DNA of 64,000 bases from Paradevosia shaoguanensis (lineage in GTDB: Bacteria; Pseudomonadota; Alphaproteobacteria; Rhizobiales; Devosiaceae). The notes below the pieces were generated by a model, which was not told the DNA's origin, did no database searches, and was given only the letters and a program-made list of their open reading frames with translations. How positions within the stretch are numbered: position 1 is the stretch's first letter; each line of letters opens with the position of its first letter. The position numbers were made by a program, and so were the translations under genes. This document shows positions 1 to 64,000 of this stretch, in pieces. The stretch lies in contig NZ_CP068983.1 of NCBI RefSeq assembly GCF_016801025.1, positions 1,488,001 to 1,552,000 of the forward strand, in the 5' to 3' direction.

Positions 1-1524
1 GAGCTCGATGAGAGCGTCTGCGTCATCGCCGACAGCTCGGGCCCGCTCGGCATCGGCGGCATCATGGGTGGCGAGGCTACGGGCTCGACCGACCAGACCG
101 TCAACGTCTTCATCGAATGCGCCTGGTTCGAGCCGACCGATGTCGCCGCCGTGGGCCGTAAGCTCGGCATCAATTCGGACGCCCGCTACCGCTTCGAGCG
201 TACGGTCGATCCGGAATCGGTGATGTGGGGTATCGAATACGCGACGCAGATGGTGCTCGACCTCTGTGGCGGCACCGTGCACGAGATAGCCGTGGCCGGG
301 CACGTGGAAAGCCCGCACACGGAAATCGAGTTCCCGCTGGCCGAAACCAAGCGCCTGACCGGCCTCGAGGTGACGCGCGCCGAGACCGAGCACTTTTTGA
401 CGCGCCTCGGCTTCGAAGTCGAGGGCACGGGCGAGGTGGTGAAGGTCACCGTGCCGTCCTGGCGCCCGGATGTGACGCAGAAGGCTGATATCGCCGAGGA
501 AGTGATGCGCATGGTGGGCGTGGACAAGGTCCCCGTCGAGCCGCTGCCGCGCCTCAACCACGTGGCGCCGCGCATGCTGACCAATATCCAGAACCGCCGC
601 CGCATCGCGCGCCGAGCGCTGGCGGCACGCGGGCTGGACGAAGCTGTCACCTGGTCGTTCATCTCCCATGACCTTGCCACCCGCTTCGGCGGAGGTAGCG
701 ATGACGTGCAACTGGCCAATGCCATTGCCTCTGACATGACCGACATGCGCCCGTCGCTGCTGCCGGGCCTGCTATCGGCCGCCACGCGCAACGCCAATCG
801 CGGCTTTGCCGATGTGGGCCTTTTCGAAGTCGGCCAGATCTTCCTTTCCGATAAGCCCGAGGGCCAGCATACCTACGCCACGGGCATCCGCACCGGCACG
901 GCCGGCTTCGATGGCGCCGGGCGCCACTGGAGCGGCAACGGCAAGCCGGTGGGCGTGTTCGACGCCAAGGCCGACCTGGGCGCGGTGCTCGATGCGCTGG
1001 GCGTCGATATCGAGAAAGTGCAGCTGGTGGCCGAAGCACCGGCCTGGAGCCATCCGGGACGCGGCGGGCGGCTGCAGCTGGGCCCGAAGGTCATTCTCGG
1101 CTGGTTCGGCGAACTGCATCCGGCCTGGGCGAAGGAACTCGATATCGATGGGCCGGTAGCGGCCTTCGAGATCGACCTCGACGCCCTGCCCGAGCCGCGC
1201 AAGAAGGCCACCAGGGCCAAGCCGGCGCTCAGCCTCTCCGACCTGATGCCCCTGAGCCGCGATTTCGCCTTCGTGGTCGGCCGTGACGTCACGGCGGCGA
1301 CGATCCTCAAGGCGGCACGCGGAGCCGACAAGGCACTGATCACCGATGTCGCGGTTTTCGACGTTTTCGAGGGCACCCACGTTGGCGAAGGCAAGAAATC
1401 CGTCGCCATCGAGGTGACCTTGCAGCCGCAGGACAAGACGCTGACCGACGAGGAGATCGAGAAGGTTTCCGGCGCAATCGTCGCTGCTGTCGAAAAGGCC
1501 ACCGGCGGAGCTTTGCGCAAATGA
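1..1524 (+). CDS. pheT: Phenylalanine-tRNA ligase beta subunit, 3' part
   Basis: This is the beta subunit of the alpha2-beta2 enzyme that charges tRNA-Phe in the cytoplasm. The frame is open from base 1, so the gene enters from outside the window; 507 residues are visible of a family total near 800. The visible part opens inside the B3/B4 editing region (IGGIMGGEATG), continues through B5 (RPDVTQKADIAEEVMR) and the catalytic-like core, and ends with an FDX-ACB anticodon-binding domain (DLMPLSRDFAFVV). The stop overlaps the next start in an ATGA. pheS is expected just upstream, outside the window. Identification is secure. Confidence 0.96.
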   Translation, partial: ELDESVCVIADSSGPLGIGGIMGGEATGSTDQTVNVFIECAWFEPTDVAAVGRKLGINSDARYRFERTVDPESVMWGIEYATQMVLDLCGGTVHEIAVAGHVESPHTEIEFPLAETKRLTGLEVTRAETEHFLTRLGFEVEGTGEVVKVTVPSWRPDVTQKADIAEEVMRMVGVDKVPVEPLPRLNHVAPRMLTNIQNRRRIARRALAARGLDEAVTWSFISHDLATRFGGGSDDVQLANAIASDMTDMRPSLLPGLLSAATRNANRGFADVGLFEVGQIFLSDKPEGQHTYATGIRTGTAGFDGAGRHWSGNGKPVGVFDAKADLGAVLDALGVDIEKVQLVAEAPAWSHPGRGGRLQLGPKVILGWFGELHPAWAKELDIDGPVAAFEIDLDALPEPRKKATRAKPALSLSDLMPLSRDFAFVVGRDVTAATILKAARGADKALITDVAVFDVFEGTHVGEGKKSVAIEVTLQPQDKTLTDEEIEKVSGAIVAAVEKATGGALRK

Positions 1525-2363
1525 CACTCGCAGCGGGCAGCGGGACGAACCTGCTGCCCATCGCCTCCTTCTGGTTCGGCGAGCTGTCCTGGCTCGAGCG
1601 GCTCTGCCTCACCTCATTCGTGCGGCATGGCCACCCCGTGCATCTTTACGGCTACGAGCCGATCGCCGGTATCCCGGTCGGGGTCGAATGGCGCGACGCC
1701 AATGACATCGTGCCGCGCGAAAAACTGGTGTTCTACAAGGGACGCGGCACCGCGGGGGTGTTTTCGGACCTCTTCCGCATGAGCTTGATGCGCCAGCAGC
1801 GCGGCATCTGGGCGGACGCGGACATGTATTGCGTAAAGCCCATCGCCAACCCACCGCCCTATCTCTTCGGCTACGAGCGCCCGCCCAAGTCGGACGGCAC
1901 CGGCGGCTCGATTAACGGCGCGGTGCTGCTGCTGCCGCATGACGCGCCGCTACTCGACGACCTGCTGTCGGTGTTCGACGAGGGCGAAAGGCCGCTGTTC
2001 GAGCCGCACCTGCCGCCGCTCCGACGGCTGGAAGTGGCGGCACGGCGGCTGCTGGGGGCAAAGGTGCCGCCCGAATACATGCAGTACGGAGCGACGGGCC
2101 CCTTCGCGCTCACCCATTTCGTGCGGGCACGCGGGCTGACCGAGTTCGTGCAGCCGACCGATGTGTTCTATCCGGTGCCCTATGAGGGCATTCCGGGGCT
2201 GATGCTTGCCGGTTCATCGATCGACAAAGCCGTCACCGGGCGCACCCTCGCCGTCCACATCTGGCGCAGCCAGCTTACCGATCGCGGGCGGGCGGGGATT
2301 GCGATCCCCGAAAAGGGCAGCGTCCTGGCGCAGCTCTGTGAGCGCGAAGGCATAGCCCTCTAG
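1521..2363 (+). CDS. DXD-type sugar transferase (Gly_transf_sug-like)
   Basis: A 280-residue cytosolic or membrane-associated glycosyltransferase probably acting on surface polysaccharide. The N-terminal part resembles the Gly_transf_sug/GT32-like fold, with a nucleotide-sugar and metal binding DAD motif near residue 98 (GIWADADMYCVKP). No signal peptide or membrane segment is visible. It starts on the ATGA overlap with pheT and is probably translationally coupled to it, although pheT has no functional link to glycan assembly. Donor and acceptor sugars cannot be read from the sequence. It converges on a GT8 gene on the other strand. Confidence 0.75.
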   Translation: MTLAAGSGTNLLPIASFWFGELSWLERLCLTSFVRHGHPVHLYGYEPIAGIPVGVEWRDANDIVPREKLVFYKGRGTAGVFSDLFRMSLMRQQRGIWADADMYCVKPIANPPPYLFGYERPPKSDGTGGSINGAVLLLPHDAPLLDDLLSVFDEGERPLFEPHLPPLRRLEVAARRLLGAKVPPEYMQYGATGPFALTHFVRARGLTEFVQPTDVFYPVPYEGIPGLMLAGSSIDKAVTGRTLAVHIWRSQLTDRGRAGIAIPEKGSVLAQLCEREGIAL

Positions 2364-2412
2364 CGCGTTTTCGAACCGAAAAAGTAGTGTCGCTTTCCTG
2401 AAAATGCTCTAG
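2361..2412. repeat. Imperfect inverted intergenic repeat
   Basis: The 45-base gap between two convergent glycosyltransferase genes is nearly filled by an imperfect inverted repeat: TAGCGCGTTTTC on one side and the complement of TAGAGCATTTTC on the other (10 of 12 match). It resembles a short element that recurs in many Hyphomicrobiales genomes. It may also act as a two-way transcription end, but there is no clear T tract. Confidence 0.4.
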
Positions 2413-3275
2413 CGCAGCCGCAGTCTCTTCAACCACCACCGCTTCCAGCGATGTCGCATGAAGCGGTAGAAGAGCTCGTTGGTCATGATGTGCCGATAAA
2501 TGCGGCGGAAGGCGACGTTGGAGACGACGTGCCAGGGCTTGAACGGGCCCGTGTAATGGAGAATCGCCGGATCGAGACCTTCATGCGGGTGGCGGGCGTC
2601 GATGGTGTTCCAGCGCGGCGCGATGTGCTGCCAATTGTTCTTGAAGATGAGATTGAGCACATCCTGGTCGTAGTAGAGCCGGGACATGACGCCTGAGGCG
2701 ATCAGCTCTTCGAGGCGCGCCGGAATGTCGGTGGCGCGCCATTTGTCGATATCGATCACCAGCATGCCCGAATTGAAATAGGGGTCGGCCGGATCGAAGA
2801 TATCGCGGTTGTTCTTGATGTCCTTGCCGCCAACGATGAAGGCGCCCTGCGTGTCGCGAACGGCGCCGATGGGGTGAGGACCGAGTTCGGCAGCGTAAAG
2901 CTCCTCGATCGGGGAGCGCACGAGCATGTCGCAATCGAGATAGATCACGCGCTTCACGTCCGGATCGACCAGCGTATCGACGAGAAGGCGGCCATAGACG
3001 ACGCTGGTCCAGCGATCGCTCGATGGCGTGCGGGAGACGACCGAGCGGAAGAGCTCGGACTTGGTGAGATCGTGCCAGACGAGCGTAGCGCCGAACTCGT
3101 CAGAGATCTTCTCCAGATCGGCGCGATGCTCATCGGTGATCGGCTGATGGATCAGGTGGAAGACGAGGTCACCGCGGCGCTTGGTGAAGAGGCAGATCGA
3201 GCGCATGACGGCATAGGCCGGCGCCCAGAAATTGTCGTCGAAGGCCAGGGCGATGTGGATTTTGGCGTCAGGCAA
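2409..3275 (-). CDS. Glycosyltransferase family 8 protein (LgtC/RfaJ-like)
   Basis: A 288-residue retaining glycosyltransferase likely to add a hexose to lipopolysaccharide or a related glycan from a nucleotide sugar. It starts with the family 8 N-terminal strand (KIHIALAFDDNF), carries the metal-binding DxD as VIYLDCDMLV near residue 111, and ends with the family motif HYTGPFKPWH. No membrane segment is seen. Its start overlaps the end of the upstream O-antigen ligase-like gene by 8 bases, so the two form a surface-glycan operon. The exact sugar is not predictable. Confidence 0.87.
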   Translation of the reverse strand: MPDAKIHIALAFDDNFWAPAYAVMRSICLFTKRRGDLVFHLIHQPITDEHRADLEKISDEFGATLVWHDLTKSELFRSVVSRTPSSDRWTSVVYGRLLVDTLVDPDVKRVIYLDCDMLVRSPIEELYAAELGPHPIGAVRDTQGAFIVGGKDIKNNRDIFDPADPYFNSGMLVIDIDKWRATDIPARLEELIASGVMSRLYYDQDVLNLIFKNNWQHIAPRWNTIDARHPHEGLDPAILHYTGPFKPWHVVSNVAFRRIYRHIMTNELFYRFMRHRWKRWWLKRLRLR

Positions 3276-4542
3276 TGGGGGCGTCCGCTAGCCTTTGGGA
3301 GGTGTCGGGGGTCTTTACCACGCCTCCCTCGACAGACAAGTCCCTGGCCGGCAGCCGCGACAAATGGGCAATGGCCGCAGCGGCCACGGCGAAGGTGACG
3401 GTGAGCATCAGGATGCCGAAGGTGGCGTTGGTGAGGCCCATGAGAAGGTAGGCGGAGGAGAGGGTGATGGCTCCGAGCTGGGCAGACCGTCGATGAGGTC
3501 CCCTCGCGGTCCATGCCTCGGCGATCGGCGACAACAGAATGCAGAAGTAGGCAATAACGCCGATTATTCCGCCGGTCACCGCAAAGTCGGCAACGTCGTT
3601 GTGAAGGTGGTCATAAACGGGCGTATTCAGTTCCGGCGGCATGGTGTCGGCTGCGATCTTGGTGAAACCGATCATGCCATGGCCGTAGAACGGGGATTGC
3701 AGGAAGGCGTTGTAGGCCGCCTGGTACATAAGCATCCGAGCGTTGTCCGAGCTATCCTCGGTCTTTCCGGTTTCGAGCATGCTCGTGGCCGTCGCGATGA
3801 CGCGAGTTACCGGGCTCCATCCGCTCTGAATTGTGCCGACTACCCCGCCTACCGCTATGAGGACCAGCACGCCGACTACCAGCCAGCTTCGGCGGCCCAG
3901 ACCGCCCCAGAGGGCTGCAAGAACGAGAATTATCCCAGCAACGGGAATAATGGTGACGATTGCGCCGCGCGTGCCGGAGAGAACGACGGCTATCAAGGCA
4001 AATAGGGCGCCTGCGACAGCAACCCATTTCGAGCGCTTCTCTCCGAACAGCCCTACGAGGCTGAGGAAACCAAGCGCCACAACCACATCCGCAAAATGGA
4101 TCGGATTGGCCACGATACCGCCCGCCCGTAGCGAGTGCAGCACGAAGGCATCGTAGATCGCCACCAGCATCGCGAGCCCTGCCCCGATCGCGGCCAGCGT
4201 GCCGATCATTCCCGGGCCGATACGGAAGCTTGTGCGGCTGAAGACGGTGATCAGGGGGCCGATGAGGAAGAGCGGGGCGAAGACGAGGATGGAGGCGATG
4301 TGGAGGGGGGAGGTGGCGGTGATGCCGAAGGCGAAGAGGAGGAGGGCCGCGGCGATGAGCGGGAGGGCTGCGGCGGGGCGGCGCAGGTCGGCCCAGCTGC
4401 GGGTGAAAAAGCAGATGCCCAGGGCGAGGACCTGGGCGACGATGACCGAGATATTGGCCAGTTCGGGCCAGAGGCAGATGATCACCAGCCCGCCGCCGAG
4501 AGCGGCGCCCGCCGAGAGATTGGCCAATTGCTTCGTCAACAA
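3268..4542 (-). CDS. O-antigen ligase / polymerase-like membrane protein (Wzy_C)
   Basis: A 424-residue polytopic inner-membrane protein with about ten to twelve hydrophobic segments. A large periplasmic loop near residues 255-310 contains the O-antigen ligase type signature (PFYGHGMIGF, then YDHLHNDVADFA). Members join undecaprenol-linked glycans to lipid A core (WaaL) or polymerise repeat units (Wzy); sequence alone does not separate the two. It is the first gene of a two-gene operon with the GT8 transferase. The C-terminal 25 residues are a hydrophilic tail of no known role. Confidence 0.82.
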   Translation of the reverse strand: MLTKQLANLSAGAALGGGLVIICLWPELANISVIVAQVLALGICFFTRSWADLRRPAAALPLIAAALLLFAFGITATSPLHIASILVFAPLFLIGPLITVFSRTSFRIGPGMIGTLAAIGAGLAMLVAIYDAFVLHSLRAGGIVANPIHFADVVVALGFLSLVGLFGEKRSKWVAVAGALFALIAVVLSGTRGAIVTIIPVAGIILVLAALWGGLGRRSWLVVGVLVLIAVGGVVGTIQSGWSPVTRVIATATSMLETGKTEDSSDNARMLMYQAAYNAFLQSPFYGHGMIGFTKIAADTMPPELNTPVYDHLHNDVADFAVTGGIIGVIAYFCILLSPIAEAWTARGPHRRSAQLGAITLSSAYLLMGLTNATFGILMLTVTFAVAAAAIAHLSRLPARDLSVEGGVVKTPDTSQRLADAPIA

Positions 4543-4604
4543 GGAGGGCTCCGCCAGATGGGCCGGCGGCTAGCGAGTCACCCGCCAGCCCGCTTTCCGG
4601 CCGC

Positions 4605-4634
4605 CAAAAGAATTCCGCCTCCCGGAGGAGGCGG
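4605..4634 (-). terminator. Hairpin downstream of aldo/keto reductase gene
   Basis: Read on the minus strand, CCGCCTC and GAGGCGG form a 7-bp stem around a 6-base loop, followed by AATTCTTTT. It lies 8 bases past the aldo/keto reductase stop codon. The T tract is interrupted, so strength is uncertain. Confidence 0.45.
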
Positions 4635-4641
4635 ATCATCG

Positions 4642-5667
4642 CTAGCGCTTGAGCGGATAATTGTCCAGTTGGGCGCCCTTGGTGGCCTCATCGATCGCCT
4701 TGAGGTCCTCGGGACTGAGTTCGAGGTTGGCGAGGACGCCCAGATTGTCCTTGAGCTGTTCGAGCGTGCGGACGCCGATCAGGGCGGAGGTCATTTCCTT
4801 GCGGCGCAGGACCCAGGCGAGGGCGAGCTGGACCATGGTCTGGCCGCGAGCCCTGGCGATGGCTGCCAGCTTTTCGGTGGCGTCGAGCAGGCGCGGTTCG
4901 ATGGCGCGGGCGGAGAGCGAGTAGTTTTCGGCAGCACGGGTGCCGACGAGGTCGGCGCGGCCGTTGTACTTGCCCGAAAGGAGGCCCTGGGCCAGCGGGG
5001 AGAAGGCGATGACGCCGACGCCCAACTCACCAAGGGCATCGATGGTGTGGTCGTTCTCGATCCAGCGATTGAGCATGGAATAGCTCGGCTGGTGGATGAG
5101 GAGCGGCACGCCCATGTCGGCAAGGATGCGGTAGGCCTCGCGGGTCTGCGCTTCCGGATAGTTGGAAATGCCGACATAGAGGGCCTTGCCCTGCCGGTGG
5201 AGCTGGGCGAGCGCGCCCATCGTCTCTTCGAGCGGGGTATTGGGATCGAAGCGGTGGGAATAGAAGATGTCGAAATAGTCGAGCCCGAGCCGCTTGAGGC
5301 TCTGGTCGGCGCTGGCGATGACGTATTTGCGCGAGCCCAGATTGCCATAGGGCCCGGGCCACATGTCCCAGCCGGCCTTGGACGAGACGATCAACTCATC
5401 GCGATAGGGGCGGAAATCGCGGGCGAGGACATCGCCAAACAGCTCTTCGGCCGAGCCGTAGGGCGGGCCGTAATTGTTGGCGAGGTCGAAATGGGTGATG
5501 CCCGAGTCGAAGGCGTAGCTCAGGATCTCGAAGGCGCTCGGATAGTCGCGGGTGCCGCCGAAATTCTGCCAGAGGCCCAGCGAGATGACCGGCAGCTTGA
5601 GGCCCGAACGGCCGGTGAACCGGTACTGCATGGTGTCGTAGCGCGCCGAATGGGCACGATAGGTCAT
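4642..5667 (-). CDS. Aldo/keto reductase, YghZ/GprA-like
   Basis: A 341-residue cytosolic NADPH-dependent reductase in the family of E. coli YghZ (L-glyceraldehyde 3-phosphate reductase). It is a TIM barrel with the expected tetrad: Asp and Tyr in FDLANNYGPPYGS, Lys in IVSSKAGWDMWPGPYG, and His in IFYSHRFDPNTPLEET; the cofactor end appears as IAFSPLAQGLLSGKY. The ATG at 5667 is chosen because GGAGG lies seven bases upstream; a longer frame reaches 5754 but would run into the divergent promoter. The physiological substrate is unknown, with aldehyde detoxification the usual reading. Confidence 0.9.
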   Translation of the reverse strand: MTYRAHSARYDTMQYRFTGRSGLKLPVISLGLWQNFGGTRDYPSAFEILSYAFDSGITHFDLANNYGPPYGSAEELFGDVLARDFRPYRDELIVSSKAGWDMWPGPYGNLGSRKYVIASADQSLKRLGLDYFDIFYSHRFDPNTPLEETMGALAQLHRQGKALYVGISNYPEAQTREAYRILADMGVPLLIHQPSYSMLNRWIENDHTIDALGELGVGVIAFSPLAQGLLSGKYNGRADLVGTRAAENYSLSARAIEPRLLDATEKLAAIARARGQTMVQLALAWVLRRKEMTSALIGVRTLEQLKDNLGVLANLELSPEDLKAIDEATKGAQLDNYPLKR

Positions 5668-5739
5668 GATATCCTCCAGGCAAGAGAAGCGGGGCTCTCG
5701 CGATAGCGCGATGGAATGAGCGGTGCTAGAACGCCGCCC

Positions 5740-6759
5740 ATGAGCAATCTGCATGTTTCGCCCGCGGCCTTCAAGGTTGCCGCCTTCTACAAATTCGCCG
5801 ACTTTTCCGGCTTCCTAAGACTGAAGCCGGATCTGGCGGAATTCTGCTGCGCGCGCGGCATTCGCGGGACGATCATCCTGGCCGAGGAAGGCATTAACGG
5901 CACGGTAGCCGGTACGGCCGAGGCGATCGACGCGCTGGTGGATCATCTCAACGAGACGTTTCCGTTCCAGGGGGCCGAGCTCAAGTTCTCCCAGGCCGAA
6001 GCCATGCCGTTCCTGCGCATGAAGGTGCGCGTCAAGGAAGAGATCGTGACGCTGCGGGCGCCGGAGGTGAAGCCGAGCGAGGCGGTGGGCACCTATGTGG
6101 CGGCCGAGGACTGGAATGCGCTGATCGGGCGCGAGGACGTGGTGCTGCTCGACACGCGCAACGACTACGAGGCGGAGCTGGGGACGTTCGAGGGCGCGAT
6201 CGACCCGCATACGCGCAGCTTCGTCGAGTTCAAGGATTTCGTGGCCAAGAACCTCGATCCGGAGCGGGACCGGAAGGTGGCGATGTTCTGCACCGGCGGC
6301 ATACGCTGCGAGAAGGCATCGGCCTATCTGCTCTCCAAGGGGTTCGAAGAGGTGTTCCACCTCAAGGGCGGCATTCTCAAATATCTCGAGACGGTGCCCG
6401 AGGAGGAGAGCCGCTGGCAGGGCGAATGCTTCGTCTTTGACGAGCGGGTTTCGGTCACCCATGGGCTGGCCGAGGGCGACGCCACGCTCTGCCGGGGCTG
6501 CCGTCGACCGCTGACGGCGGCGGACCGGGCACATCCCGACTATCGCGAGGGCATCTGCTGCGCCCATTGCGCCGATGCCCCCAGAAGCGGGGCGCGCGAG
6601 CGGCAGCGGCAGATCGAGATCGCCAGGTCGCGCGGGGAGCGGCATATGGGCGACGAGGCTGCCGCCCATGCCCAGGAAAACCTCGAAAAGAAAAAGGCCC
6701 GCCGTCAGGCGAGCCAGGACGCGACCAAGGCGCCGGTCAGCGACGGCGGAAATTCATGA
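5740..6759 (+). CDS. trhO: tRNA uridine(34) hydroxylase, rhodanese family
   Basis: Oxygen-dependent tRNA hydroxylase (formerly YceA/UPF0176) that makes 5-hydroxyuridine at the wobble position of several tRNAs. It is 339 residues long: an N-terminal acylphosphatase-like domain (FYKFADF), a rhodanese domain with the active Cys in AMFCTGGIRCEKA, and a C-terminal Cys-rich segment (CRGCRRPL and ICCAHCAD) followed by a basic, charged tail. The ATG at 5740 is preferred over one at 5716 because homologues begin at this point. It is divergent from the aldo/keto reductase. Its last 23 bases overlap the convergent gene. Confidence 0.93.
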   Translation: MSNLHVSPAAFKVAAFYKFADFSGFLRLKPDLAEFCCARGIRGTIILAEEGINGTVAGTAEAIDALVDHLNETFPFQGAELKFSQAEAMPFLRMKVRVKEEIVTLRAPEVKPSEAVGTYVAAEDWNALIGREDVVLLDTRNDYEAELGTFEGAIDPHTRSFVEFKDFVAKNLDPERDRKVAMFCTGGIRCEKASAYLLSKGFEEVFHLKGGILKYLETVPEEESRWQGECFVFDERVSVTHGLAEGDATLCRGCRRPLTAADRAHPDYREGICCAHCADAPRSGARERQRQIEIARSRGERHMGDEAAAHAQENLEKKKARRQASQDATKAPVSDGGNS

Positions 6760-7225
6760 CCCAGTTGGTCTCCCAGACGATACCGTCACGGGAGAAGGCC
6801 TGACTCCAGCGGGCTGCATCGGGGCCGAGCCGGGTCCAGAAGAACTGGACATTGACCGGCACGCCATTATCGGTGTCGCGGCCCACGAAGACGCCGTGAT
6901 CGCCGATGAAGCCGCCCTGGACGGGCGGGAAGAGCGTGCCCTGCTGGCTCGAGACCCAATAGATGGCCCAGCGCCGGCTGGCGCGGTCGAAGAGGCGCAG
7001 GGTCATTCCAGAAAAGCCGCGCGTGGGCGCATCCATCTGGTCGATATTGGCGCCGCCATCGAGCCGCGGCTCGCAGTGGAAATCGGCCTCGAACTCATCC
7101 CAATCCTCGCTCTGGGCGAAGCGCTGCTTGAGGCGGCGATTGGTGACGGTCCAGTCGCCGTGCAGGAAATCGAAATCGGAGAGGGTGCCGGTGGGAGCGG
7201 CGAAGTCGGTCGGGTGGTAGTTCAT
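6737..7225 (-). CDS. DUF1579-like small lipocalin-type protein
   Basis: A 162-residue protein resembling DUF1579 and related calycin-type proteins of unknown activity. Features are FLHGDWTVTNRRLKQ near the N-terminus and alternating aromatic beta-strand stretches (RRWAIYWVSSQQG, VNVQFFWTRLG). There is no signal peptide. It is the third gene of a small operon with the NIPSNAP protein and a 72-residue protein, under the divergent WYL regulator. Its end overlaps trhO by 23 bases, tail to tail. Function is unknown; a small-ligand binding or modifying role is only a guess. Confidence 0.7.
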   Translation of the reverse strand: MNYHPTDFAAPTGTLSDFDFLHGDWTVTNRRLKQRFAQSEDWDEFEADFHCEPRLDGGANIDQMDAPTRGFSGMTLRLFDRASRRWAIYWVSSQQGTLFPPVQGGFIGDHGVFVGRDTDNGVPVNVQFFWTRLGPDAARWSQAFSRDGIVWETNWVMNFRRR

Positions 7226-7244
7226 CGGGAGGGGCCCTTTCAGC

Positions 7245-7937
7245 TCAGCGCAACAGCGAGCGCGCGGTGGGTTGGAGAATCAGGGTTTCAGGCGGTGACT
7301 TGAGAAAATCGGAAAGCGCGGCAGGCGGAGCCTGCAGCCAGGTTTCGAGACCGACGGCATTGTCGAAGCGCAGCAGCACGACATGGACGGGGTCGTCGGC
7401 GTGGACGGGGAGCGCGGGGTAGTCGTTCTCGACATCGAGGGTCGAAAAGCTGGCCAGGGGATCGACGCCGGTTTCGGCGAGGATTTCGCGCAGGCGCTGG
7501 TCGAATGCCCCGCCCTGCTCCGGGTCGCGCAGGCGATAGAGCATGACGATGAAGCGCGAGCCGTTGGTGGCGAAGGCGCCGCGCGGGCGGCGCGGACGGT
7601 TGGGGCGCTGGAAGCCGTCCTCGGGCGAGACGGTGGCGAGCAGGTGCACGTCGTCGCTGTCGGCCATGGTGGCGTTGGCGACGTCACGATGCTCGCGCCA
7701 GATCGGGCCCTGATAGAAGGCTTCGAGCGCCGGACGACGGTGAGCGATATCCTCGAAGCCGCGCAGCCAGACGAACTGGTCGGGCGCGCCCTCGACGCGG
7801 AACTGGCCGAGGACGTGGGCGCCGACCTCATCCTGGCTTTCGAGGAACTCGTTCTCGAAGAGATCGATGAGCGTGTCGCGCTGGCCCGGATGGAGGGTGT
7901 AACGGCGCAGTTCGACGACGGGCAGCGTGGCGTTCAT
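7245..7937 (-). CDS. NIPSNAP family protein
   Basis: A 230-residue protein with two ferredoxin-like (dimeric alpha/beta barrel) NIPSNAP repeats: the first starts at VVELRRYTLHPGQRDTL, the second near residue 105 (RFIVMLYRLRDPEQGG). NIPSNAP proteins are a widespread family without an agreed activity; bacterial ones often sit with oxidoreductases or stress regulators. It lies 12 bases after a 72-residue gene and 19 bases before the DUF1579-like gene, all divergent from a WYL-domain regulator. Expression is probably controlled by that regulator. Confidence 0.85.
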   Translation of the reverse strand: MNATLPVVELRRYTLHPGQRDTLIDLFENEFLESQDEVGAHVLGQFRVEGAPDQFVWLRGFEDIAHRRPALEAFYQGPIWREHRDVANATMADSDDVHLLATVSPEDGFQRPNRPRRPRGAFATNGSRFIVMLYRLRDPEQGGAFDQRLREILAETGVDPLASFSTLDVENDYPALPVHADDPVHVVLLRFDNAVGLETWLQAPPAALSDFLKSPPETLILQPTARSLLR

Positions 7938-7949
7938 GACAACTCTCCC

Positions 7950-8168
7950 CTAGAGCACGGCGCGCCGCGCGACGGCGCTGGTGAGCAATTGTTCGAGGCG
8001 GCGGGCGAGATTGCGCAGGGCTACGAATACCTGTGCCGGACGCTCCTCGATGCAGCCGGCGCGCAGGAGCGCTTCCAGCTCGGGATCAAGAAAGAGGATC
8101 GGGCCCTTGTCGCAGGCATAGAGCGAGGAGAGGGAGGCGATGGCGATTTCACGGTAGGAAACGGACAT
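7950..8168 (-). CDS. Small hypothetical protein (72 aa), first gene of NIPSNAP operon
   Basis: A 72-residue protein I do not recognise. Its start is well supported by AGGAG ten bases upstream of the ATG, and the stop lies 12 bases before the NIPSNAP start. The sequence is mostly helical and Leu/Ala-rich, with one CDKGPILFLDPELEALL segment and a basic end; it has two cysteines. No membrane segment or known DNA-binding motif is evident. As first gene of an operon opposite a WYL regulator it may be a partner or modulator of the two downstream proteins, but that is inference. Confidence 0.55.
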   Translation of the reverse strand: MSVSYREIAIASLSSLYACDKGPILFLDPELEALLRAGCIEERPAQVFVALRNLARRLEQLLTSAVARRAVL

Positions 8169-8220
8169 TTTTCGCTAGCTCCTGAACTGGTTCAGCGATG
8201 GAAGCGAAGTTTATTCCGCA

Positions 8221-8252
8221 AAGGCTGACATCCAATGTCAGCCTTTTATGCT
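8221..8252. promoter_or_regulatory. Perfect 11-bp inverted repeat operator with -10 box for the WYL regulator
   Basis: AAGGCTGACAT and ATGTCAGCCTT form a perfect inverted repeat with a 3-base centre (8221-8245). A -10-like TATGCT follows at 8247-8252 and the regulator ATG is at 8264. The repeat occupies the -35 zone of that promoter and lies between the two divergent transcription units. An operator for autoregulation by the WYL regulator is the natural reading. It could also form an RNA hairpin if transcribed. Confidence 0.65.
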
Positions 8253-8263
8253 AGGCTCAAAAA

Positions 8264-9229
8264 ATGCGAGCGAGCCGACTGCTTTCGATCATGATGATGC
8301 TGCAATCCCGAGGCCGGCTGAGTGCGGAAACACTCGCCGAGGAGCTCGAGGTTTCGGTGCGCACGATCTATCGCGACATCGACCAGCTGAGCGCGGCGGG
8401 CGTGCCGGTTTATGCGGAAACCGGGCGCAATGGCGGCTTTGCGCTGCTCGATGGCTGGCGCACGCGACTGACCGGTTTGACAGCGCCGGAAGCCAAGGCG
8501 CTGTTCCTTTCGGGGCTGCCCGGGCCGGCGGCGGAGCTGGGGTTATCGGACGACATGGCCGCGGCCGAACTCAAGCTGCTGGCGGCCCTGCCCGCCGACT
8601 GGCAGGACGAGGCGCGGCGAATCAGCGGGCGCTTCCATCTCGACCCCAAAGGCTGGTTCCAGCCGGGGCGCGTGCATGAACACCTCAAATCGGTGGCCGA
8701 TGCGGTCTGGAGCGAGCGCCGCATCCATGTGCGCTACGAGAGCTGGACGGGTGTTTCCGACCGCGTGCTCGAACCGCTGGGCTTGGTGCTCAAGGGCGGC
8801 ATCTGGTACGTGGTGGCGCGGCGCGAGGGCGCCATCCGCACCTACAGGCTCTCAAATATCCTGGCGCTCATCATGACCGAGGAGCGTTTCGAGCGGCCCG
8901 ACGATTTCGACCTGCCCGGGCACTGGGAGCAGGCGACGCTGCAGTTCGAAAAGGACATCTATGTCGATACCGCGCTGGTGCGGGCATCCGAGATCGGCCG
9001 CAAGCGGCTGCTCGATGTCAGCCAGGTGGTGCGCAGCGCCGTCGAGGCCGCGCAGATCGAGCCGGATGCCGAGGGCTGGGCAACGCTCACCATCCCCATC
9101 GAGGAAATCGGCTGGGCGGCGCGGGAGATGACCAAGATCGGCTGCGAGATCGTGGTGCTGGAGCCACCCGAACTGCGCAGCCGGATGGCCGAAATGGCGC
9201 GAAAGCTCTGGGCGCTCTATGCCGGCTGA
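8264..9229 (+). CDS. YafY-type transcriptional regulator (HTH_11 plus WYL domain)
   Basis: A 321-residue DNA-binding regulator. Residues 1-55 form an HTH_11 winged helix (LLSIMMMLQSRGRLSAETLA, then VSVRTIYRDIDQLSAAGVPV), and residues 135-215 form a WYL ligand- or nucleic-acid-sensing domain (GGIWYVVARREGAIRTYRLS). The C-terminal extension ends in LEPPELRSRMAEMARKL, as usual for the group. It is divergent from the three-gene NIPSNAP operon across a perfect inverted repeat, so it probably represses or activates that operon and itself. The effector is unknown. Confidence 0.9.
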   Translation: MRASRLLSIMMMLQSRGRLSAETLAEELEVSVRTIYRDIDQLSAAGVPVYAETGRNGGFALLDGWRTRLTGLTAPEAKALFLSGLPGPAAELGLSDDMAAAELKLLAALPADWQDEARRISGRFHLDPKGWFQPGRVHEHLKSVADAVWSERRIHVRYESWTGVSDRVLEPLGLVLKGGIWYVVARREGAIRTYRLSNILALIMTEERFERPDDFDLPGHWEQATLQFEKDIYVDTALVRASEIGRKRLLDVSQVVRSAVEAAQIEPDAEGWATLTIPIEEIGWAAREMTKIGCEIVVLEPPELRSRMAEMARKLWALYAG

Positions 9230-9999
9230 ACCTCGCGCACGCGGGCGGCGGCGATGGTGGCGCGGACGGCGGATTCGTCGGTCAGCGTGAGCTGGTATTC
9301 GCGCTCGAGCGAGGTGCCGCCCATGCCGACGAAGGGATTGAGGAAGGCCATGCCGGAGGGCACGGTCTTGCCGGCCGAGAAATGCGCCTCGGGCGCGCCG
9401 GTGCGGTCGAGCACGTCGGCGATATTGCCGGCATTGAGCCCGCCACAGACCATGACGACGAGGCGACCATTGGCGAGAGACACGGTGTCCTTGAGGATAT
9501 CGAGGCCATCGAGCGCGGTGCGGCGCTGGCCGGAGGTGAGGACGCGATCGACGCCGGCATGGACGAGGTCCTCGACGGCCTGGCGGTAATCGACGGTCAT
9601 GTCGAAGGCGCGATGGAAGGTGACGGTGAGCGGCTTGGCGGCGCGGACGAGCGCGCGGGTGCGCTCGACATCGACGCGGCCCTCAGCGGTGAGGCAACCG
9701 ATGACGACGCCGGCGACGCCGAGGTCGCGCAGGGCTTCGACATCGCGCAGCATGCTCTGGAATTCCTGCTCGGAATAGAGGAAATCCCCGCCGCGCGGAC
9801 GGACGATGACGTTGAAGGGAATGGTCGAGAGCTTGAGGGCTTCGCGCACCACGCCGATCGAGGGCGTCAGGCCGCCTTCGAGGAGGCTGGCGCAGAGCTC
9901 GACCCGGTCCGCCCCCGCCTTCTGCGCTGCCAGAAGGCCATCGATGCCTTCAACACACACTTCGATCCGGGGGAGTCTGGGCTTGGTCATCTCGCACAC
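9217..9999 (-). CDS. cutC: CutC family TIM-barrel protein (first copy)
   Basis: A 260-residue cytosolic CutC protein. The family was named for copper homeostasis, but its biochemical activity is unsettled. The N-terminal signature IEVCVEGIDGLLAAQKAGADRVELCASL and the barrel segments VRPRGGDF, VTFHRAFDM and VDRVLTSGQ are all present. The listed start is a GTG; an ATG three codons in (9990) is equally possible. It converges on the WYL regulator gene with a 13-base overlap. A second, divergent CutC is encoded at 51.2-51.9 kb. Confidence 0.88.
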   Translation of the reverse strand: MCEMTKPRLPRIEVCVEGIDGLLAAQKAGADRVELCASLLEGGLTPSIGVVREALKLSTIPFNVIVRPRGGDFLYSEQEFQSMLRDVEALRDLGVAGVVIGCLTAEGRVDVERTRALVRAAKPLTVTFHRAFDMTVDYRQAVEDLVHAGVDRVLTSGQRRTALDGLDILKDTVSLANGRLVVMVCGGLNAGNIADVLDRTGAPEAHFSAGKTVPSGMAFLNPFVGMGGTSLEREYQLTLTDESAVRATIAAARVREVQPA

Positions 10000-10172
10000 C
10001 TGGCTTCAGATTGGTCACTCGCATCTTGAATGCTAGCGCCACCCCGCCGCGCGAGGCAGGGGCTTTGGGGCGTGGCAGATATGCACGGAGGGGGCATCCG
10101 TAGTTTCCGGGAGGCCGGCGTTGAGGCCTCGGCAAGACCGGACGGCCGAAACATGGCACCAGGTCAAGCTGG

Positions 10173-10601
10173 GTGCACGACATGATGGCGCGGTGGCGGG
10201 CAGACGTGGAGGGCGTGGCGGCGGTGGAGTTCGCGATCCTGACGCCGGTCTTCCTGCTGATGCTGATGGGGATGCTGGCCTATGGCATCTATTTCGGCGC
10301 TGCTCATTCGGTGCAGCAGATCGCGGCGGATGCGGCGCGCACCTCGATCGCCGGGCTCAATGCCGGAGAGCGCAACAGCCTCGTCAAAGCCTTCATCGAC
10401 AACAATGCGCGGGACTATGTGTTCATCGACGGGCGCAAGGTCAGCTACTGGATTGGCGACAAGCCGAGCGATGCCAGCCAATACATGGTGACGGTACGCT
10501 ACGACGCCTCGGACCTGCCGATCTGGAACCTGGGCATCCCCCTGCCCTCGCCCGGCAAGGTCATCGGCTTCACCTCGGTGATCCGCAAAGGGGGAATCTG
10601 A
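10173..10601 (+). CDS. TadE-like pseudopilin family protein
   Basis: A 142-residue TadE-like protein. It has a short cytoplasmic lead, the TadE signature VAAVEFAILTPVFLLMLMGM as a single N-terminal membrane helix, and an extracytoplasmic domain. TadE proteins are processed minor pseudopilins of Flp/Tad pili. The start is a GTG; an in-frame ATG at 10182 is possible. The stop overlaps the start of the TadG-like gene (TGATG). No other tad gene (tadA, tadB, tadC, rcpA, flp) is in the window, so this pair may have a separate surface role or serve a tad locus elsewhere. Confidence 0.82.
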   Translation: MHDMMARWRADVEGVAAVEFAILTPVFLLMLMGMLAYGIYFGAAHSVQQIAADAARTSIAGLNAGERNSLVKAFIDNNARDYVFIDGRKVSYWIGDKPSDASQYMVTVRYDASDLPIWNLGIPLPSPGKVIGFTSVIRKGGI

Positions 10602-12328
10602 TGCGGCTGCTCGCGGCATTCCTGCGGGACGAGCGGGCCTCGATGGCGGTGATGTTCGCCGGCGCGCTGATCCTTGGCGCCATAGCCTGCGCCTTCGCGA
10701 TCGATGAAGGCTCGCTCTACTACGAGCGGCGCGTGATGCAATCGGGCGCGGACCTGGCGGCGCTGCAGGCAGCGCGCGATCCCTCCAATGCGACAAGCAT
10801 CGCCCGCGGGGCGCTGATCGAGGCGGGATTGATCACGGGGATCGAGACCGGGCTCAACGATCCGCTTTCGCCCAGGAGCATGATGGTCGAGGCCGGGCAA
10901 TATGTGGCCGACGCCAGCCAGCCGGCGGCGCAGCGGTTCAAGCCAGGGCTGACGCCTTACAACGCGGTGCGGGTGCGCTACCGGCAGCGCGGGGGCCTCT
11001 ATTTCGCGCGGCTCTGGAGCGAGCCCCCGATGATGAGCGTGGAGGCTGTGGCGACGACGACGCCGGAGGTGGCGTTTTCGGTAGGCTCGCGCCTGCTCAG
11101 CCTCAAGGACGGCGTGGCCAATGCGCTGCTTAACGGCCTGCTGGGCACCAATATCAATATCGCGGCGGCCTCCTACAATGCGCTGCTCAATGCCAGGGTC
11201 AGTGCCTTCAGCTTTCTCGATGCGCTGGCGAGCGAGCTCAATATCACCGCGGGCACCTATGCCGACGTGCTCAGGGCCAAGGCCGACCACGGCGTCATCG
11301 CCAGGGCGCTGGCGGCGACGCTCAACGGCACCGAGAAGACGGCGATGCAGACGATAGCGGCGGCGGCCGGGCACAACGGCAAGGTCGAGATCGGCAAGCT
11401 CTTCGATCTCGGGCGCTATGCGAACCTGGCGCTGGGCACGGGGGAGACCGGGATTTTCACCAAGGTCTCGGCGCTCGAAATGCTCTCGGTGAGCGCGGCG
11501 CTGAGCGATGGCACGCACCAGGTGGCGCTCAATGCCGGGATCAGCGTACCGGGACTGGTGGGAGCGAATGTGAAGCTCGCCGTAGGTGAGCCGCCGCAAA
11601 GCGGGAGCTGGTACGCGATCGGGCCTGCCGGGACAATCGTGCGGACGGCGCAGGTGCGGCTCAAGGTCAACGTGAAGATGTCGCTCGATATCCTCAACCT
11701 GGGGCTGGTGGCCTCGGTGCTCAGCCTATTGGGCATCCAGCACGTGTTCGACGTCGATGTGCCCATCTATGTGGAAGTGGCCAATGCCGAGGCGCAGGCA
11801 GTGGCGGCGACGTGCCCGGCGGGCAATGCCACGAGCGGCACGGCCACCATCGCGGTGCGGCCGGGCGCGGCGCGGATCGTGCTGGGCGAGGTGAGCGATG
11901 CCGCCATGGCCAATTTCGGGGCGTTCCCCGCCGTGGGCGAAGCCAGGCTCATCAATGTTCTGGGGGTGCTGACCGCGACAGGATCGGCGCATGTGCAGGT
12001 GGCGCAGATGCAGCCCAAGCTCGTGACGTTTTCGTCGGCAGAGATCGCGGCGGGGACGATCAAGTCGGTCTCGACGACGACGATCGCACAATCGCTGATG
12101 ACCTCGCTGCTCTCGACGCTGACGCTCGACGTCAAGGTGCTGGGGCTGCTGGGTGGGCTCCTGAGCAACGTGCTGGCAGCGACCGGGCTCACCAACCTGC
12201 TGTCGCCACTGGGCGCAGCGCTGGATCCGGTGCTGTCGGGGCTGCTCAGCACGCTGGGCGTGAAGGTCGGCGAGGCAGATGTGCGGGTCTATGGCGTGCG
12301 CTGCGCGCCGCCGGTGCTGGTGGGGTGA
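10601..12328 (+). CDS. TadG-like membrane-anchored surface protein
   Basis: A 575-residue protein starting with a TadG-type segment: RASMAVMFAGALILGAIACA as membrane helix, then RRVMQSGADLAALQAA. The long external region lacks an obvious von Willebrand A domain and the MIDAS motif found in some TadG proteins. Its C-terminal third is Gly/Leu/Ala-rich with repeated LLG and LLS patterns (VLGLLGGLLSNVLAATGLTN). Four cysteines are visible, one two residues from RVYGVRC near the end. It is translationally coupled to the TadE-like gene. Function beyond envelope attachment is unknown. Confidence 0.75.
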   Translation: MRLLAAFLRDERASMAVMFAGALILGAIACAFAIDEGSLYYERRVMQSGADLAALQAARDPSNATSIARGALIEAGLITGIETGLNDPLSPRSMMVEAGQYVADASQPAAQRFKPGLTPYNAVRVRYRQRGGLYFARLWSEPPMMSVEAVATTTPEVAFSVGSRLLSLKDGVANALLNGLLGTNINIAAASYNALLNARVSAFSFLDALASELNITAGTYADVLRAKADHGVIARALAATLNGTEKTAMQTIAAAAGHNGKVEIGKLFDLGRYANLALGTGETGIFTKVSALEMLSVSAALSDGTHQVALNAGISVPGLVGANVKLAVGEPPQSGSWYAIGPAGTIVRTAQVRLKVNVKMSLDILNLGLVASVLSLLGIQHVFDVDVPIYVEVANAEAQAVAATCPAGNATSGTATIAVRPGAARIVLGEVSDAAMANFGAFPAVGEARLINVLGVLTATGSAHVQVAQMQPKLVTFSSAEIAAGTIKSVSTTTIAQSLMTSLLSTLTLDVKVLGLLGGLLSNVLAATGLTNLLSPLGAALDPVLSGLLSTLGVKVGEADVRVYGVRCAPPVLVG

Positions 12329-12350
12329 TCAGCAGCCTCCACTCGCATGA

Positions 12351-12377
12351 ACCCCGGCTCTTCGGCCGGGGAAGTGC
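12351..12377. repeat. Palindromic intergenic repeat (CCCCGG family), copy 1
   Basis: CCCCGGC and GCCGGGG form a perfect 7-bp stem around a 6-base loop, followed by AAGTGC. It lies between the convergent TadG-like and cobJ genes. Related elements occur at 37475-37501, 46857-46877 and 53992-54085. There is no T tract, so it is a repeat first and at best a weak bidirectional terminator. Confidence 0.6.
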
Positions 12378-12404
12378 AGAGGGCGCTTGCACCACGGTGC
12401 CCGG

Positions 12405-13787
12405 CTAGTCGTAGGAGCGTGGGGTGAAGACCCAGTCGTGGCCGGTGGCGTGGAGGCGTCGGGTGCGCGAGGAGCCGATGATGAGGGTGGAGCGGGAATC
12501 GACGGCGGCGCTGGTGAGTTCGCCCAGGGTAAGGATGGAGAGCGTTTCGGCGGGGCGGCCGATGTCGCGGCCGACGATGACAGGCGTGCCCGGTTCGCGG
12601 AAACGGCGGAGGATTTCAAGGGCGCGGTCGAGCTGGTGCGGACGGGCCTTGGAGATGGGATTGTAGAGGGCGAGCACGAAATCGGCGCCGGCCGCGGCGG
12701 CAAGGCGCTGCTCGATGATGTCCCAGCTCTTGAGGTTATCCGAGAGCGAAAGGACAGCGAAATCGTGCCCCAAGGGCGCGCCGGCGCGGGCGGCGGTGGC
12801 CATGGCGGCGGAGATACCGGGGAGGATGGAGAGGTCGAGCTGGCGCCAGGCCGGGTTGTCCTCGGCGGCGAGCGCTTCCATGACGGCGGCGGCCATGGCG
12901 AAGATGCCGGGATCGCCCGAGGAGACGAGAACGACGCGGCGGCCGGAAGCGGCGAGATCGAGCGCGGCGCGGGCGCGCTGCAATTCCTGGCGGTTGTCGG
13001 AGGGATGGAGGCGCTGGTCGGGGCGGAAGGGGCCGGCCATGTCGACATAGGTCTGGTAGCCCAAAATGTCGGTGGCGGCGCGCAATTCGGCGGTGACTTC
13101 GGGCGTGCGCGTGGCGGCGTCGCCCGGCCCGAGGCCGATGACGGCGAGACGGCCGGCGACGGGGCGGTAGAGATAGACCAGTTCGTCCGGGCCGGCTTCG
13201 GCGGGCGCGTCGACGATGCGGATGCGCAGGCGCGCCGAGGGATCGACCGTGAGGCCGGAAAATTCGAGCCAGGGGGCATCGCCGTCGATCTGCACCGGGC
13301 GGCCTGAGAGCAGCTCGGAAACGAAGGATTTGGCGGCGGCGGCATTGAGGAGCTGGTAGCCGGGCGGCGGGTTGAGGAGGTTGATGCCGAAGCGCAGTTC
13401 GCCCGTAGTGGTGATGGCCGGGCGGGTGGCGAGGGCCTCCCCGATCGTGCGGGCCAGCGCATTGACGCCGCGCGTGGCGCCCAGCAGCGGCACCACGGCC
13501 GAGCCGTCCTCGGCGATGGCGAGCACGGGCGGCTCGGCGAGCTTGGACTGGAGCAGCGGCGCCAGGGCGCGGATGAGGATGCCGGCGGCGCAGAGGGCGA
13601 TGATCGGGCGATCTTCGCGATAGGCATCGCGCAGGGCATCGCCGAAATTGGCGATGGTGACATCGGCGCCGATGACGCGGGTTTCGAGCCCGAAGATGCG
13701 CGCGCCGGGGAGCGCGGACTGGATGCGCTGGGCGGTTTCAAGGCTGGCGGCGTTGAGCACGAAGATGGCGGGCGTCAGCTGAGCCAT
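12405..13787 (-). CDS. cobJ: CbiG N-terminal domain fused to precorrin-3B C17-methyltransferase
   Basis: A 460-residue fusion. Residues 1-215 match the CbiG N-terminal and middle regions ([19 protein letters not shown]), although the usual GHHGGAN motif reads GATRGVN. Residues 220-460 are CobJ, the SAM-dependent C17 methyltransferase that contracts the corrin ring, with [28 protein letters not shown] and [17 protein letters not shown]. Stand-alone CobJ is about 250 residues. Its start overlaps cobI by 13 bases, last in the cobGHIJ operon. Whether the CbiG part is active is unclear, because CobG already makes the lactone in the aerobic route. Confidence 0.9.
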
Positions 13788-14506
13788 TTGCGACCCGGCA
13801 CCAGGATGATCGAGAAATAGGGCGAGGTTTCGGGATCGACCTCGGCCAGCGGCAGCACGCGCTCGGCGGCCATGGTGGCGCGCTCGACATAGAGGGCGCG
13901 GGCTAGGAGGCCGAGTTCGGCAAGGGTCGCGCGGACCTTGGCGAGATTGCCGCCACCCAGCTTCATGATGACGGCGGCATCGGCCTGCGAGAGGCGGGCG
14001 CGCAGATCGTCGGGCGAGAGGGTGCCCGAGAGGACACTCAGGCTCTGGTTGCGATAGACGAGCGGCGTGCCGAGGACGGCGGCGCCGGCAAAGATCGAGC
14101 TGACGCCGGGCACGACTTCGGTGTCGTAGCGGGCGGCCAGCCGATCGTGGATATACATGTAGGAGCCGTAGAACAGCGGATCGCCCTCGCAGATGACGGC
14201 GACGTCGCGGCCGGCATCGAGGTGGCGGGCGATTGCATCGGCGGAGGCGTCGTAGAAGCCGCCGAGGATGGTCTCGTAATCCTGGCCTTCGGGCAGCTTT
14301 TCGCGCGTCACCGGATATTCGAGGCGCAGCAATTGCTGGGCCGGCGCGAGGTGGCTTTCGACGATGGCGAAGGCGTTGCCCTTGCGGCCGCGGGCGGCGA
14401 AGAAGGCGATGACGGGCGCAGCCTTGAGGCGGTTGAGGGCCTTGAGCGTCAGGAGTTCGGGATCGCCCGGGCCGACGCCGAGGCCAAAGAGCTTGCCAGC
14501 CATCAT
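13775..14506 (-). CDS. cobI: Precorrin-2 C20-methyltransferase
   Basis: A 243-residue SAM-dependent tetrapyrrole methylase that converts precorrin-2 to precorrin-3A. Motifs: [19 protein letters not shown] at the N-terminus, [20 protein letters not shown] near residue 100, [13 protein letters not shown], and [10 protein letters not shown]. It begins with two Met codons at 14506 and 14503; the first overlaps the cobH stop (ATGATG), and the end overlaps cobJ. Length and motifs are normal for the family. Confidence 0.95.
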
Positions 14507-15048
14507 TCGCGCTCTGTGGCCAGGGCGTTGACCGCTGCGGCCGCCATGGCGGTGCCGCCGCGGGTGCCGAGAAGGGTCACGAAGGGGATGGCGGCTTCGT
14601 TTTCGGCGAGAGCCTGCTTGGCGGGCGCGGCTTCATCGAAACCGGCAGGGAAGGCGAGGATCAGCGCGGGGCATGCGCCTGAGGCGCAGATGGTGGCGAT
14701 GGCTGCAGGGTTCGAGCCGATGGCGATGACGGCGCCATCGAGGGTATCGGCCTCGGCCAGGAGCGTGGCGACATTGTCGGCGGGCAGGCGCGAGCGGGTG
14801 ATGCCGCGCTGGACGGTGACGGAATCGCAGAGGATGGGGGCGCCGGCAGCGAGGGCGGCGCGGCCGATGGCGCCGGCCCGGGGCGAGGCGCGCAGGTCGG
14901 CGATGACATCGACCATGCCGCTGGCATGGGCCACGCGCACGGCGAGCTTTTCGAGATCGGCAGGGACGGCCGACAGGTCCGCTTCCTCGCGGATGATCGA
15001 GAAGGAGCGGCGATAGATCTCGGCGCCGTCACGGATGTAGTCGAGCAC
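14503..15048 (-). CDS. cobH: Precorrin-8X methylmutase, shortened copy with catalytic His
   Basis: CobH moves the C11 methyl to C12, giving hydrogenobyrinate. I place the start at a GTG (15048) preceded by GGGGAAAA, giving 181 residues against about 205-210 in the family. The N-terminal half is canonical: [14 protein letters not shown] and the catalytic His in [10 protein letters not shown]. The C-terminal half is not: the IGNTRSAAA segment is missing, and the usual GFVGAAESK reads [10 protein letters not shown] second CobH-like protein at 27984-28598 shows the reverse pattern. It lies between cobG and cobI, overlapping cobI. Confidence 0.85.
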
Positions 15049-15064
15049 GTTTTCCCCGAAGAAG

Positions 15065-16297
15065 TCAGGCCTTGGCGAGCTTGCGGGCGATGCCGGCCAC
15101 GGTGAGCGAGGACGCCAGCTTCTCCCCGAAGCGGGAGGCGGCGCCATCCGCCCTTCGATAGAGATCATAGCGCCCGGGCGCAACAGCCACGAGCGTGTGG
15201 GGCGCGGCCTGCGCCGAAGCGCAGGACTTTTCGCAGCCCGAAAGATGCAGCCCGGCACGGATGCCGAAGCCGGCCAGCAGCATGGCATCGCGCTGCGTGT
15301 CGGCCAGCGCCGAGCGGCAGCCGGCGGAGCCGGAGCAGGCCAGCATATCAGACAGGGGATGGTCGGGCGCGATCACGAAGCCCAGGGCTTCGAGGGCGGC
15401 GAGAGTCGCGGCGGGCCGGGCCAGGCCGGGCAGGATCACCGATTGATGCGGCGTCAGGCGAATCGTGCCGTCGCCTTCGCGTTCGGCCAGCGACGCGAGG
15501 CCTTCGAGCATTTCGGGGGTCAGGCGACCGAGAGGAGGACGAGCGCCGATCCAGGAGATCGCGGGCGATTGGGGGTGGATGCCGAAGTGGCTGGTGGATG
15601 CCCGCGCGCCGGGGGCGATTGGGGCGTCGAGGAAGCCGTCGGTCAGTTCGCGGGCACGGCCGCCGAGCTGGCGCATGCGGGGAGCGCCGGTGGCGAGGAA
15701 GCGTTCGATCATGGCGGCGATGGTTGCCGCCACGTTTTCGGCCTGCACCGTTCCGAGGGGGGAATCGAGGAGCGTTCCGCCGAGGCCCAGTGCGAAAGTG
15801 TCGCGGGTGACGGCGGCGAGCCAGATGTCGTTGGGGTGGTGCAGCGGGGCGGTCGCTTCGCCGCCATCGACCAGAATCGAGAATTTGGGCGAGAGGGCGT
15901 GGAAATCGGCGCGCCGGTCGAGGAGGGACAGGAGCGCGCGGGCGATGGGGGCAGTGTCGAGCAGCGCCTGGTCGTCGATGCCGTAGCTGGGGCTGACCAT
16001 GACGTTGCGGACGTCGTCGGCACCAGAGCTCGTCGCGCCGAGGCCGGCATCGAGGAGGCACCGGGCGAGTGCGTCGCCGTCAGTGGCGGCGATGCCGCGC
16101 AGCTGCAGGTTGGCGCGGCTGGTGATTTCGATGATGCCGTTGCCCCATTGGCGGGACGCGGCGGCGAGCGCGCGTGCCTGGGCGGCATCGAGCGTTCCCA
16201 GCGCGACCTTGACCCGGCAGATGCCGCCGTCGCGCGCAGGCGCCAGCCGATAAAGGCCGGGACAGGCGGATTGGCGGATGGGGGACGCCTCGTTCAT
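15065..16297 (-). CDS. cobG: Precorrin-3B synthase
   Basis: CobG is the oxygen-dependent, siroheme-type Fe-S enzyme that makes the gamma-lactone of precorrin-3B, a marker of the aerobic cobalamin route. The 410-residue protein has the ferredoxin-like nitrite/sulfite reductase repeats (ICRVKVALGTLDAAQ and WGNGIIEITSRANLQLRG). Four cysteines in LACSGSAGCRSALADT and HLSGCEKSCASA ligate the cluster and siroheme. It is the first gene of the cobGHIJ operon. The upstream leader holds a GC-rich repeat but nothing that I can match to a known B12 riboswitch. Confidence 0.94.
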   Translation of the reverse strand: MNEASPIRQSACPGLYRLAPARDGGICRVKVALGTLDAAQARALAAASRQWGNGIIEITSRANLQLRGIAATDGDALARCLLDAGLGATSSGADDVRNVMVSPSYGIDDQALLDTAPIARALLSLLDRRADFHALSPKFSILVDGGEATAPLHHPNDIWLAAVTRDTFALGLGGTLLDSPLGTVQAENVAATIAAMIERFLATGAPRMRQLGGRARELTDGFLDAPIAPGARASTSHFGIHPQSPAISWIGARPPLGRLTPEMLEGLASLAEREGDGTIRLTPHQSVILPGLARPAATLAALEALGFVIAPDHPLSDMLACSGSAGCRSALADTQRDAMLLAGFGIRAGLHLSGCEKSCASAQAAPHTLVAVAPGRYDLYRRADGAASRFGEKLASSLTVAGIARKLAKA

Positions 16298-16369
16298 TGC
16301 GGCAATCTAGATGGTTTCGCGGTTGGCTGAAAGCGGATCGCGGGGCGGTGGTGGGAGGTGCGGTTGGGG

Positions 16370-16412
16370 CTTACCCCCACCCCTGCCCCCTCCCCGCAAG
16401 GGGGGAGGGAGA
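16370..16412. repeat. C-rich/G-rich palindromic intergenic element
   Basis: A run of CCCCCTCCCC, GCAA, then GGGGGGAGGG makes a strong near-perfect hairpin with a purine/pyrimidine skew. Elements of this type are scattered in rhizobial and Devosia-like genomes. It lies about 75 bases upstream of cobG, in its likely leader, so it could affect transcription through that region. Confidence 0.5.
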
Positions 16413-16510
16413 CCTGCCGGCTCAATCTTGCCCCTTAAAGAACGGCTGGGTACCGCCCTCATAAGAACACGCGAGGCTTCGTATCGAGGAATTGGCCAAG
16501 GCTCCGCGCC

Positions 16511-16537
16511 AAAAGAAAAAGCCGCCTTGCGGCGGCT
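16511..16537 (-). terminator. Rho-independent terminator of tRNA-Ala
   Basis: On the minus strand, GCCGCC and GGCGGC flank a GCAA tetraloop and are followed by TTTTTCTTTT. It lies 13 bases past the tRNA 3' end and has all parts of an intrinsic terminator. Confidence 0.88.
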
Positions 16538-16549
16538 TCTTGGGAGGGA

Positions 16550-16625
<76 letters not shown>

Positions 16626-16756
16626 TTATTCCCTTGGGATTTCGCTCCGGAAGCGGCGATGCCCTCCCGAAGCGAGGCGCAACCTATTCAAGCTCTCTCC
16701 GATACGCAAGGCCTATTTTGACCTTTTTGTAAAACTCTCGGAAGAGCTTGATTTCG

Positions 16757-17158
16757 TTAGCGTTCGTCCTCGTTACCGACGTCAAAGTCGATATCGTCTT
16801 CGTCTTCATCCTCTTCGAGGAACACGTCTTCCTCGTCGTCGCCAAGGTCTTCCTCAACCTCGACATCCTCGACATCGGGAATGTCCTCGCCGCCTTCAGC
16901 TTCGTCGTCGGCATCTTCGAGCGAAACGATCTCGGGCGCGTTCGCGTCCTCGACTTCATCCTCTTCGACTTCCTCTTCCTCGTCGTCCTCTGCACGAGCA
17001 CGAGCGGGGGCAGGCTTGCCGGGAAGGATCTGTTCGAAATAGGAGCGCGGATAGCTCTTGCCGGTATAGGGCGAGACGATCGGGTCCTTGTTCAGATCGT
17101 AGAACTTCTTGCCGGTCTCGGGATCGGTTCGTTTGGTGCCGCGGTCGGAATTAGCCAA
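16757..17158 (-). CDS. FYDLN-acid family protein (TIGR02300)
   Basis: A 133-residue protein with a short conserved N-terminal domain (RGTKRTDPETGKKFYDLNKD and IVSPYTGKSYPRSYFEQ) and a long, extremely acidic C-terminal tail of mixed Glu/Asp. The positions where zinc-ribbon pairs would lie hold no cysteine. The start is taken as TTG at 17158, preceded by GAGGAAA, because homologues begin at this Ala-Asn-Ser region; the frame extends upstream without an SD. Function is unknown. The gene is divergent from cmk. The tail is encoded by GAG/GAC-rich repeats, which explains open antisense frames here. Confidence 0.85.
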   Translation of the reverse strand: MANSDRGTKRTDPETGKKFYDLNKDPIVSPYTGKSYPRSYFEQILPGKPAPARARAEDDEEEEVEEDEVEDANAPEIVSLEDADDEAEGGEDIPDVEDVEVEEDLGDDEEDVFLEEDEDEDDIDFDVGNEDER

Positions 17159-17357
17159 TCTTGCTTTCCTCACGATGGGATTTGCGGGATTTCGCCCGCC
17201 TTCGAAGGTCCGGTTAGGGGGAAACCTTGAACCTGTCAAACCCAAAATGCGTGGGGAAAGGCAGCGTTCCCGGCCACGCATGGCGGGCCTTGCCTTGGCC
17301 CCTCCAAACCTGCCGTGGTAAGGCGACGGCACGAAACAGCAACATGCCGGAGCTAGC

Positions 17358-18002
17358 ATGACCATGATCATCGCCGTGGACGGGCCGGCCGCCTCGGGCA
17401 AGGGCACGCTGGCGGGCGGGCTGGCCGGCTATTATCGCCTGCCGCACCTGGATACGGGCCTGCTCTATCGCGCCGTGGGCCGGGCCGTGGAAGCCTACGA
17501 GAACAAGCCCGAATTCGAGGCCATGGCCATCGAGGCGGCGCTGAACCTTCATGCCGACGATCTCGACCCCGAATTCCTCGTCGCCCAGAAGATCGGGAAC
17601 CTCGCCAGTAAAGTTGCGGTGATCGGGCCGGTGCGCAAGGCGCTCTTCCAGTACCAGCGCGACTTCGCGCTGCGTCCGGGCGGCGCGGTGCTCGACGGGC
17701 GCGACATCGGCACGGTGATCTGCCCCGAGGCCGACGTAAAGCTCTTCATCGTCGCCGATGCCCGGGCGCGGGCGGAGCGGCGGGCGCGCCAGTTCGCGGC
17801 ACGCGGCCAGGCGGTTGATTTCGAAACGCTCTATACCCAGATAGAGGAGCGGGATGCGCGGGATCGCGCCAATCCCAATGGCGGCTTCTACCCGGCGTCC
17901 GACGCATACTTGCTAGATACGACGCAACTGGATATAGAGGCCGCACTCCGCGCAGCCGTCGCGATCGTCGATGCGGTCATTGCGCGCAAGGCCGGGCACT
18001 AG
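17358..18002 (+). CDS. cmk: Cytidylate kinase
   Basis: This kinase phosphorylates CMP and dCMP from ATP in pyrimidine nucleotide salvage. The 214-residue protein has the P-loop GPAASGKGT (residues 8-16), the CMP-binding LDTGLLYRAVG, the GGAVLDGRDIGTVICPEAD segment, and lid arginines in ARARAERRARQ. It sits upstream of rpsA, a conserved order in many bacteria. The 200-base gap to the divergent FYDLN gene must hold both promoters; I see no further structure in it. Confidence 0.96.
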   Translation: MTMIIAVDGPAASGKGTLAGGLAGYYRLPHLDTGLLYRAVGRAVEAYENKPEFEAMAIEAALNLHADDLDPEFLVAQKIGNLASKVAVIGPVRKALFQYQRDFALRPGGAVLDGRDIGTVICPEADVKLFIVADARARAERRARQFAARGQAVDFETLYTQIEERDARDRANPNGGFYPASDAYLLDTTQLDIEAALRAAVAIVDAVIARKAGH

Positions 18003-18045
18003 CCCAAATCCATCCTTGCGGCACTGGACCACAGGTAACGGTCAC

Positions 18046-18076
18046 CAAAACGAACCGGCCGGCGCTTTCTTCGTTT
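18046..18076 (+). terminator. Possible terminator or leader hairpin between cmk and rpsA
   Basis: AAAACGAA and TTCGTTTT form an 8-bp AT-rich stem around a GC-rich centre containing CCGGCCGG. It lies 44 bases past cmk and 110 bases before rpsA. It may partly end cmk transcripts or form part of the long rpsA leader. Evidence is the repeat alone. Confidence 0.3.
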
Positions 18077-18185
18077 TATCAGAATCGGGATCTTGCGCCC
18101 CTGCACCGGGTCTGTCGGCATTTGCCGCGTCCGGACGCTCGATCCTTGGAAACCCTACGAACAACCGGTGCATCTGGAGAATAAT

Positions 18186-19883
18186 TTGGCACAGCAAACT
18201 GTGACTAAGGAAGATTTCGAAGCCCTCCTCATGGATAGCTTCGTGGATAACGAGCCGCTGGAAGGCACCGTTGTCAAAGGCAAGGTCATCGCCATCGAGA
18301 ACGACCTGGCCATTATCGATGTGGGCCTGAAGACTGAAGGCCGCATCGCGCTCAAGGAATTCGGCCAGGCTGGCCGTGACGGCACCATCAAGGTCGGCTC
18401 GGACGTCGAAGTCTATGTCGATCGCGTGGAAAACGCTGTCGGCGAAGCCGTTCTCTCGCGCGAGAAGGCTCGCCGCGAAGAGAGCTGGGTGCGCCTCGAA
18501 GAGATGCACAACAAGAACGAGCGCGTTGAAGGCGTCATCTTCAACCAGGTCAAGGGCGGCTTCACGGTCGACCTCGAAGGCGCCATCGCCTTCCTGCCGC
18601 GTTCGCAGGTGGACATCCGTCCGATCCGCGATATCGGCCCGCTCATGAACGTGCCGCAGCCGTTCCAGATCCTGAAGATGGACAAGCGTCGCGGCAATAT
18701 CGTCGTGTCGCGTCGCGCCATCCTCGAAGAGAGCCGCGCCGAGCAGCGTTCGGAAATCGTCCAGCAGCTCGAAGAAGGCCAGATCGTCGACGGCGTGGTC
18801 AAGAACATCACCGATTACGGTGCGTTCGTTGACCTCGGCGGCATCGACGGCCTGCTGCACGTCACCGACATCGCATGGCGTCGTGTCAACCACCCGTCCG
18901 AAGTGCTCTCGATCGGCGAGACCATCAAGGTCCAGATCGTTCGCATCAACCACGAGAGCCACCGCATCAGCCTCGGCATGAAGCAGCTCCAGGCTGATCC
19001 GTGGGAAGGCATTGCCGCCAAGTATCCGCTCGGCGCACGCTTCACCGGCCGCGTGACCAACATCACCGATTACGGCGCGTTCGTGGAACTGGAGCCGGGC
19101 ATCGAAGGCCTGATCCACGTCTCCGAAATGAGCTGGACCAAGAAGAACGTCCATCCGGGCAAGATCGTCTCGACCTCCCAGGAAGTCGAAGTCATGGTCC
19201 TGGAAGTCGATCCGGAGAAGCGCCGCATCTCGCTCGGTCTCAAGCAGACCCTGCAGAACCCGTGGGAAGCCTTCGCCGAGAAGCACCCGGTTGGCTCGAC
19301 CATCGAAGGCGAAGTCAAGAACAAGACCGAATTCGGCCTGTTCATCGGCCTGGAAGGCGACGTGGACGGCATGGTTCACCTCTCCGACCTGGACTGGCAG
19401 CGTCCGGGCGAGCAGGCTCTCGAGGACTACAATCGTGGCGACATGGTTCACGCCAAGGTTCTCGACGTCGATGTGGAGAAGGAGCGCATTTCGCTCGGCA
19501 TCAAGCAGGTCGGCAACGACCCGTATGAAGAAGCCGGCGATACCCTCAAGAAGGGCGCTGTGGTTACCGGCACCGTTACCGACGTCAATGACGGCGGCAT
19601 CGAAGTGAAGCTGGCCGACAGCGAAGTGACCGCCTTCATCCGTCGTGCCGACCTCAGCCGCGACCGCAACGACCAGCGCCCCGAGCGCTTCGCCAAGGGC
19701 GACAAGGTCGACGCACGCGTCACCCAGTACGACCGCAAGACCCACCGCATCTCCCTCTCCATCAAGGCGCTCGAAATCGCCGAGGAGAAGGAAGCCGTGG
19801 CTCAGTACGGTTCCTCGGATTCGGGCGCTTCGCTCGGCGACATCCTGGGCGCCGCCCTCAAGAGCAAGAGCGAAGAGAATTAA
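18186..19883 (+). CDS. rpsA: 30S ribosomal protein S1
   Basis: S1 binds mRNA on the small ribosomal subunit and helps start translation. The 565-residue protein has six S1 RNA-binding domains, starting near residues 22, 110, 200, 285, 372 and 460; the third and fourth share the motif NITDYGAFVXL. The start is a TTG at 18186 with GGAG nine bases upstream, matching the usual N-terminus (AQQTVTKEDFEALL). Codon use is visibly biased toward preferred codons compared with neighbours, as expected for high expression. A strong terminator follows. Confidence 0.96.
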   Translation: MAQQTVTKEDFEALLMDSFVDNEPLEGTVVKGKVIAIENDLAIIDVGLKTEGRIALKEFGQAGRDGTIKVGSDVEVYVDRVENAVGEAVLSREKARREESWVRLEEMHNKNERVEGVIFNQVKGGFTVDLEGAIAFLPRSQVDIRPIRDIGPLMNVPQPFQILKMDKRRGNIVVSRRAILEESRAEQRSEIVQQLEEGQIVDGVVKNITDYGAFVDLGGIDGLLHVTDIAWRRVNHPSEVLSIGETIKVQIVRINHESHRISLGMKQLQADPWEGIAAKYPLGARFTGRVTNITDYGAFVELEPGIEGLIHVSEMSWTKKNVHPGKIVSTSQEVEVMVLEVDPEKRRISLGLKQTLQNPWEAFAEKHPVGSTIEGEVKNKTEFGLFIGLEGDVDGMVHLSDLDWQRPGEQALEDYNRGDMVHAKVLDVDVEKERISLGIKQVGNDPYEEAGDTLKKGAVVTGTVTDVNDGGIEVKLADSEVTAFIRRADLSRDRNDQRPERFAKGDKVDARVTQYDRKTHRISLSIKALEIAEEKEAVAQYGSSDSGASLGDILGAALKSKSEEN

Positions 19884-19908
19884 TCTCTCGCCGGCTTGAA
19901 CCGATCGG

Positions 19909-19943
19909 GGCCCGCGCTGGCGACAGCGCGGGCCTTTCTTTTT
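19909..19943 (+). terminator. Strong intrinsic terminator of rpsA
   Basis: GGCCCGCGCTG and CAGCGCGGGCC form a perfect 11-bp stem with a GCGA tetraloop, followed by TTTCTTTTT. It lies 25 bases past the rpsA stop. Confidence 0.95.
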
Positions 19944-19958
19944 GGACTTTTCGGGATC

Positions 19959-20462
19959 ATGACGCGACAGACAAGATGGCGGCCGATGGCGGCGGACGAC
20001 CTGGCTGCGGTAGAGGCGATCGCGGCGCAGGTGCATCCAGGGTTTTTCGAGGCGCCGGAAGTCTTCGCCGAGCGGCAGGCGCTTTATCCTCTGGGAACCC
20101 ACCTTCTCGAAATCGACGGCGCGCCCTCCGGCTACATGCTCAGCCACCCCTGGCGTTTCCGGCGTCTGCCGGCGCTCAATTCGCTGCTGGAGACGATCCC
20201 GGCGGAAGCGGACACCTATTACATCCACGACCTGGCCCTGTTACCGACCGCCCGCGGGACGGGCGCGGCCGGAAAGATCGTGGCGCAACTGACCGAACTC
20301 GCGTGCGAAAAGGGTTTTGCGACGATGAGCCTCGTCGCCGTCAACGGCTCGCTGGGTTTCTGGCGCAAACAGGGATTTATGCCGATTGACGCTCCCGAGC
20401 TGGCAGAAAAGCTTGCCAGCTACGAGGACGCGGCTCGGTTCATGGTGAAGTCACTGACTTGA
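19959..20462 (+). CDS. GNAT family N-acetyltransferase
   Basis: A 167-residue acetyl-CoA dependent acetyltransferase of unknown substrate. The acetyl-CoA binding motif is YYIHDLALLPTARGTGAAGK near residue 87, followed by the helix and the SLVAVNGSLGFWRKQGF end seen in the family. The ATG at 19959 is chosen because the longer frame would start inside the rpsA terminator. It stands alone between that terminator and the brnTA locus. Confidence 0.85.
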   Translation: MTRQTRWRPMAADDLAAVEAIAAQVHPGFFEAPEVFAERQALYPLGTHLLEIDGAPSGYMLSHPWRFRRLPALNSLLETIPAEADTYYIHDLALLPTARGTGAAGKIVAQLTELACEKGFATMSLVAVNGSLGFWRKQGFMPIDAPELAEKLASYEDAARFMVKSLT

Positions 20463-20474
20463 AACCGGAGCGCG

Positions 20475-20500
20475 TTGTAACTACAATTCTGGAGTTACAA
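20475..20500. promoter_or_regulatory. Probable BrnA operator upstream of brnT
   Basis: TTGTAACT and AGTTACAA form a perfect 8-bp inverted repeat with a 10-base spacer. It ends two bases before the brnT start and covers its GGAG ribosome site. BrnA-type antitoxins autoregulate by binding palindromes at this place. Confidence 0.6.
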
Positions 20501-20501
20501 T

Positions 20502-20804
20502 TTGCGGCTCGAGTGGGACGAGGACAAGAACGAGTCCAACTGGTGAAGGCACCATGTAAGATTCGAGACGGCCGCACACGCGCTGTTTGACCCCTTTGCG
20601 ATCGATGAGCGCGACCGCGATATCGCGAGCGAAAGCTGGCGGAGGATGATCGCCGAGGTCGGCGCGGATTTGCTCTTCATCGTCTACGCGATCGAGGAAA
20701 ACCATGACCAGATCGAAACCATCAGGATCATCTCGGCCCGCTACGCCTCGCGAAGCGAGCGTAGACGCTATGAAACCGCCAAGGATCGTGCGCTACGAAC
20801 TTGA
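20502..20804 (+). pseudogene. brnT: BrnT-type toxin with in-frame stop
   Basis: The frame from a TTG at 20502 (GGAG seven bases upstream) encodes a BrnT-like RNase toxin: it begins RLEWDEDKNESNW, resumes HHVRFETAAHALFDPFAIDE, and ends IRIISARYASRSERRRYE, all family signatures. It is interrupted by a TGA at 20544-20546 (codon 15). No in-frame ATG, GTG or TTG lies close after the stop, so a full toxin is not expected. The reading frame is otherwise intact for 100 codons, so the stop is recent, or is a sequence error. The antitoxin gene begins inside the 3' end. Confidence 0.8.
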
Positions 20805-21111
20805 CCCGCTCAATCCACCACCTCTTACCGAGGAGCAACAAAAGGAACTGGAGGCTCTCCGCCTCAAGACAGACGCGGATATCGACTTTTCCGACATGCC
20901 TGAAGCCGACGACGCCTTCTTCGAACAGGCGGTGCCGGGGCGGTTCTATCGACGGCTCAAGCAGCAACTCACCCTTCGGATCGATGCCGATCTCATTGCC
21001 TGGTTCAAGCAGGAGGCCGGGGGGGATGGCCGGGGTTACCAGACCCGCATCAATCAGGCTTTGCGCGAATATGTCGTGAGTAAGCAGCAGGCGCGGAAGA
21101 AGGCCGGCTGA
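20770..21111 (+). CDS. brnA: BrnA-type antitoxin
   Basis: A 113-residue antitoxin that neutralises BrnT and represses the brnTA promoter. The N-terminus (MKPPRIVRYELDPLNPPPL) and the acidic linker with DFSDMPEADDAFF are the toxin-binding part; the C-terminus (LTLRIDADLIAWFK, then YQTRINQALREYV) is a ribbon-helix-helix DNA-binding fold. I use the ATG at 20770, which matches the family N-terminus, over an in-frame ATG at 20704. It overlaps the broken brnT by 35 bases. It appears intact. Confidence 0.88.
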   Translation: MKPPRIVRYELDPLNPPPLTEEQQKELEALRLKTDADIDFSDMPEADDAFFEQAVPGRFYRRLKQQLTLRIDADLIAWFKQEAGGDGRGYQTRINQALREYVVSKQQARKKAG

Positions 21112-21182
21112 GCGGCCGGCCTTGCATTTGCCCCAAGGCGCGCGTAACTGCCGTCAGGAACTGGTTTTTGTCGGAAGGCGCC

Positions 21183-22154
21183 ATGACCAACGAGACGACA
21201 CCCGAGCCGGCTGCGCCGCGTCAGAGCCCCGAGGCCATCGTGGCGACGAGCGTGTTGCGGCGATCGCGGTCGCGCTGGCGGATCGCGGCGTTCCTGGCGC
21301 TGGCTTTGGCGGTGATCGCAATGGTCGGGCGCTTCGCCATCGAGCAGACGGCGGGCGGCTCGGACACCATTGCGCGGGTCAATATCGACGGCACGATCGC
21401 GACCGATCCGGCGCGGCTCAAGGTCCTCAGCGACCTGGGCGAGGATGATCACGTCAAGGCGGTGATCGTGGCCATCAACTCGCCGGGCGGCACGACGGCG
21501 GGTGGCGAGGAACTCTACGAGGCGCTCTCGGCCTTGCGCGAAAAGAAGCCGGTCGTAGCGGTCATCAAGGAACTGGGCGCTTCGGCGGCCTACATGACGG
21601 CCATTGCCTCGGACCGCATCTTTGCGCGGCGGCTTTCGATCGTGGGCTCGATCGGCGTGCTCTACCAGAACGTGGATGCCGGCAAGCTCATGGAGACCAT
21701 CGGGGTCAGCATGGAGAAGGTGGCGACTGGCCCGCTCAAGGCCGAGCCGGACTTTACCGGGCCGATCAAGCCGGAAGTGCGGGCCAGTCTGGAATCGCTG
21801 GTCGGCGACAGCTTCAACTGGTTCGTGGACATCGTCGCCGAGCGGCGCGGGCTGACGCGCCCGCAGACGCTGGCGCTGGCGGATGGACGTATCGTCACAG
21901 GCCGGCAGGGCATCGAGAACAAGCTGATCGACGCCATCGGCGGGGAAGCGGAGGCGATCGCCTGGCTCCAGGACGAGCGCAACGTGCCCGCAAAGCTGCC
22001 GGTCCAGAGCCGTTATCCACTGCCCGACCAGGGATTTGGCTGGTTCGGCAAGCTCATCGGCTCGCAGGCGCGTAGTGCTTTGGGATTAAATCCGACCGGC
22101 CCTATCGTGCTTGACGGGCTTGTTTCGCTTTGGCAGGTTGGACCAGCATCTTGA
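21183..22154 (+). CDS. sppA: Signal peptide peptidase SppA, S49 family
   Basis: A 323-residue inner-membrane protease that digests leftover signal peptides in the periplasm. It has one N-terminal membrane helix ([17 protein letters not shown], about residues 34-50), then the S49 domain: [17 protein letters not shown], the nucleophile region [25 protein letters not shown], and the Lys region [16 protein letters not shown]. The ATG at 21183 follows CGGAAGG and is preferred over a TTG five codons earlier. It lies upstream of ihfB, a common alphaproteobacterial order. Confidence 0.93.
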
Positions 22155-22191
22155 GGCAGGCATTCCAGCGGCAACGCAACCGGGGACGGCG

Positions 22192-22473
22192 ATGATTAAA
22201 TCCGAACTCGTACAAAAGCTTGCGGAAGAAAACCCGCACCTGTTTCAGCGGGACATCGAGAACATCGTCAATGCCATTCTCGACGAGGTCGGCGACGCCA
22301 TGGCGCGCGGCGACCGGGTCGAGCTGCGCGGCTTCGGCGCCTTCTCGGTCAAGAACCGCCCGGCCCGCGTGGGCCGCAATCCGCGCACCGGCGAACAGGT
22401 GGATGTCGGCGAGAAGTACGTGCCCCAGTTCAAGGCCGGCAAGGAGATCCGCGAACGGCTGAACCGCGACTAG
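22192..22473 (+). CDS. ihfB: Integration host factor beta subunit
   Basis: A 93-residue nucleoid DNA-bending protein that works as a heterodimer with IhfA. It shows the HU/IHF fold: [17 protein letters not shown] at the start, [20 protein letters not shown] in the beta arms, and the Pro-containing arm tip RNPRTGE. The start at 22192 matches the family; an upstream extension in the same frame is not credible. It follows sppA by 37 bases and precedes lapA. Confidence 0.95.
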
Positions 22474-22503
22474 CGGTTGCGTTCGCATCGGGACGACGGG
22501 TCA

Positions 22504-22869
22504 ATGGTCAAACGCATCGTGGGTTGGGTCGTCCTCGTGCCGCTTTGCGTGCTGCTGATCCTGTTCGCCCTGGCGAACCGGCAATTGGTGATCGTCAATT
22601 TCAACCCGTTCATGCCCTCGGCCACGCTGACCCAGCCCGGTTTCGGCGTGCCGCTCTTCCTCGTCATCTATATCGTGCTGCTCCTGGGTGTCATCGCCGG
22701 GGGCATCGCCACCTGGTTCGCGCAGGGCAAGGTGCGGCAGGAAAAGCGCCACTGGCGCAAGGAAGCCGAAACGCTCACGCGCGAGCTGGAAAGCCTGCGC
22801 AAGAGCACCGGCCAGATCGCCGGACGCAACGCCCTCGCCGAAGTCGATGACATTCTCGGCAAAACCTAG
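22504..22869 (+). CDS. lapA: LapA-domain inner-membrane protein (DUF1049)
   Basis: A 121-residue protein with two membrane helices (VGWVVLVPLCVLLILFALA and PLFLVIYIVLLLGVIAGGI) and a cytoplasmic coiled-coil tail rich in Lys, Arg and Glu. It matches the LapA domain; in E. coli LapA/YciS works with LapB in lipopolysaccharide assembly. The position next to ihfB is conserved in many Proteobacteria. The alphaproteobacterial role has been less studied, so the symbol follows the domain. Confidence 0.85.
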   Translation: MVKRIVGWVVLVPLCVLLILFALANRQLVIVNFNPFMPSATLTQPGFGVPLFLVIYIVLLLGVIAGGIATWFAQGKVRQEKRHWRKEAETLTRELESLRKSTGQIAGRNALAEVDDILGKT

Positions 22870-22896
22870 GCTCCAAGCTCCCTCAAAATACCCACG

Positions 22897-23550
22897 ATGA
22901 GCACGCAACCCATCATCAAAATCTGTGGCATCAAGACGCCTGAAATCCTTGAAGCTGCAATCGATGCCGGCGCAGACATGGTCGGCTTCGCCCATTTCCC
23001 GCGCTCGCCGCGCCATGTCGATATCGAGACCATAGCCGATCTCATCTCGCAGGCGCGGGGGCGGGTCGAGACCTGTGTCCTGCTGGTCAATCCCGACAAT
23101 TCGGCGGTGGCCGAGATCGCGGCGCTCGGACCGGACTGGCTGCAGCTCCATGGGCCGGAAACGCCCCATCGGGTGGAAGCCATCCGGGCGGAAGCGGGCA
23201 TCTCGATCATGAAGGCGCTGCCGGTCGGATCGACCGAGGACCTGGCGCAGCTTCCGGCGTTCCTGGACGTCGCCGACCGCATCCTGCTCGACGCCAAGCC
23301 GCCCAAGGGTGCCGACAGGCCCGGCGGGCTGGGCGTGCCGTTCGATTGGTCGCTGCTCAAGGCGCTTGACCCGGCAATCGCATTCATGCTTTCGGGAGGG
23401 CTGACGCCTGACACGGTGGCAGAGGCCATCCAGCGGGTGCAGCCTTTCGGCATTGACGTCTCCTCCGGGGTGGAAACGGCGCCGGGCGAAAAAGATGCTC
23501 GGCTCATCGCAGCCTTCATCCGCAATGCCCGCATGGCGGCGGCCGCCTGA
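22897..23550 (+). CDS. trpF: Phosphoribosylanthranilate isomerase
   Basis: TrpF carries out the Amadori rearrangement of phosphoribosyl-anthranilate, the third step of tryptophan synthesis. The 217-residue TIM barrel has the active Cys in [43 protein letters not shown], and the phosphate-binding [12 protein letters not shown] and [10 protein letters not shown]. It opens a trpF-trpB-trpA operon, with 19 bases before the trpB start. Confidence 0.96.
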
Positions 23551-23569
23551 ACATAAAGGACTTTTCAAA

Positions 23570-24789
<1,220 letters not shown>

Positions 24790-24793
<4 letters not shown>

Positions 24794-25614
24794 CCTCGCG
24801 TATCGACGCGCGCTTCGCCGCGCTCAAGGCGGAGAACCGTCCGGCCCTGGTCACGTTCGTCATGGCGGGCGACCCGGATTTCGACACGGCCCAGGAAGTG
24901 CTGGCGGCCCTGCCGGCGGCCGGCGCAGACGTCATCGAACTCGGCATGCCGTTTTCGGACCCGATGGCCGATGGCGTTGCCATCCAGCTCGCCGGACAGC
25001 GGGCGCTGGCCAATGGCCAGACACTCAACAAGACGCTCGACATGGTGCGCACCTTCCGCAAGGGCGACCAGAAGACGCCGATCATCCTCATGGGTTACTA
25101 CAACCCGATCTTCATCCATGGCGTGGATGCCTTCATCGAGGACGCGGTGGATGCGGGCGTTGACGGGCTCATCGTCGTCGACCTGCCGGCCGAGGAAGAC
25201 GAGGAATTGTGCATTCCCGCGCTCAAGGCAGGGCTCAACTTCATTCGCCTGACGACGCCGACGACGGACGACAAGCGCCTGCCGGTCGTGCTCAAGAACA
25301 CGTCGGGCTTCGTCTACTACGTCTCGATGACCGGCATTACCGGCGCGGCGATCAAGAACCGCGCCGCGGTTGGCGAAGCGGTGCAGCGGATCAAGCGGCA
25401 TACGCCGCTCCCGGTGGCCGTGGGCTTCGGCATCAAGACCTCCGAAGATGCCGAGAAGATCGGCCGGGACGCGGACGGGATCGTGGTGGGCTCGGTGCTG
25501 GTCAATGCCATTGCCGAGAGCCTCGAGAACGGCAAGGCGACGCGGGTGACCGTGCCGGCGGTGACGGACCTGGTTTCGGCGCTCTCGGCCGGCGTCAAGC
25601 GGGCGCGCGCCTGA
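24790..25614 (+). CDS. trpA: Tryptophan synthase alpha chain
   Basis: TrpA cleaves indole-3-glycerol phosphate and channels indole to TrpB. The 274-residue TIM barrel has the catalytic Glu in [16 protein letters not shown], Asp in [24 protein letters not shown], and the phosphate-binding [11 protein letters not shown] and [10 protein letters not shown]. It is translationally coupled to trpB. accD follows 138 bases later, as in related Hyphomicrobiales. Confidence 0.97.
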
Positions 25615-25752
25615 CGGCGCGCCTCCCCTAAGCGGCGTGGGTTAATCCACAAGGCCAGCCGTGCTTTGCGCCGCGGGGCGCATGCTGATAATATTCGCCA
25701 CAATTGATGCCTATGTGCCGCAGGGCCAAGGCATAGCAGCGAGGAATTGCTC

Positions 25753-26724
25753 ATGAACTGGATCAGTAACATGGTCCCCCCGAAGATCCGGTCGTTCCTG
25801 AACAAGCGGGAAACGCCGGAGAATCTCTGGGTCAAGGACCCGGAATCGGGGGAGATGGTGTTCTATCGGGATCTTGAGGCCAACCAGTGGGTTGTGCCCA
25901 ATTCCGGCTACCACATGAAGATCAAGGCCAAGGACCGCCTGGCCACGTTCCTTGACGGCGGCAAGTACGAGAGCATCCCGCTGCCGGCCGTGCCGCTCGA
26001 TCCGCTGAAGTTCCGCGATCAGAAGCGCTATACCGACAAGCTCAAGGAAGCGCGCAACAAGACCGGCATGGACGATGCCGTGCTGGTTGCCGCCGGCAAG
26101 CTTTTCGGGCTCGACGTGACCGTCGCCGTCCAGGATTTCGACTTCATGGGCGGCTCGCTCGGCATGGCTGCCGGGCAGGCGATCATCACAGGCCTCGAAA
26201 CCGCGGCCCAGCGCAAGACGCCGTTCATCCTCTTTGCGGCCTCGGGTGGCGCGCGCATGCAGGAGGGCATTCTTTCCCTCATGCAGATGCCGCGCACGAC
26301 CGTGGCGGTGCTGCGCCTGCGCGAAGCGGGGCTGCCGTTCTTCGTGGTCTTCACCAACCCGACCACGGGCGGCGTCACGGCCTCCTATGCCATGCTGGGC
26401 GACGTGCACCTGGCCGAGCCGGGCGCGCTCATCTGCTTTGCCGGCCCGCGCGTCATCGAGCAGACCATACGCGAGAAGCTGCCCAAGGGCTTTCAGCGCT
26501 CGGAATACCTTTATGACCACGGGATGGTGGACGCCGTCGTGCACCGCCATAACCTGCGCCCGACCATCGGCTCGATGGCGGCCATGTTCATGAAGCATGC
26601 GGCTCCGGCGGACCTCTCGGTTCCGGCCCCCGTGCCGACGATCTCGATGCGCGACGCGGCCATTGCCGCCGAGGGTGACGACGACCTGACGGTGGCGCCG
26701 CCAGAAGCCGCGCACGCGGAATAA
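25753..26724 (+). CDS. accD: Acetyl-CoA carboxylase carboxyltransferase beta subunit
   Basis: AccD, with AccA, transfers carboxyl from biotin to acetyl-CoA in the first step of fatty-acid synthesis. The 323-residue protein has the carboxyltransferase core ([60 protein letters not shown]). The N-terminal zinc ribbon is degenerate: all four usual Cys positions are replaced ([21 protein letters not shown]), and the only Cys lies in the core. The ATG at 25753 follows GAGGAA. The C-terminal 40 residues are a Pro/Ala-rich tail. The usual neighbour folC is not next door. Confidence 0.96.
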
Positions 26725-26768
26725 TCATTTGAGCTAAAGGTGTGGGCGCTTACGGCGCCCCACCCCTT

Positions 26769-26784
26769 CCCGGCCTTCGCCGGG
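26769..26784. repeat. Short hairpin between accD and the CDF gene
   Basis: CCCGGC and GCCGGG flank a CTTC loop, in a short convergent intergenic region of 85 bases. It resembles the CCCCGG palindromes elsewhere in the window but is shorter. It may contribute to transcription ending on either side. Confidence 0.4.
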
Positions 26785-26809
26785 CAAGAGAAATCGGGTG
26801 CCTTGCGCC

Positions 26810-27715
26810 CTAAATCACGACAATACCGGAATGCTTGGCCTTGTCCTCGGGCTCGACATGGATCGTGACCGTGGCGTCGGATTCGGCTTCGCGCAGCTTG
26901 GCTTCGATGCGGTCGCAGATGACGTGGGCCGCTTCCACGGTCATCGAGCCGGGGACGACGAGATGAAACTCGATGAAGGTGGCGCTGCCCGCCTGGCGGG
27001 TGCGGATATCGTGGGCTTCGATGGCGCCTTCGGCATTGGCCGAGATGATCTCCTTGATGCGCATCAGCTGGCGGGCGTCGACGGCGACGTCCATGAGGCC
27101 GATGACGCTGTCGCGCAGGAGCTGCCAGCCCGACCAGAGGATGGAGAGGCCGACCAGCGCGGCAAGGATGGCGTCGAGCCGCTGCCAGCCAGTGATGATG
27201 ACGAGGCCCACACCCACCAGCACGCCGAAGGTCGAGATGACGTCGGTGAGCAGGTGCTTGCCATCGGCCTGCAGCGCCGGCGAGCGCTCGCGGCGGCCGC
27301 GGCTGATGAGGAGATAGGCCCAGGCCATGTTGAGCACGGAGGCGATGACGCTGACGGCAAGGCCCAGCGGATCGGCAACGAAGGCGCGCGGGGACATGAA
27401 GCCGTAATAGGCCTCACGGAAGATCAGCAGCGCGGCGACGACGATAAAGACGCCGACGATAACGGCCGAGAAGTATTCGGCCTTGTGATAGCCATAGGGC
27501 AGTGTGTCGTTGGCCGGGCGGGCGGCGAGGCGGACGGCGATGAGCGTCACCACGGCCGTCACCACGTTGACGACGCTTTCCAGGGCATCCGAGAAGAGCG
27601 CGATACTACCGGTGGCCCAGGCGGCAAAACCCTTGAGCCCGAGCACCACCACCCCGACCACGAGACTGCCCATAGCCAGTTGCAATGCGACGGGGGAATG
27701 CGTGTGCCGTGCCAT
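26810..27715 (-). CDS. Cation diffusion facilitator family metal transporter
   Basis: A 301-residue inner-membrane exporter of divalent metals by proton antiport. Six membrane segments lie in residues 10-210, with metal-site signatures ALFSDALESVVNV in helix 2 and ADGKHLLTDVIST in helix 5, then a C-terminal cytoplasmic ferredoxin-like domain (THIR-like IRTRQAGSATFIEFHLVV). The start at 27715 (ARHTHSPVALQ) gives a normal length; the longer frame lacks homologous content. Metal choice among Zn, Fe, Co and Mn is not decided by the sequence. It is divergent from the second cobalamin block, so cobalt is worth considering. Confidence 0.9.
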   Translation of the reverse strand: MARHTHSPVALQLAMGSLVVGVVVLGLKGFAAWATGSIALFSDALESVVNVVTAVVTLIAVRLAARPANDTLPYGYHKAEYFSAVIVGVFIVVAALLIFREAYYGFMSPRAFVADPLGLAVSVIASVLNMAWAYLLISRGRRERSPALQADGKHLLTDVISTFGVLVGVGLVIITGWQRLDAILAALVGLSILWSGWQLLRDSVIGLMDVAVDARQLMRIKEIISANAEGAIEAHDIRTRQAGSATFIEFHLVVPGSMTVEAAHVICDRIEAKLREAESDATVTIHVEPEDKAKHSGIVVI

Positions 27716-27854
27716 GAAGCGTCTCGAATTGGGGAACGTCCGCCCTCCTAGCGGGCAGTTTTGACGCTGGCAACGCCTATCTTTGCAAGTGGTTTTAGGA
27801 GGCATTCGCAACAGCCCGAAACCGGCGGTTGACCGGGGCTTTGCACGTGCCTAG

Positions 27855-27983
27855 AAGGTGTTAGCGCAGCGTTCCAACAGGGACTGAAAGACAGTCCGGT
27901 GCGGTCGACCCAAACCGGGGACCCAGGCCGGAGCTGCTCGACGAGTTTCGATGCGAACTCTGCCTCTCACGAGAGGTAGAACC
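27855..27983 (+). promoter_or_regulatory. Structured leader upstream of second cob operon, SD in a hairpin
   Basis: The 268-base gap between the CDF gene and cobH2 holds a structured leader. GGACTG-AAAGA-CAGTCC forms a perfect 6-bp hairpin at 27881-27897. Near the end (27959-27980), TCTGCCTCT pairs with AGAGGTAGA around a CACG loop, and this stem contains the AGAGG ribosome site of the next gene. CCGGTGCG and GCCGGAGCTGC recall parts of the cobalamin riboswitch core, but I see no full B12 box. Reading: a candidate metabolite-controlled translation switch, class unresolved. Confidence 0.5.
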
Positions 27984-28598
27984 ATGATCAATGCCGCCGA
28001 ACTCGCCGCCCAGCGGCGCGAAATGTTCGTGCACGCCGCCCAATTGGCGCACCTGCCCAAATCGCTCGATGCCGCCATCGTCGCCATGATCGAAGTGTGC
28101 GGCATGGTGGACCTGGTCGTGGATATCCGCGCCCATGCCGGGCTCGTGGCCGCCATCGATTCGGCATTGCTGGCCGGGCGCCCCGTGCTCTGCGACTGCG
28201 AGATGGTGCGCGAGGGTATCGATCCGGCAGTGGTCGGGGAGAGCCCGGTCATCTCCAAGCTCAACGATCCGGCGGTGCCGGACCTGGCCCTGACAATCGG
28301 CAACACGCGGTCGGCTGCGGCAGTGGACCTCTGGGGCGAGGCGCTCGGCGGCGCGATCGTCGTGGTGGGCAATGCGCCGACCGCGCTGTTCCGGCTTTAT
28401 GAATTGCTGGAGGCGGGCGCGCCGAGGCCGGCGGCGATCATCGGCATTCCGGTGGGGTTCGTCGGCGCGGCGGAGAGCAAGGCGCTTCTGGCCGAGGGCA
28501 TTGCGGACGTACCCTATCTTACGGTTCTGGGCCGGCGCGGCGGATCGGCCATGGCCAGCGCGGCGTTCAACGCCATTGCCGGAGGACTGATACGATGA
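27984..28598 (+). CDS. CobH/CbiC-like protein lacking the catalytic His (second copy)
   Basis: A 204-residue member of the precorrin-8X methylmutase family and first gene of the cobL-cobE-cobM operon. The middle and C-terminal parts are canonical: LLAGRPVLCDCEMV, TIGNTRSAAAVDLW, VGNAPTALFRLYELL, PVGFVGAAESKALL and GRRGGSAMASAA. The N-terminal IRDGxxIYxxSF motif is absent, and the catalytic position reads MIEVCGMVD, with Glu where CobH has His. It is thus the mirror image of the copy at 14503-15048. It may be a non-catalytic partner, a new enzyme, or form a mixed dimer with the first copy. Confidence 0.85.
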   Translation: MINAAELAAQRREMFVHAAQLAHLPKSLDAAIVAMIEVCGMVDLVVDIRAHAGLVAAIDSALLAGRPVLCDCEMVREGIDPAVVGESPVISKLNDPAVPDLALTIGNTRSAAAVDLWGEALGGAIVVVGNAPTALFRLYELLEAGAPRPAAIIGIPVGFVGAAESKALLAEGIADVPYLTVLGRRGGSAMASAAFNAIAGGLIR

Positions 28599-29797
28599 CG
28601 GCCTGGTTGCATGTGGTAGGCGTGGGCGAAGGCGGCGTGGCGCAATTGTCGCCGGCGGCGCGGGCGCTGGTGGCCAACGCGGTGACGGTACTCGGCCCCC
28701 CGCGCCTCCTCGCGGGGCTGGGCAGCAGCCAGACGCTGGTGCCCTGGGAAGCCCCGCTCGAACGGATGATCGAGCAGGTCAAGGCCCTGGAGGGTACGCC
28801 GACGGCGATCCTTGCCACGGGCGACCCCTCCTGGTTCGGGATCGGAGTGACGCTGTCACGGTTCCTGTCGGCCGAGGCCTTTGCCATTACCCCGCATCCA
28901 TCGGCATTTTCGCTGGCGGCGGCGCGGCTGCACTGGGCGCTGCAGAATGTCGCGACACTCTCGCTGCATGGGCGGGCGGATGCGGCTTTGCAGCCGCATA
29001 TCCTGCCCGGCAACCGCATCCTGGCGCTGACGACCGATCGGCATACGGTCGAGCGCGCGGCCAAGATGCTGGTGGCACGGGGCTATGAAGAAAGCCGGCT
29101 GATCGTGCTCGAGGAACTGGGCGGGCCTCGGGAGCGGATCACCAGCGCCCTGGCGCAGGATATCGACGTCTCAACGCTCGGGGACTTTTTGACGCTCGCC
29201 ATCGACTGCGTGGCCTCGCCCGGCGCGGCCTTGCTGCCGCCGGTGCCGGGGCTGCCGGAAGATGCCTTCGTGACCGACGGGCAGATCACCAAGCGCGAAG
29301 TACGGGCCGCGACCATCGCCAAGCTGGCGCCCTATCCCGGGGCGCTGCTCTGGGATGTCGGGGCCGGCTCGGGCTCGGTGGCGGTCGAGTGGATGCGGGC
29401 GGCGCGCGAGGCGCGGGCCATTGCCTTCGAACGCGAGGCACAACGGCGCACGATCATTGCCAGCAATGCGCTCAATCTCGGAGTGCCGGGCCTCGAAATC
29501 GTCGAGGGCGAGGCGCCGGACAGCCTCAAGGGCAAGGCGGCGCCCGATGCGGTGTTCCTGGGCGGAGACGTCGGCAACAGGCGGATTTTCGAGGCGGCCT
29601 GGGCGGCGTTGCGCCATGGCGGGCGGCTGGTGGCCAATTCGGTGACCCTCGAGGGCGAACGCGCGCTTTTCGAGCGGCAGAGCGAATTCGGCGGCGGGCT
29701 GGTGCGGCTCGAAATCTCCCAGCTCGACACGATCGGCGCGCATCGCGTGCTGCGCCCACGGCTGCCGGTGACGCAATGGTGGGTGGTCAAGCCATGA
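28595..29797 (+). CDS. cobL: Precorrin-6Y C5,15-methyltransferase (decarboxylating)
   Basis: CobL methylates C5 and C15 and removes the C12 acetate carboxyl, giving precorrin-8X. The 400-residue protein is the usual CbiE-CbiT fusion: residues 1-205 are a tetrapyrrole methylase (VVGVGEGGVAQLSPAARAL, ILATGDPSWFGIG), residues 225-400 a class I SAM methyltransferase (LLWDVGAGSGSVAVEWMR). Its ATG overlaps the previous stop (ATGA), and its own end overlaps cobE in the same way. Confidence 0.95.
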   Translation: MTAWLHVVGVGEGGVAQLSPAARALVANAVTVLGPPRLLAGLGSSQTLVPWEAPLERMIEQVKALEGTPTAILATGDPSWFGIGVTLSRFLSAEAFAITPHPSAFSLAAARLHWALQNVATLSLHGRADAALQPHILPGNRILALTTDRHTVERAAKMLVARGYEESRLIVLEELGGPRERITSALAQDIDVSTLGDFLTLAIDCVASPGAALLPPVPGLPEDAFVTDGQITKREVRAATIAKLAPYPGALLWDVGAGSGSVAVEWMRAAREARAIAFEREAQRRTIIASNALNLGVPGLEIVEGEAPDSLKGKAAPDAVFLGGDVGNRRIFEAAWAALRHGGRLVANSVTLEGERALFERQSEFGGGLVRLEISQLDTIGAHRVLRPRLPVTQWWVVKP

Positions 29798-30159
29798 GGC
29801 TGGTAGTGGGCGTAGGCCTCAACAGCAGGGCGGAAGCGAGCGAGGTGGTTCGGCTGATCGCAACGAGTCTCGAAGAGGCCGGGCTGGATGCCGGGGCGGT
29901 GGCGATCGTAGCCAGTTCAGAGCGCAAGGCAGGGAGCCCGGTGCTCGACGCTGTGGCTGGGCATTTCGGGGCTGAGCTGCGCTTCGTCGCCGATGCGGAT
30001 TTGCGGGCGGTCGAGATCGAGGAGCCATCGCAATTGGCACTCGCCAGTATCGGGCTCGAAAGCGTGGCGGAGGCGGCGGTGCGCAGCTTTGGTCGGCTGG
30101 TATTGGGCAAACGCAAATCGGCTAATGCCACCTGCGCCATCGGGAGTATTGCGCCATGA
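29794..30159 (+). CDS. cobE: CobE / CbiG C-terminal domain protein
   Basis: A 121-residue protein of the CobE/CbiG C-terminal family (VVGVGLNSRAEASEVVRLI at the N-terminus, SERKAGSPVLDAVAGHFG, and a SIGLESVAEAAVRSFG segment). CobE is conserved in aerobic cobalamin operons, but its precise role is not established; the CbiG equivalent opens the ring lactone in the anaerobic route. The missing CbiG N-terminal half appears fused to CobJ at 12.4-13.8 kb. It overlaps cobL and cobM at ATGA junctions. Confidence 0.88.
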   Translation: MRLVVGVGLNSRAEASEVVRLIATSLEEAGLDAGAVAIVASSERKAGSPVLDAVAGHFGAELRFVADADLRAVEIEEPSQLALASIGLESVAEAAVRSFGRLVLGKRKSANATCAIGSIAP

Positions 30160-30917
30160 CGGTCTATTTCATCGGCGCGGGGCCGGGCGCGGCGGATCTC
30201 ATTACCGTGCGGGGTCAGAAACTCATCGAGCGGTGCCCGGTCTGCCTTTATGCCGGGTCGCTGGTGCCGGCCGAGATCGTGGCTTCAGCGCCCGAGGGTG
30301 CGCTGGTGCGCGATACGGCGGAAATGCATCTCGACGAGATCATCGGCGAGATGGTGGCCGCCCATACGCGCGGGCAGGATGTGGCGCGGGTGCACTCGGG
30401 CGACCCCTCGCTTTATGGCGCCATTGCCGAGCAGATGCGGCGGCTCGATGCCCTGGGGATCGGCTACGAGGTGGTACCGGGAGTGCCGGCCTTTGCCGGG
30501 GCGGCAGCGAGCCTGGCTACGGAGCTGACGCTTCCCGACGTTTCACAGACCGTGATCCTGACGCGCGTTTCGAGCGGGGCTTCGCCCATGCCGGAAAGCG
30601 AGAGCCTGGAGGTGCTGGCGCGCTCGAAGGCGACGCTGGCGCTGCACCTGGCCATCAAGAGCGCAGCAAGAATCGCCGAGACGCTGATCCCGCACTATGG
30701 GGACGATTGCCCGGTGGTGGTGGTCTATCGCGCCACCTGGCCGGACGAGAAGATCATCGTGACGACGCTGGGCGACATGGTCGAGCGGCTGAACGCCGAA
30801 TCCATCCGCCGGACGGCGCTGATCTTCGTGGGGCGGGTGTTCGGGCCGGCGCATTTCCGCAATAGCCGCCTCTACGAGGCCGGCTTCAGCCACTACCGGC
30901 GCGAGGCTTCCGAATGA
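30156..30917 (+). CDS. cobM: Precorrin-4 C11-methyltransferase
   Basis: CobM adds the C11 methyl group to precorrin-4 from SAM. The 253-residue tetrapyrrole methylase has VYFIGAGPGAADLITVRGQ, the Cys-containing ERCPVCLYAGSLVP, VARVHSGDPSLYGAIAEQ, and VVVVYRATWPDEKI. It is the last gene of the operon beginning at 27984. Its last 25 bases overlap the convergent cobK. Confidence 0.95.
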   Translation: MTVYFIGAGPGAADLITVRGQKLIERCPVCLYAGSLVPAEIVASAPEGALVRDTAEMHLDEIIGEMVAAHTRGQDVARVHSGDPSLYGAIAEQMRRLDALGIGYEVVPGVPAFAGAAASLATELTLPDVSQTVILTRVSSGASPMPESESLEVLARSKATLALHLAIKSAARIAETLIPHYGDDCPVVVVYRATWPDEKIIVTTLGDMVERLNAESIRRTALIFVGRVFGPAHFRNSRLYEAGFSHYRREASE

Positions 30918-31630
30918 AGCGCGGCAAGGGCCTCTTGGACGGTCCCGACCTCGTGGGCCGGACCATAGGCGGGGCGGTCGATCATGACGACCGCGATGCC
31001 GAGGTCGCGCGCTGCATCGAGCTTGGCGGCCGTCTGGCTGCCGCCCGAATTCTTGCTGACGAGATGGGTGACGGCCTCGCGCTGCATGAGCGCCGTTTCG
31101 CCTGCGAGCGTATAGGGCGGGCGATCGAGCAGCAGGTTCGCATGGGCCGGCATGGCCTCGGCGGGGGGCTCGATGACGCGGACGAGGAAGGTGCAATCGT
31201 CGCGTTCGAGGAAGGTCTTGAGGCCGGTATGACCGGTACTGAGCAGAGCGCGGGCGCCGGATGGCAGCAGCGCTGCGGCAGCTTCGGTCGAGGCGGCGCG
31301 CAGCCAGGGGGCATCGGCGGGTTCGGGCCATTCGGGGCGCATGAGGCGCAGGAGCGGTATGCCGGTCGACTGGCTGGCCGCCACGGCATTGATGGAGATG
31401 AGCCCGGCATAGGGATGGGTGGCATCGACGAGGTAATCGAAGCTTCCGGCCCTGAGATAGGCGCAAAGGCCAGGAATGCCGCCGAAGCCGCCGACGCGGA
31501 GGCCACCATTAGGGAGCTTGGGGTCGCTGGTGCGGCCGGCGAGCGAGGTGGTGACCGCGTGGCCCGCTTCGACCAGCGCGCCTGCCAGGGCACGGGCTTC
31601 GCCTGTACCGCCGAGGATGAGGATGCGCAT
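30893..31630 (-). CDS. cobK: Precorrin-6A reductase
   Basis: CobK reduces precorrin-6A to precorrin-6B with NADPH. The 245-residue protein has the Rossmann-like start ILILGGTGEARALAGAL, the substrate loop YLVDATHPYAGLIS, LLSTGHTGLKTF, and THLVSKNSGGSQTAAKLDAA. It lies 3 bases after cbiD in a two-gene minus-strand unit and overlaps cobM tail to tail. Confidence 0.95.
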   Translation of the reverse strand: MRILILGGTGEARALAGALVEAGHAVTTSLAGRTSDPKLPNGGLRVGGFGGIPGLCAYLRAGSFDYLVDATHPYAGLISINAVAASQSTGIPLLRLMRPEWPEPADAPWLRAASTEAAAALLPSGARALLSTGHTGLKTFLERDDCTFLVRVIEPPAEAMPAHANLLLDRPPYTLAGETALMQREAVTHLVSKNSGGSQTAAKLDAARDLGIAVVMIDRPAYGPAHEVGTVQEALAALHSEASRR

Positions 31631-31633
31631 GGC

Positions 31634-32734
31634 CTAGCCGCTTTCCCCCACGATCTTGCCGGCGCGATCGACGACGAGAACGTCGACCCGCACGCTGGGG
31701 CCGGCGACGGCCTGGGCAGCATCGCGCGCATTGCGGGCAACGGCATCGGCCAGCGGCAGGTCGGCGGCCTCGGCCAGTTGCAGGACTTCGTTGGCGGTGT
31801 TGGCGACGCGGGCATGGCCGACGAGATCGGCGTTGGCGCCGAGGGTTTCGAGGATGCGGGCCAGGGCGTCGAGATCGACGGTGCCGCGAGCGGAATGGAG
31901 ATCCATGGCGCCCTGCGCGAGCTTGGAGAGCTTGGCGAAGCCGCCGGCAATGGTGAGACGCGGGACTGGATGGGCCTTGATGTATTTGAGGAGGCCACCG
32001 ACGAAATCACCCATATCGAGGAAAGCCTCGATGGGGAGATCGAGCCGCGCCATGGCGGCCTTTTCGGAGGTGTCGCCGGTGGAGCCGACGACGTGGGTGA
32101 GCCCCAGCGCGCGGGATACGTCGATGCCGCGATGCATCGAGGCGATCCAGGCGGAGCAGGAATAGGGGATGACGATGCCCGTCGTACCCAGGATCGAGAG
32201 ACCCCCAAGGATGCCGAGACGCGGATTCCAGGTTTTCTGCGCGATGCGTTCGCCATCGCGTACCGAGATGGTGACGGCGAAATCGGGGGCGATGCCGTGA
32301 GTCTGGGCGATCGTCTCGACCACTTCGCGCATCATCCGGCGCGGTACGGGATTGATGGCGGGCTCGCCCACGGCCAGCGGCAGGCCGGGCTTGGTCACGG
32401 TGCCGACGCCGGACCCGGCACGGAAGGTGACGCCGCTACCGGCGGCGGCCGGCTCGATGCGGGCGGTGATGAGCGCGCCGTGTGTGACATCGGGATCGTC
32501 GCCCGCGTCCTTGATGATCGAGGCTTCGGCAAAGCCTTGCCCCAGATGCTCGCCCGCGAGGGCGAAAGCCGGTTGCTGGCCGCCCGGCAGGGTGATGGTG
32601 ACAGGGTCTTCGAACTGGCCATCAAGCAGCGCGACCAGCGCCGAGCGGGTGGCGGCGGTGGCGCAGGCGCCCGTCGTCCAGCCGCGCCGCAGGGGCGTGC
32701 CGTCTTCGCGCGTCTCGGGTTCCGTCTCGCTCAT
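31634..32734 (-). CDS. cbiD: Cobalt-precorrin-5B C1-methyltransferase type protein
   Basis: A 366-residue CbiD protein. CbiD methylates C1 and removes the extruded acyl group in the anaerobic route; the aerobic equivalent CobF is not seen here, and CbiD is used in its place in many alphaproteobacteria. Signatures: LRRGWTTGACATAATRSAL at the start, GDDPDVTHGALI, PAINPVPRRMM, TGIVIPYSCSAW, and VVGSTGD. It heads a cbiD-cobK unit divergent from cobA, with 47 bases between starts. Confidence 0.93.
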   Translation of the reverse strand: MSETEPETREDGTPLRRGWTTGACATAATRSALVALLDGQFEDPVTITLPGGQQPAFALAGEHLGQGFAEASIIKDAGDDPDVTHGALITARIEPAAAGSGVTFRAGSGVGTVTKPGLPLAVGEPAINPVPRRMMREVVETIAQTHGIAPDFAVTISVRDGERIAQKTWNPRLGILGGLSILGTTGIVIPYSCSAWIASMHRGIDVSRALGLTHVVGSTGDTSEKAAMARLDLPIEAFLDMGDFVGGLLKYIKAHPVPRLTIAGGFAKLSKLAQGAMDLHSARGTVDLDALARILETLGANADLVGHARVANTANEVLQLAEAADLPLADAVARNARDAAQAVAGPSVRVDVLVVDRAGKIVGESG

Positions 32735-32781
32735 AAGGCCGATCTATACGCGGGCAAAGGCCAATCGAACAGGGGCGCAGC

Positions 32782-33585
32782 ATGACCGGTTTCGCAAAGC
32801 TCGATGGGCTCGACTTTCCGCAGTTCGACCCCGGCACGGTGTGGCTGGTGGGCGCGGGGCCCGGCGCGCCGGGGCTGCTGGCGCTGCTCGGCTACCACGC
32901 GCTGGCGCAGGCCGATGCCATCGTCTACGACGCGCTGGTCAACCCGATGCTGCTCGACATGGCGCGGCCGGAGGCCGAGCGCATCCCTGCCGGCAAGCGG
33001 GGCGGCAAGCCATCGCCCAGGCAGGCGGATATTTCCGATACGCTGGTGGCGCTGGCGCGCGAGGGCAAACGCGTGCTGCGGCTCAAGGGCGGCGATCCCT
33101 TCATGTTCGGGCGCGGCGGGGAAGAGGCGGGCGTGCTGTTCCGCGCGGGGATCCGGTTCCGCGTGGTGCCGGGAATTTCCTCGGGGCTGGGCGGCCTCGC
33201 CTATGCCGGCATTCCGGTGACGCATCGGGACGCCAACCATTCGGTGCTGTTCCTGACCGGCCACGACGAAACCGGGGACGTGACGGCGCTGGATTGGGAC
33301 GCCATCCACCGGGCGGCCCCGGTGCTGGTGATGTTCATGTCGGTCAAGCACCTCTCCACCATCACCGCGCGGCTGATGGCGGCGGGTCGGCCGGCGGGCG
33401 AGAGCGTGGCCATCGTCTCCAATGCCGCTCTGCCGCAGCAAAGCGTGATCGAAACCACGCTGGGGGCGGTGGCGGGGCTCGGCGAGATCGCGACGCCGGC
33501 CATCGTCGTCGTGGGACCGGCGAGCCGGCACCGGGCAATGCTCGACTGGTATGCGGGCGACTTGCGGGAGAACCCGCTTGGCTAA
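32782..33585 (+). CDS. cobA: Uroporphyrinogen-III C-methyltransferase
   Basis: CobA methylates uroporphyrinogen III at C2 and C7 to precorrin-2, committing tetrapyrrole flux to cobalamin or siroheme. The 267-residue SUMT protein has TVWLVGAGPGAPGLLALLGY, DAIVYDALVNP, RVLRLKGGDPFMFGRGGEE, VVPGISSGLGG and the PVTHRDANHS loop. It opens the plus-strand run cobA-cobB, then cobQ-cobD. The 47-base divergent region to cbiD must hold both promoters. Confidence 0.95.
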   Translation: MTGFAKLDGLDFPQFDPGTVWLVGAGPGAPGLLALLGYHALAQADAIVYDALVNPMLLDMARPEAERIPAGKRGGKPSPRQADISDTLVALAREGKRVLRLKGGDPFMFGRGGEEAGVLFRAGIRFRVVPGISSGLGGLAYAGIPVTHRDANHSVLFLTGHDETGDVTALDWDAIHRAAPVLVMFMSVKHLSTITARLMAAGRPAGESVAIVSNAALPQQSVIETTLGAVAGLGEIATPAIVVVGPASRHRAMLDWYAGDLRENPLG

Positions 33586-34858
33586 GGGATTTGTCATCGG
33601 CGCGCCGCGCTCGGGATCGGGCAAGACGACGCTGACGCTGGGGCTGGTGGCGGCGTTGCGCAAGCGGGGGCATAGCGTACAGGCGGCCAAGACAGGGCCG
33701 GACTATATCGACACCAGCATCCTGACCCGGGTGGCCGGGCGCGCGGCGGTGAATCTCGACCCCTGGGCCATGGGACGCGAGAGGTTGCGGGCGCTGGCGG
33801 CGACCGAGGCCGAACTGCTGGTGGTCGAGGGCGTGATGGGGCTTTTCGACGGGGCGGTAGACGGCACCGGCTCGACGGGGGACCTCGCGGCGGAGCTAGG
33901 ACTGCCGGTGATCCTCGTGATCGATGCGGAAAAGCAGGCGCAATCCATCGCGCCGCTGGCCGCAGGCTTCGCCAATTGGCGACCGGACGTGCGGGTGGCC
34001 GGGGTGATCGTCAATCGCGTCGCGACGCAGCGGCACGAAACCATGCTGCGGCGGGCGCTGGAGGCGACCGGCCTGCGCTGGCTGGGCGCCATGCCCCGCC
34101 GCGAGGGGCTGGTGCTGCCGGAGCGGCATCTGGGGCTGGTGCTGCCGGACGAAGTGGCCGGGTTCGATGCGGTGGTGGCAGAGGCGGCGCGAGCGGCCAC
34201 GGACTATCTCGATCTTGGAGGACTGCTCGAGCTGGCGGGTGCCGTGCCGGAGAGCGGGCAGCCGAAGCGGCTGCCGCCATTGGGCCAGCGGATCGCAATA
34301 GCGCGGGACGAGGCCTTTGCGTTTCTCTACGCGCATTTTCTGGCGGACTGGCGAGCGGCCGGGGCCGAGATCTCGTTCTTCTCGCCGCTGGCCGATGAGG
34401 CGCCCGACGCCAATGCCGATGCAGTCTTTTTGCCCGGTGGCTATCCGGAGCTTCATGGCGGGCGGCTGGCGGCAGCGGGGCGGTTTCATGCCGGCCTGCG
34501 GGCGGCACGGGATCGTGGGGCTCTGATCTATGGCGAGTGCGGCGGCTTCATGGTGCTGGGGCGCAGCCTGACGGACAAGGCCGGCGTCACACACGCGATG
34601 AGCGGTCTGCTACCGGTGGAAACCAATATCGATCGGCCACGGCGGCAGCTCGGCTATCGCCGGCTGGCGCACAAAAGCCCCCTGCCCTGGCCGGAGCGGC
34701 TGTTCGGGCACGAATTCCACTATTCCACCGCGCGCATCTTCGATGCGCCGCCGCTCTTTGCCGCCAATGACGCGGCGGGAGAGCCGCAGCCGGAAATGGG
34801 CGTGCAGGTGGGGCGGGTGCTGGGGTCTTATGCGCATGTGATCGACGGGGGCTGGTGA
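33578..34858 (+). CDS. cobB: Hydrogenobyrinate a,c-diamide synthase
   Basis: CobB amidates the a and c acetates of hydrogenobyrinate using glutamine and ATP. The 426-residue protein has the N-terminal synthetase with P-loop GAPRSGSGKTTLTLG and QAAKTGPDYIDTSI, then a glutamine amidotransferase domain with the nucleophile Cys in YGECGGFMVLGRS and FGHEFHYST near the end. The start is a TTG at 33578, seven bases after GGGAG and overlapping the cobA stop by 8 bases; an earlier ATG at 33551 would extend into cobA. Confidence 0.94.
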   Translation: MAKGFVIGAPRSGSGKTTLTLGLVAALRKRGHSVQAAKTGPDYIDTSILTRVAGRAAVNLDPWAMGRERLRALAATEAELLVVEGVMGLFDGAVDGTGSTGDLAAELGLPVILVIDAEKQAQSIAPLAAGFANWRPDVRVAGVIVNRVATQRHETMLRRALEATGLRWLGAMPRREGLVLPERHLGLVLPDEVAGFDAVVAEAARAATDYLDLGGLLELAGAVPESGQPKRLPPLGQRIAIARDEAFAFLYAHFLADWRAAGAEISFFSPLADEAPDANADAVFLPGGYPELHGGRLAAAGRFHAGLRAARDRGALIYGECGGFMVLGRSLTDKAGVTHAMSGLLPVETNIDRPRRQLGYRRLAHKSPLPWPERLFGHEFHYSTARIFDAPPLFAANDAAGEPQPEMGVQVGRVLGSYAHVIDGGW

Positions 34859-34924
34859 GGGCCTCACGTCCGAGCGCAGCATGAGCCCCTTTCCCGTGTC
34901 GGCGAAGATCGCTAAACCGGCTGC

Positions 34925-36385
34925 ATGACAGCCAAGGCCTTGATGTTCATGGGGACGGGTTCGGACGTCGGCAAGTCGCTGATCGTTGCCGGGCTTTGTC
35001 GCGCGCTTGCCAATCGCGGGCTGCGCGTGGCCCCGTTCAAGCCACAGAACATGTCCAACAACGCTGCGGTGACCGAAGATGGCGGCGAGATCGGGCGGGC
35101 GCAGGCCTTGCAGGCGCGCGCAGCGCGGCGACCGGCGGTGACGGCGATGAACCCGGTGCTGCTCAAGCCCGAGCAGGAGACCGGAGCGCAGCTGGTGGTG
35201 CGAGGCCAGAGGCGGGGCTCGCTTTCGGCGCGCGCCTATTTCGCCACCCGCGCCGCGCTGATGCCCGATGTGCTGGCCGCTTTCGACGAATTGGCGGCCG
35301 ATGCTGATTTCGTGCTGGTCGAAGGGGCCGGCAGCGCCTCAGAGGTGAACCTTCGGGCCAACGACATCGCCAATTTCGGCTTTGCGCAGGCGGCGAAAGT
35401 GCCGGTGGTGCTGATCGGGGATATCCATCGCGGCGGGGTCATCGCCTCGCTGGTGGGGACGTTCCACGTGGTGGCGCCCGAGGACGCGCAGCTAATCGCA
35501 GCCACGCTCATCAACCGTTTCCAGGGCGATACGTCGCTCTTCGACGAAGGCAAGGCCTTCATTGCGGACAAGACCGGCGTGCCGTGCCTGGGGCCGGTAC
35601 CCTATTTCCCCGATGCGGGGAAGCTGCCGGCCGAGGATGTGCTGGCGCTCGAGCAGGAGACGCGCGGGCATGACGGGCCGTTCGTGGTTTCGGTGCTGCG
35701 GCTGCCGCGCATCGCCAATTTCGACGATCTCGACCCGCTCAAGAGCGAACCGGGCCTTAAGCTCGTGATCGTGCAGCCGGGCGAGGCGATCCCGGTCGAG
35801 AGCGACCTCGTCATCATTCCGGGCTCCAAGGCCACGCGCGCCGATCTCGAAGCGCTACGGCGCAATGGCTGGGATGTGGGGCTGCGCGCCCATCATTATG
35901 CGGGCGGACGGATCCTGGGCATTTGCGGCGGCTACCAGATGCTGGGCCGCTCGATCGCCGATCCCGACGGCATCGAGGGCGAGCCCGGGATCAGTCGCGG
36001 GCTGGGGCTAATCGATGTCGAGACCATGCTGGAGCCGGTCAAGCAATTGCGGCTGGAGCGGGCGGTGCATGCCGATACCGGGGAGGCTGTCGCCGGCTAC
36101 CACATGCATATGGGCGTGACGCACGGACCCGATCGCGACCGGCCGTTCGCGCGGGTCGAGGGCGAGCCCGAGGGGGCCATTTCGACCGATGGACGGGTGA
36201 TGGGCACCTATCTCCACGGGCTCTTCGCCGCCGACGGCTTCCGGGCGGCGTTTCTTGCAAGCCTGGGCGCGCGCGATACCGGCGGCACGGCCTATGAGGC
36301 GGGCGTCGAGGCCGTGCTCGACGCGCTGGCGCGCCATCTCGAGGCTCATCTCGATCTCGACGCGCTCATGGCGCTGGCCCGGTAA
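34925..36385 (+). CDS. cobQ: Cobyric acid synthase
   Basis: CobQ performs four glutamine-dependent amidations on adenosylcobyrinate a,c-diamide. The 486-residue protein begins with the DTBS-like ATP site ([18 protein letters not shown] and [13 protein letters not shown]) and ends with a class I glutamine amidotransferase: Cys in [14 protein letters not shown], and His-containing VAGYHMHMG and GTYLHGLF. It lies 66 bases after cobB and 16 bases before cobD, so one transcript is likely. Confidence 0.96.
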
Positions 36386-36401
36386 ACGAAGAGGCTGACC
36401 A

Positions 36402-37370
36402 ATGCACCCGCTCCTCGCGCCCCTGGCGTTCCTGCTCGAACGATTCCTCGGCTATCCCAAGGTGCTGCTCGACAGCGTGGGACATCCGGTCATGTGGTTC
36501 GGGCGGCTCATCGACTCTCTCGAAGTGCGGCTCAACAAGCCCGAGCGCACCGATACCGAGCGGCAGCAGGCGGGCATCGTGGCACTGATCGCGCTGCTGG
36601 CGGCGACGCTGGTGGTGACGCTCATCATCGTGCGCTTCCTGGCGCTGCTCGAATATGGCTGGGTGGTCGAGGCGCTGCTGGCGGTGCCGTTCCTGGCGCA
36701 GAAGCAATTGGGCGAGATGGTCAAGGCCGTGGCCAATGCGCTGGGCGTTTCGCTCGAGGCGGGGCGCGAGGCGGTGAGCCATATCGTGGGGCGCGATACG
36801 CGAGGGCTCGATGAAAGCGGGGTGTCGCGCGCGGCGGTCGAGAGCCTGGCGGAAAACGCCTCGGACGGGGTCATCGCGCCGCTCTTCTGGCTGGTGCTGT
36901 TCGGGCTGCCGGGCATTGCGCTCTACAAGGCCATCAACACCGCTGATTCCATGATCGGGCACATGGACGAGCGCTATCGCGATTATGGCTGGGCGAGCGC
37001 CAAGCTCGACGATCTGGTCAACTGGATTCCGGCGCGGCTGACCGCGGTGCTGATCACCGCCGGGTGCTTCTTGGTGCCGGGCGCGAGCCCGAGCTCGGCC
37101 TGGAAGGCGGCGCGGCGCGACGCCAGGGGGCACAAGTCGCCCAATGCCGGCTGGCCCGAGGCGGCCATGGCCGGCGCGCTCGGCTTCGCGCTGGGCGGCC
37201 CGCGCGACTATGACGGGGAAACGGTGGACCTGCCGACGATGGGCGACGGCAGGCGCCAGTTGCGGGCCAGCGACGTCTTGCGCTCGGTCGCGCTCTACAA
37301 GGCCATGCTCAACGTGACGCTGGCTTTGGTCATCGTCATCGCCCTGCTGCGGATGGCGGGGCACTTCTGA
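36402..37370 (+). CDS. cobD: Adenosylcobinamide-phosphate synthase (CbiB type)
   Basis: An inner-membrane protein that attaches aminopropanol or its phosphate to adenosylcobyric acid. The 322-residue protein has the N-terminal family signature ERFLGYPKVLLDSVGHPVMW, membrane helices near residues 58-100, 155-180, 210-235 and at the C-terminus, and conserved RDTRGLDESGVSRAAVESLA plus SMIGHMDERY. It ends the cobA-cobB-cobQ-cobD run. A MITE-like element starts four bases after its stop. Confidence 0.94.
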   Translation: MHPLLAPLAFLLERFLGYPKVLLDSVGHPVMWFGRLIDSLEVRLNKPERTDTERQQAGIVALIALLAATLVVTLIIVRFLALLEYGWVVEALLAVPFLAQKQLGEMVKAVANALGVSLEAGREAVSHIVGRDTRGLDESGVSRAAVESLAENASDGVIAPLFWLVLFGLPGIALYKAINTADSMIGHMDERYRDYGWASAKLDDLVNWIPARLTAVLITAGCFLVPGASPSSAWKAARRDARGHKSPNAGWPEAAMAGALGFALGGPRDYDGETVDLPTMGDGRRQLRASDVLRSVALYKAMLNVTLALVIVIALLRMAGHF

Positions 37371-37374
37371 GTTA

Positions 37375-37558
37375 GGGTCCGTACTCAATAAGCCCCGGCG
37401 CCCCCAGAGCGCTTATCTCCCCATCCGACAGATTCCAACGGAAGTGCTGCCGTCTGCCGCGCCACACCCACTGAACTTCCCCGGATCAAGTCCGGGGAAG
37501 TCCGGTGGGTAGGGCGGCCATCGCAACCTCATCTACCGGTGCAATTGAGTACGGCCCC
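37375..37558. mobile_element. MITE-like element with 15-bp terminal inverted repeats and TA flanks
   Basis: A 184-base non-coding block begins GGGTCCGTACTCAAT and ends ATTGAGTACGGCCCC, so the 15-bp ends are inverted repeats with one mismatch. Both ends are flanked by TA, as expected for a TA target duplication (IS630/Tc1 type; some IS5-family members are an alternative). No transposase is encoded, so it would move in trans. It fills nearly all the gap between cobD and mgtE, and its right end forms the G of the mgtE TAG stop. Inside lies a 27-base palindrome of the CCCCGG repeat family. Confidence 0.7.
37475..37501. repeat. Palindromic intergenic repeat (CCCCGG family), copy 2
   Basis: ACTTCCCCGGA and TCCGGGGAAGT form a perfect 11-bp stem with a TCAAG loop, inside the MITE-like element. 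It is the most symmetrical copy in the window. Confidence 0.7.
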
Positions 37559-38916
37559 TAGAGCACCGTGCCGCGCAGGATCAGCGTGGCTATGCTGAAA
37601 TAGATGACGAGGCCGGTGACGTCGACGAGCGTCGCGACGAACGGCGCCGAGGCGTTGGCGGGGTCGAAGCGCAAGGCCTTGAGCGCGAAAGGCAGCATCG
37701 AGCCGGCGAGCGAGCCGAAGGTGACGATGCCGACCAGCGCCGCTGCCACCGTCAGCGCGATCAATTCCCAATGCGGGCCGTAGTCGAAGAGCCCGGCATA
37801 TTGCCAGACGGCGATGCGCAGCACGCCGATGCAGCCGAGAATGGCGCCGAGCACGATGCCCGTGGGCATTTCGCGCAGCGCCACCCGCCACCAGTCGCGC
37901 AGCCGCACCTCGCCCAGCGCGAGGCTGCGGACGAGGAGCGAGGTGGCCTGCGAGCCGGAATTGCCGCCCGAGCTCATGATGAGCGGAATAAAAAGGGTAA
38001 GGACCACCGCCTTTTCGAGCTCGTCCGAATAATGCTGCATGGCGCTGGCGGTGAGCATTTCGCTCAGGAACAGCACGCTGAGCCAACCGGCGCGCTTGCC
38101 GATCATGGGGAGAAACCCCACGCGCGAATAAGGCTGGTCGAGCGCTCCCATGCCGCCGAACTTGTGCACGTCCTCGGTCTGTTCGGCGATCAGGGCGTCG
38201 ATCACATCGTCCACTGCCACGAGCCCGAGCACATGCCGGTCGGCATCGACCACCGGCAGGGCCAGGAGGTCATGGCGGCGGATCAGCCGGGCGACGTCCT
38301 CGCGCGGTGTGAGCGGGACGACGCTTACCGGGTCGGCATCGGGCGCGGCGGCGAGGACGCTGTCGTCGGGTGCAGCCGAAATGAGGCCGCGCAGGGTCGC
38401 CATACGCAGCAATCTGCCGGGCGCATCGAGAATGGCCACGGCATAAACGGCCTGCCGTCCATCGCCGCGCCGGACGAGGTCCAGCGTTTCGCCGACCGTG
38501 GCCGTTTCCGGCACGGCGATGAAAGCAGCGGTCATGATGGCGCCCGCCGTGCCCTCGGGATAGGCGAGAAGCTTCTCGATCGCGGCGCGGGCGGGCGGAG
38601 CCAGCCGGCGCAGGATCGCGGCGCGATGGGCGACGTTCATGCCGCCCACGATATCGGCGGCACGGTCATCGGCGAGCGCCGCGAGGAGGCGCGTCGCCTT
38701 GGCGTCGGGCAGTGCCGAGAGCAGGTCGGGCGCCCGTTCAAGCTCGGGCTGGGAGAGAATTTCGGCGGCGCGCGGCAGCGGGAGATGGCCGAGGATGGAA
38801 ACGACCTCGGCGGACGGACGGCCATTGAGGAGTTCGACGCTGTCGGCGGCGTTGAAGCCATCCAGCACGCTGGACGGATTGCGCGCACCCGCGCGGTTGA
38901 GGAGGGTGAGGTTCAT
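37558..38916 (-). CDS. mgtE: Magnesium transporter MgtE
   Basis: An inner-membrane Mg2+ channel/transporter. The 452-residue protein has the MgtE N domain (residues 30-130), two CBS domains (about 135-255), and the five-helix membrane domain (about 280-450) with RAGWLSVLFLSEMLTASAM, PLIMSSGGNSGSQATSLLVR and FDPANASAPFVATLVDVTGL, which hold the selectivity residues. The stop codon TAG is partly formed by the end of a MITE-like element. The upstream gap of 220 bases contains leader RNA structure. Confidence 0.95.
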   Translation of the reverse strand: MNLTLLNRAGARNPSSVLDGFNAADSVELLNGRPSAEVVSILGHLPLPRAAEILSQPELERAPDLLSALPDAKATRLLAALADDRAADIVGGMNVAHRAAILRRLAPPARAAIEKLLAYPEGTAGAIMTAAFIAVPETATVGETLDLVRRGDGRQAVYAVAILDAPGRLLRMATLRGLISAAPDDSVLAAAPDADPVSVVPLTPREDVARLIRRHDLLALPVVDADRHVLGLVAVDDVIDALIAEQTEDVHKFGGMGALDQPYSRVGFLPMIGKRAGWLSVLFLSEMLTASAMQHYSDELEKAVVLTLFIPLIMSSGGNSGSQATSLLVRSLALGEVRLRDWWRVALREMPTGIVLGAILGCIGVLRIAVWQYAGLFDYGPHWELIALTVAAALVGIVTFGSLAGSMLPFALKALRFDPANASAPFVATLVDVTGLVIYFSIATLILRGTVL

Positions 38917-38920
38917 TTAC

Positions 38921-39072
38921 AACTCGCTTTCCGCCGATCGAGCCGGCAGGCGATGCGAGTTGGCTAAAGCGTCAGCCCGCGACCACCATGGCCGGCAACA
39001 GCGATCGACTGTGACTTTCGCCTGGCATGGGGTTGGGACTCCGGTTGAAGGCGGCCGACACAACGGTCGGCC
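38921..39072 (-). promoter_or_regulatory. Structured mgtE leader with hairpin at the ribosome site
   Basis: In the mgtE mRNA, AACTCGC and GCGAGTT (38921-38961 in window coordinates) can pair and close a stem-loop that ends four bases before the ATG, covering the weak GGAAAGCGAG ribosome site. Further upstream GGCCGAC-CGTTGT-GTCGGCC forms a 7-bp hairpin (39053-39072). I do not find an M-box consensus. The layout suggests translational control, plausibly by Mg2+, but this rests on base pairing by eye. Confidence 0.4.
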
Positions 39073-39136
39073 AACGCCAATGAGATGCGCCCGCCCGCGA
39101 GGTAAAGCAATGGGCTGAACCGCAAATTTTCGTGGC

Positions 39137-39703
39137 TCAGGCCTCGCCCTCAACGGCAGCGGTCTCGATAAGGAGATCGGGAGCGATGCCCTTCATGGTG
39201 AGGGGCAGGCCGGCGGCGACGAAATAGACGTGGTGGCAGATTTCGGCGAGGCGCTGGTGCGCCGTGCCGGCCAGGTCGCGGAAGGTGCGGGCGAGCGCAT
39301 TGTCGGGGACGATGCCCAGGCCCACTTCGTTGGACACGAGGACGATGCGCGAGCGCTTGAGCTGGACGAGCGTGGCCGCAAGCTCTTCGGTGGCAGCCGC
39401 CACGTCTTCGCCGGCGCCCAGCATGTTGCTGATCCAGAGGGTGAGGCAATCAACGAGGATGACGTCATGGTCGTTGCTGGCGCGGATGAGGGCGGTGGGG
39501 ACCTCGATCGGCTCCTCGATGGTGGTGAACCGCTCGCCGCGCAGCCGCTGGTGCGTCGCCACCCGCTCGCGCATCTCGCTGTCGAGCGCCTCGGCGGTCG
39601 CCAGGTAGGCGGGGCTGTCGCCCAGCCGCATGGCCAGCCTTTCGGCAAAGCCGGTCTTGCCCGAGCGCGCGCCGCCCAGAACCAGCACATGCTGTCCGTT
39701 CAT
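39137..39703 (-). CDS. cobP: Adenosylcobinamide kinase / guanylyltransferase
   Basis: CobP (CobU in enterics) phosphorylates adenosylcobinamide and then links GMP, activating it for lower-ligand attachment. The 188-residue protein has the P-loop VLGGARSGKTGFAE, the LTLWISNML walker B region, and VSNEVGLGIVPDNALARTFRD with conserved residues near the GMP site. The ATG at 39703 follows GGAGG; a longer frame to 39781 is rejected. It is transcribed alone on the minus strand, ahead of mgtE. Confidence 0.95.
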   Translation of the reverse strand: MNGQHVLVLGGARSGKTGFAERLAMRLGDSPAYLATAEALDSEMRERVATHQRLRGERFTTIEEPIEVPTALIRASNDHDVILVDCLTLWISNMLGAGEDVAAATEELAATLVQLKRSRIVLVSNEVGLGIVPDNALARTFRDLAGTAHQRLAEICHHVYFVAAGLPLTMKGIAPDLLIETAAVEGEA

Positions 39704-39906
39704 GAAATCCTCCGCCGCAAAAAGTCCGCCAAGCCGTACTGCGCCAGAGCACAACCCTGCAAGCCCGCAGCGGTTGCGCATCGTGGCCGCCGAACCACCG
39801 TCCGAGGGGGCGGCGACGCCCGATTTCCCGCGGACCGAAATCGATTGCTTATTCTACTTTCGTCTTATCATCTTTCGCATTATGGTCCGCGCCAAATCAG
39901 TACATT

Positions 39907-39923
39907 ACGTCTGCCAAAGACGT
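39907..39923. promoter_or_regulatory. Short inverted repeat upstream of kinase gene
   Basis: ACGTCT and AGACGT form a perfect 6-bp inverted repeat with a 5-base spacer, 17 bases upstream of the GTG used for the kinase gene. It may be an operator or leader hairpin for the kinase-zwf-pgl-edd unit. No matching regulator is evident. Confidence 0.25.
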
Positions 39924-39939
39924 CATGGAGATAGCCCGC

Positions 39940-40815
39940 GTGCCAAAGTTTTATCTTGGTGTCGACGGTGGCGGCACCAATTGCCGTGTCCGCCTTGCCG
40001 ACGAAAATCTGAAGACCCTCGCCGAAGCCACCAATGGCCGCTCCAACCTGCAGCTGGAGAATGGCGACCCTGCCTATCGCTCGATCCTGGACGGCACGCG
40101 GCAGGTCTTCGAAAAGGCGGGCGTCGACTTCGCGCAGACTGCCAATACCTATGCCTGCTTCGGCATGGCCGGGGCGCGGCTGATTTCGGCGCGCGACGAG
40201 TTCGAGACGCGCGACTGGCCCTTTTCCAGGGTCAAGGTCTATGACGACATCGACATCGCCCGCGCCGGCGCCCATGAGGGCGAGGACGGCGCGGTGATCA
40301 TCGTGGGCACCGGCTCGGCCGGGCTGGCGCTGGTGCGCGGCGAGCGCCACCAGGTCGGCGGCTGGGGGTTCCCGGTCGGCGACCAGATGTCGGGCGCGAT
40401 CCTCGGGCGCGAGCTGGCGCGGCTAACGGTGGAAGCCCATGACGGCTTCTTCGATCCCACCCCGCTCACCCAGGCGGTGCTCGATAAGCTCGGGGGCGAC
40501 CTCGATACGCTCATGGACTGGTCGTTCAAGGCGGAGCCCGCCGATTTCGGCTCGCTCATGCCGCTCTTCATCGACTATTTCGAGAAGGGCGATCCCATCG
40601 CCAAGAAGCTCATGGACCTGCAGCTGAGCTATGTCGACGCCTATGTAAGCTGGTTCAAGCGGCGGGGCGTGGACAAGATGGCGGTGGTCGGCGGCTTCGG
40701 GCGGCGGCTCAACCCGCTCTTCCTCGAGCGCTACGGCAATTTCATCGTCGATCCGCGTTCCGAGCCTCTCCATGGCGCGATCCTGCTGGCCCACCAGCAC
40801 TTCGCCAATGCCTGA
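39940..40815 (+). CDS. BadF/BcrA-family sugar kinase (N-acetylglucosamine/glucosamine kinase-like)
   Basis: A 291-residue ASKHA-fold kinase of the BadF/BadG/BcrA/BcrD type that includes N-acetylglucosamine and glucosamine kinases. ATP-binding motifs: YLGVDGGGTNCRVR (phosphate 1), VIIVGTGSAGLAL (phosphate 2) and MAVVGGFGRRLNPLF (adenosine). The GTG at 39940 has GGAG nine bases upstream; an ATG at 39925 is an alternative without an SD. It lies 27 bases before zwf, where related genomes often have a glucokinase, so it probably supplies a hexose phosphate to the Entner-Doudoroff pathway. Substrate is uncertain. Confidence 0.82.
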   Translation: MPKFYLGVDGGGTNCRVRLADENLKTLAEATNGRSNLQLENGDPAYRSILDGTRQVFEKAGVDFAQTANTYACFGMAGARLISARDEFETRDWPFSRVKVYDDIDIARAGAHEGEDGAVIIVGTGSAGLALVRGERHQVGGWGFPVGDQMSGAILGRELARLTVEAHDGFFDPTPLTQAVLDKLGGDLDTLMDWSFKAEPADFGSLMPLFIDYFEKGDPIAKKLMDLQLSYVDAYVSWFKRRGVDKMAVVGGFGRRLNPLFLERYGNFIVDPRSEPLHGAILLAHQHFANA

Positions 40816-40842
40816 TTTCCTCCCTTAAGGAGCGTCCCGCCC

Positions 40843-42319
<1,477 letters not shown>

Positions 42320-42327
<8 letters not shown>

Positions 42328-43015
42328 ACGTTTCGACTTCCCGGATAAATCGACGCTGGCCAAGGCCCTGGCCGAAGCCGTCGCCAACGACCTCAAGGCC
42401 GGCATCGAGGAGCGGGGCGAGGCATCGATCGCCGTTTCGGGCGGCTCGACGCCCGGCAAGTTCTTCGCAGCCCTGGGCAAGCGCAAGGACCTCGATTGGG
42501 AGAAGGTCACGGTGACGCTCGTCGATGAGCGTTGGGTGCCCGACACCTCGGACCGGTCCAATGCCATGCTGGTCAACGAGAAGATGCTGCAGGGGCCGGC
42601 AGCCTCGGCGCATTTCGTGCCGCTCTACCAGGGCGGGGACGAGCCGGATGCCACGGGCATCGCCAAGGCCGACGCCGCCATTGCCGCGGTGCCGCATCCG
42701 TTCGATGCGGTGATCCTGGGCATGGGCAATGACGGCCACACGGCCTCGTTCTTTCCGGGTGGGGACAATCTCGCCGAGGCGCTGGAGGGAAATGGCCCGG
42801 TGGTGGCCATGCATGCGCCCGGAGCGGGAGAGCCGCGCGTGACCTTGAGTCGCAAGCGCCTGCTCGAAACAAGAAGCCTATACTTGCACATCGAAGGGGA
42901 GGGGAAGGTCGAGGTGCTGGAAAAAGCGTTGGGGGACGGTCCCGTAGAGGACATGCCCGTGCGCGCCATCCTGCGCCAGACCGACAAGCCGCTGAATATT
43001 TACTGGTGTCCGTGA
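42320..43015 (+). CDS. pgl: 6-phosphogluconolactonase
   Basis: Pgl hydrolyses 6-phosphogluconolactone to 6-phosphogluconate. The 231-residue protein has ISVSGGSTPGKFF-type ligand loop (IAVSGGSTPGKFFAAL), VTLVDERWVPDTSDRSNAML, and VILGMGNDGHTASFFPG. It overlaps the end of zwf and lies 33 bases before edd. Length and motifs are normal for the DevB/SOL family. Confidence 0.95.
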
Positions 43016-43048
43016 CCCCTTACAGGGGCGTCGCGGCAAGGAGCTAAG

Positions 43049-44869
<1,821 letters not shown>

Positions 44870-44880
44870 TCCTTCACGCC

Positions 44881-44908
44881 GGGGCGCGCCTGCCGCGCCC
44901 CGCGCCTT
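44881..44908 (+). terminator. Hairpin downstream of edd
   Basis: GGGGCGCG and CGCGCCCC form a perfect 8-bp stem with a CCTGC loop, 11 bases past the edd stop. The following GCGCCTTTC has only a short T run, so it is a weak intrinsic terminator or a processing hairpin. The remaining 230 bases before the next gene presumably hold its promoter; I see nothing else there. Confidence 0.45.
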
Positions 44909-45142
44909 TCGCCTCTCCGGCTTGGTTAATGCCGGAACGCAGGCGGCAACCTCCCGGTTTTTCTCCCGACCCCCGTGAAACGCCCGGTGACACTGGCGTT
45001 GCAGCCCGGTCACACGTGGCGATCACAAAATGTGGAGTAATTGCGACCGTTAAGATTTCAGGAGTAATGACTGCCAATAGTGTGGGGTGGGCGTGCGATT
45101 CTCCCTCGAGCGCACACCGCCGCCGAAAGGGTTGCCAGAGAC

Positions 45143-46804
45143 ATGATTGCCAAGCGTTTTCCCGTAAAGAGCCTGACGGCCTGTGCCCTGCTCGCGCTGA
45201 CGCTGGCCTACCCCGCGATTGCGCAGGAAACGGTGAACGTGGATGGCATGGAAGCCACCCGCGTCGTCATCGCACCGCCGCAGAACGAGCTGGCCCGCAG
45301 CATCAAGACGGGCCTTGCCACCGCCTATTACGGCGCCAAGGACACCCCGGCCTACAACGCGGCGCAAAAGCTCTATTACTTCTACGGCGAACGCGCCTTC
45401 GAGCCGCTGTGGCTGACGCAGGATGCGTCGGGCAAGCTGGCCTTCTCGCCGGTGGCCGACAAGCTCGTCGCCATCTTCAAGCAGGCCGAATACGAGGGCC
45501 TGCGCGCTTCCGACTATCTGACGCCTGCGCTCGACGTGACCTCGGCACAGGGCGATCCGGCCCGCATGGCGGGGCTCGAAACCGCCTTCTCGCAGGCGGT
45601 GATGCTCTATGCGCAGAACCTTTATGGCGGCCGCATCGACCCGCGCAAGGTTTCGGCCAATATCGACATCAAGCCGCGCCTGCTCAACCAGCCGGACCTG
45701 CTGCCGCGCCTCGCCGCGAGCGATGATCCGGCCAAGATCCTGGCCGAGCTCGACCCCACGCATCGCGAGTTCCTGGCGCTCAAGACTGCGCTGGCCAAGT
45801 TCTATGACGGCTCGGCCGCCCAGGAACAGGTCACCATCCCCGACGGGCAGACGCTGCGCGTGGGCATGGTCGATGAGCGCGTACCGCTGCTGCGGCAGCG
45901 CCTAGAAGTGCCGGCGAGCGAAGACGGGACCGAAGCGGTCTACGACAAGGCGCTGGCCGAGGCGGTGACCAATTTCCAGGACAGCCTGGGGCTGCTCGCC
46001 GACGGCATTGCCGGCCCGGCCACGATCGCCGCTCTCAATGGCGGCTCGGCGACGAGCAAGGAAGACATCATCGCCAATATGGAGCGCTGGCGCTGGATGC
46101 CCGAGGACCTCGGGCAGTTCAACGTCTTCGTCAATATCCCGGAATTCCGCCTGGCGGTGATGAAGGGCGATGACGTGACCTATACGACGCGCGTCGTGGT
46201 GGGCAAGGCCGCGACGCAGACGCCGATCTTCTCGGACAATATCCGCCACATCGTGGTGAACCCCTACTGGAACGTGCCGCCCTCCATCGCGAGCAACGAG
46301 ATCCGTCCGGCGCTGATGCGCAATCCGGGCTATCTCGACGCGCAGAACATGGAACTGCTCTATGGCGGCAAGGTCGTCAACGCGGCCATGGTCGACTGGT
46401 CGACCACCTCGATGAGCAATTTCCGGGTGCGCCAGCGTCCGGGCGCAGGCAATTCGCTGGGCAACGTCAAGTTCCTGTTCCCCAATTCACACGACGTCTA
46501 CCTCCACGACACGCCCTCCAAGTCGCTCTTCGGCCGCTCCTTCCGCGCCTACAGCCATGGGTGCGTGCGGGTGCAGAACCCGATGGAATTCGCCGATGCG
46601 CTGCTGGTCAACGAGCCGAGCGGGCTCAATTCGGGCAAGCTCGAAGCGATGTACGGCCCCTCCGAGCGCTGGGTGAACCTGGAGACCCGCGTGCCGGTGC
46701 ACCTGGCCTATTTCACGCTGCGCGTCGACCAGGACGGGACCATCCGGTCCTATGGCGATGTCTACGGGCACAACAAGAAGCTGATCGAGCTGCTCGGCGG
46801 CTGA
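45143..46804 (+). CDS. L,D-transpeptidase (YcbB/LdtD-like)
   Basis: A 553-residue periplasmic L,D-transpeptidase that makes 3-3 crosslinks in peptidoglycan. It has a cleavable signal peptide ([19 protein letters not shown]), an N-terminal scaffold domain ([19 protein letters not shown]), a peptidoglycan-binding module ([19 protein letters not shown]), and a YkuD domain whose nucleophile Cys lies in [11 protein letters not shown]. The ATG at 45143 gives the signal peptide; a longer frame does not. Length is normal for the YcbB group. Confidence 0.92.
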
Positions 46805-46856
46805 GGTCGCTGGCACACACGTAGCAACCTTCAGGCACAGCGGATCGGACAATGGG

Positions 46857-46877
46857 CCCCGGGTCTTCGCCCCGGGG
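46857..46877. repeat. Palindromic intergenic repeat (CCCCGG family), copy 3
   Basis: CCCCGGG and CCCGGGG pair around a GTCTTCG-like centre and are followed by AAGTGCCG. The 33 bases around it (46853-46885) are nearly the reverse complement of the element at 53992-54024. The rest of the 296-base gap before the next gene is AT-richer promoter sequence; TTGGTT (46961) and TATCAA (46983), 16 bases apart, are a possible -35/-10 pair. Confidence 0.6.
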
Positions 46878-47100
46878 AAGTGCCGTGTTTGCGGCGGAGA
46901 CCGAGGGCCGTATCCCCGCACCAGCCCGTCCCCCCTTAACTCCCGCTTAAACTTTGCGCCTTGGTTCGGCCGGTTTTTGCGGTATCAATATTGCTTGAGG
47001 GCCGTCGGATGGCGGTTACGGGGCGTTAGCGTTAACAAACTCGTTGCGACTAGCTGCTAACCTCCTGCCATTGCGACTTCGGGAATGGGCGTAGTAGGGC

Positions 47101-48750
47101 GTGTCTTCAGCACCACGGATTAGGCAGCGTTTCGGGCGGGTACTGGCGGCTGTGCTTATGGCACTGACGGTCATTGTGCCGCCGGCAACGACTCCTGCCA
47201 TGGCGGGAGCCGGCGACCGGACGCTCTATCTCCATCACACCCATACCGGGGAAACCGCGCAGATCACCTTCAAGCGCAACGGGCGCTACGATCAGGAAGC
47301 CCTGCGCAAGCTCAACTATTTCCTGCGCGACTGGCGCACCAACGAGCCGACCAATATGGACCCGGCTCTCTTCGACCTCATCTGGCAGGTCTACCAGTCC
47401 GTGGGCGCTACCCAGCCCGTCAATATCGTCTCGTCCTATCGTTCGCCCAAGACCAATGCGATGCTGCGCGCCAGCTCGTCCGGTGTTGCCGAGAATTCGC
47501 AGCACATGAAGGGCAAGGCGATGGACTTCTTCATCCCGGGCATCAACCTGGCGACGCTGCGCGCCACCGCCATGAAGTTCCAGGTGGGCGGCGTCGGCTA
47601 TTACCCGACCTCGGGCAGCCCGTTCGTGCACCTCGATACCGGCAGTGTGCGCGCCTGGCCGCGCATGACCACGGCGCAGTTGAAGAAGGTCTTCCCGGAC
47701 GGCAAGACCATCCACATTCCCGCCGACGGCAAGCCGCTCTCCTCGACCGGAAGGCAATATGCCCTGGCCGAATGGCAGAAGTGCCATTCCGTGCCCTGCG
47801 GCATCGGCGAATCCGTGGGTGGCGGCGGTGGCGGGCTCTTCGATGCCCTCTTCGGCAAGAAGCAACAGCCTGTGGTGCAGGTCGCCGACAATAGCGGCCC
47901 GGCCCAGCGCGCAGTGCAGACCATCGAAGTGGCGGCGCCGGTTCCGGCCGCTGCGGCCGCGCGCCCGAACGAGGCCACGATCCAGACGGCAGCGCTCGAT
48001 ACCAGCGCGCCTGCCCTGCCCTTCGGCAGCAATGCCAGCGCCCCGCTGACCGATGCCGAAATGGCCAGCAACGTCGCCTCAGAGCCGGCCCCCGTGCCGA
48101 TGCAGAAATCGGAGCGCCTGATGGTGGCGACCAGCAATCAGGCCGCGCAGCAGACCGCTGTCGTTGCGCTCGCCTCGCTCGATGCGCCGGTGCCGGCAGC
48201 ACGCGTGCAAATGACCAATCCACCCGCCGAACTGGTGACGGCCTATGCCCCGGCGCAGGATCCGGAAGCGCAGCGTGCACTTGAAATGATCATCGACCGC
48301 GAGACCACCACCGCCGGCCTGCCGCCCAAGCCGGCGATCGATGCCAGCAATATCCGCACCGCCTCGCTGGGCGGGAGCGAGAAAGCCGGCAGCGTGCTCT
48401 CGGGCCTCTTCGACACGACCTTCAATGCCGTCAACACGGCAGGCGCCAGCGCGCCGGTGGCCAAGGCGGTCAAGGACCTCGCGGCCAGCCAGCCGATCCA
48501 GGGGCTCCAGACACGCGACGTGGAACTGGTGGCGCCCGATCTCGACCATGTGGCCGAAATCTTCGCGCAGCCGGCGGCGCTTTCCAGTGCCACCTATGGC
48601 GTGCTCTGGGAACCCGACGAGGGTGACCTCGATCCGGCGGCCCAGCTCGGCCCCTATGCCTCGCGCATGGGCTTTGCCGCCAAGGATGTCCAGGCACTCG
48701 ATTCCAGCCGTTTTGTGACCGGTCACCCCCTCCTTCTCGCCTCCCGTTGA
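47101..48750 (+). CDS. DUF882 / M15-like peptidase domain protein with long disordered tail
   Basis: A 549-residue exported protein. An N-terminal signal sequence (RVLAAVLMALTVIVPPATTPAMA) is followed by a YcbK/DUF882 domain (about residues 40-215) of the peptidase M15A type, with putative metal ligands in QHMKGKAMDFF and PFVHLDTGSVRAWP. The remaining 330 residues are Ala/Pro/Val-rich and probably disordered. Such proteins are thought to trim or bind peptidoglycan. The start is a GTG. Position after the L,D-transpeptidase suggests a shared cell-wall role. Confidence 0.85.
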   Translation: MSSAPRIRQRFGRVLAAVLMALTVIVPPATTPAMAGAGDRTLYLHHTHTGETAQITFKRNGRYDQEALRKLNYFLRDWRTNEPTNMDPALFDLIWQVYQSVGATQPVNIVSSYRSPKTNAMLRASSSGVAENSQHMKGKAMDFFIPGINLATLRATAMKFQVGGVGYYPTSGSPFVHLDTGSVRAWPRMTTAQLKKVFPDGKTIHIPADGKPLSSTGRQYALAEWQKCHSVPCGIGESVGGGGGGLFDALFGKKQQPVVQVADNSGPAQRAVQTIEVAAPVPAAAAARPNEATIQTAALDTSAPALPFGSNASAPLTDAEMASNVASEPAPVPMQKSERLMVATSNQAAQQTAVVALASLDAPVPAARVQMTNPPAELVTAYAPAQDPEAQRALEMIIDRETTTAGLPPKPAIDASNIRTASLGGSEKAGSVLSGLFDTTFNAVNTAGASAPVAKAVKDLAASQPIQGLQTRDVELVAPDLDHVAEIFAQPAALSSATYGVLWEPDEGDLDPAAQLGPYASRMGFAAKDVQALDSSRFVTGHPLLLASR

Positions 48751-48827
48751 ACTGTCGGGTTGCAATGCCTATTGTGTCTCTCTAAAGCACTAGCAACACG
48801 AATAGGGCCGGCGAAAAGGATCGGCAT

Positions 48828-50765
48828 TTGACCGACAAGCCGCTTACTCCACTGCTCGACACCATCAACGACCCCTCCCAACTCAAGGGCCTTTCGCGCG
48901 AAGAACTGCGACAGGTCGCCGATGAGTTGCGCGCCGAGATGATCGATGCCGTGTCGGTGACCGGCGGCCATCTGGGCGCGGGCCTGGGGGTGGTGGAGCT
49001 GACCGTCGCGCTCCACGCCGTCTTCGATACGCCCGACGACCGGCTGATCTGGGATGTCGGGCACCAGGCCTATCCTCACAAGATCCTGACCGGCCGGCGC
49101 GATCGCATCCGCACCCTGCGCCAGAAGGATGGGCTCTCCGGCTTTACCCGTCGCGCCGAGAGTGCCTTCGATCCCTTCGGGGCCGGCCACTCCTCGACGT
49201 CCATCTCGGCGGGCCTGGGCATGGCCGTCGCCTCCCAGCTCGAAGGCAAGAAGCGCAACGTGGTCGCCGTCATCGGCGATGGCGCCATGTCGGCGGGCAT
49301 GGCCTACGAGGCCATGAACAATGCCGGCACCATGGATGCGCGGCTCGTCGTGATCCTCAACGACAACGACATGTCCATCGCCCCGCCGACGGGCGCGATG
49401 AGCGCCTATCTGGCGCGGCTGGTTTCGGGTCCGGTCTATCGGGGCGTGCGCAAGACGGCCAAGCAGATCGTCGAGGCACTGCCGCAGATCTTCCACGAGC
49501 CGGCACGGCGCACCGAAGAATTCGCGCGCGCCTGGTGGACGGGCGGCACGCTCTTCGAAGAGCTCGGCTTCTACTATGTCGGCCCCATCGACGGGCACAA
49601 TCTGGACCACCTGCTGCCGGTGCTCGAGAACGTGCGCGATGCACAGGACGGGCCGATCCTCGTTCACGTGGTGACCAAGAAGGGCAAGGGCTACGCCCCA
49701 GCCGAGGACTCCGCCGACAAGTATCACGGCGTTTCCAAGTTCAACGTCATTACCGGTGCGCAGGCCAAGGCGCCCTCCAACGCGCCTTCCTATACCAGCG
49801 TCTTCGCTTCGAGCCTCGTCCAGGAAGCCGAGCAGGACGAGCGCATCGTGGCGGTGACGGCGGCCATGCCCTCGGGCACCGGGCTCGACAAGTTCGGCGA
49901 ACTCTTCCCGAGCCGCACGTTCGATGTCGGCATTGCCGAGCAGCACGCGGTGACCTTTGCGGCGGGCATGGCGGCAGAGGGTCTCAAACCCTTCGTCGCG
50001 ATCTATTCGACCTTCCTGCAGCGCGCCTACGACCAGGTGGTCCATGACGTGGCGATCCAGCACCTGCCGGTGCGCTTCGCCATCGACCGGGCCGGCTATG
50101 TCGGCGCGGACGGGCCGACCCATGCGGGAAATTACGACAACGCCTATCTCGGCGCCATTCCCGGCATCGTGCAGATGGCGGCGGCCGACGAGGCCGAGCT
50201 GCGCCACATGGTGGCGACGGCGGCAGCCTATGATGCCGGCCCCATCGCCTTCCGCTATCCGCGTGGCGATGGCCTGGGCGTCGACATGCCGGCGCGCGGT
50301 CAGGTGCTGCCGATCGGCAAGGGGCGCGTAGTGCGCGAAGGCGGGCCGATCGCGCTCATTTCATACGGCACGCGGTTCGGCGAAGTGCTGGCGGCGGCCG
50401 ACAAACTCGCGGCCCTGGGCCTTGCGCCCACGGTCGTCGATGCGCGCTTCCTCAAGCCGCTCGACGAGGAGCTGATCGCGCGAATCGCGCGGGAGCACCA
50501 GGTGGTGCTGACCATCGAGGAAGGCTCGATCGGCGGCTTCGGCAGCCATGTGGCGACCTTCCTTGCCCAGAATGGCCTCCTCGACGGCAAGGTGAAATTC
50601 CGGCCGCTGATGATCCCCGATACGTTCACCGAGCAGGCGAGCCAGGACAACATGTATGCCGCTGCCGGTCTCGACCGCGCCGGCATTGTTGCCGCGGCGC
50701 TCAATGCGCTGGGCGCCGACGAATCCCTCCTCAAGACGGCACTGGCCGACAAGACCCTGCCGTGA
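48828..50765 (+). CDS. dxs: 1-deoxy-D-xylulose-5-phosphate synthase
   Basis: Dxs condenses pyruvate and glyceraldehyde 3-phosphate with thiamine diphosphate, the first step of the MEP isoprenoid pathway. The 645-residue transketolase-fold protein has [16 protein letters not shown], the TPP motif [18 protein letters not shown] with [10 protein letters not shown], and [17 protein letters not shown] in the pyrimidine-binding domain. The start is a TTG at 48828 with AAAAGGA seven bases upstream. The stop overlaps the next start (GTGA). Confidence 0.97.
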
Positions 50766-51253
50766 CCGACCCGGTCACGCTGCGTCCGGCGCGCGCGCAA
50801 GATCGCGACGCGCTGCTCCATATTCTCGACGCCACCTTTCGCTCGACCTGGGAGCCGGAACTGACGGCGGAAGCCAATGCCGCTTTCCGGGCCAGCACGC
50901 GCGTGACCGATTACGTCGATGGCTATTGGCAGGAATTCGTGGTCGCCGAGAGCGATGGCGCGGTCGTCGGCATGGTGCATTGGCAGGGCGATTTCATCGG
51001 TGCGCTGCATGTCGATCCCCGGCAGGCACGACGCGGCATCGGTAGCGCGCTGCTCAGGCACGCTGAGGCCGCCATGCTGGCCGAAGGCGTCAAGATCGCG
51101 CAGCTCGAGACCGATACGTTCAACCTCAAGGCGCGTGGCTTTTACGCCGCGCATGGCTATGCGGAAGCCGCGACATATCCCGACGAGGAATGGAATAGCG
51201 GCCTCACCACCGTGCTGATGGTCAAGGCGCTGCAGTCTCCATCGCAACCCTGA
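50762..51253 (+). CDS. GNAT family N-acetyltransferase
   Basis: A 163-residue acetyl-CoA dependent acetyltransferase of unknown substrate. The acetyl-CoA motif is [26 protein letters not shown] near residue 80, followed by [19 protein letters not shown]. The GTG start overlaps the dxs stop, suggesting translational coupling. The 3' end overlaps the convergent second cutC gene by 32 bases. Confidence 0.87.
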
Positions 51254-51947
51254 AGGCGCGGACGGCGGCCGCCGCGGTACGCTTGTGACTGGGCGCGGCG
51301 AAGCCGAGGCGCATCGCCGCCTCGCCCTGCGAGGGCACGGCGACAGCACAGGAGGAATGCACTTCGGCAAGCGGCAATTGCGCCAGGAGTGCAGCCACGT
51401 TTTCGGCGCGTACGCCCGAGCCGGCCATGATGCCGATACGGCCGGCAGCCGTCTCGACCATGGCTCGCAGCCCGGCAATGCCTTCGGGCGCGGTCGGCGC
51501 GCCGCCCGAGGAGAGGATGCGCTCGAAGCCGAGCGCGATGGCCGCTTCGACGCCTTCGCGCAGATCCGGCGCGAGGTCGATGGCGCGATGGAGGGTCGTG
51601 CCGAGCCCGGAGGCGTGGCGCGTGAGCTTTTCGAGCATCGCCGTATCGAGCGCGCCGTCGGGACGCGAGGCGCCGAGCACGACGCCGGCTAGGCCGGCAG
51701 CGCGGACGGCGTCGATCTCGCGATACATGCAGTCGAGATCGCCGGCATCGAAGACGAAATCGCCGCTGCGCGGGCGCACCATGGCGTAGATCGGAATGGG
51801 GGCCCCGGCAGCCTGGCCGATGAGGCCGGGGGTGGGGGTGAGCCCGCCGAGTTCGAGCGAGGAACAAAGCTCGATGCGATCGGCGCCGCCGGTAATGGCT
51901 TCGGCAAGGCTCAGCGCGTCGGCGACGCAGACTTCGAGAAGGGTCAT
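51222..51947 (-). CDS. CutC family TIM-barrel protein (second copy)
   Basis: A 241-residue CutC homologue, different from the one at 9.2-10 kb. It has LEVCVADALSLAEAITGGADRIELCSSLELGGLTPTPG-type opening, YAMVRPRSGDFVFD, TTLHRAIDLAPD, ERILSSGGAPTAPEG and IMAGSGVRAENV. Its ATG overlaps the ROK kinase stop (ATGA), so it is translationally coupled to a sugar kinase, which argues for a role in sugar metabolism rather than copper. The C-terminal part carries a Cys in EVHSSCAV. No metal-binding motif stands out. Confidence 0.87.
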   Translation of the reverse strand: MTLLEVCVADALSLAEAITGGADRIELCSSLELGGLTPTPGLIGQAAGAPIPIYAMVRPRSGDFVFDAGDLDCMYREIDAVRAAGLAGVVLGASRPDGALDTAMLEKLTRHASGLGTTLHRAIDLAPDLREGVEAAIALGFERILSSGGAPTAPEGIAGLRAMVETAAGRIGIMAGSGVRAENVAALLAQLPLAEVHSSCAVAVPSQGEAAMRLGFAAPSHKRTAAAAVRAFRVAMETAAP

Positions 51948-52852
51948 GCTTGGGCTCCTGCCAGAATGGCCGCACCGATAAGGCCCGGCTCGACCGTGCA
52001 CAAGCCTCGGACGACGATGGGCGCCTCGGTCTGGCGCAGGATGCGCTTTCGCACGGCGGCGTCGAGCGCGGCGATGAAGCGGGTGGAGCGGGAAAGGCCG
52101 CCGCCTACGGGCACGATGTCGGCGCCCACGACATTGAGCACCAGCGCCAGCGGGCCGGCCAGCAGGTCGATGCAGCACTCGATGGTGCGGGCAGCGGCGG
52201 CATCGCCGGCCTCCCAGGCGGCGACGATGGCGGTGCTGGGCAGCGCGACGCCGTGGAGGTGCTGGTGGAGCCGTTCGACACCGCGCGCGCCGCCGACCGT
52301 ATCGACGCACCCGACCTGCCCGCAGCCGCAGGGGAAGAGCGGGATGGCGACGGGAGGCGTGCCGGCATGGGTAGCGGCGACGGGGCCGTGGCCCCATTCG
52401 CCGGCAAAGCCGCCGGCGCCGTTGACGATGCGCCCGTCGATGACGAGCCCGCCGCCGACACCCGTACCGAGGATCGCGCCGAAGACGATGTTTTCGCCCT
52501 TGCCCGCGCCGGCGACGGCTTCGGCCAGAGCGAAGCAATCGGCGTCATTGGCGACATGGACGGGACGGCCGAGGAGATCGGCGAGGTCGGCGGAGAGCGC
52601 GCGACCGTCGATGCAGGGGATATTGGCGCATTTGATGCGGCCGGTGCGCGGATCGACGACGCCGGTGATGGAAATGGCGATGGGAGCCACGGGATCGGCT
52701 TCATCGGCGACGCCACGCAGCGCTTCGGCGAAGGCGGCGAAATCATCAAGGGGTGTCGGCACGCGCCCAAGCGGCGTAATAGCCTGTGGCGAGATTGCCA
52801 GCGCACCCTTGATGGCGGAACCGCCGATATCAAAACAGATGATGGTCGTCAT
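51944..52852 (-). CDS. ROK family sugar kinase (N-acetylglucosamine kinase-like)
   Basis: A 302-residue ROK kinase. It starts with the ATP site CFDIGGSAIKGALA, has the catalytic region HVANDADCFALAEAVAGAG, GAILGTGVGGGLVIDG, and the zinc-binding GEWGHG plus FPCGCGQVGCVDTVGG typical of kinases acting on GlcNAc, ManNAc or glucose. It forms a two-gene unit with the second cutC and is divergent from a LacI regulator. With the nearby glycosylasparaginase it could phosphorylate released GlcNAc. The exact sugar is inferred from context. Confidence 0.88.
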   Translation of the reverse strand: MTTIICFDIGGSAIKGALAISPQAITPLGRVPTPLDDFAAFAEALRGVADEADPVAPIAISITGVVDPRTGRIKCANIPCIDGRALSADLADLLGRPVHVANDADCFALAEAVAGAGKGENIVFGAILGTGVGGGLVIDGRIVNGAGGFAGEWGHGPVAATHAGTPPVAIPLFPCGCGQVGCVDTVGGARGVERLHQHLHGVALPSTAIVAAWEAGDAAAARTIECCIDLLAGPLALVLNVVGADIVPVGGGLSRSTRFIAALDAAVRKRILRQTEAPIVVRGLCTVEPGLIGAAILAGAQA

Positions 52853-52944
52853 TGCGTTAGAGCTTCCAGATGAACGGCGCGCTAGGATTTGCGCCTAGGG
52901 CCGACGATTCGATGCGACTTGGCAAGGTAGGAACGATTTAGCCG

Positions 52945-53940
52945 ATGGCAGAACCCAAGAACGGCACCCCCACGATCGGGGACGTGGCCAAGCTTGCGGG
53001 CGTTTCGCGCGCGGTTGCCTCCAGAGCCCTGTCGAGCGAGAAGCGGCCGGTTTCGGCCGACAAGCGCGAGCGCGTGCTCGAAGCGGCCGAGCAACTCGGC
53101 TTCCGGCCCAACCTTCTGGCGCAGAGCCTCACCACCAAGACCGTCAACCTCGTCGCGGTGGTGGTCAACCACATCCACGACCTTTCCGACCTCGACCTCT
53201 TCGACCTGCTGCTCGAGCGCATCCAGTCGATCGGCAAGCAGGTGATCCTGATCCGCGTCGGCTCGGTCGAGCGCGTCGAGGAATTTTTGCGGCAGGGCGT
53301 AGCCTACCACGTGGACGCGGCGCTGGTGTTTTCCGATTTCGCCGATGCGGCTACCGTGCGCCGGCTCTTTCGCTCCGACCTCGTGGTGATGCTCAACGGC
53401 CGGCACGACGAACTCTCGCCCGCCGTCATTCCCGACGAAGCCGTGGGCATCAATCAGGCCGTCGCCGATGCCGCCAGCAAGGGTGTGCGGACGGCGGGGC
53501 TTGTCACCGGACGCGCTTCCTCGCTGGTCGAGGCTGCGCGTGTCGAACATTACCGGCAGGCCTTTGCGGCGCGGGGCATAGAACTCGTGCGGGTGGTCCA
53601 GGGCGATTATTCCTACGAAAGCGGGCACGAGGCGGCGGCGACTATCACCGGCTGGGACAGCCCGGACGCGGTGTTCTGCACCTCGGACGCCATGGCCATG
53701 GGCATTCTCGATGTCTGCCGCGCCGACTTCCCGCACAACCGGCCGCAAAAGTTCCGGCTCTATGGGTTCGACAACCTCTCGCTCACCGATTTCGATGCCT
53801 ACCCCATCGCTTCGATCGGTTATGACAAGGCGGCCTATGTCGAGCATGTCCTTCGCTTCCTCGTCGAGCCGGCGGCATTCGAGCCCGGCCAGGAACCGGT
53901 GCGGGTACCGACCCGGTTCGTGCCGCGGCTGACGGCTTAG
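52945..53940 (+). CDS. LacI family transcriptional regulator
   Basis: A 331-residue repressor. Residues 9-60 are the LacI helix-turn-helix and hinge (TIGDVAKLAGVSRAVASRAL, then LGFRPNLLAQSL), and residues 65-331 a periplasmic-binding-protein fold for a sugar-like effector (GWDSPDAVFCTSDAMAMGIL). It lies between the ROK kinase-cutC unit (divergent) and the ABC transporter operon (convergent). A perfect LacI-type palindrome at 58004-58017 on the ABC promoter is its most likely target. No such site is seen in its own 92-base upstream region. Confidence 0.92.
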   Translation: MAEPKNGTPTIGDVAKLAGVSRAVASRALSSEKRPVSADKRERVLEAAEQLGFRPNLLAQSLTTKTVNLVAVVVNHIHDLSDLDLFDLLLERIQSIGKQVILIRVGSVERVEEFLRQGVAYHVDAALVFSDFADAATVRRLFRSDLVVMLNGRHDELSPAVIPDEAVGINQAVADAASKGVRTAGLVTGRASSLVEAARVEHYRQAFAARGIELVRVVQGDYSYESGHEAAATITGWDSPDAVFCTSDAMAMGILDVCRADFPHNRPQKFRLYGFDNLSLTDFDAYPIASIGYDKAAYVEHVLRFLVEPAAFEPGQEPVRVPTRFVPRLTA

Positions 53941-53991
53941 AGGGCTTTTCGGCGTAGGTTCAACTCACCACCGCCCACCCCCCACCACCGA

Positions 53992-54085
53992 ACTTCCCCG
54001 GGCGAAGACCCGGGGCCTATTGCCCCCCTCCACTCGAGTGGAGTCATGCGTGGGCCCCGGCTCTGCGGCCGGAGACGTGCGGTGG
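53992..54085. repeat. Palindromic intergenic repeats (CCCCGG family), copies 4 and 5
   Basis: Two related palindromes lie head to head in the 220-base gap after lacI: CTTCCCCGGG...CCCGGGG at 53994-54015 and GGGCCCCGGC...GCCGGAGACG at 54051-54076. The first is nearly the reverse complement of the element at 46853-46885; the second resembles the one at 12351. Between them is a CTCGAG-centred palindrome (CCACTCGAGTGG). Confidence 0.55.
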
Positions 54086-54107
54086 TGGGGAGAGTGTTGT
54101 GGCTAAA

Positions 54108-54148
54108 TACAAAAACGCCGCGAACCGTTTTGGGTCCGCGGCGCTCGA
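54108..54148 (-). terminator. Intrinsic terminator of ABC transporter operon
   Basis: On the minus strand CGCCGCG, a G-T pair, and ACC pair with GGT and CGCGGCG around CAAAAC, followed by TTTTTG. It lies 13 bases past the substrate-binding protein gene, the last of the operon. Confidence 0.85.
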
Positions 54149-54160
54149 GTCAGAACGCGC

Positions 54161-54952
54161 TTACCAGAGCGGGTTCAGCGCGGGCGGGTTGGCGCTTTCG
54201 CCCCACCACTTCTTGTAATTGGCTTCGTAGGCGCCCGACTGGATGTAGTCGGAGACGAACATATCGATCCAGCGCACGAATTCCGGATCGCCCTTGGCGA
54301 CGGCAATGCCGATCGGGTCGTTCGAATAGAGGCCCGGCAGGGTCACGAGGGTATCGTTCTTGGTGGCGAGGTAATCGAGGAGCGAAGAATCCTCGATGCC
54401 GGCGTCAACACGCTTCTGCTGGAGCAGCAGCACGCCATCGGGCGAGAAATTGTCGGTATAGACGAGCTCGGCAGTCGGGACTGCCTTCTTGAGGAAGGCT
54501 TCGCCGGTGGTGCCGCGACCGACCACGACCTTCTTGCCGGCGAGGTCTTCGAGCGAAGCGATGCCGGCATCCTTCTGGACGATGATGCGCAGGCCGGCGC
54601 GGTTGTAAGGAATCGAGAAGTTCACCGACTTGGCGCGCTCGAGCGTAGCCGAAGTGTTGGCGACCACGATATCGAGCTGGCCGGAAACGAGCATGGAGAC
54701 GCGGGCATCGCCCGAGACGTCGGTGAATTCGACCGGCACGCCGAGCTTTTCGGCAAGCATGGTGGCGACGTCGACGTCATAGCCGACCGGATTGTTCTGG
54801 GCATCGCGGAAGCCGATCGGCTCGCCGCCGAGCGAGACGCCGATGCGGACGGTGCCGCGCGAGCGGATGTCGTCGATCATGCCGGCGGTGGCGGGCAAAG
54901 CCGTGGCGGCGACGAGCGCCAGCGCGGCGAAGGTGGAAAGAATGCGCTTCAT
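54161..54952 (-). CDS. Amino-acid type ABC transporter substrate-binding protein
   Basis: A 263-residue periplasmic binding protein of the polar amino acid family (SBP_bac_3). A signal peptide (RILSTFAALALVAATALPATA) is followed by RGTVRIGVSLGGEPIGFRD, NPVGYDVDVATMLAEKLG and VVGRGTTGEAFLKKAVP, typical of two-lobe binding proteins. It is the last gene of the operon permease-permease-ATPase-glycosylasparaginase-SBP, 16 bases after the hydrolase gene. The ligand may be a glycosylated asparagine or an ordinary amino acid; the sequence alone does not say. Confidence 0.92.
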   Translation of the reverse strand: MKRILSTFAALALVAATALPATAGMIDDIRSRGTVRIGVSLGGEPIGFRDAQNNPVGYDVDVATMLAEKLGVPVEFTDVSGDARVSMLVSGQLDIVVANTSATLERAKSVNFSIPYNRAGLRIIVQKDAGIASLEDLAGKKVVVGRGTTGEAFLKKAVPTAELVYTDNFSPDGVLLLQQKRVDAGIEDSSLLDYLATKNDTLVTLPGLYSNDPIGIAVAKGDPEFVRWIDMFVSDYIQSGAYEANYKKWWGESANPPALNPLW

Positions 54953-54968
54953 TTGGGTCCTCTCTTGA

Positions 54969-55886
54969 TCAAACCGTTTTCGCTGCCCGCTTTTCAGGCG
55001 CGGACATCGTTTCGTCCCAGTACCAATAGGCAATGTCGCCGGGGCACCGGAAATTGACGACCTCGTGGTTGCCCTTGGCGTCGATCGCATGGATCACGAC
55101 GCCAGCGAGGAAACCTTCGGTCAGTTCTGCAAGCTCCTCGACGGCGAGCTTGATGGCGTCGCCGAGGGAATAGCCGAGCTTCAAGGCAAGGACGACCGTG
55201 CGCGCGGTCGAGCAGCGCATGGTCATCTCGCCGGTATGGGTGCAGGCGGCCGCGCCATAGCGGCTATCGGCGTAAAAGCCAGCGCCGGGAATGGGCGAGT
55301 CGCCGAGCCGGCCCGGATATTTCCAGGCCCAGCCGGACGTGGAGGTGGCCGTGTGGATGCCCTGCCTGGCGTCCGAGCACAGGAACACCGTGGTGTCGCG
55401 CACGCGCTCGGGATCGGTGATGGTCTTGCTCAGCGGCGCCAGCGGCACATCGGGGAATTGCTTGATGCCTTCCGGCCCCAGTTCCTTTTCGAGGCGCTCC
55501 CACCAGACGCGCTTGGAATCCTCGTAGAGGGTTTCGTCGATCGAGAAACCGGTTTCAGTGGCAAAGCGGCGCGCACCATCGCCGGTCAGCATGACGTGGG
55601 GCAGCTTCTGCATCACCTTGCGGGCCAGCGCGGCGACGGGGAGCGTATCGGGCACGGCGCCGACCGAGCCGACTTCGCGCGTGGTGCCATCCATGACGCC
55701 GGCATCGAATTCCATGCGGCCGAGCATATTGGGCCAGCCACCGAAGCCGACCGAGCGCACGCGCACGTCGCGCTCGACATGGGCGATGCCGGCCACCATG
55801 GCATCAAGGCCGTGCTCGCCCTTCTTCAGGAGGTCGATGGAGGTCTGGAAACCCGGATAGGCTTCGGAATTGGCGAGAAGCAGCAT
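54969..55886 (-). CDS. Glycosylasparaginase-type Ntn hydrolase (T2 family)
   Basis: A 305-residue N-terminal nucleophile hydrolase related to N4-(beta-N-acetylglucosaminyl)-L-asparaginase, which cuts GlcNAc-Asn into aspartate and GlcNAc-amine. The precursor should self-cleave between Asp164 and Thr165 (VRDTTVFLCSD), making Thr the nucleophile. Supporting motifs: VGFGGWPNMLGRMEFDAGVMDG-type segment, TSTSGWAWKYPGRLGDSPI, GAGFYADSRYGAA and THTGE. No signal peptide, so it acts in the cytoplasm on imported substrate. I use the ATG at 55886; a GTG one codon earlier is possible. It lies inside an ABC transporter operon. Isoaspartyl peptidase activity is an alternative. Confidence 0.88.
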   Translation of the reverse strand: MLLLANSEAYPGFQTSIDLLKKGEHGLDAMVAGIAHVERDVRVRSVGFGGWPNMLGRMEFDAGVMDGTTREVGSVGAVPDTLPVAALARKVMQKLPHVMLTGDGARRFATETGFSIDETLYEDSKRVWWERLEKELGPEGIKQFPDVPLAPLSKTITDPERVRDTTVFLCSDARQGIHTATSTSGWAWKYPGRLGDSPIPGAGFYADSRYGAAACTHTGEMTMRCSTARTVVLALKLGYSLGDAIKLAVEELAELTEGFLAGVVIHAIDAKGNHEVVNFRCPGDIAYWYWDETMSAPEKRAAKTV

Positions 55887-55896
55887 CACGAAATAC

Positions 55897-56631
55897 TCAG
55901 TCTTTGCGCATCTTGGAGAGGAACTGGGCGACGCGCGGATTGGCGAGCCCACCGTCCTCGGCGAAGAAACGTTCGGTGGGGAGGTCGACCACGAGCTTCC
56001 CCTTTTCGAGGAAGACGATGCGGTCAGAGATCTGGCGGGCAAACTCGATTTCGTGGGTGACGAAGACCATGGTCGTCCCCTCGGCGGCGAGCTTGGCGAG
56101 GATGTTGAGCACCTCGGCGGTCATTTCGGGATCGAGCGCGCTCGTCACCTCGTCGAGGAGGAGATAGCGCGGCTTCATGGCCAGGGCCCGGCAGATGCCG
56201 ACGCGTTGACGCTGGCCGCCGGAAAGCTGGGACGGGAAGGCATCGGCGCGATCGCCCAGGCCAACCGAGGCCAGGAGTTCACGCGCTTCCTGCTCGGCTT
56301 CCGCCCTGGGGCGCTTCAGCACTTCGATGGGGGCCAGGGTGATGTTCTGGACCGCCGTCATGTGCGGATAAAGGTTGAAGAGCTGGAACACCGTGCCCGA
56401 GCGCTTGCGCGCCTCGGCCAGCTCCTTGGGCTTGGCGACATCGAACTCATCGACCGTGATACGGCCGCCATCGAGCTTTTCGAGGCCGTTGATGCAGCGG
56501 ATGAGGGTCGACTTGCCCGAGCCCGAGGAGCCCAGGATCGTGACGACCTCGCCCGGATTGACCGTGAGGTTGACGTCCTCGAGGACGGTGACGGTGCCAA
56601 AGACCTTCTTGACGTTTTCGGCTTTGATCAT
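55897..56631 (-). CDS. Amino-acid ABC transporter ATP-binding protein
   Basis: A 244-residue ATPase of the GlnQ/HisP type. It has Walker A LGSSGSGKSTLIRC, Q-loop VFQLFNLYPHMT, signature LSGGQRQRVGICRALAMKP, Walker B YLLLDEVTSALDPE and switch His in VFVTHEIEFA. It drives the two permeases encoded just upstream (2-base gap) and is followed after 10 bases by the glycosylasparaginase gene. Confidence 0.95.
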   Translation of the reverse strand: MIKAENVKKVFGTVTVLEDVNLTVNPGEVVTILGSSGSGKSTLIRCINGLEKLDGGRITVDEFDVAKPKELAEARKRSGTVFQLFNLYPHMTAVQNITLAPIEVLKRPRAEAEQEARELLASVGLGDRADAFPSQLSGGQRQRVGICRALAMKPRYLLLDEVTSALDPEMTAEVLNILAKLAAEGTTMVFVTHEIEFARQISDRIVFLEKGKLVVDLPTERFFAEDGGLANPRVAQFLSKMRKD

Positions 56632-56633
56632 TT

Positions 56634-57305
56634 TCAGAGGCCCTTCCAGGCGGTGTGGGCGCGCAGCCGCGTTTCCAGACGCGCACCCAGCCAGGCGATG
56701 AGCTTGGCGCAGAGATAGTAGAGCACCCCGACCACGGCCCAGACGACGAAGGGCTGCAGGGTACGCAGGTTGAGGGTGTTGCCGATCTTGGTGAGGTCCA
56801 TGACGCCGATCACCGAGATCAACGAAGTCACCTGGAGCTGATTGACCAGGAGGCCCGTCAGCGGCCCGATGGCGAAGGCCGTGGCCTGCGGGGCGATGAC
56901 ATGGCGCAGCACCTGCCAGCGGGTGAGCCCGAAGACGCGCGCCGCCTCGATCTGGTCGCGGCCGATGGATTCGATGGCCGACACGGCGATGACGTAGATG
57001 AAGGCCGCCGTGTTGCCCGACATGGTGATGACGGCTGCTTCCACCGGCGTCACGTTGATCCTGAAGAAGGCCGGCAGGCCGAAAAACACCAGGAAGAGCT
57101 GAACGAGGACCGGCGAGTTCTTGAGCAGCTCGGTGATGAAGGTCACGATCTGCGTGAGCACCGGCAGGCGATAATAGCGGATGGTGGCGAGGCCCACGCC
57201 GATGAGGAGACCGATAAGCGTCGTGGCGAGGAACAGGCCGATCGTGACGCCCAGGCCCTGGGCCAGCAGCACGATGTCGAAGGGGGTGAATTCAGAGTAA
57301 CGCAT
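56634..57305 (-). CDS. Amino-acid ABC transporter permease (second)
   Basis: A 223-residue inner-membrane permease of the HisM/GlnP type with about five helices. The cytoplasmic EAA loop reads AARVFGLTRWQVLRHVIAPQA, and the family start QGLGVTIGLFLATTLIG is present, as is KNSPVLVQLFLVFFGLP. Its ATG overlaps the stop of the first permease (TGATG), and it pairs with that protein as a heterodimer. Confidence 0.93.
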   Translation of the reverse strand: MRYSEFTPFDIVLLAQGLGVTIGLFLATTLIGLLIGVGLATIRYYRLPVLTQIVTFITELLKNSPVLVQLFLVFFGLPAFFRINVTPVEAAVITMSGNTAAFIYVIAVSAIESIGRDQIEAARVFGLTRWQVLRHVIAPQATAFAIGPLTGLLVNQLQVTSLISVIGVMDLTKIGNTLNLRTLQPFVVWAVVGVLYYLCAKLIAWLGARLETRLRAHTAWKGL

Positions 57306-57979
57306 CAGGCCACGGCTCCATCGATGAGGTCGCGGTTGAGGCGCTTGTGCAGGAGTCCGATGAGGATCGAGACGATGTAGGTCAGGGCCGCATAGACGAC
57401 GAGCAGGACCACATAGACCTCGAAGGGCTTGAAGGTATCGGACGCCACGATCTTGGCGGTGCCGGTTAGCTCGTTGAGCGTGATGGTCGAGAGGATCGAG
57501 GAGGTGAGGATGAGGTTGACGAAGACGGAGCCGAGCGGGCGGATCGAGGTGCGGAGCGCGATGGGCAGCACGATTTTCGTGAACGTCGTCCGGCGCGAGA
57601 GGCCACTCACCTCAGCCGCTTCGATGATGCCCGGATCGATGGCGAGGATGCCCGAGCGGATGACGTCGGAAGCAAAGGCGCCGCCGGCGATCGAGAGCGA
57701 GAGCACGCCGGTGGTGAAGGCGTCGATATAGATGCCGAGCTCGGGCAGGCCGTAATAGAAGAAGAACAGCTGGACGATGAAGGGGACGTTGCGGAAGAGG
57801 TCGACATAGGCGAAGGCGACCCGGCGCAGCCATTTCGATGACGAGGTGCGTGCGATGGCGACCAGCGCGCCCATGATGAGACTGCCGATCAGCGCCAGCC
57901 CGCAGGCCTGCGCCGTCAGCAGCGCGCCCTGGGCCAGAAAGCCCAGATGCGGCACCAGAATTGAGAGATCGAGCCGCAA
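57305..57979 (-). CDS. Amino-acid ABC transporter permease (first), operon head
   Basis: A 224-residue permease of the HisQ/GlnP type. It has GALLTAQACGLALIGSLIMG, FRNVPFIVQLFFFYYGLP and the EAA loop AAEVSGLSRRTTFTKIVLPIAL. I choose a TTG at 57979, preceded by GGGGAGGA, over an ATG at 58018: the longer version lacks an SD and its codon lies at the edge of the operator. This is the first gene of the five-gene operon, whose promoter and operator lie directly upstream. Confidence 0.9.
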   Translation of the reverse strand: MRLDLSILVPHLGFLAQGALLTAQACGLALIGSLIMGALVAIARTSSSKWLRRVAFAYVDLFRNVPFIVQLFFFYYGLPELGIYIDAFTTGVLSLSIAGGAFASDVIRSGILAIDPGIIEAAEVSGLSRRTTFTKIVLPIALRTSIRPLGSVFVNLILTSSILSTITLNELTGTAKIVASDTFKPFEVYVVLLVVYAALTYIVSILIGLLHKRLNRDLIDGAVA

Positions 57980-58003
57980 GTGTCCTCCCCGCGAGCCGGC
58001 ATG

Positions 58004-58017
58004 TGAAACCGGTTTCA
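58004..58017. promoter_or_regulatory. LacI-type operator TGAAACCGGTTTCA
   Basis: A perfect 14-bp palindrome, TGAAACCGGTTTCA, with the central CG typical of LacI-family operators. It starts immediately downstream of the -10 box of the ABC operon and about 25 bases before its TTG start. A bound repressor would block transcription start. The LacI gene at 52945-53940 is the obvious candidate. Confidence 0.8.
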
Positions 58018-58047
58018 ATTTTGTGAATGAGGGGCAGGAAAAGTCAA
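58018..58047 (-). promoter_or_regulatory. Promoter of ABC transporter-glycosylasparaginase operon
   Basis: On the minus strand, TTGACT (58042-58047) and CAAAAT (58018-58023) are separated by 18 bases, a fair sigma-70 type -35/-10 pair. The operator follows at once. The further 247 bases to the TetR gene end hold no other feature that I recognise. Confidence 0.6.
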
Positions 58048-58294
58048 GTGGCCTCGCTCAATATGTGAACATCGGCCGGGAATGGTGAGGAATCAGGCAG
58101 TTAGGGGTTTATCGCGGGGTGAAGGGCACGTTGAGCGCGCGCACCGCCGCTCACGAGCCTCTCTTCACCGACGAAGGCCGAGCTGAAAGATCGCTTCGCA
58201 AGCGCTGCGCCTCACCGGGCCTAGACTTTCGCAGAGAAGGAGGGTGTGAAGGATCGGCTGGATTTGATGAGCGAGCCGGAGGCACCGGAATGCC

Positions 58295-58885
58295 CTACCC
58301 CTTGGCCACCGACCCGAACAATATCGCCTCGATCACCGCCGCATAGCGCGGCCGCAATTGCTCGAGCGGGATCGGCGGCAAGGCCTGGTTGCTGCCGCGC
58401 GCGCCGTCGCACAGCAATTGCGCCAGCGCTTCCGGGCCGACCCGCGAGCCCAGCCGGATCACCCCGCTTGCGTCGAGTTCGGCAAGGATCTCGGCCAACT
58501 GGCTCTGGAACACCACCGCTGCCTCGATCATGAGGTCGCGGGCGCGGCGGAAGGCCTGGTCGTTGATTTCGAGCGCATGGGGCGAGGCCGCGAGGCGACG
58601 GCGGTTCTCGCCGTAGCGGACATCCATGATCTCGGTGAGGATATCGACGGGCGTGGCGCCCTTCTCGATCAGCACGCGACCGGCCGCCACGCCCTGGCGG
58701 ATGGCGGTCTCGTTGTCGAAGCGCAGCACGAAGCGGAACGCTTCTTCCTTGTTGGAAAAATGATGATAGAGCGCACGTCGCGTCAGGCCGCATAATTCGG
58801 CCAGCGCGCTCATCGAGATCTGTTCGTACCCATGGTCCAGAAACGCCTGCCTGAGGCGCTTCAATAGACGCTCACGTGCAGACAT
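58295..58885 (-). CDS. TetR/AcrR family transcriptional regulator
   Basis: A 196-residue regulator. Residues 1-50 are the TetR helix-turn-helix (ISMSALAELCGLTRRALYHHFSNKEEAF), and the rest is a helical ligand-binding and dimer domain, with FQSQLAEILAELDASGVIRLG near residue 130. The ATG at 58885 is preferred over a TTG at 58909. It reads toward the ABC operon but is separated by over 300 bases, and no target gene is adjacent. Effector and regulon are unknown. Confidence 0.9.
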   Translation of the reverse strand: MSARERLLKRLRQAFLDHGYEQISMSALAELCGLTRRALYHHFSNKEEAFRFVLRFDNETAIRQGVAAGRVLIEKGATPVDILTEIMDVRYGENRRRLAASPHALEINDQAFRRARDLMIEAAVVFQSQLAEILAELDASGVIRLGSRVGPEALAQLLCDGARGSNQALPPIPLEQLRPRYAAVIEAILFGSVAKG

Positions 58886-59054
58886 CGATGCCCCCGCATT
58901 CGCCTGCAAATTACTGATCGAAGTCGCTTAAAGTAGTCCTGAAGTGGGCAACACCTTCATACAGATGGGCCGCCAACGCAAGGATCGGGGGCAGGTAATG
59001 CGCGGCTACCGGCGGGATTGGTAACCCGTTCGTAACCGCGCAGAAAAAACCGGC

Positions 59055-59315
59055 TCAGAGCTCGGGGGGAGCGGCCTGCATGCCGAGCGCGGAGAGATAG
59101 AGGTCCAGGATGGCTTCCTGTTCCATGCGCTCGTTGTGGTCCTGCTTGCGGATCTTGACGACCTGGCGCAGCACCTTGGTGTCGAAGCCGTTGCCCTTGG
59201 CTTCGGCGTAGATTTCGCGGATGTCGGCAGCGATAGCGGCCTTTTCTTCTTCCATGCGCTCGATCCGCTCGATGAAGGCTTTGAGCTGATCCTGGGCGAC
59301 GCTGTCTTCTGCCAT
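59055..59315 (-). CDS. gapR: GapR-like DNA-binding protein (DUF2312)
   Basis: An 86-residue DUF2312 protein. The family includes Caulobacter GapR, a nucleoid protein that clamps overtwisted AT-rich DNA and aids replication and division. The sequence is a coiled coil ([20 protein letters not shown]) with a basic helical part ([20 protein letters not shown]). Length is normal. The upstream 175 bases to the divergent DUF1036 gene must hold both promoters. Confidence 0.92.
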
Positions 59316-59490
59316 TGTCGATTCCTTAGACTCTTTGGTGCCCCGTTCAACCGCAGCCGCGCGCGGTGTTCAAGAGGTTTCCCCTCAAATCCACGCCTGG
59401 GCGGGGTTGACCTTCGCAATTCCGTCAAATCCCATGATTAGCGGTTGACTTGGCGGGGGCGCTTGCGCACAAACAGGACTTCTTTTTTCC

Positions 59491-60084
59491 ATGGCAATCG
59501 GCAGGCTTTTGCTCAATTCCCGTCTCGGTTTTGCCCTGATCGGCGCACTGCTATGCAGTCCGTTTATATCGATTGAACCCGCCTATGCCGACCTGCGAGT
59601 CTGCAACGAGACGGGCAATCAGGTATCGATCGCGCTCGGCTACCGGGCGGAGCGCGGCTGGCAGTCGGAGGGCTGGTGGGTCGCGACCCCGCAGCAATGC
59701 GCGGTGGTCTACCAGGGCGACCTCAATTCGCGCTTCTACTACCTCTATGTCGCCGACGATATCGGGGGCGGAGCCTGGGACGGCTCGGTCTATATGTGCA
59801 CGCGCGACGAGAGCTTCACCATCTTCGGCGTCGAGGACTGCCTGGCGCGCGGCTATGAGCGCACCGGCTTCTTCGAGGTCGACACGCAGAATCGCACGGA
59901 CTGGACGCTCCAGCTCACGGAAAACCGGGATGCCATTCCCGAGGGCGACGACGCCACCGGCGAACCGCTGGGCGATGAAACGGGCGGCGTGCCGCCCGAC
60001 CAGCAGGACCAGCAGGACCCGCCGCCACCCGACGAGACCACACCCGCGCCGGAAGGACCGGCCGCTATTCAAGGTTCGGATTGA
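59491..60084 (+). CDS. DUF1036 secreted protein
   Basis: A 197-residue exported protein. A signal sequence (RLGFALIGALLCSPFISIEPAYA) is followed by the DUF1036 domain: LRVCNETGNQVSIALGYR, GWWVATPQQCAVVY and DCLARGYERTGFFEVDT, with conserved Cys residues that may form disulfides. The C-terminal 50 residues are Pro/Asp/Gln-rich and disordered. Function is unknown; the domain is common in alphaproteobacteria and often sits beside pyk, as here (3-base gap). Confidence 0.88.
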   Translation: MAIGRLLLNSRLGFALIGALLCSPFISIEPAYADLRVCNETGNQVSIALGYRAERGWQSEGWWVATPQQCAVVYQGDLNSRFYYLYVADDIGGGAWDGSVYMCTRDESFTIFGVEDCLARGYERTGFFEVDTQNRTDWTLQLTENRDAIPEGDDATGEPLGDETGGVPPDQQDQQDPPPPDETTPAPEGPAAIQGSD

Positions 60085-60087
60085 TTC

Positions 60088-61524
60088 ATGAGACGTTTGA
60101 GACGCGTTAAGATCGTTGCCACCCTGGGTCCGGCTTCCCAGGACGAGAAAACGATCGAGGAACTGGCGCGCGCCGGTGCCGATGTTTTCCGCATCAATAT
60201 GAGCCATGCCAGCCATGAGCTCCTGGCCCAGACCGTCACCCGCATCCGCAACGTCGAAAAAGTGCTCAAGCATCCACTCGGCATCCTGGTGGACCTGCAG
60301 GGCCCCAAACTGCGCGTGGGCAAGTTCGAGGGCGGCTCGGCGATGCTGCCGGCCGGCGCCACCTTCACGCTCGACAATTCCACCGAGCCGGGCACTGTCA
60401 CCCGCGTACACCTGCCGCATCCGGAAATCCTCGAGGCCGTGAGCGTGGGTGATCGCCTGCTGCTCGATGATGGCAAGATCGAACTGCGCGCCACCCGCGT
60501 CGGCGGAGGCTCGATCGAGACCAGCGTCGTCCATGGCGGCAAGCTTTCCGACAAGAAGGGCGTGAGCCTGCCCGATACCCTGCTTTCGGTCGGCGCGCTG
60601 ACCGAAAAGGACCATGCCGATCTCCTGAAGGCGCTCGAGAACGACGCCGACTGGATCGCGCTGTCCTTCGTGCAGCGTCCCGAAGACATCATCGATGTCC
60701 GCAAGATCGTACAGGGCCGCGCCGGCGTCATGGCCAAGATCGAAAAGCCGCAGGCCGTCGAGCGTCTCGAAGAGATCATCAAGCTCTGCGACGCCTTCAT
60801 GATCGCCCGCGGCGACCTGGGCGTGGAAATGCCGCTCGAACAGGTCCCGGGCCTGCAGAAGCGCATGATCCGTATCGCGCGCCGCTACGGCAAGCCGGTG
60901 GTCGTGGCCACCCAGATGCTCGAATCCATGATCACCTCGCCGGTCCCGACCCGCGCCGAAGTCTCGGACGTGTCGATCGCCGTGTTCGAAGGCGCCGATG
61001 CCATCATGCTTTCGGCCGAAAGCGCCTCGGGTCAGTATCCGGTCGAAGCGGTCGCCACCATGAACAAGGTGGCCGTGGCCGTCGAGAACGACGTCAACTA
61101 CCGCTCGATCATCCGCGCGCAGATGACCGAGCCCGAAGCCACCGCGGCCGACGCCATTTCGGCGGCGACCCGCCAGGTGGCCGAGACGCTCGATCTGGCC
61201 GCCATCGTCACCTATACCTCGTCCGGCTCGACCGCTATCCGCGCCGCCCGCGAGCGTCCCTCCAAGCCGATCCTGGCGCTCTCGCCCAATTACCGCACCG
61301 TGCGCCGCCTCTCGGTGGTGTGGGGCATTCATTGCGTCGAGACCGAGGATGCGGTGAACCTCGAGGACATGGTCGATCGCGCCTGCGTCATCGCCTACCA
61401 GCAGGGCCTGGCCCGGCCGGGCGATCGCATCGCCATCACCGCCGGCATTCCGCTGGGTACGCCCGGCGCCACCAACATGCTGCGCATCGCCTTCGTGCGC
61501 CAGGACGGCACCGGCTCTTCCTGA
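60088..61524 (+). CDS. pyk: Pyruvate kinase
   Basis: Pyk converts phosphoenolpyruvate and ADP to pyruvate and ATP, the last step of glycolysis and of the Entner-Doudoroff route. The 478-residue protein has KIVATLGPASQDEKTI, FRINMSHASHE, the signature MAKIEKPQAVERL with the catalytic Lys, IARGDLGVEMPLEQVP and VATQMLESM, then the C-terminal allosteric-type domain (VTYTSSGSTAIRAAR). It follows the DUF1036 gene by three bases and ends in a strong terminator. Confidence 0.97.
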   Translation: MRRLRRVKIVATLGPASQDEKTIEELARAGADVFRINMSHASHELLAQTVTRIRNVEKVLKHPLGILVDLQGPKLRVGKFEGGSAMLPAGATFTLDNSTEPGTVTRVHLPHPEILEAVSVGDRLLLDDGKIELRATRVGGGSIETSVVHGGKLSDKKGVSLPDTLLSVGALTEKDHADLLKALENDADWIALSFVQRPEDIIDVRKIVQGRAGVMAKIEKPQAVERLEEIIKLCDAFMIARGDLGVEMPLEQVPGLQKRMIRIARRYGKPVVVATQMLESMITSPVPTRAEVSDVSIAVFEGADAIMLSAESASGQYPVEAVATMNKVAVAVENDVNYRSIIRAQMTEPEATAADAISAATRQVAETLDLAAIVTYTSSGSTAIRAARERPSKPILALSPNYRTVRRLSVVWGIHCVETEDAVNLEDMVDRACVIAYQQGLARPGDRIAITAGIPLGTPGATNMLRIAFVRQDGTGSS

Positions 61525-61548
61525 GCCTTCCGTCAATCCAATTGAAAG

Positions 61549-61574
61549 GGCCGGTGGCGACACCGGCCTTTTTT
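61549..61574 (+). terminator. Intrinsic terminator of pyk
   Basis: GGCCGGTG and CACCGGCC form a perfect 8-bp stem with a GCGA tetraloop, followed by six T. It lies 24 bases past the pyk stop. Confidence 0.95.
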
Positions 61575-61604
61575 CATGCCCAAGCGGGCCGTAAACTCGC
61601 TGTC

Positions 61605-62177
61605 ATGATTCGTGGCTCTGCGCTTCCCGCTTTCGGCCTTCTGGCCCTGCTCCTGGCAGGTTGCTCCTCGCTTGTTCCCGAGACGCAGAAAAAGCTCGAA
61701 GCGGTCGATCCCGTGCGCCAGGACATTTCCGACCTGGTGCTGACCCTCGACCTGCCCGCGGGCGTGCAGCCGGTTCCCGAAACCACGCAGCTGAGCGTCA
61801 ACTTCACCGTGGTCGGCCAGCCGGCGCGGCAGGTGGATGCCAAGCTCGTGCTGGCCGATCCGGGCGATCTCGCCGAAACCCTGCGGCCGCCCGCCACGGG
61901 ACGGACCTATTACTTCATGGCCTTCTCGCCTGCCGACCAGAAGAAGCTGCGCGATACGCAAGCCTGGGCCCGCTCGGCCGGCAATGCTTCTGCGGCCGGC
62001 GGTCTTTCGATGGCGCCCCGCTTCTGCGGCACGGCGCCGGTCGACGCCGGCAAGGCGCGCTTCTCGGTCAACGTGACGCTGCCCGGCACCGCCCAGGCCT
62101 CGCCGCTCATTCGCGACGAAATCCTGGCCAATGCGCTCGCGCTCTCGGGCGAAACGGCCCTGCAGCCCTGCGCGTAA
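61605..62177 (+). CDS. Putative lipoprotein of unknown function
   Basis: A 190-residue protein with a lipoprotein signal peptide (ALPAFGLLALLLAGCSS; lipobox LAGC, acylated Cys near residue 20). The mature part starts with a charged segment and then reads as beta-rich (TTQLSVNFTVVGQPA), with two further Cys in PRFCGTAP and at the end, which may pair. I do not recognise a family. The ATG at 61605 lies 30 bases after the pyk terminator, so it has its own promoter or relies on readthrough. Confidence 0.72.
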   Translation: MIRGSALPAFGLLALLLAGCSSLVPETQKKLEAVDPVRQDISDLVLTLDLPAGVQPVPETTQLSVNFTVVGQPARQVDAKLVLADPGDLAETLRPPATGRTYYFMAFSPADQKKLRDTQAWARSAGNASAAGGLSMAPRFCGTAPVDAGKARFSVNVTLPGTAQASPLIRDEILANALALSGETALQPCA

Positions 62178-62220
62178 CAAGCCCGTAGCGCGGGACGGAC
62201 AACCTCCCTATTCTGCCGCC

Positions 62221-62883
62221 ATGCCTTCAGCCGTCGAGATCATGGCCGAGCTGGCCGCCCTGGAAGAGCCGAAGCTGCGCGCCGCCAATGCGGAGCGCGG
62301 TGACGATCATGGCGTCAACCTTTCGGCCCTACGCGCCATCGCCAAGCGCCTCAAGACGCAGCACGAGCTTGCCCTCGAACTCTGGGCCAGCGGCGATACT
62401 GCCGCCCGCCTCCTCGCCACGCTCATCGCCAGGCCCAAGACCTTCTCCGCCGACGAACTCGACGCCATGATCCGGGACATCCGCGCACCAAAACTGCTCG
62501 ACTGGTTCGTGACCAACCTCGTCAAGCCGGGCAAGCATGTGGAAGACCTTCGCCTGCGCTGGAAGGACAAGCCGGACCTCGTCGGCCGCGCCGGCTGGAG
62601 CCTCACCACCGATCGCGTCGTCAAGACCGCGCAAGGCCTCGACCTCGCCACGCTGCTCGACGAGATCGAAGCGGAGATGAAGGACGCGCCCGAGCCCAAG
62701 CAATGGGCGATGAACCATTGCCTCGCCGAAATCGGAATTCATCACCCCGAATATCGCGCCCGCGCCATCCGCATCGGCGAAAAGCTCAAGGTGCTCATCG
62801 ACTACCCCGCCTCTCCCGGCTGTACCCCGCCCTATGCCCCCATCTGGATCACCGAGATGGTCCGGCGACAGGACGTCGGCTAG
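62221..62883 (+). CDS. DNA alkylation repair (AlkD-like HEAT-repeat) protein
   Basis: A 220-residue all-helical protein of the AlkD/DNA alkylation repair family, whose HEAT-like repeats wrap DNA; AlkD is a glycosylase for alkylated purines. Features: HGVNLSALRAIAKRLKTQHE, then KLLDWFVTNLVKPGKH, and a C-terminal RIGEKLKVLIDYPASPGC. Family detection is good, but catalytic residues are not certain, and some members in this group are inactive. Its stop overlaps the convergent gene by four bases. Confidence 0.8.
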   Translation: MPSAVEIMAELAALEEPKLRAANAERGDDHGVNLSALRAIAKRLKTQHELALELWASGDTAARLLATLIARPKTFSADELDAMIRDIRAPKLLDWFVTNLVKPGKHVEDLRLRWKDKPDLVGRAGWSLTTDRVVKTAQGLDLATLLDEIEAEMKDAPEPKQWAMNHCLAEIGIHHPEYRARAIRIGEKLKVLIDYPASPGCTPPYAPIWITEMVRRQDVG

Positions 62884-63266
62884 CCGATCTCCGACCAGGC
62901 CAGCGACAGGCCTCGCCCCGTGATTGAGCCGCCGATACCCACGGTCGGCTCGAGCTCGATGGCCAGGGCGTCGTTCTCGACCTGGCGCAGTCTCAGGCTC
63001 CAAAGAATGTTTCGTTTGTGGAAGCCTTCAAGCCTGAGGTCGAGCACGCTGTCGATGGTGAGGACAACGCGGATGGCGGGTATGGCGAGGAGCACAGTAA
63101 TGCGACTAGGACCGTCCATCTCCAGGTCGAGGTGCTCGATCTCGCCATCGTGGAAGCTGGGAACATGGCCGCAACGAGCAATCAACGCGTCGGCACCGGG
63201 CAGCGAGACGAGAATCGCTTCGTGCTCAATCCAGGCCCGCTCCAATTGCTCCTCGTCCACGCTCAT
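62880..63266 (-). CDS. Imm50-like hypothetical protein
   Basis: A 128-residue cytosolic protein. The segment PSFHDGEIEHLDLEMDG followed by VVLTIDSVLDLRLEG resembles the Imm50 fold (immunity-type and related proteins), but similarity is from pattern only. The ATG at 63266 has a strong GGAGGG just upstream and overlaps the end of the EamA gene by 41 bases, so both are co-transcribed. No toxin gene is nearby, so an immunity role is doubtful. Confidence 0.55.
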   Translation of the reverse strand: MSVDEEQLERAWIEHEAILVSLPGADALIARCGHVPSFHDGEIEHLDLEMDGPSRITVLLAIPAIRVVLTIDSVLDLRLEGFHKRNILWSLRLRQVENDALAIELEPTVGIGGSITGRGLSLAWSEIG

Positions 63267-64000
63267 CCGCCCTCCTTGCAACCTCGGCCATATCCGTCCC
63301 CGCAACCGCCGCCTTCGTCAAGGCGCGTCTTGCGAAGCGGCGGGCGCCGATGACGCAGCCGATGACGCCTACGGTCACCAGCAGCATGACGGGCGTCACC
63401 GTTTCGTGCAGCAGGGTGGCGGCCAGCGCCAGGCCGAAGAAGGGCTGGAGCAGCTGCAGCTGACCGACCGAAGCGATGCCGCCCTGTGCCAGGCCCCGAT
63501 ACCAGAAGATGAAGCCGACCAGCATGCTGAACACCGATACGTAGCCGAGCCCGATCCAGGCCGGCAGCGTGACGTCGGCAAAAGTGGCGGGCCAATAGAC
63601 CAGCGCCAGCACCGCCATGACCGGCAGCGACAGCACCAGCGCCCAGGAGATCACCTGCCAGCCGCCAAGGCGCCGCGACAGCCGCGCGCCTTCGGCATAG
63701 CCGAGCCCGCAGACGATGATCGCGCCGAGCATCAGCCCGTCGCCCATGGGCGAAGCGGAAAGGCCCTGCAAAAGGGCGAAGCCGATGACCAGGGCACTGC
63801 CGAGTATGGAAAAAGCCCAGAAGGCCGGGCTGGGTCGTTCGCCGCCTCGAATGACGCCGAAAATGGCGGTCGACAGGGGCAATAGCCCGACAAAGACGAT
63901 CGAATGCGCCGATGTCACCTGCTGGAGGGCAAGTGCGGTCAGCAGCGGAAAGCCCACCACCACGCCGAGCGCGACGATGGCCAGCGGCACGAGATCCTGC
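63226..64000 (-). CDS. EamA-family (DMT superfamily) transporter, 5' end outside window
   Basis: An inner-membrane drug/metabolite transporter with two EamA repeats. The visible 258 codons start inside the first repeat (IVALGVVVGFPLLTALALQQ) and cover about nine helices, including the second repeat LVGFIFWYRGLAQGGIAS, then a basic cytoplasmic tail. The frame stays open to the window edge, and about 35-45 residues of the N-terminus are missing compared with a family length near 300. Substrate unknown. Confidence 0.85.
   Translation of the reverse strand, partial: QDLVPLAIVALGVVVGFPLLTALALQQVTSAHSIVFVGLLPLSTAIFGVIRGGERPSPAFWAFSILGSALVIGFALLQGLSASPMGDGLMLGAIIVCGLGYAEGARLSRRLGGWQVISWALVLSLPVMAVLALVYWPATFADVTLPAWIGLGYVSVFSMLVGFIFWYRGLAQGGIASVGQLQLLQPFFGLALAATLLHETVTPVMLLVTVGVIGCVIGARRFARRALTKAAVAGTDMAEVARRADERGRGAIGAGLD

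Follow-up and report, generated by a model that had tools for sequence, protein, structure and literature searches.

A conserved leader RNA ahead of cob operons in Hyphomicrobiales, most likely a cobalamin riboswitch reduced to its 5' half

The window (the whole stretch of 64,000 nt analysed, positions 1,488,001–1,552,000 of contig NZ_CP068983.1 of Paradevosia shaoguanensis) carries on its plus strand cobH (precorrin-8X methylmutase; 27984–28598), first gene of the operon proposed to be regulated, with ATG at 27984 and the ribosome-binding site AGAGG at 27972–27976, assigned from the sequence. A CDF transporter (26810–27715, minus strand, likely start ATG 27715) diverges from the leader and is the metal exporter named in the preliminary description; its best match was the manganese efflux protein MntE, at a score below the MntE curated cut-off, and it is nearer to MntE than to the cobalt/nickel exporter DmeF. 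The exporter adjoins the leader element in most family members. Within the cob cluster a minus-strand pair, cobK/cbiJ (30893–31630) and cbiD (31634–32734), was observed; cbiD is a gene of the anaerobic-type pathway and sits here among aerobic-type genes.

The ribosome site of cobH is located inside a 9-bp stem with one G-U pair, TCTGCCTCT (27959–27967) with AGAGGTAGA (27972–27980), closed by the loop CACG (27968–27971), just as had been read from the sequence at the outset. This plus-strand hairpin (27959–27980) is the candidate sequestor burying the ribosome site, on the strength of sequence, folding and the pairing statistics given below. The perfect 6-bp hairpin reported earlier was also found (GGACTG/CAGTCC, 27881–27886 with 27892–27897), together with pieces recalling the cobalamin riboswitch core, CCGGTGCG (27896–27903) and GCCGGAGCTGC (27927–27937). 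The whole-leader fold was unremarkable in stability by itself (z −1.57; 16 of 200 shuffles equally stable), and thermodynamic folding of the window leader was set aside as not decisive.

Covariation supports a three-helix junction composed of P1, P2 and P4, the last with an inserted hairpin P4b (all on the plus strand). P1 is formed by GCAG (27866–27869) with CTGC (27934–27937), the latter having as canonical counterpart the GCTGC of J4/5-P5; P2 (27871–27884) by GTTCC (27871–27875) with GGGAC (27880–27884), loop AACA. The strand joining P2 to P4 (27885–27894) holds the conserved TGAAA-N3-A and matches canonical J2/3 TGAAAAGGGAA. P4 (27895–27932) consists of TCCGG (27895–27899) with CCGGA (27928–27932) and includes an internal loop TGC / CAGG (consensus AAGN). 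P4b (27903–27923), inserted at the canonical L4 position, comprises GGTC (27903–27906), bulge GA, CCC (27909–27911), loop AAACC, GGG (27917–27919) and GACC (27920–27923); the same insert is found in canonical riboswitches. Covariation was seen in each of the four helices.

When 47 copies were aligned on sequence alone, 8 pairs were double-changed (32 cells vs 7.7 after shuffling, reached in 0 of 500 shuffles), and among 87 diverse copies double changes occurred in 20 of 21 pairs (266 cells vs 61.5); these cell counts include related sequences and are uncorrected for kinship. Sliding controls in the 87-copy set were at most 60% paired vs 97% for the proposed pairs. The A2 and A3 alignments, the 87-copy one included, depend on fitting to the model; as a check the count was repeated on 88 copies aligned by MAFFT without constraint. 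Here double changes amounted to 52 (P1), 76 (P2), 41 (P4) and 65 (P4b), shuffled means being 10, 22, 11 and 16, respectively, and each helix exceeded the maximum of 200 shuffles. P1 was 98% paired; in L191, L197 and L210 it is swapped as a unit (TGAAATG with CATTTCA). Double changes were present at all five pairs of P2, and this hairpin is wholly replaced in one genus (L059, L060, L079, L086), where the ribosome site follows directly after P1 and the leader is of ~90 nt. Among the unpaired residues, TGAAA-N3-A (joining P2 to P4), TGC and AA (P4 internal loop), the bulged GA and a single A of the P4b loop are near-invariant. Absence of covariation among orthologues had been named beforehand as evidence against a leader RNA; covariation was strong, and the leader RNA stands. 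The 6-bp hairpin at 27881–27897 was rejected as a conserved element: it is peculiar to the window sequence and a few relatives, is missing in most others and cannot coexist with P2 and P4, which covary; for these reasons it is unlikely to be the functional fold.

In a nucleotide search with 27760–27990, 96 of the family's 136 genomes, representing 13 of 16 genera, had matches to the element, a conservation far beyond chance; ~220 copies were collected across Hyphomicrobiales. With the covariance model built from 47 copies, hits were obtained in 170 of 397 sampled genomes of the order and in few outside it, 42 of 385 genomes of the class (one genome per species in all distribution counts), low-scoring matches including canonical cobalamin riboswitches, so that not all of the 170 and 42 are truncated copies. 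When named genomes were scanned with a pattern, truncated copies turned up in Devosia, Rhizobium, Ciceribacter, Peteryoungia, Ensifer adhaerens, Agrobacterium (Allorhizobium) vitis, Aurantimonas, Jiella, Nitratireductor, Breoghania and Aestuariivirga. For 218 of the 221 truncated copies the gene immediately downstream is a cobalamin or cobalt gene; the first recognised gene was cbiX (126), cobE (53), DUF6732 (31), cobH (5), hupE (2) or cobW (1), none being recognised in 3. DUF6732 is a small membrane protein, followed by cbiX in the examples examined; a DUF6732 protein with an AHPGH or AHIGH motif was observed just before cbiX at L009, L015, L018, L097, L154, L200 and L206, and may possibly be a cobalt-handling peptide.

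The Rfam models gave no assignment. Cobalamin (RF00174) had no match in the window at gathering threshold, nor at E up to 10, and none in the truncated L125, L126, L191, L213 and L260 at E up to 5; AdoCbl (RF01482), AdoCbl-variant (RF01689) and NiCo (RF02683), the last two having been proposed with Cobalamin as models for this leader, did not match the window at E up to 10. Rfam as a whole gave no family at gathering threshold; at relaxed threshold (E up to 10) only whalefall-1 and P33 appeared in the window, with E of 2.4 and 9.3, and were dismissed as chance. No Rfam family detects the conserved leader element. It was also found undescribed in the open literature on Devosia, Rhizobiales and Ensifer, on candidate or orphan riboswitches and on cobalamin variants; the main text of two large structured-RNA discovery surveys does not mention cob. 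RF01482 and RF01689 resemble the element in regulating cobalamin-related genes and in being cobalamin riboswitch variants themselves, but neither model matches; NiCo shares a metal-related context and differs in fold and conserved core.

P2, the joining strand, P4 and the P4 insert are common to the element and to canonical alphaproteobacterial cobalamin riboswitches. The element profile matched L002, a genuine cobalamin riboswitch from the window's own genome, with E 2e-4. The insert was located in the canonical riboswitches L093, L128, L131, L272, L273 and L279 (family and class), of which L093 scores 126 bits with RF00174. The element model, which had been built without L272, L273 and L279, scored these insert-bearing canonical sequences at 52 (L272), 49 (L279) and 45 bits (L273), with E from 8e-10 to 7e-12, the alignment spanning all 80 positions. 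L288 from Fodinicurvata is a reduced canonical riboswitch with the insert (RF00174, 46.8 bits) and precedes hupE-cbiX-cobH-cobL-cobM-cobE, an operon headed elsewhere by the truncated element; the P6 region of this cobalamin riboswitch (L288:1615–1781) was seen to be strongly shortened. L288 appears to be a natural intermediate between the canonical and truncated forms.

The B12 box GCCAGGAGACCUGCC (J6/3 region) is absent from the window leader, in accordance with the first reading, and was not evident in the truncated copies read; the P5/L5 sequence GCCCCCGC of the L5-L13 kissing loop is missing from the element. The covariation places the closure of P1 right after P4, giving a three-way junction and not the P3-P6 four-way junction. 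In published riboswitches the cobalamin pocket lies in this four-way junction, held by an L4-L6 contact (PMC10907184); without it the known pocket is absent, and cobalamin binding would need another one. Because P2, the joining strand, P4 and the insert are shared, and because the Fodinicurvata reduced form stands at the same operon, the element most likely represents a cobalamin riboswitch of which the 5' half remains, P5, P6, B12 box and usual pocket being gone; most simply, the truncated form can be read as the outcome of losing the 3' half (P5, P6, J6/3). The preliminary description had offered a highly degenerate cobalamin riboswitch: the kinship to the riboswitch core is supported, P2, the joining strand and P4 being shared with canonical forms, whereas the leader is not a lone degenerate copy but one member of a truncated form conserved across the order.

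Compared with RF00174 (classes I, IIa and IIb), P2, the joining strand TGAAA...GNGA, the P4 core GGUG...CCGG, the cob operon context, ribosome-site occlusion and, for some alphaproteobacterial members, the P4 insert are the same. The element has no P3, P5 or P6, no J6/3 B12 box and no L5 to make the kissing loop; it further differs in having a three-way and not a four-way junction with P1 made from the former GCUGC, and in a core of about 75 nt vs about 190. The ppe2 B12 riboswitch of Mycobacterium tuberculosis (PMC11260477) is, as proposed for the element, a compact OFF switch acting on translation, and its arms are fused or shortened; unlike the element, it retains both the P3-P6 four-way junction and the B12 box.

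An alternative pairing is possible in the window between 27866–27874 GCAGCGTTC and the proposed antisequestor 3' strand GAACTCTGC (27955–27963, plus strand); GCAG-C-GTTC is paired with GAAC-T-CTGC, exclusive with P1, P2 and the sequestor. In Rhizobium/Agrobacterium the antisequestor is CAUGUGCGA-C-GGCGCC with GGCGC-U-UCGUACAUG, about 14–15 bp; the pairing is very strong in Rhizobium, and by reading, GCUUCGU of the Rhizobium group can alternatively pair with ACGAAGC beside the ribosome site. A loop-allowing duplex energy test of the antisequestor was weak (median z −0.3 vs +0.3 for a control strand) and was replaced by a stricter stem score with a cluster-level test: complementarity of the 5' strand to the downstream region exceeded that of shuffles (Wilcoxon p 3e-4, 74 sequence clusters), which was not so for either of two control strands (p 0.12 and 0.31). 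Beyond a few clades this signal is of moderate strength, p 0.05 being reached individually by 11% of clusters. Pairing probability of the ribosome site was 0.78 vs 0.62 in shuffled leaders (74 clusters, p 3e-7). Sequestration and alternative pairing are thus predicted features with statistical support. Telling against the switch, the window leader folded without constraint favours a third arrangement (−48.4 kcal/mol), slightly lower in energy than the constrained OFF state (−47.4); the ON state has −45.6.

A putative promoter was located at 27829–27857 on the plus strand (TTGACC, 27829–27834; 17-nt spacer; TAGAAG, 27852–27857), from which a transcript would begin just before P1; a stricter consensus promoter scan of the leader listed none. 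Of 215 leaders, 103 had the pattern TTG[AC]N-15..19-TANNA no more than 60 nt upstream, vs 5 after shuffling, and the second promoter element usually ends 9–12 nt before P1.

The alternative pairing, the sequestration of the ribosome site and the promoter position fit with a translational OFF switch, and a cis-acting switch of this kind, derived from a cobalamin riboswitch, is somewhat favoured as the function of the element. In the proposed mechanism the retained 5' half (P2, J2/3, P4 with insert) would be closed by P1, re-formed directly after P4 into a three-way junction. With ligand plentiful, P1 and P2 would form, the downstream segment would be free for the sequestor hairpin and cobH would stay untranslated; without ligand, 27866–27874 would pair with 27955–27963, the sequestor would be broken and the ribosome site exposed. 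A corrinoid is the best guess for the ligand; the direction of control, and switching as such, are putative. The aptamer-type helices show strong covariation; the expression platform is statistically supported, though not in every clade. About a dozen copies have neither downstream hairpin nor antisequestor and carry the ribosome site right after P1; the proposed switch therefore does not apply to every copy. In copies without sequestor P1 itself may hinder the ribosome.

With the cobalamin pocket gone, a true riboswitch moved to another ligand, e.g. cobalt ion or a corrin pathway intermediate, has to be considered. Absence of P5, P6 and B12 box agrees with such a change, as does the presence of at least one canonical cobalamin riboswitch in 383 of 397 order genomes and of three genuine ones elsewhere in the window's own genome, by which these genomes already sense cobalamin; many first genes, moreover, handle cobalt (cbiX chelatase, hupE, cobW). 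(In the window's genome two canonical riboswitches were observed back to back at L001:1188–1691, ~115 nt apart.) The parts kept by the element are nevertheless cobalamin-riboswitch parts, and cobalamin repression commonly targets such an operon, so that a change of ligand is regarded as rather doubtful. More tentatively than the switch itself, but with more credit than a mere exchange of ligand, a new riboswitch class may be envisaged: at the cob operon a cobalamin riboswitch would have lost the half that bears the ligand pocket and rebuilt a smaller three-way-junction aptamer, which would sense another signal of the pathway (cobalt or an intermediate of corrin synthesis) or bind cobalamin by an unconventional mode.

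Binding of a regulatory protein instead of a small molecule would suit the conserved single-stranded residues of junction and internal loop too, and the compact copies have little room for a pocket; the ligand-binding ancestry and the exclusive alternative fold suit a small-molecule switch, and the protein appears improbable. Least credible is a constitutive structured leader (stability, RNA thermometer, translation tuning), a riboswitch remnant no longer switching, to which loss of the sequestor in several clades and weakness of the antisequestor in many would correspond: the near-invariant unpaired TGAAA, TGC/AA and bulge GA, together with the near-exclusive cob context across the order, indicate selection beyond stem stability. 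The cobalamin-riboswitch-derived OFF switch is retained as the preferred reading.

The element would document a riboswitch class halved yet kept under selection across an order, and canonical, reduced (same operon) and truncated forms are all available for tracing the steps. This Rfam-absent leader element is carried by hundreds of soil and plant bacteria. In many Hyphomicrobiales, among them the Ensifer adhaerens lineage used for vitamin B12 production, the main cobalamin operon would appear to be under the control of an element overlooked by current annotation.
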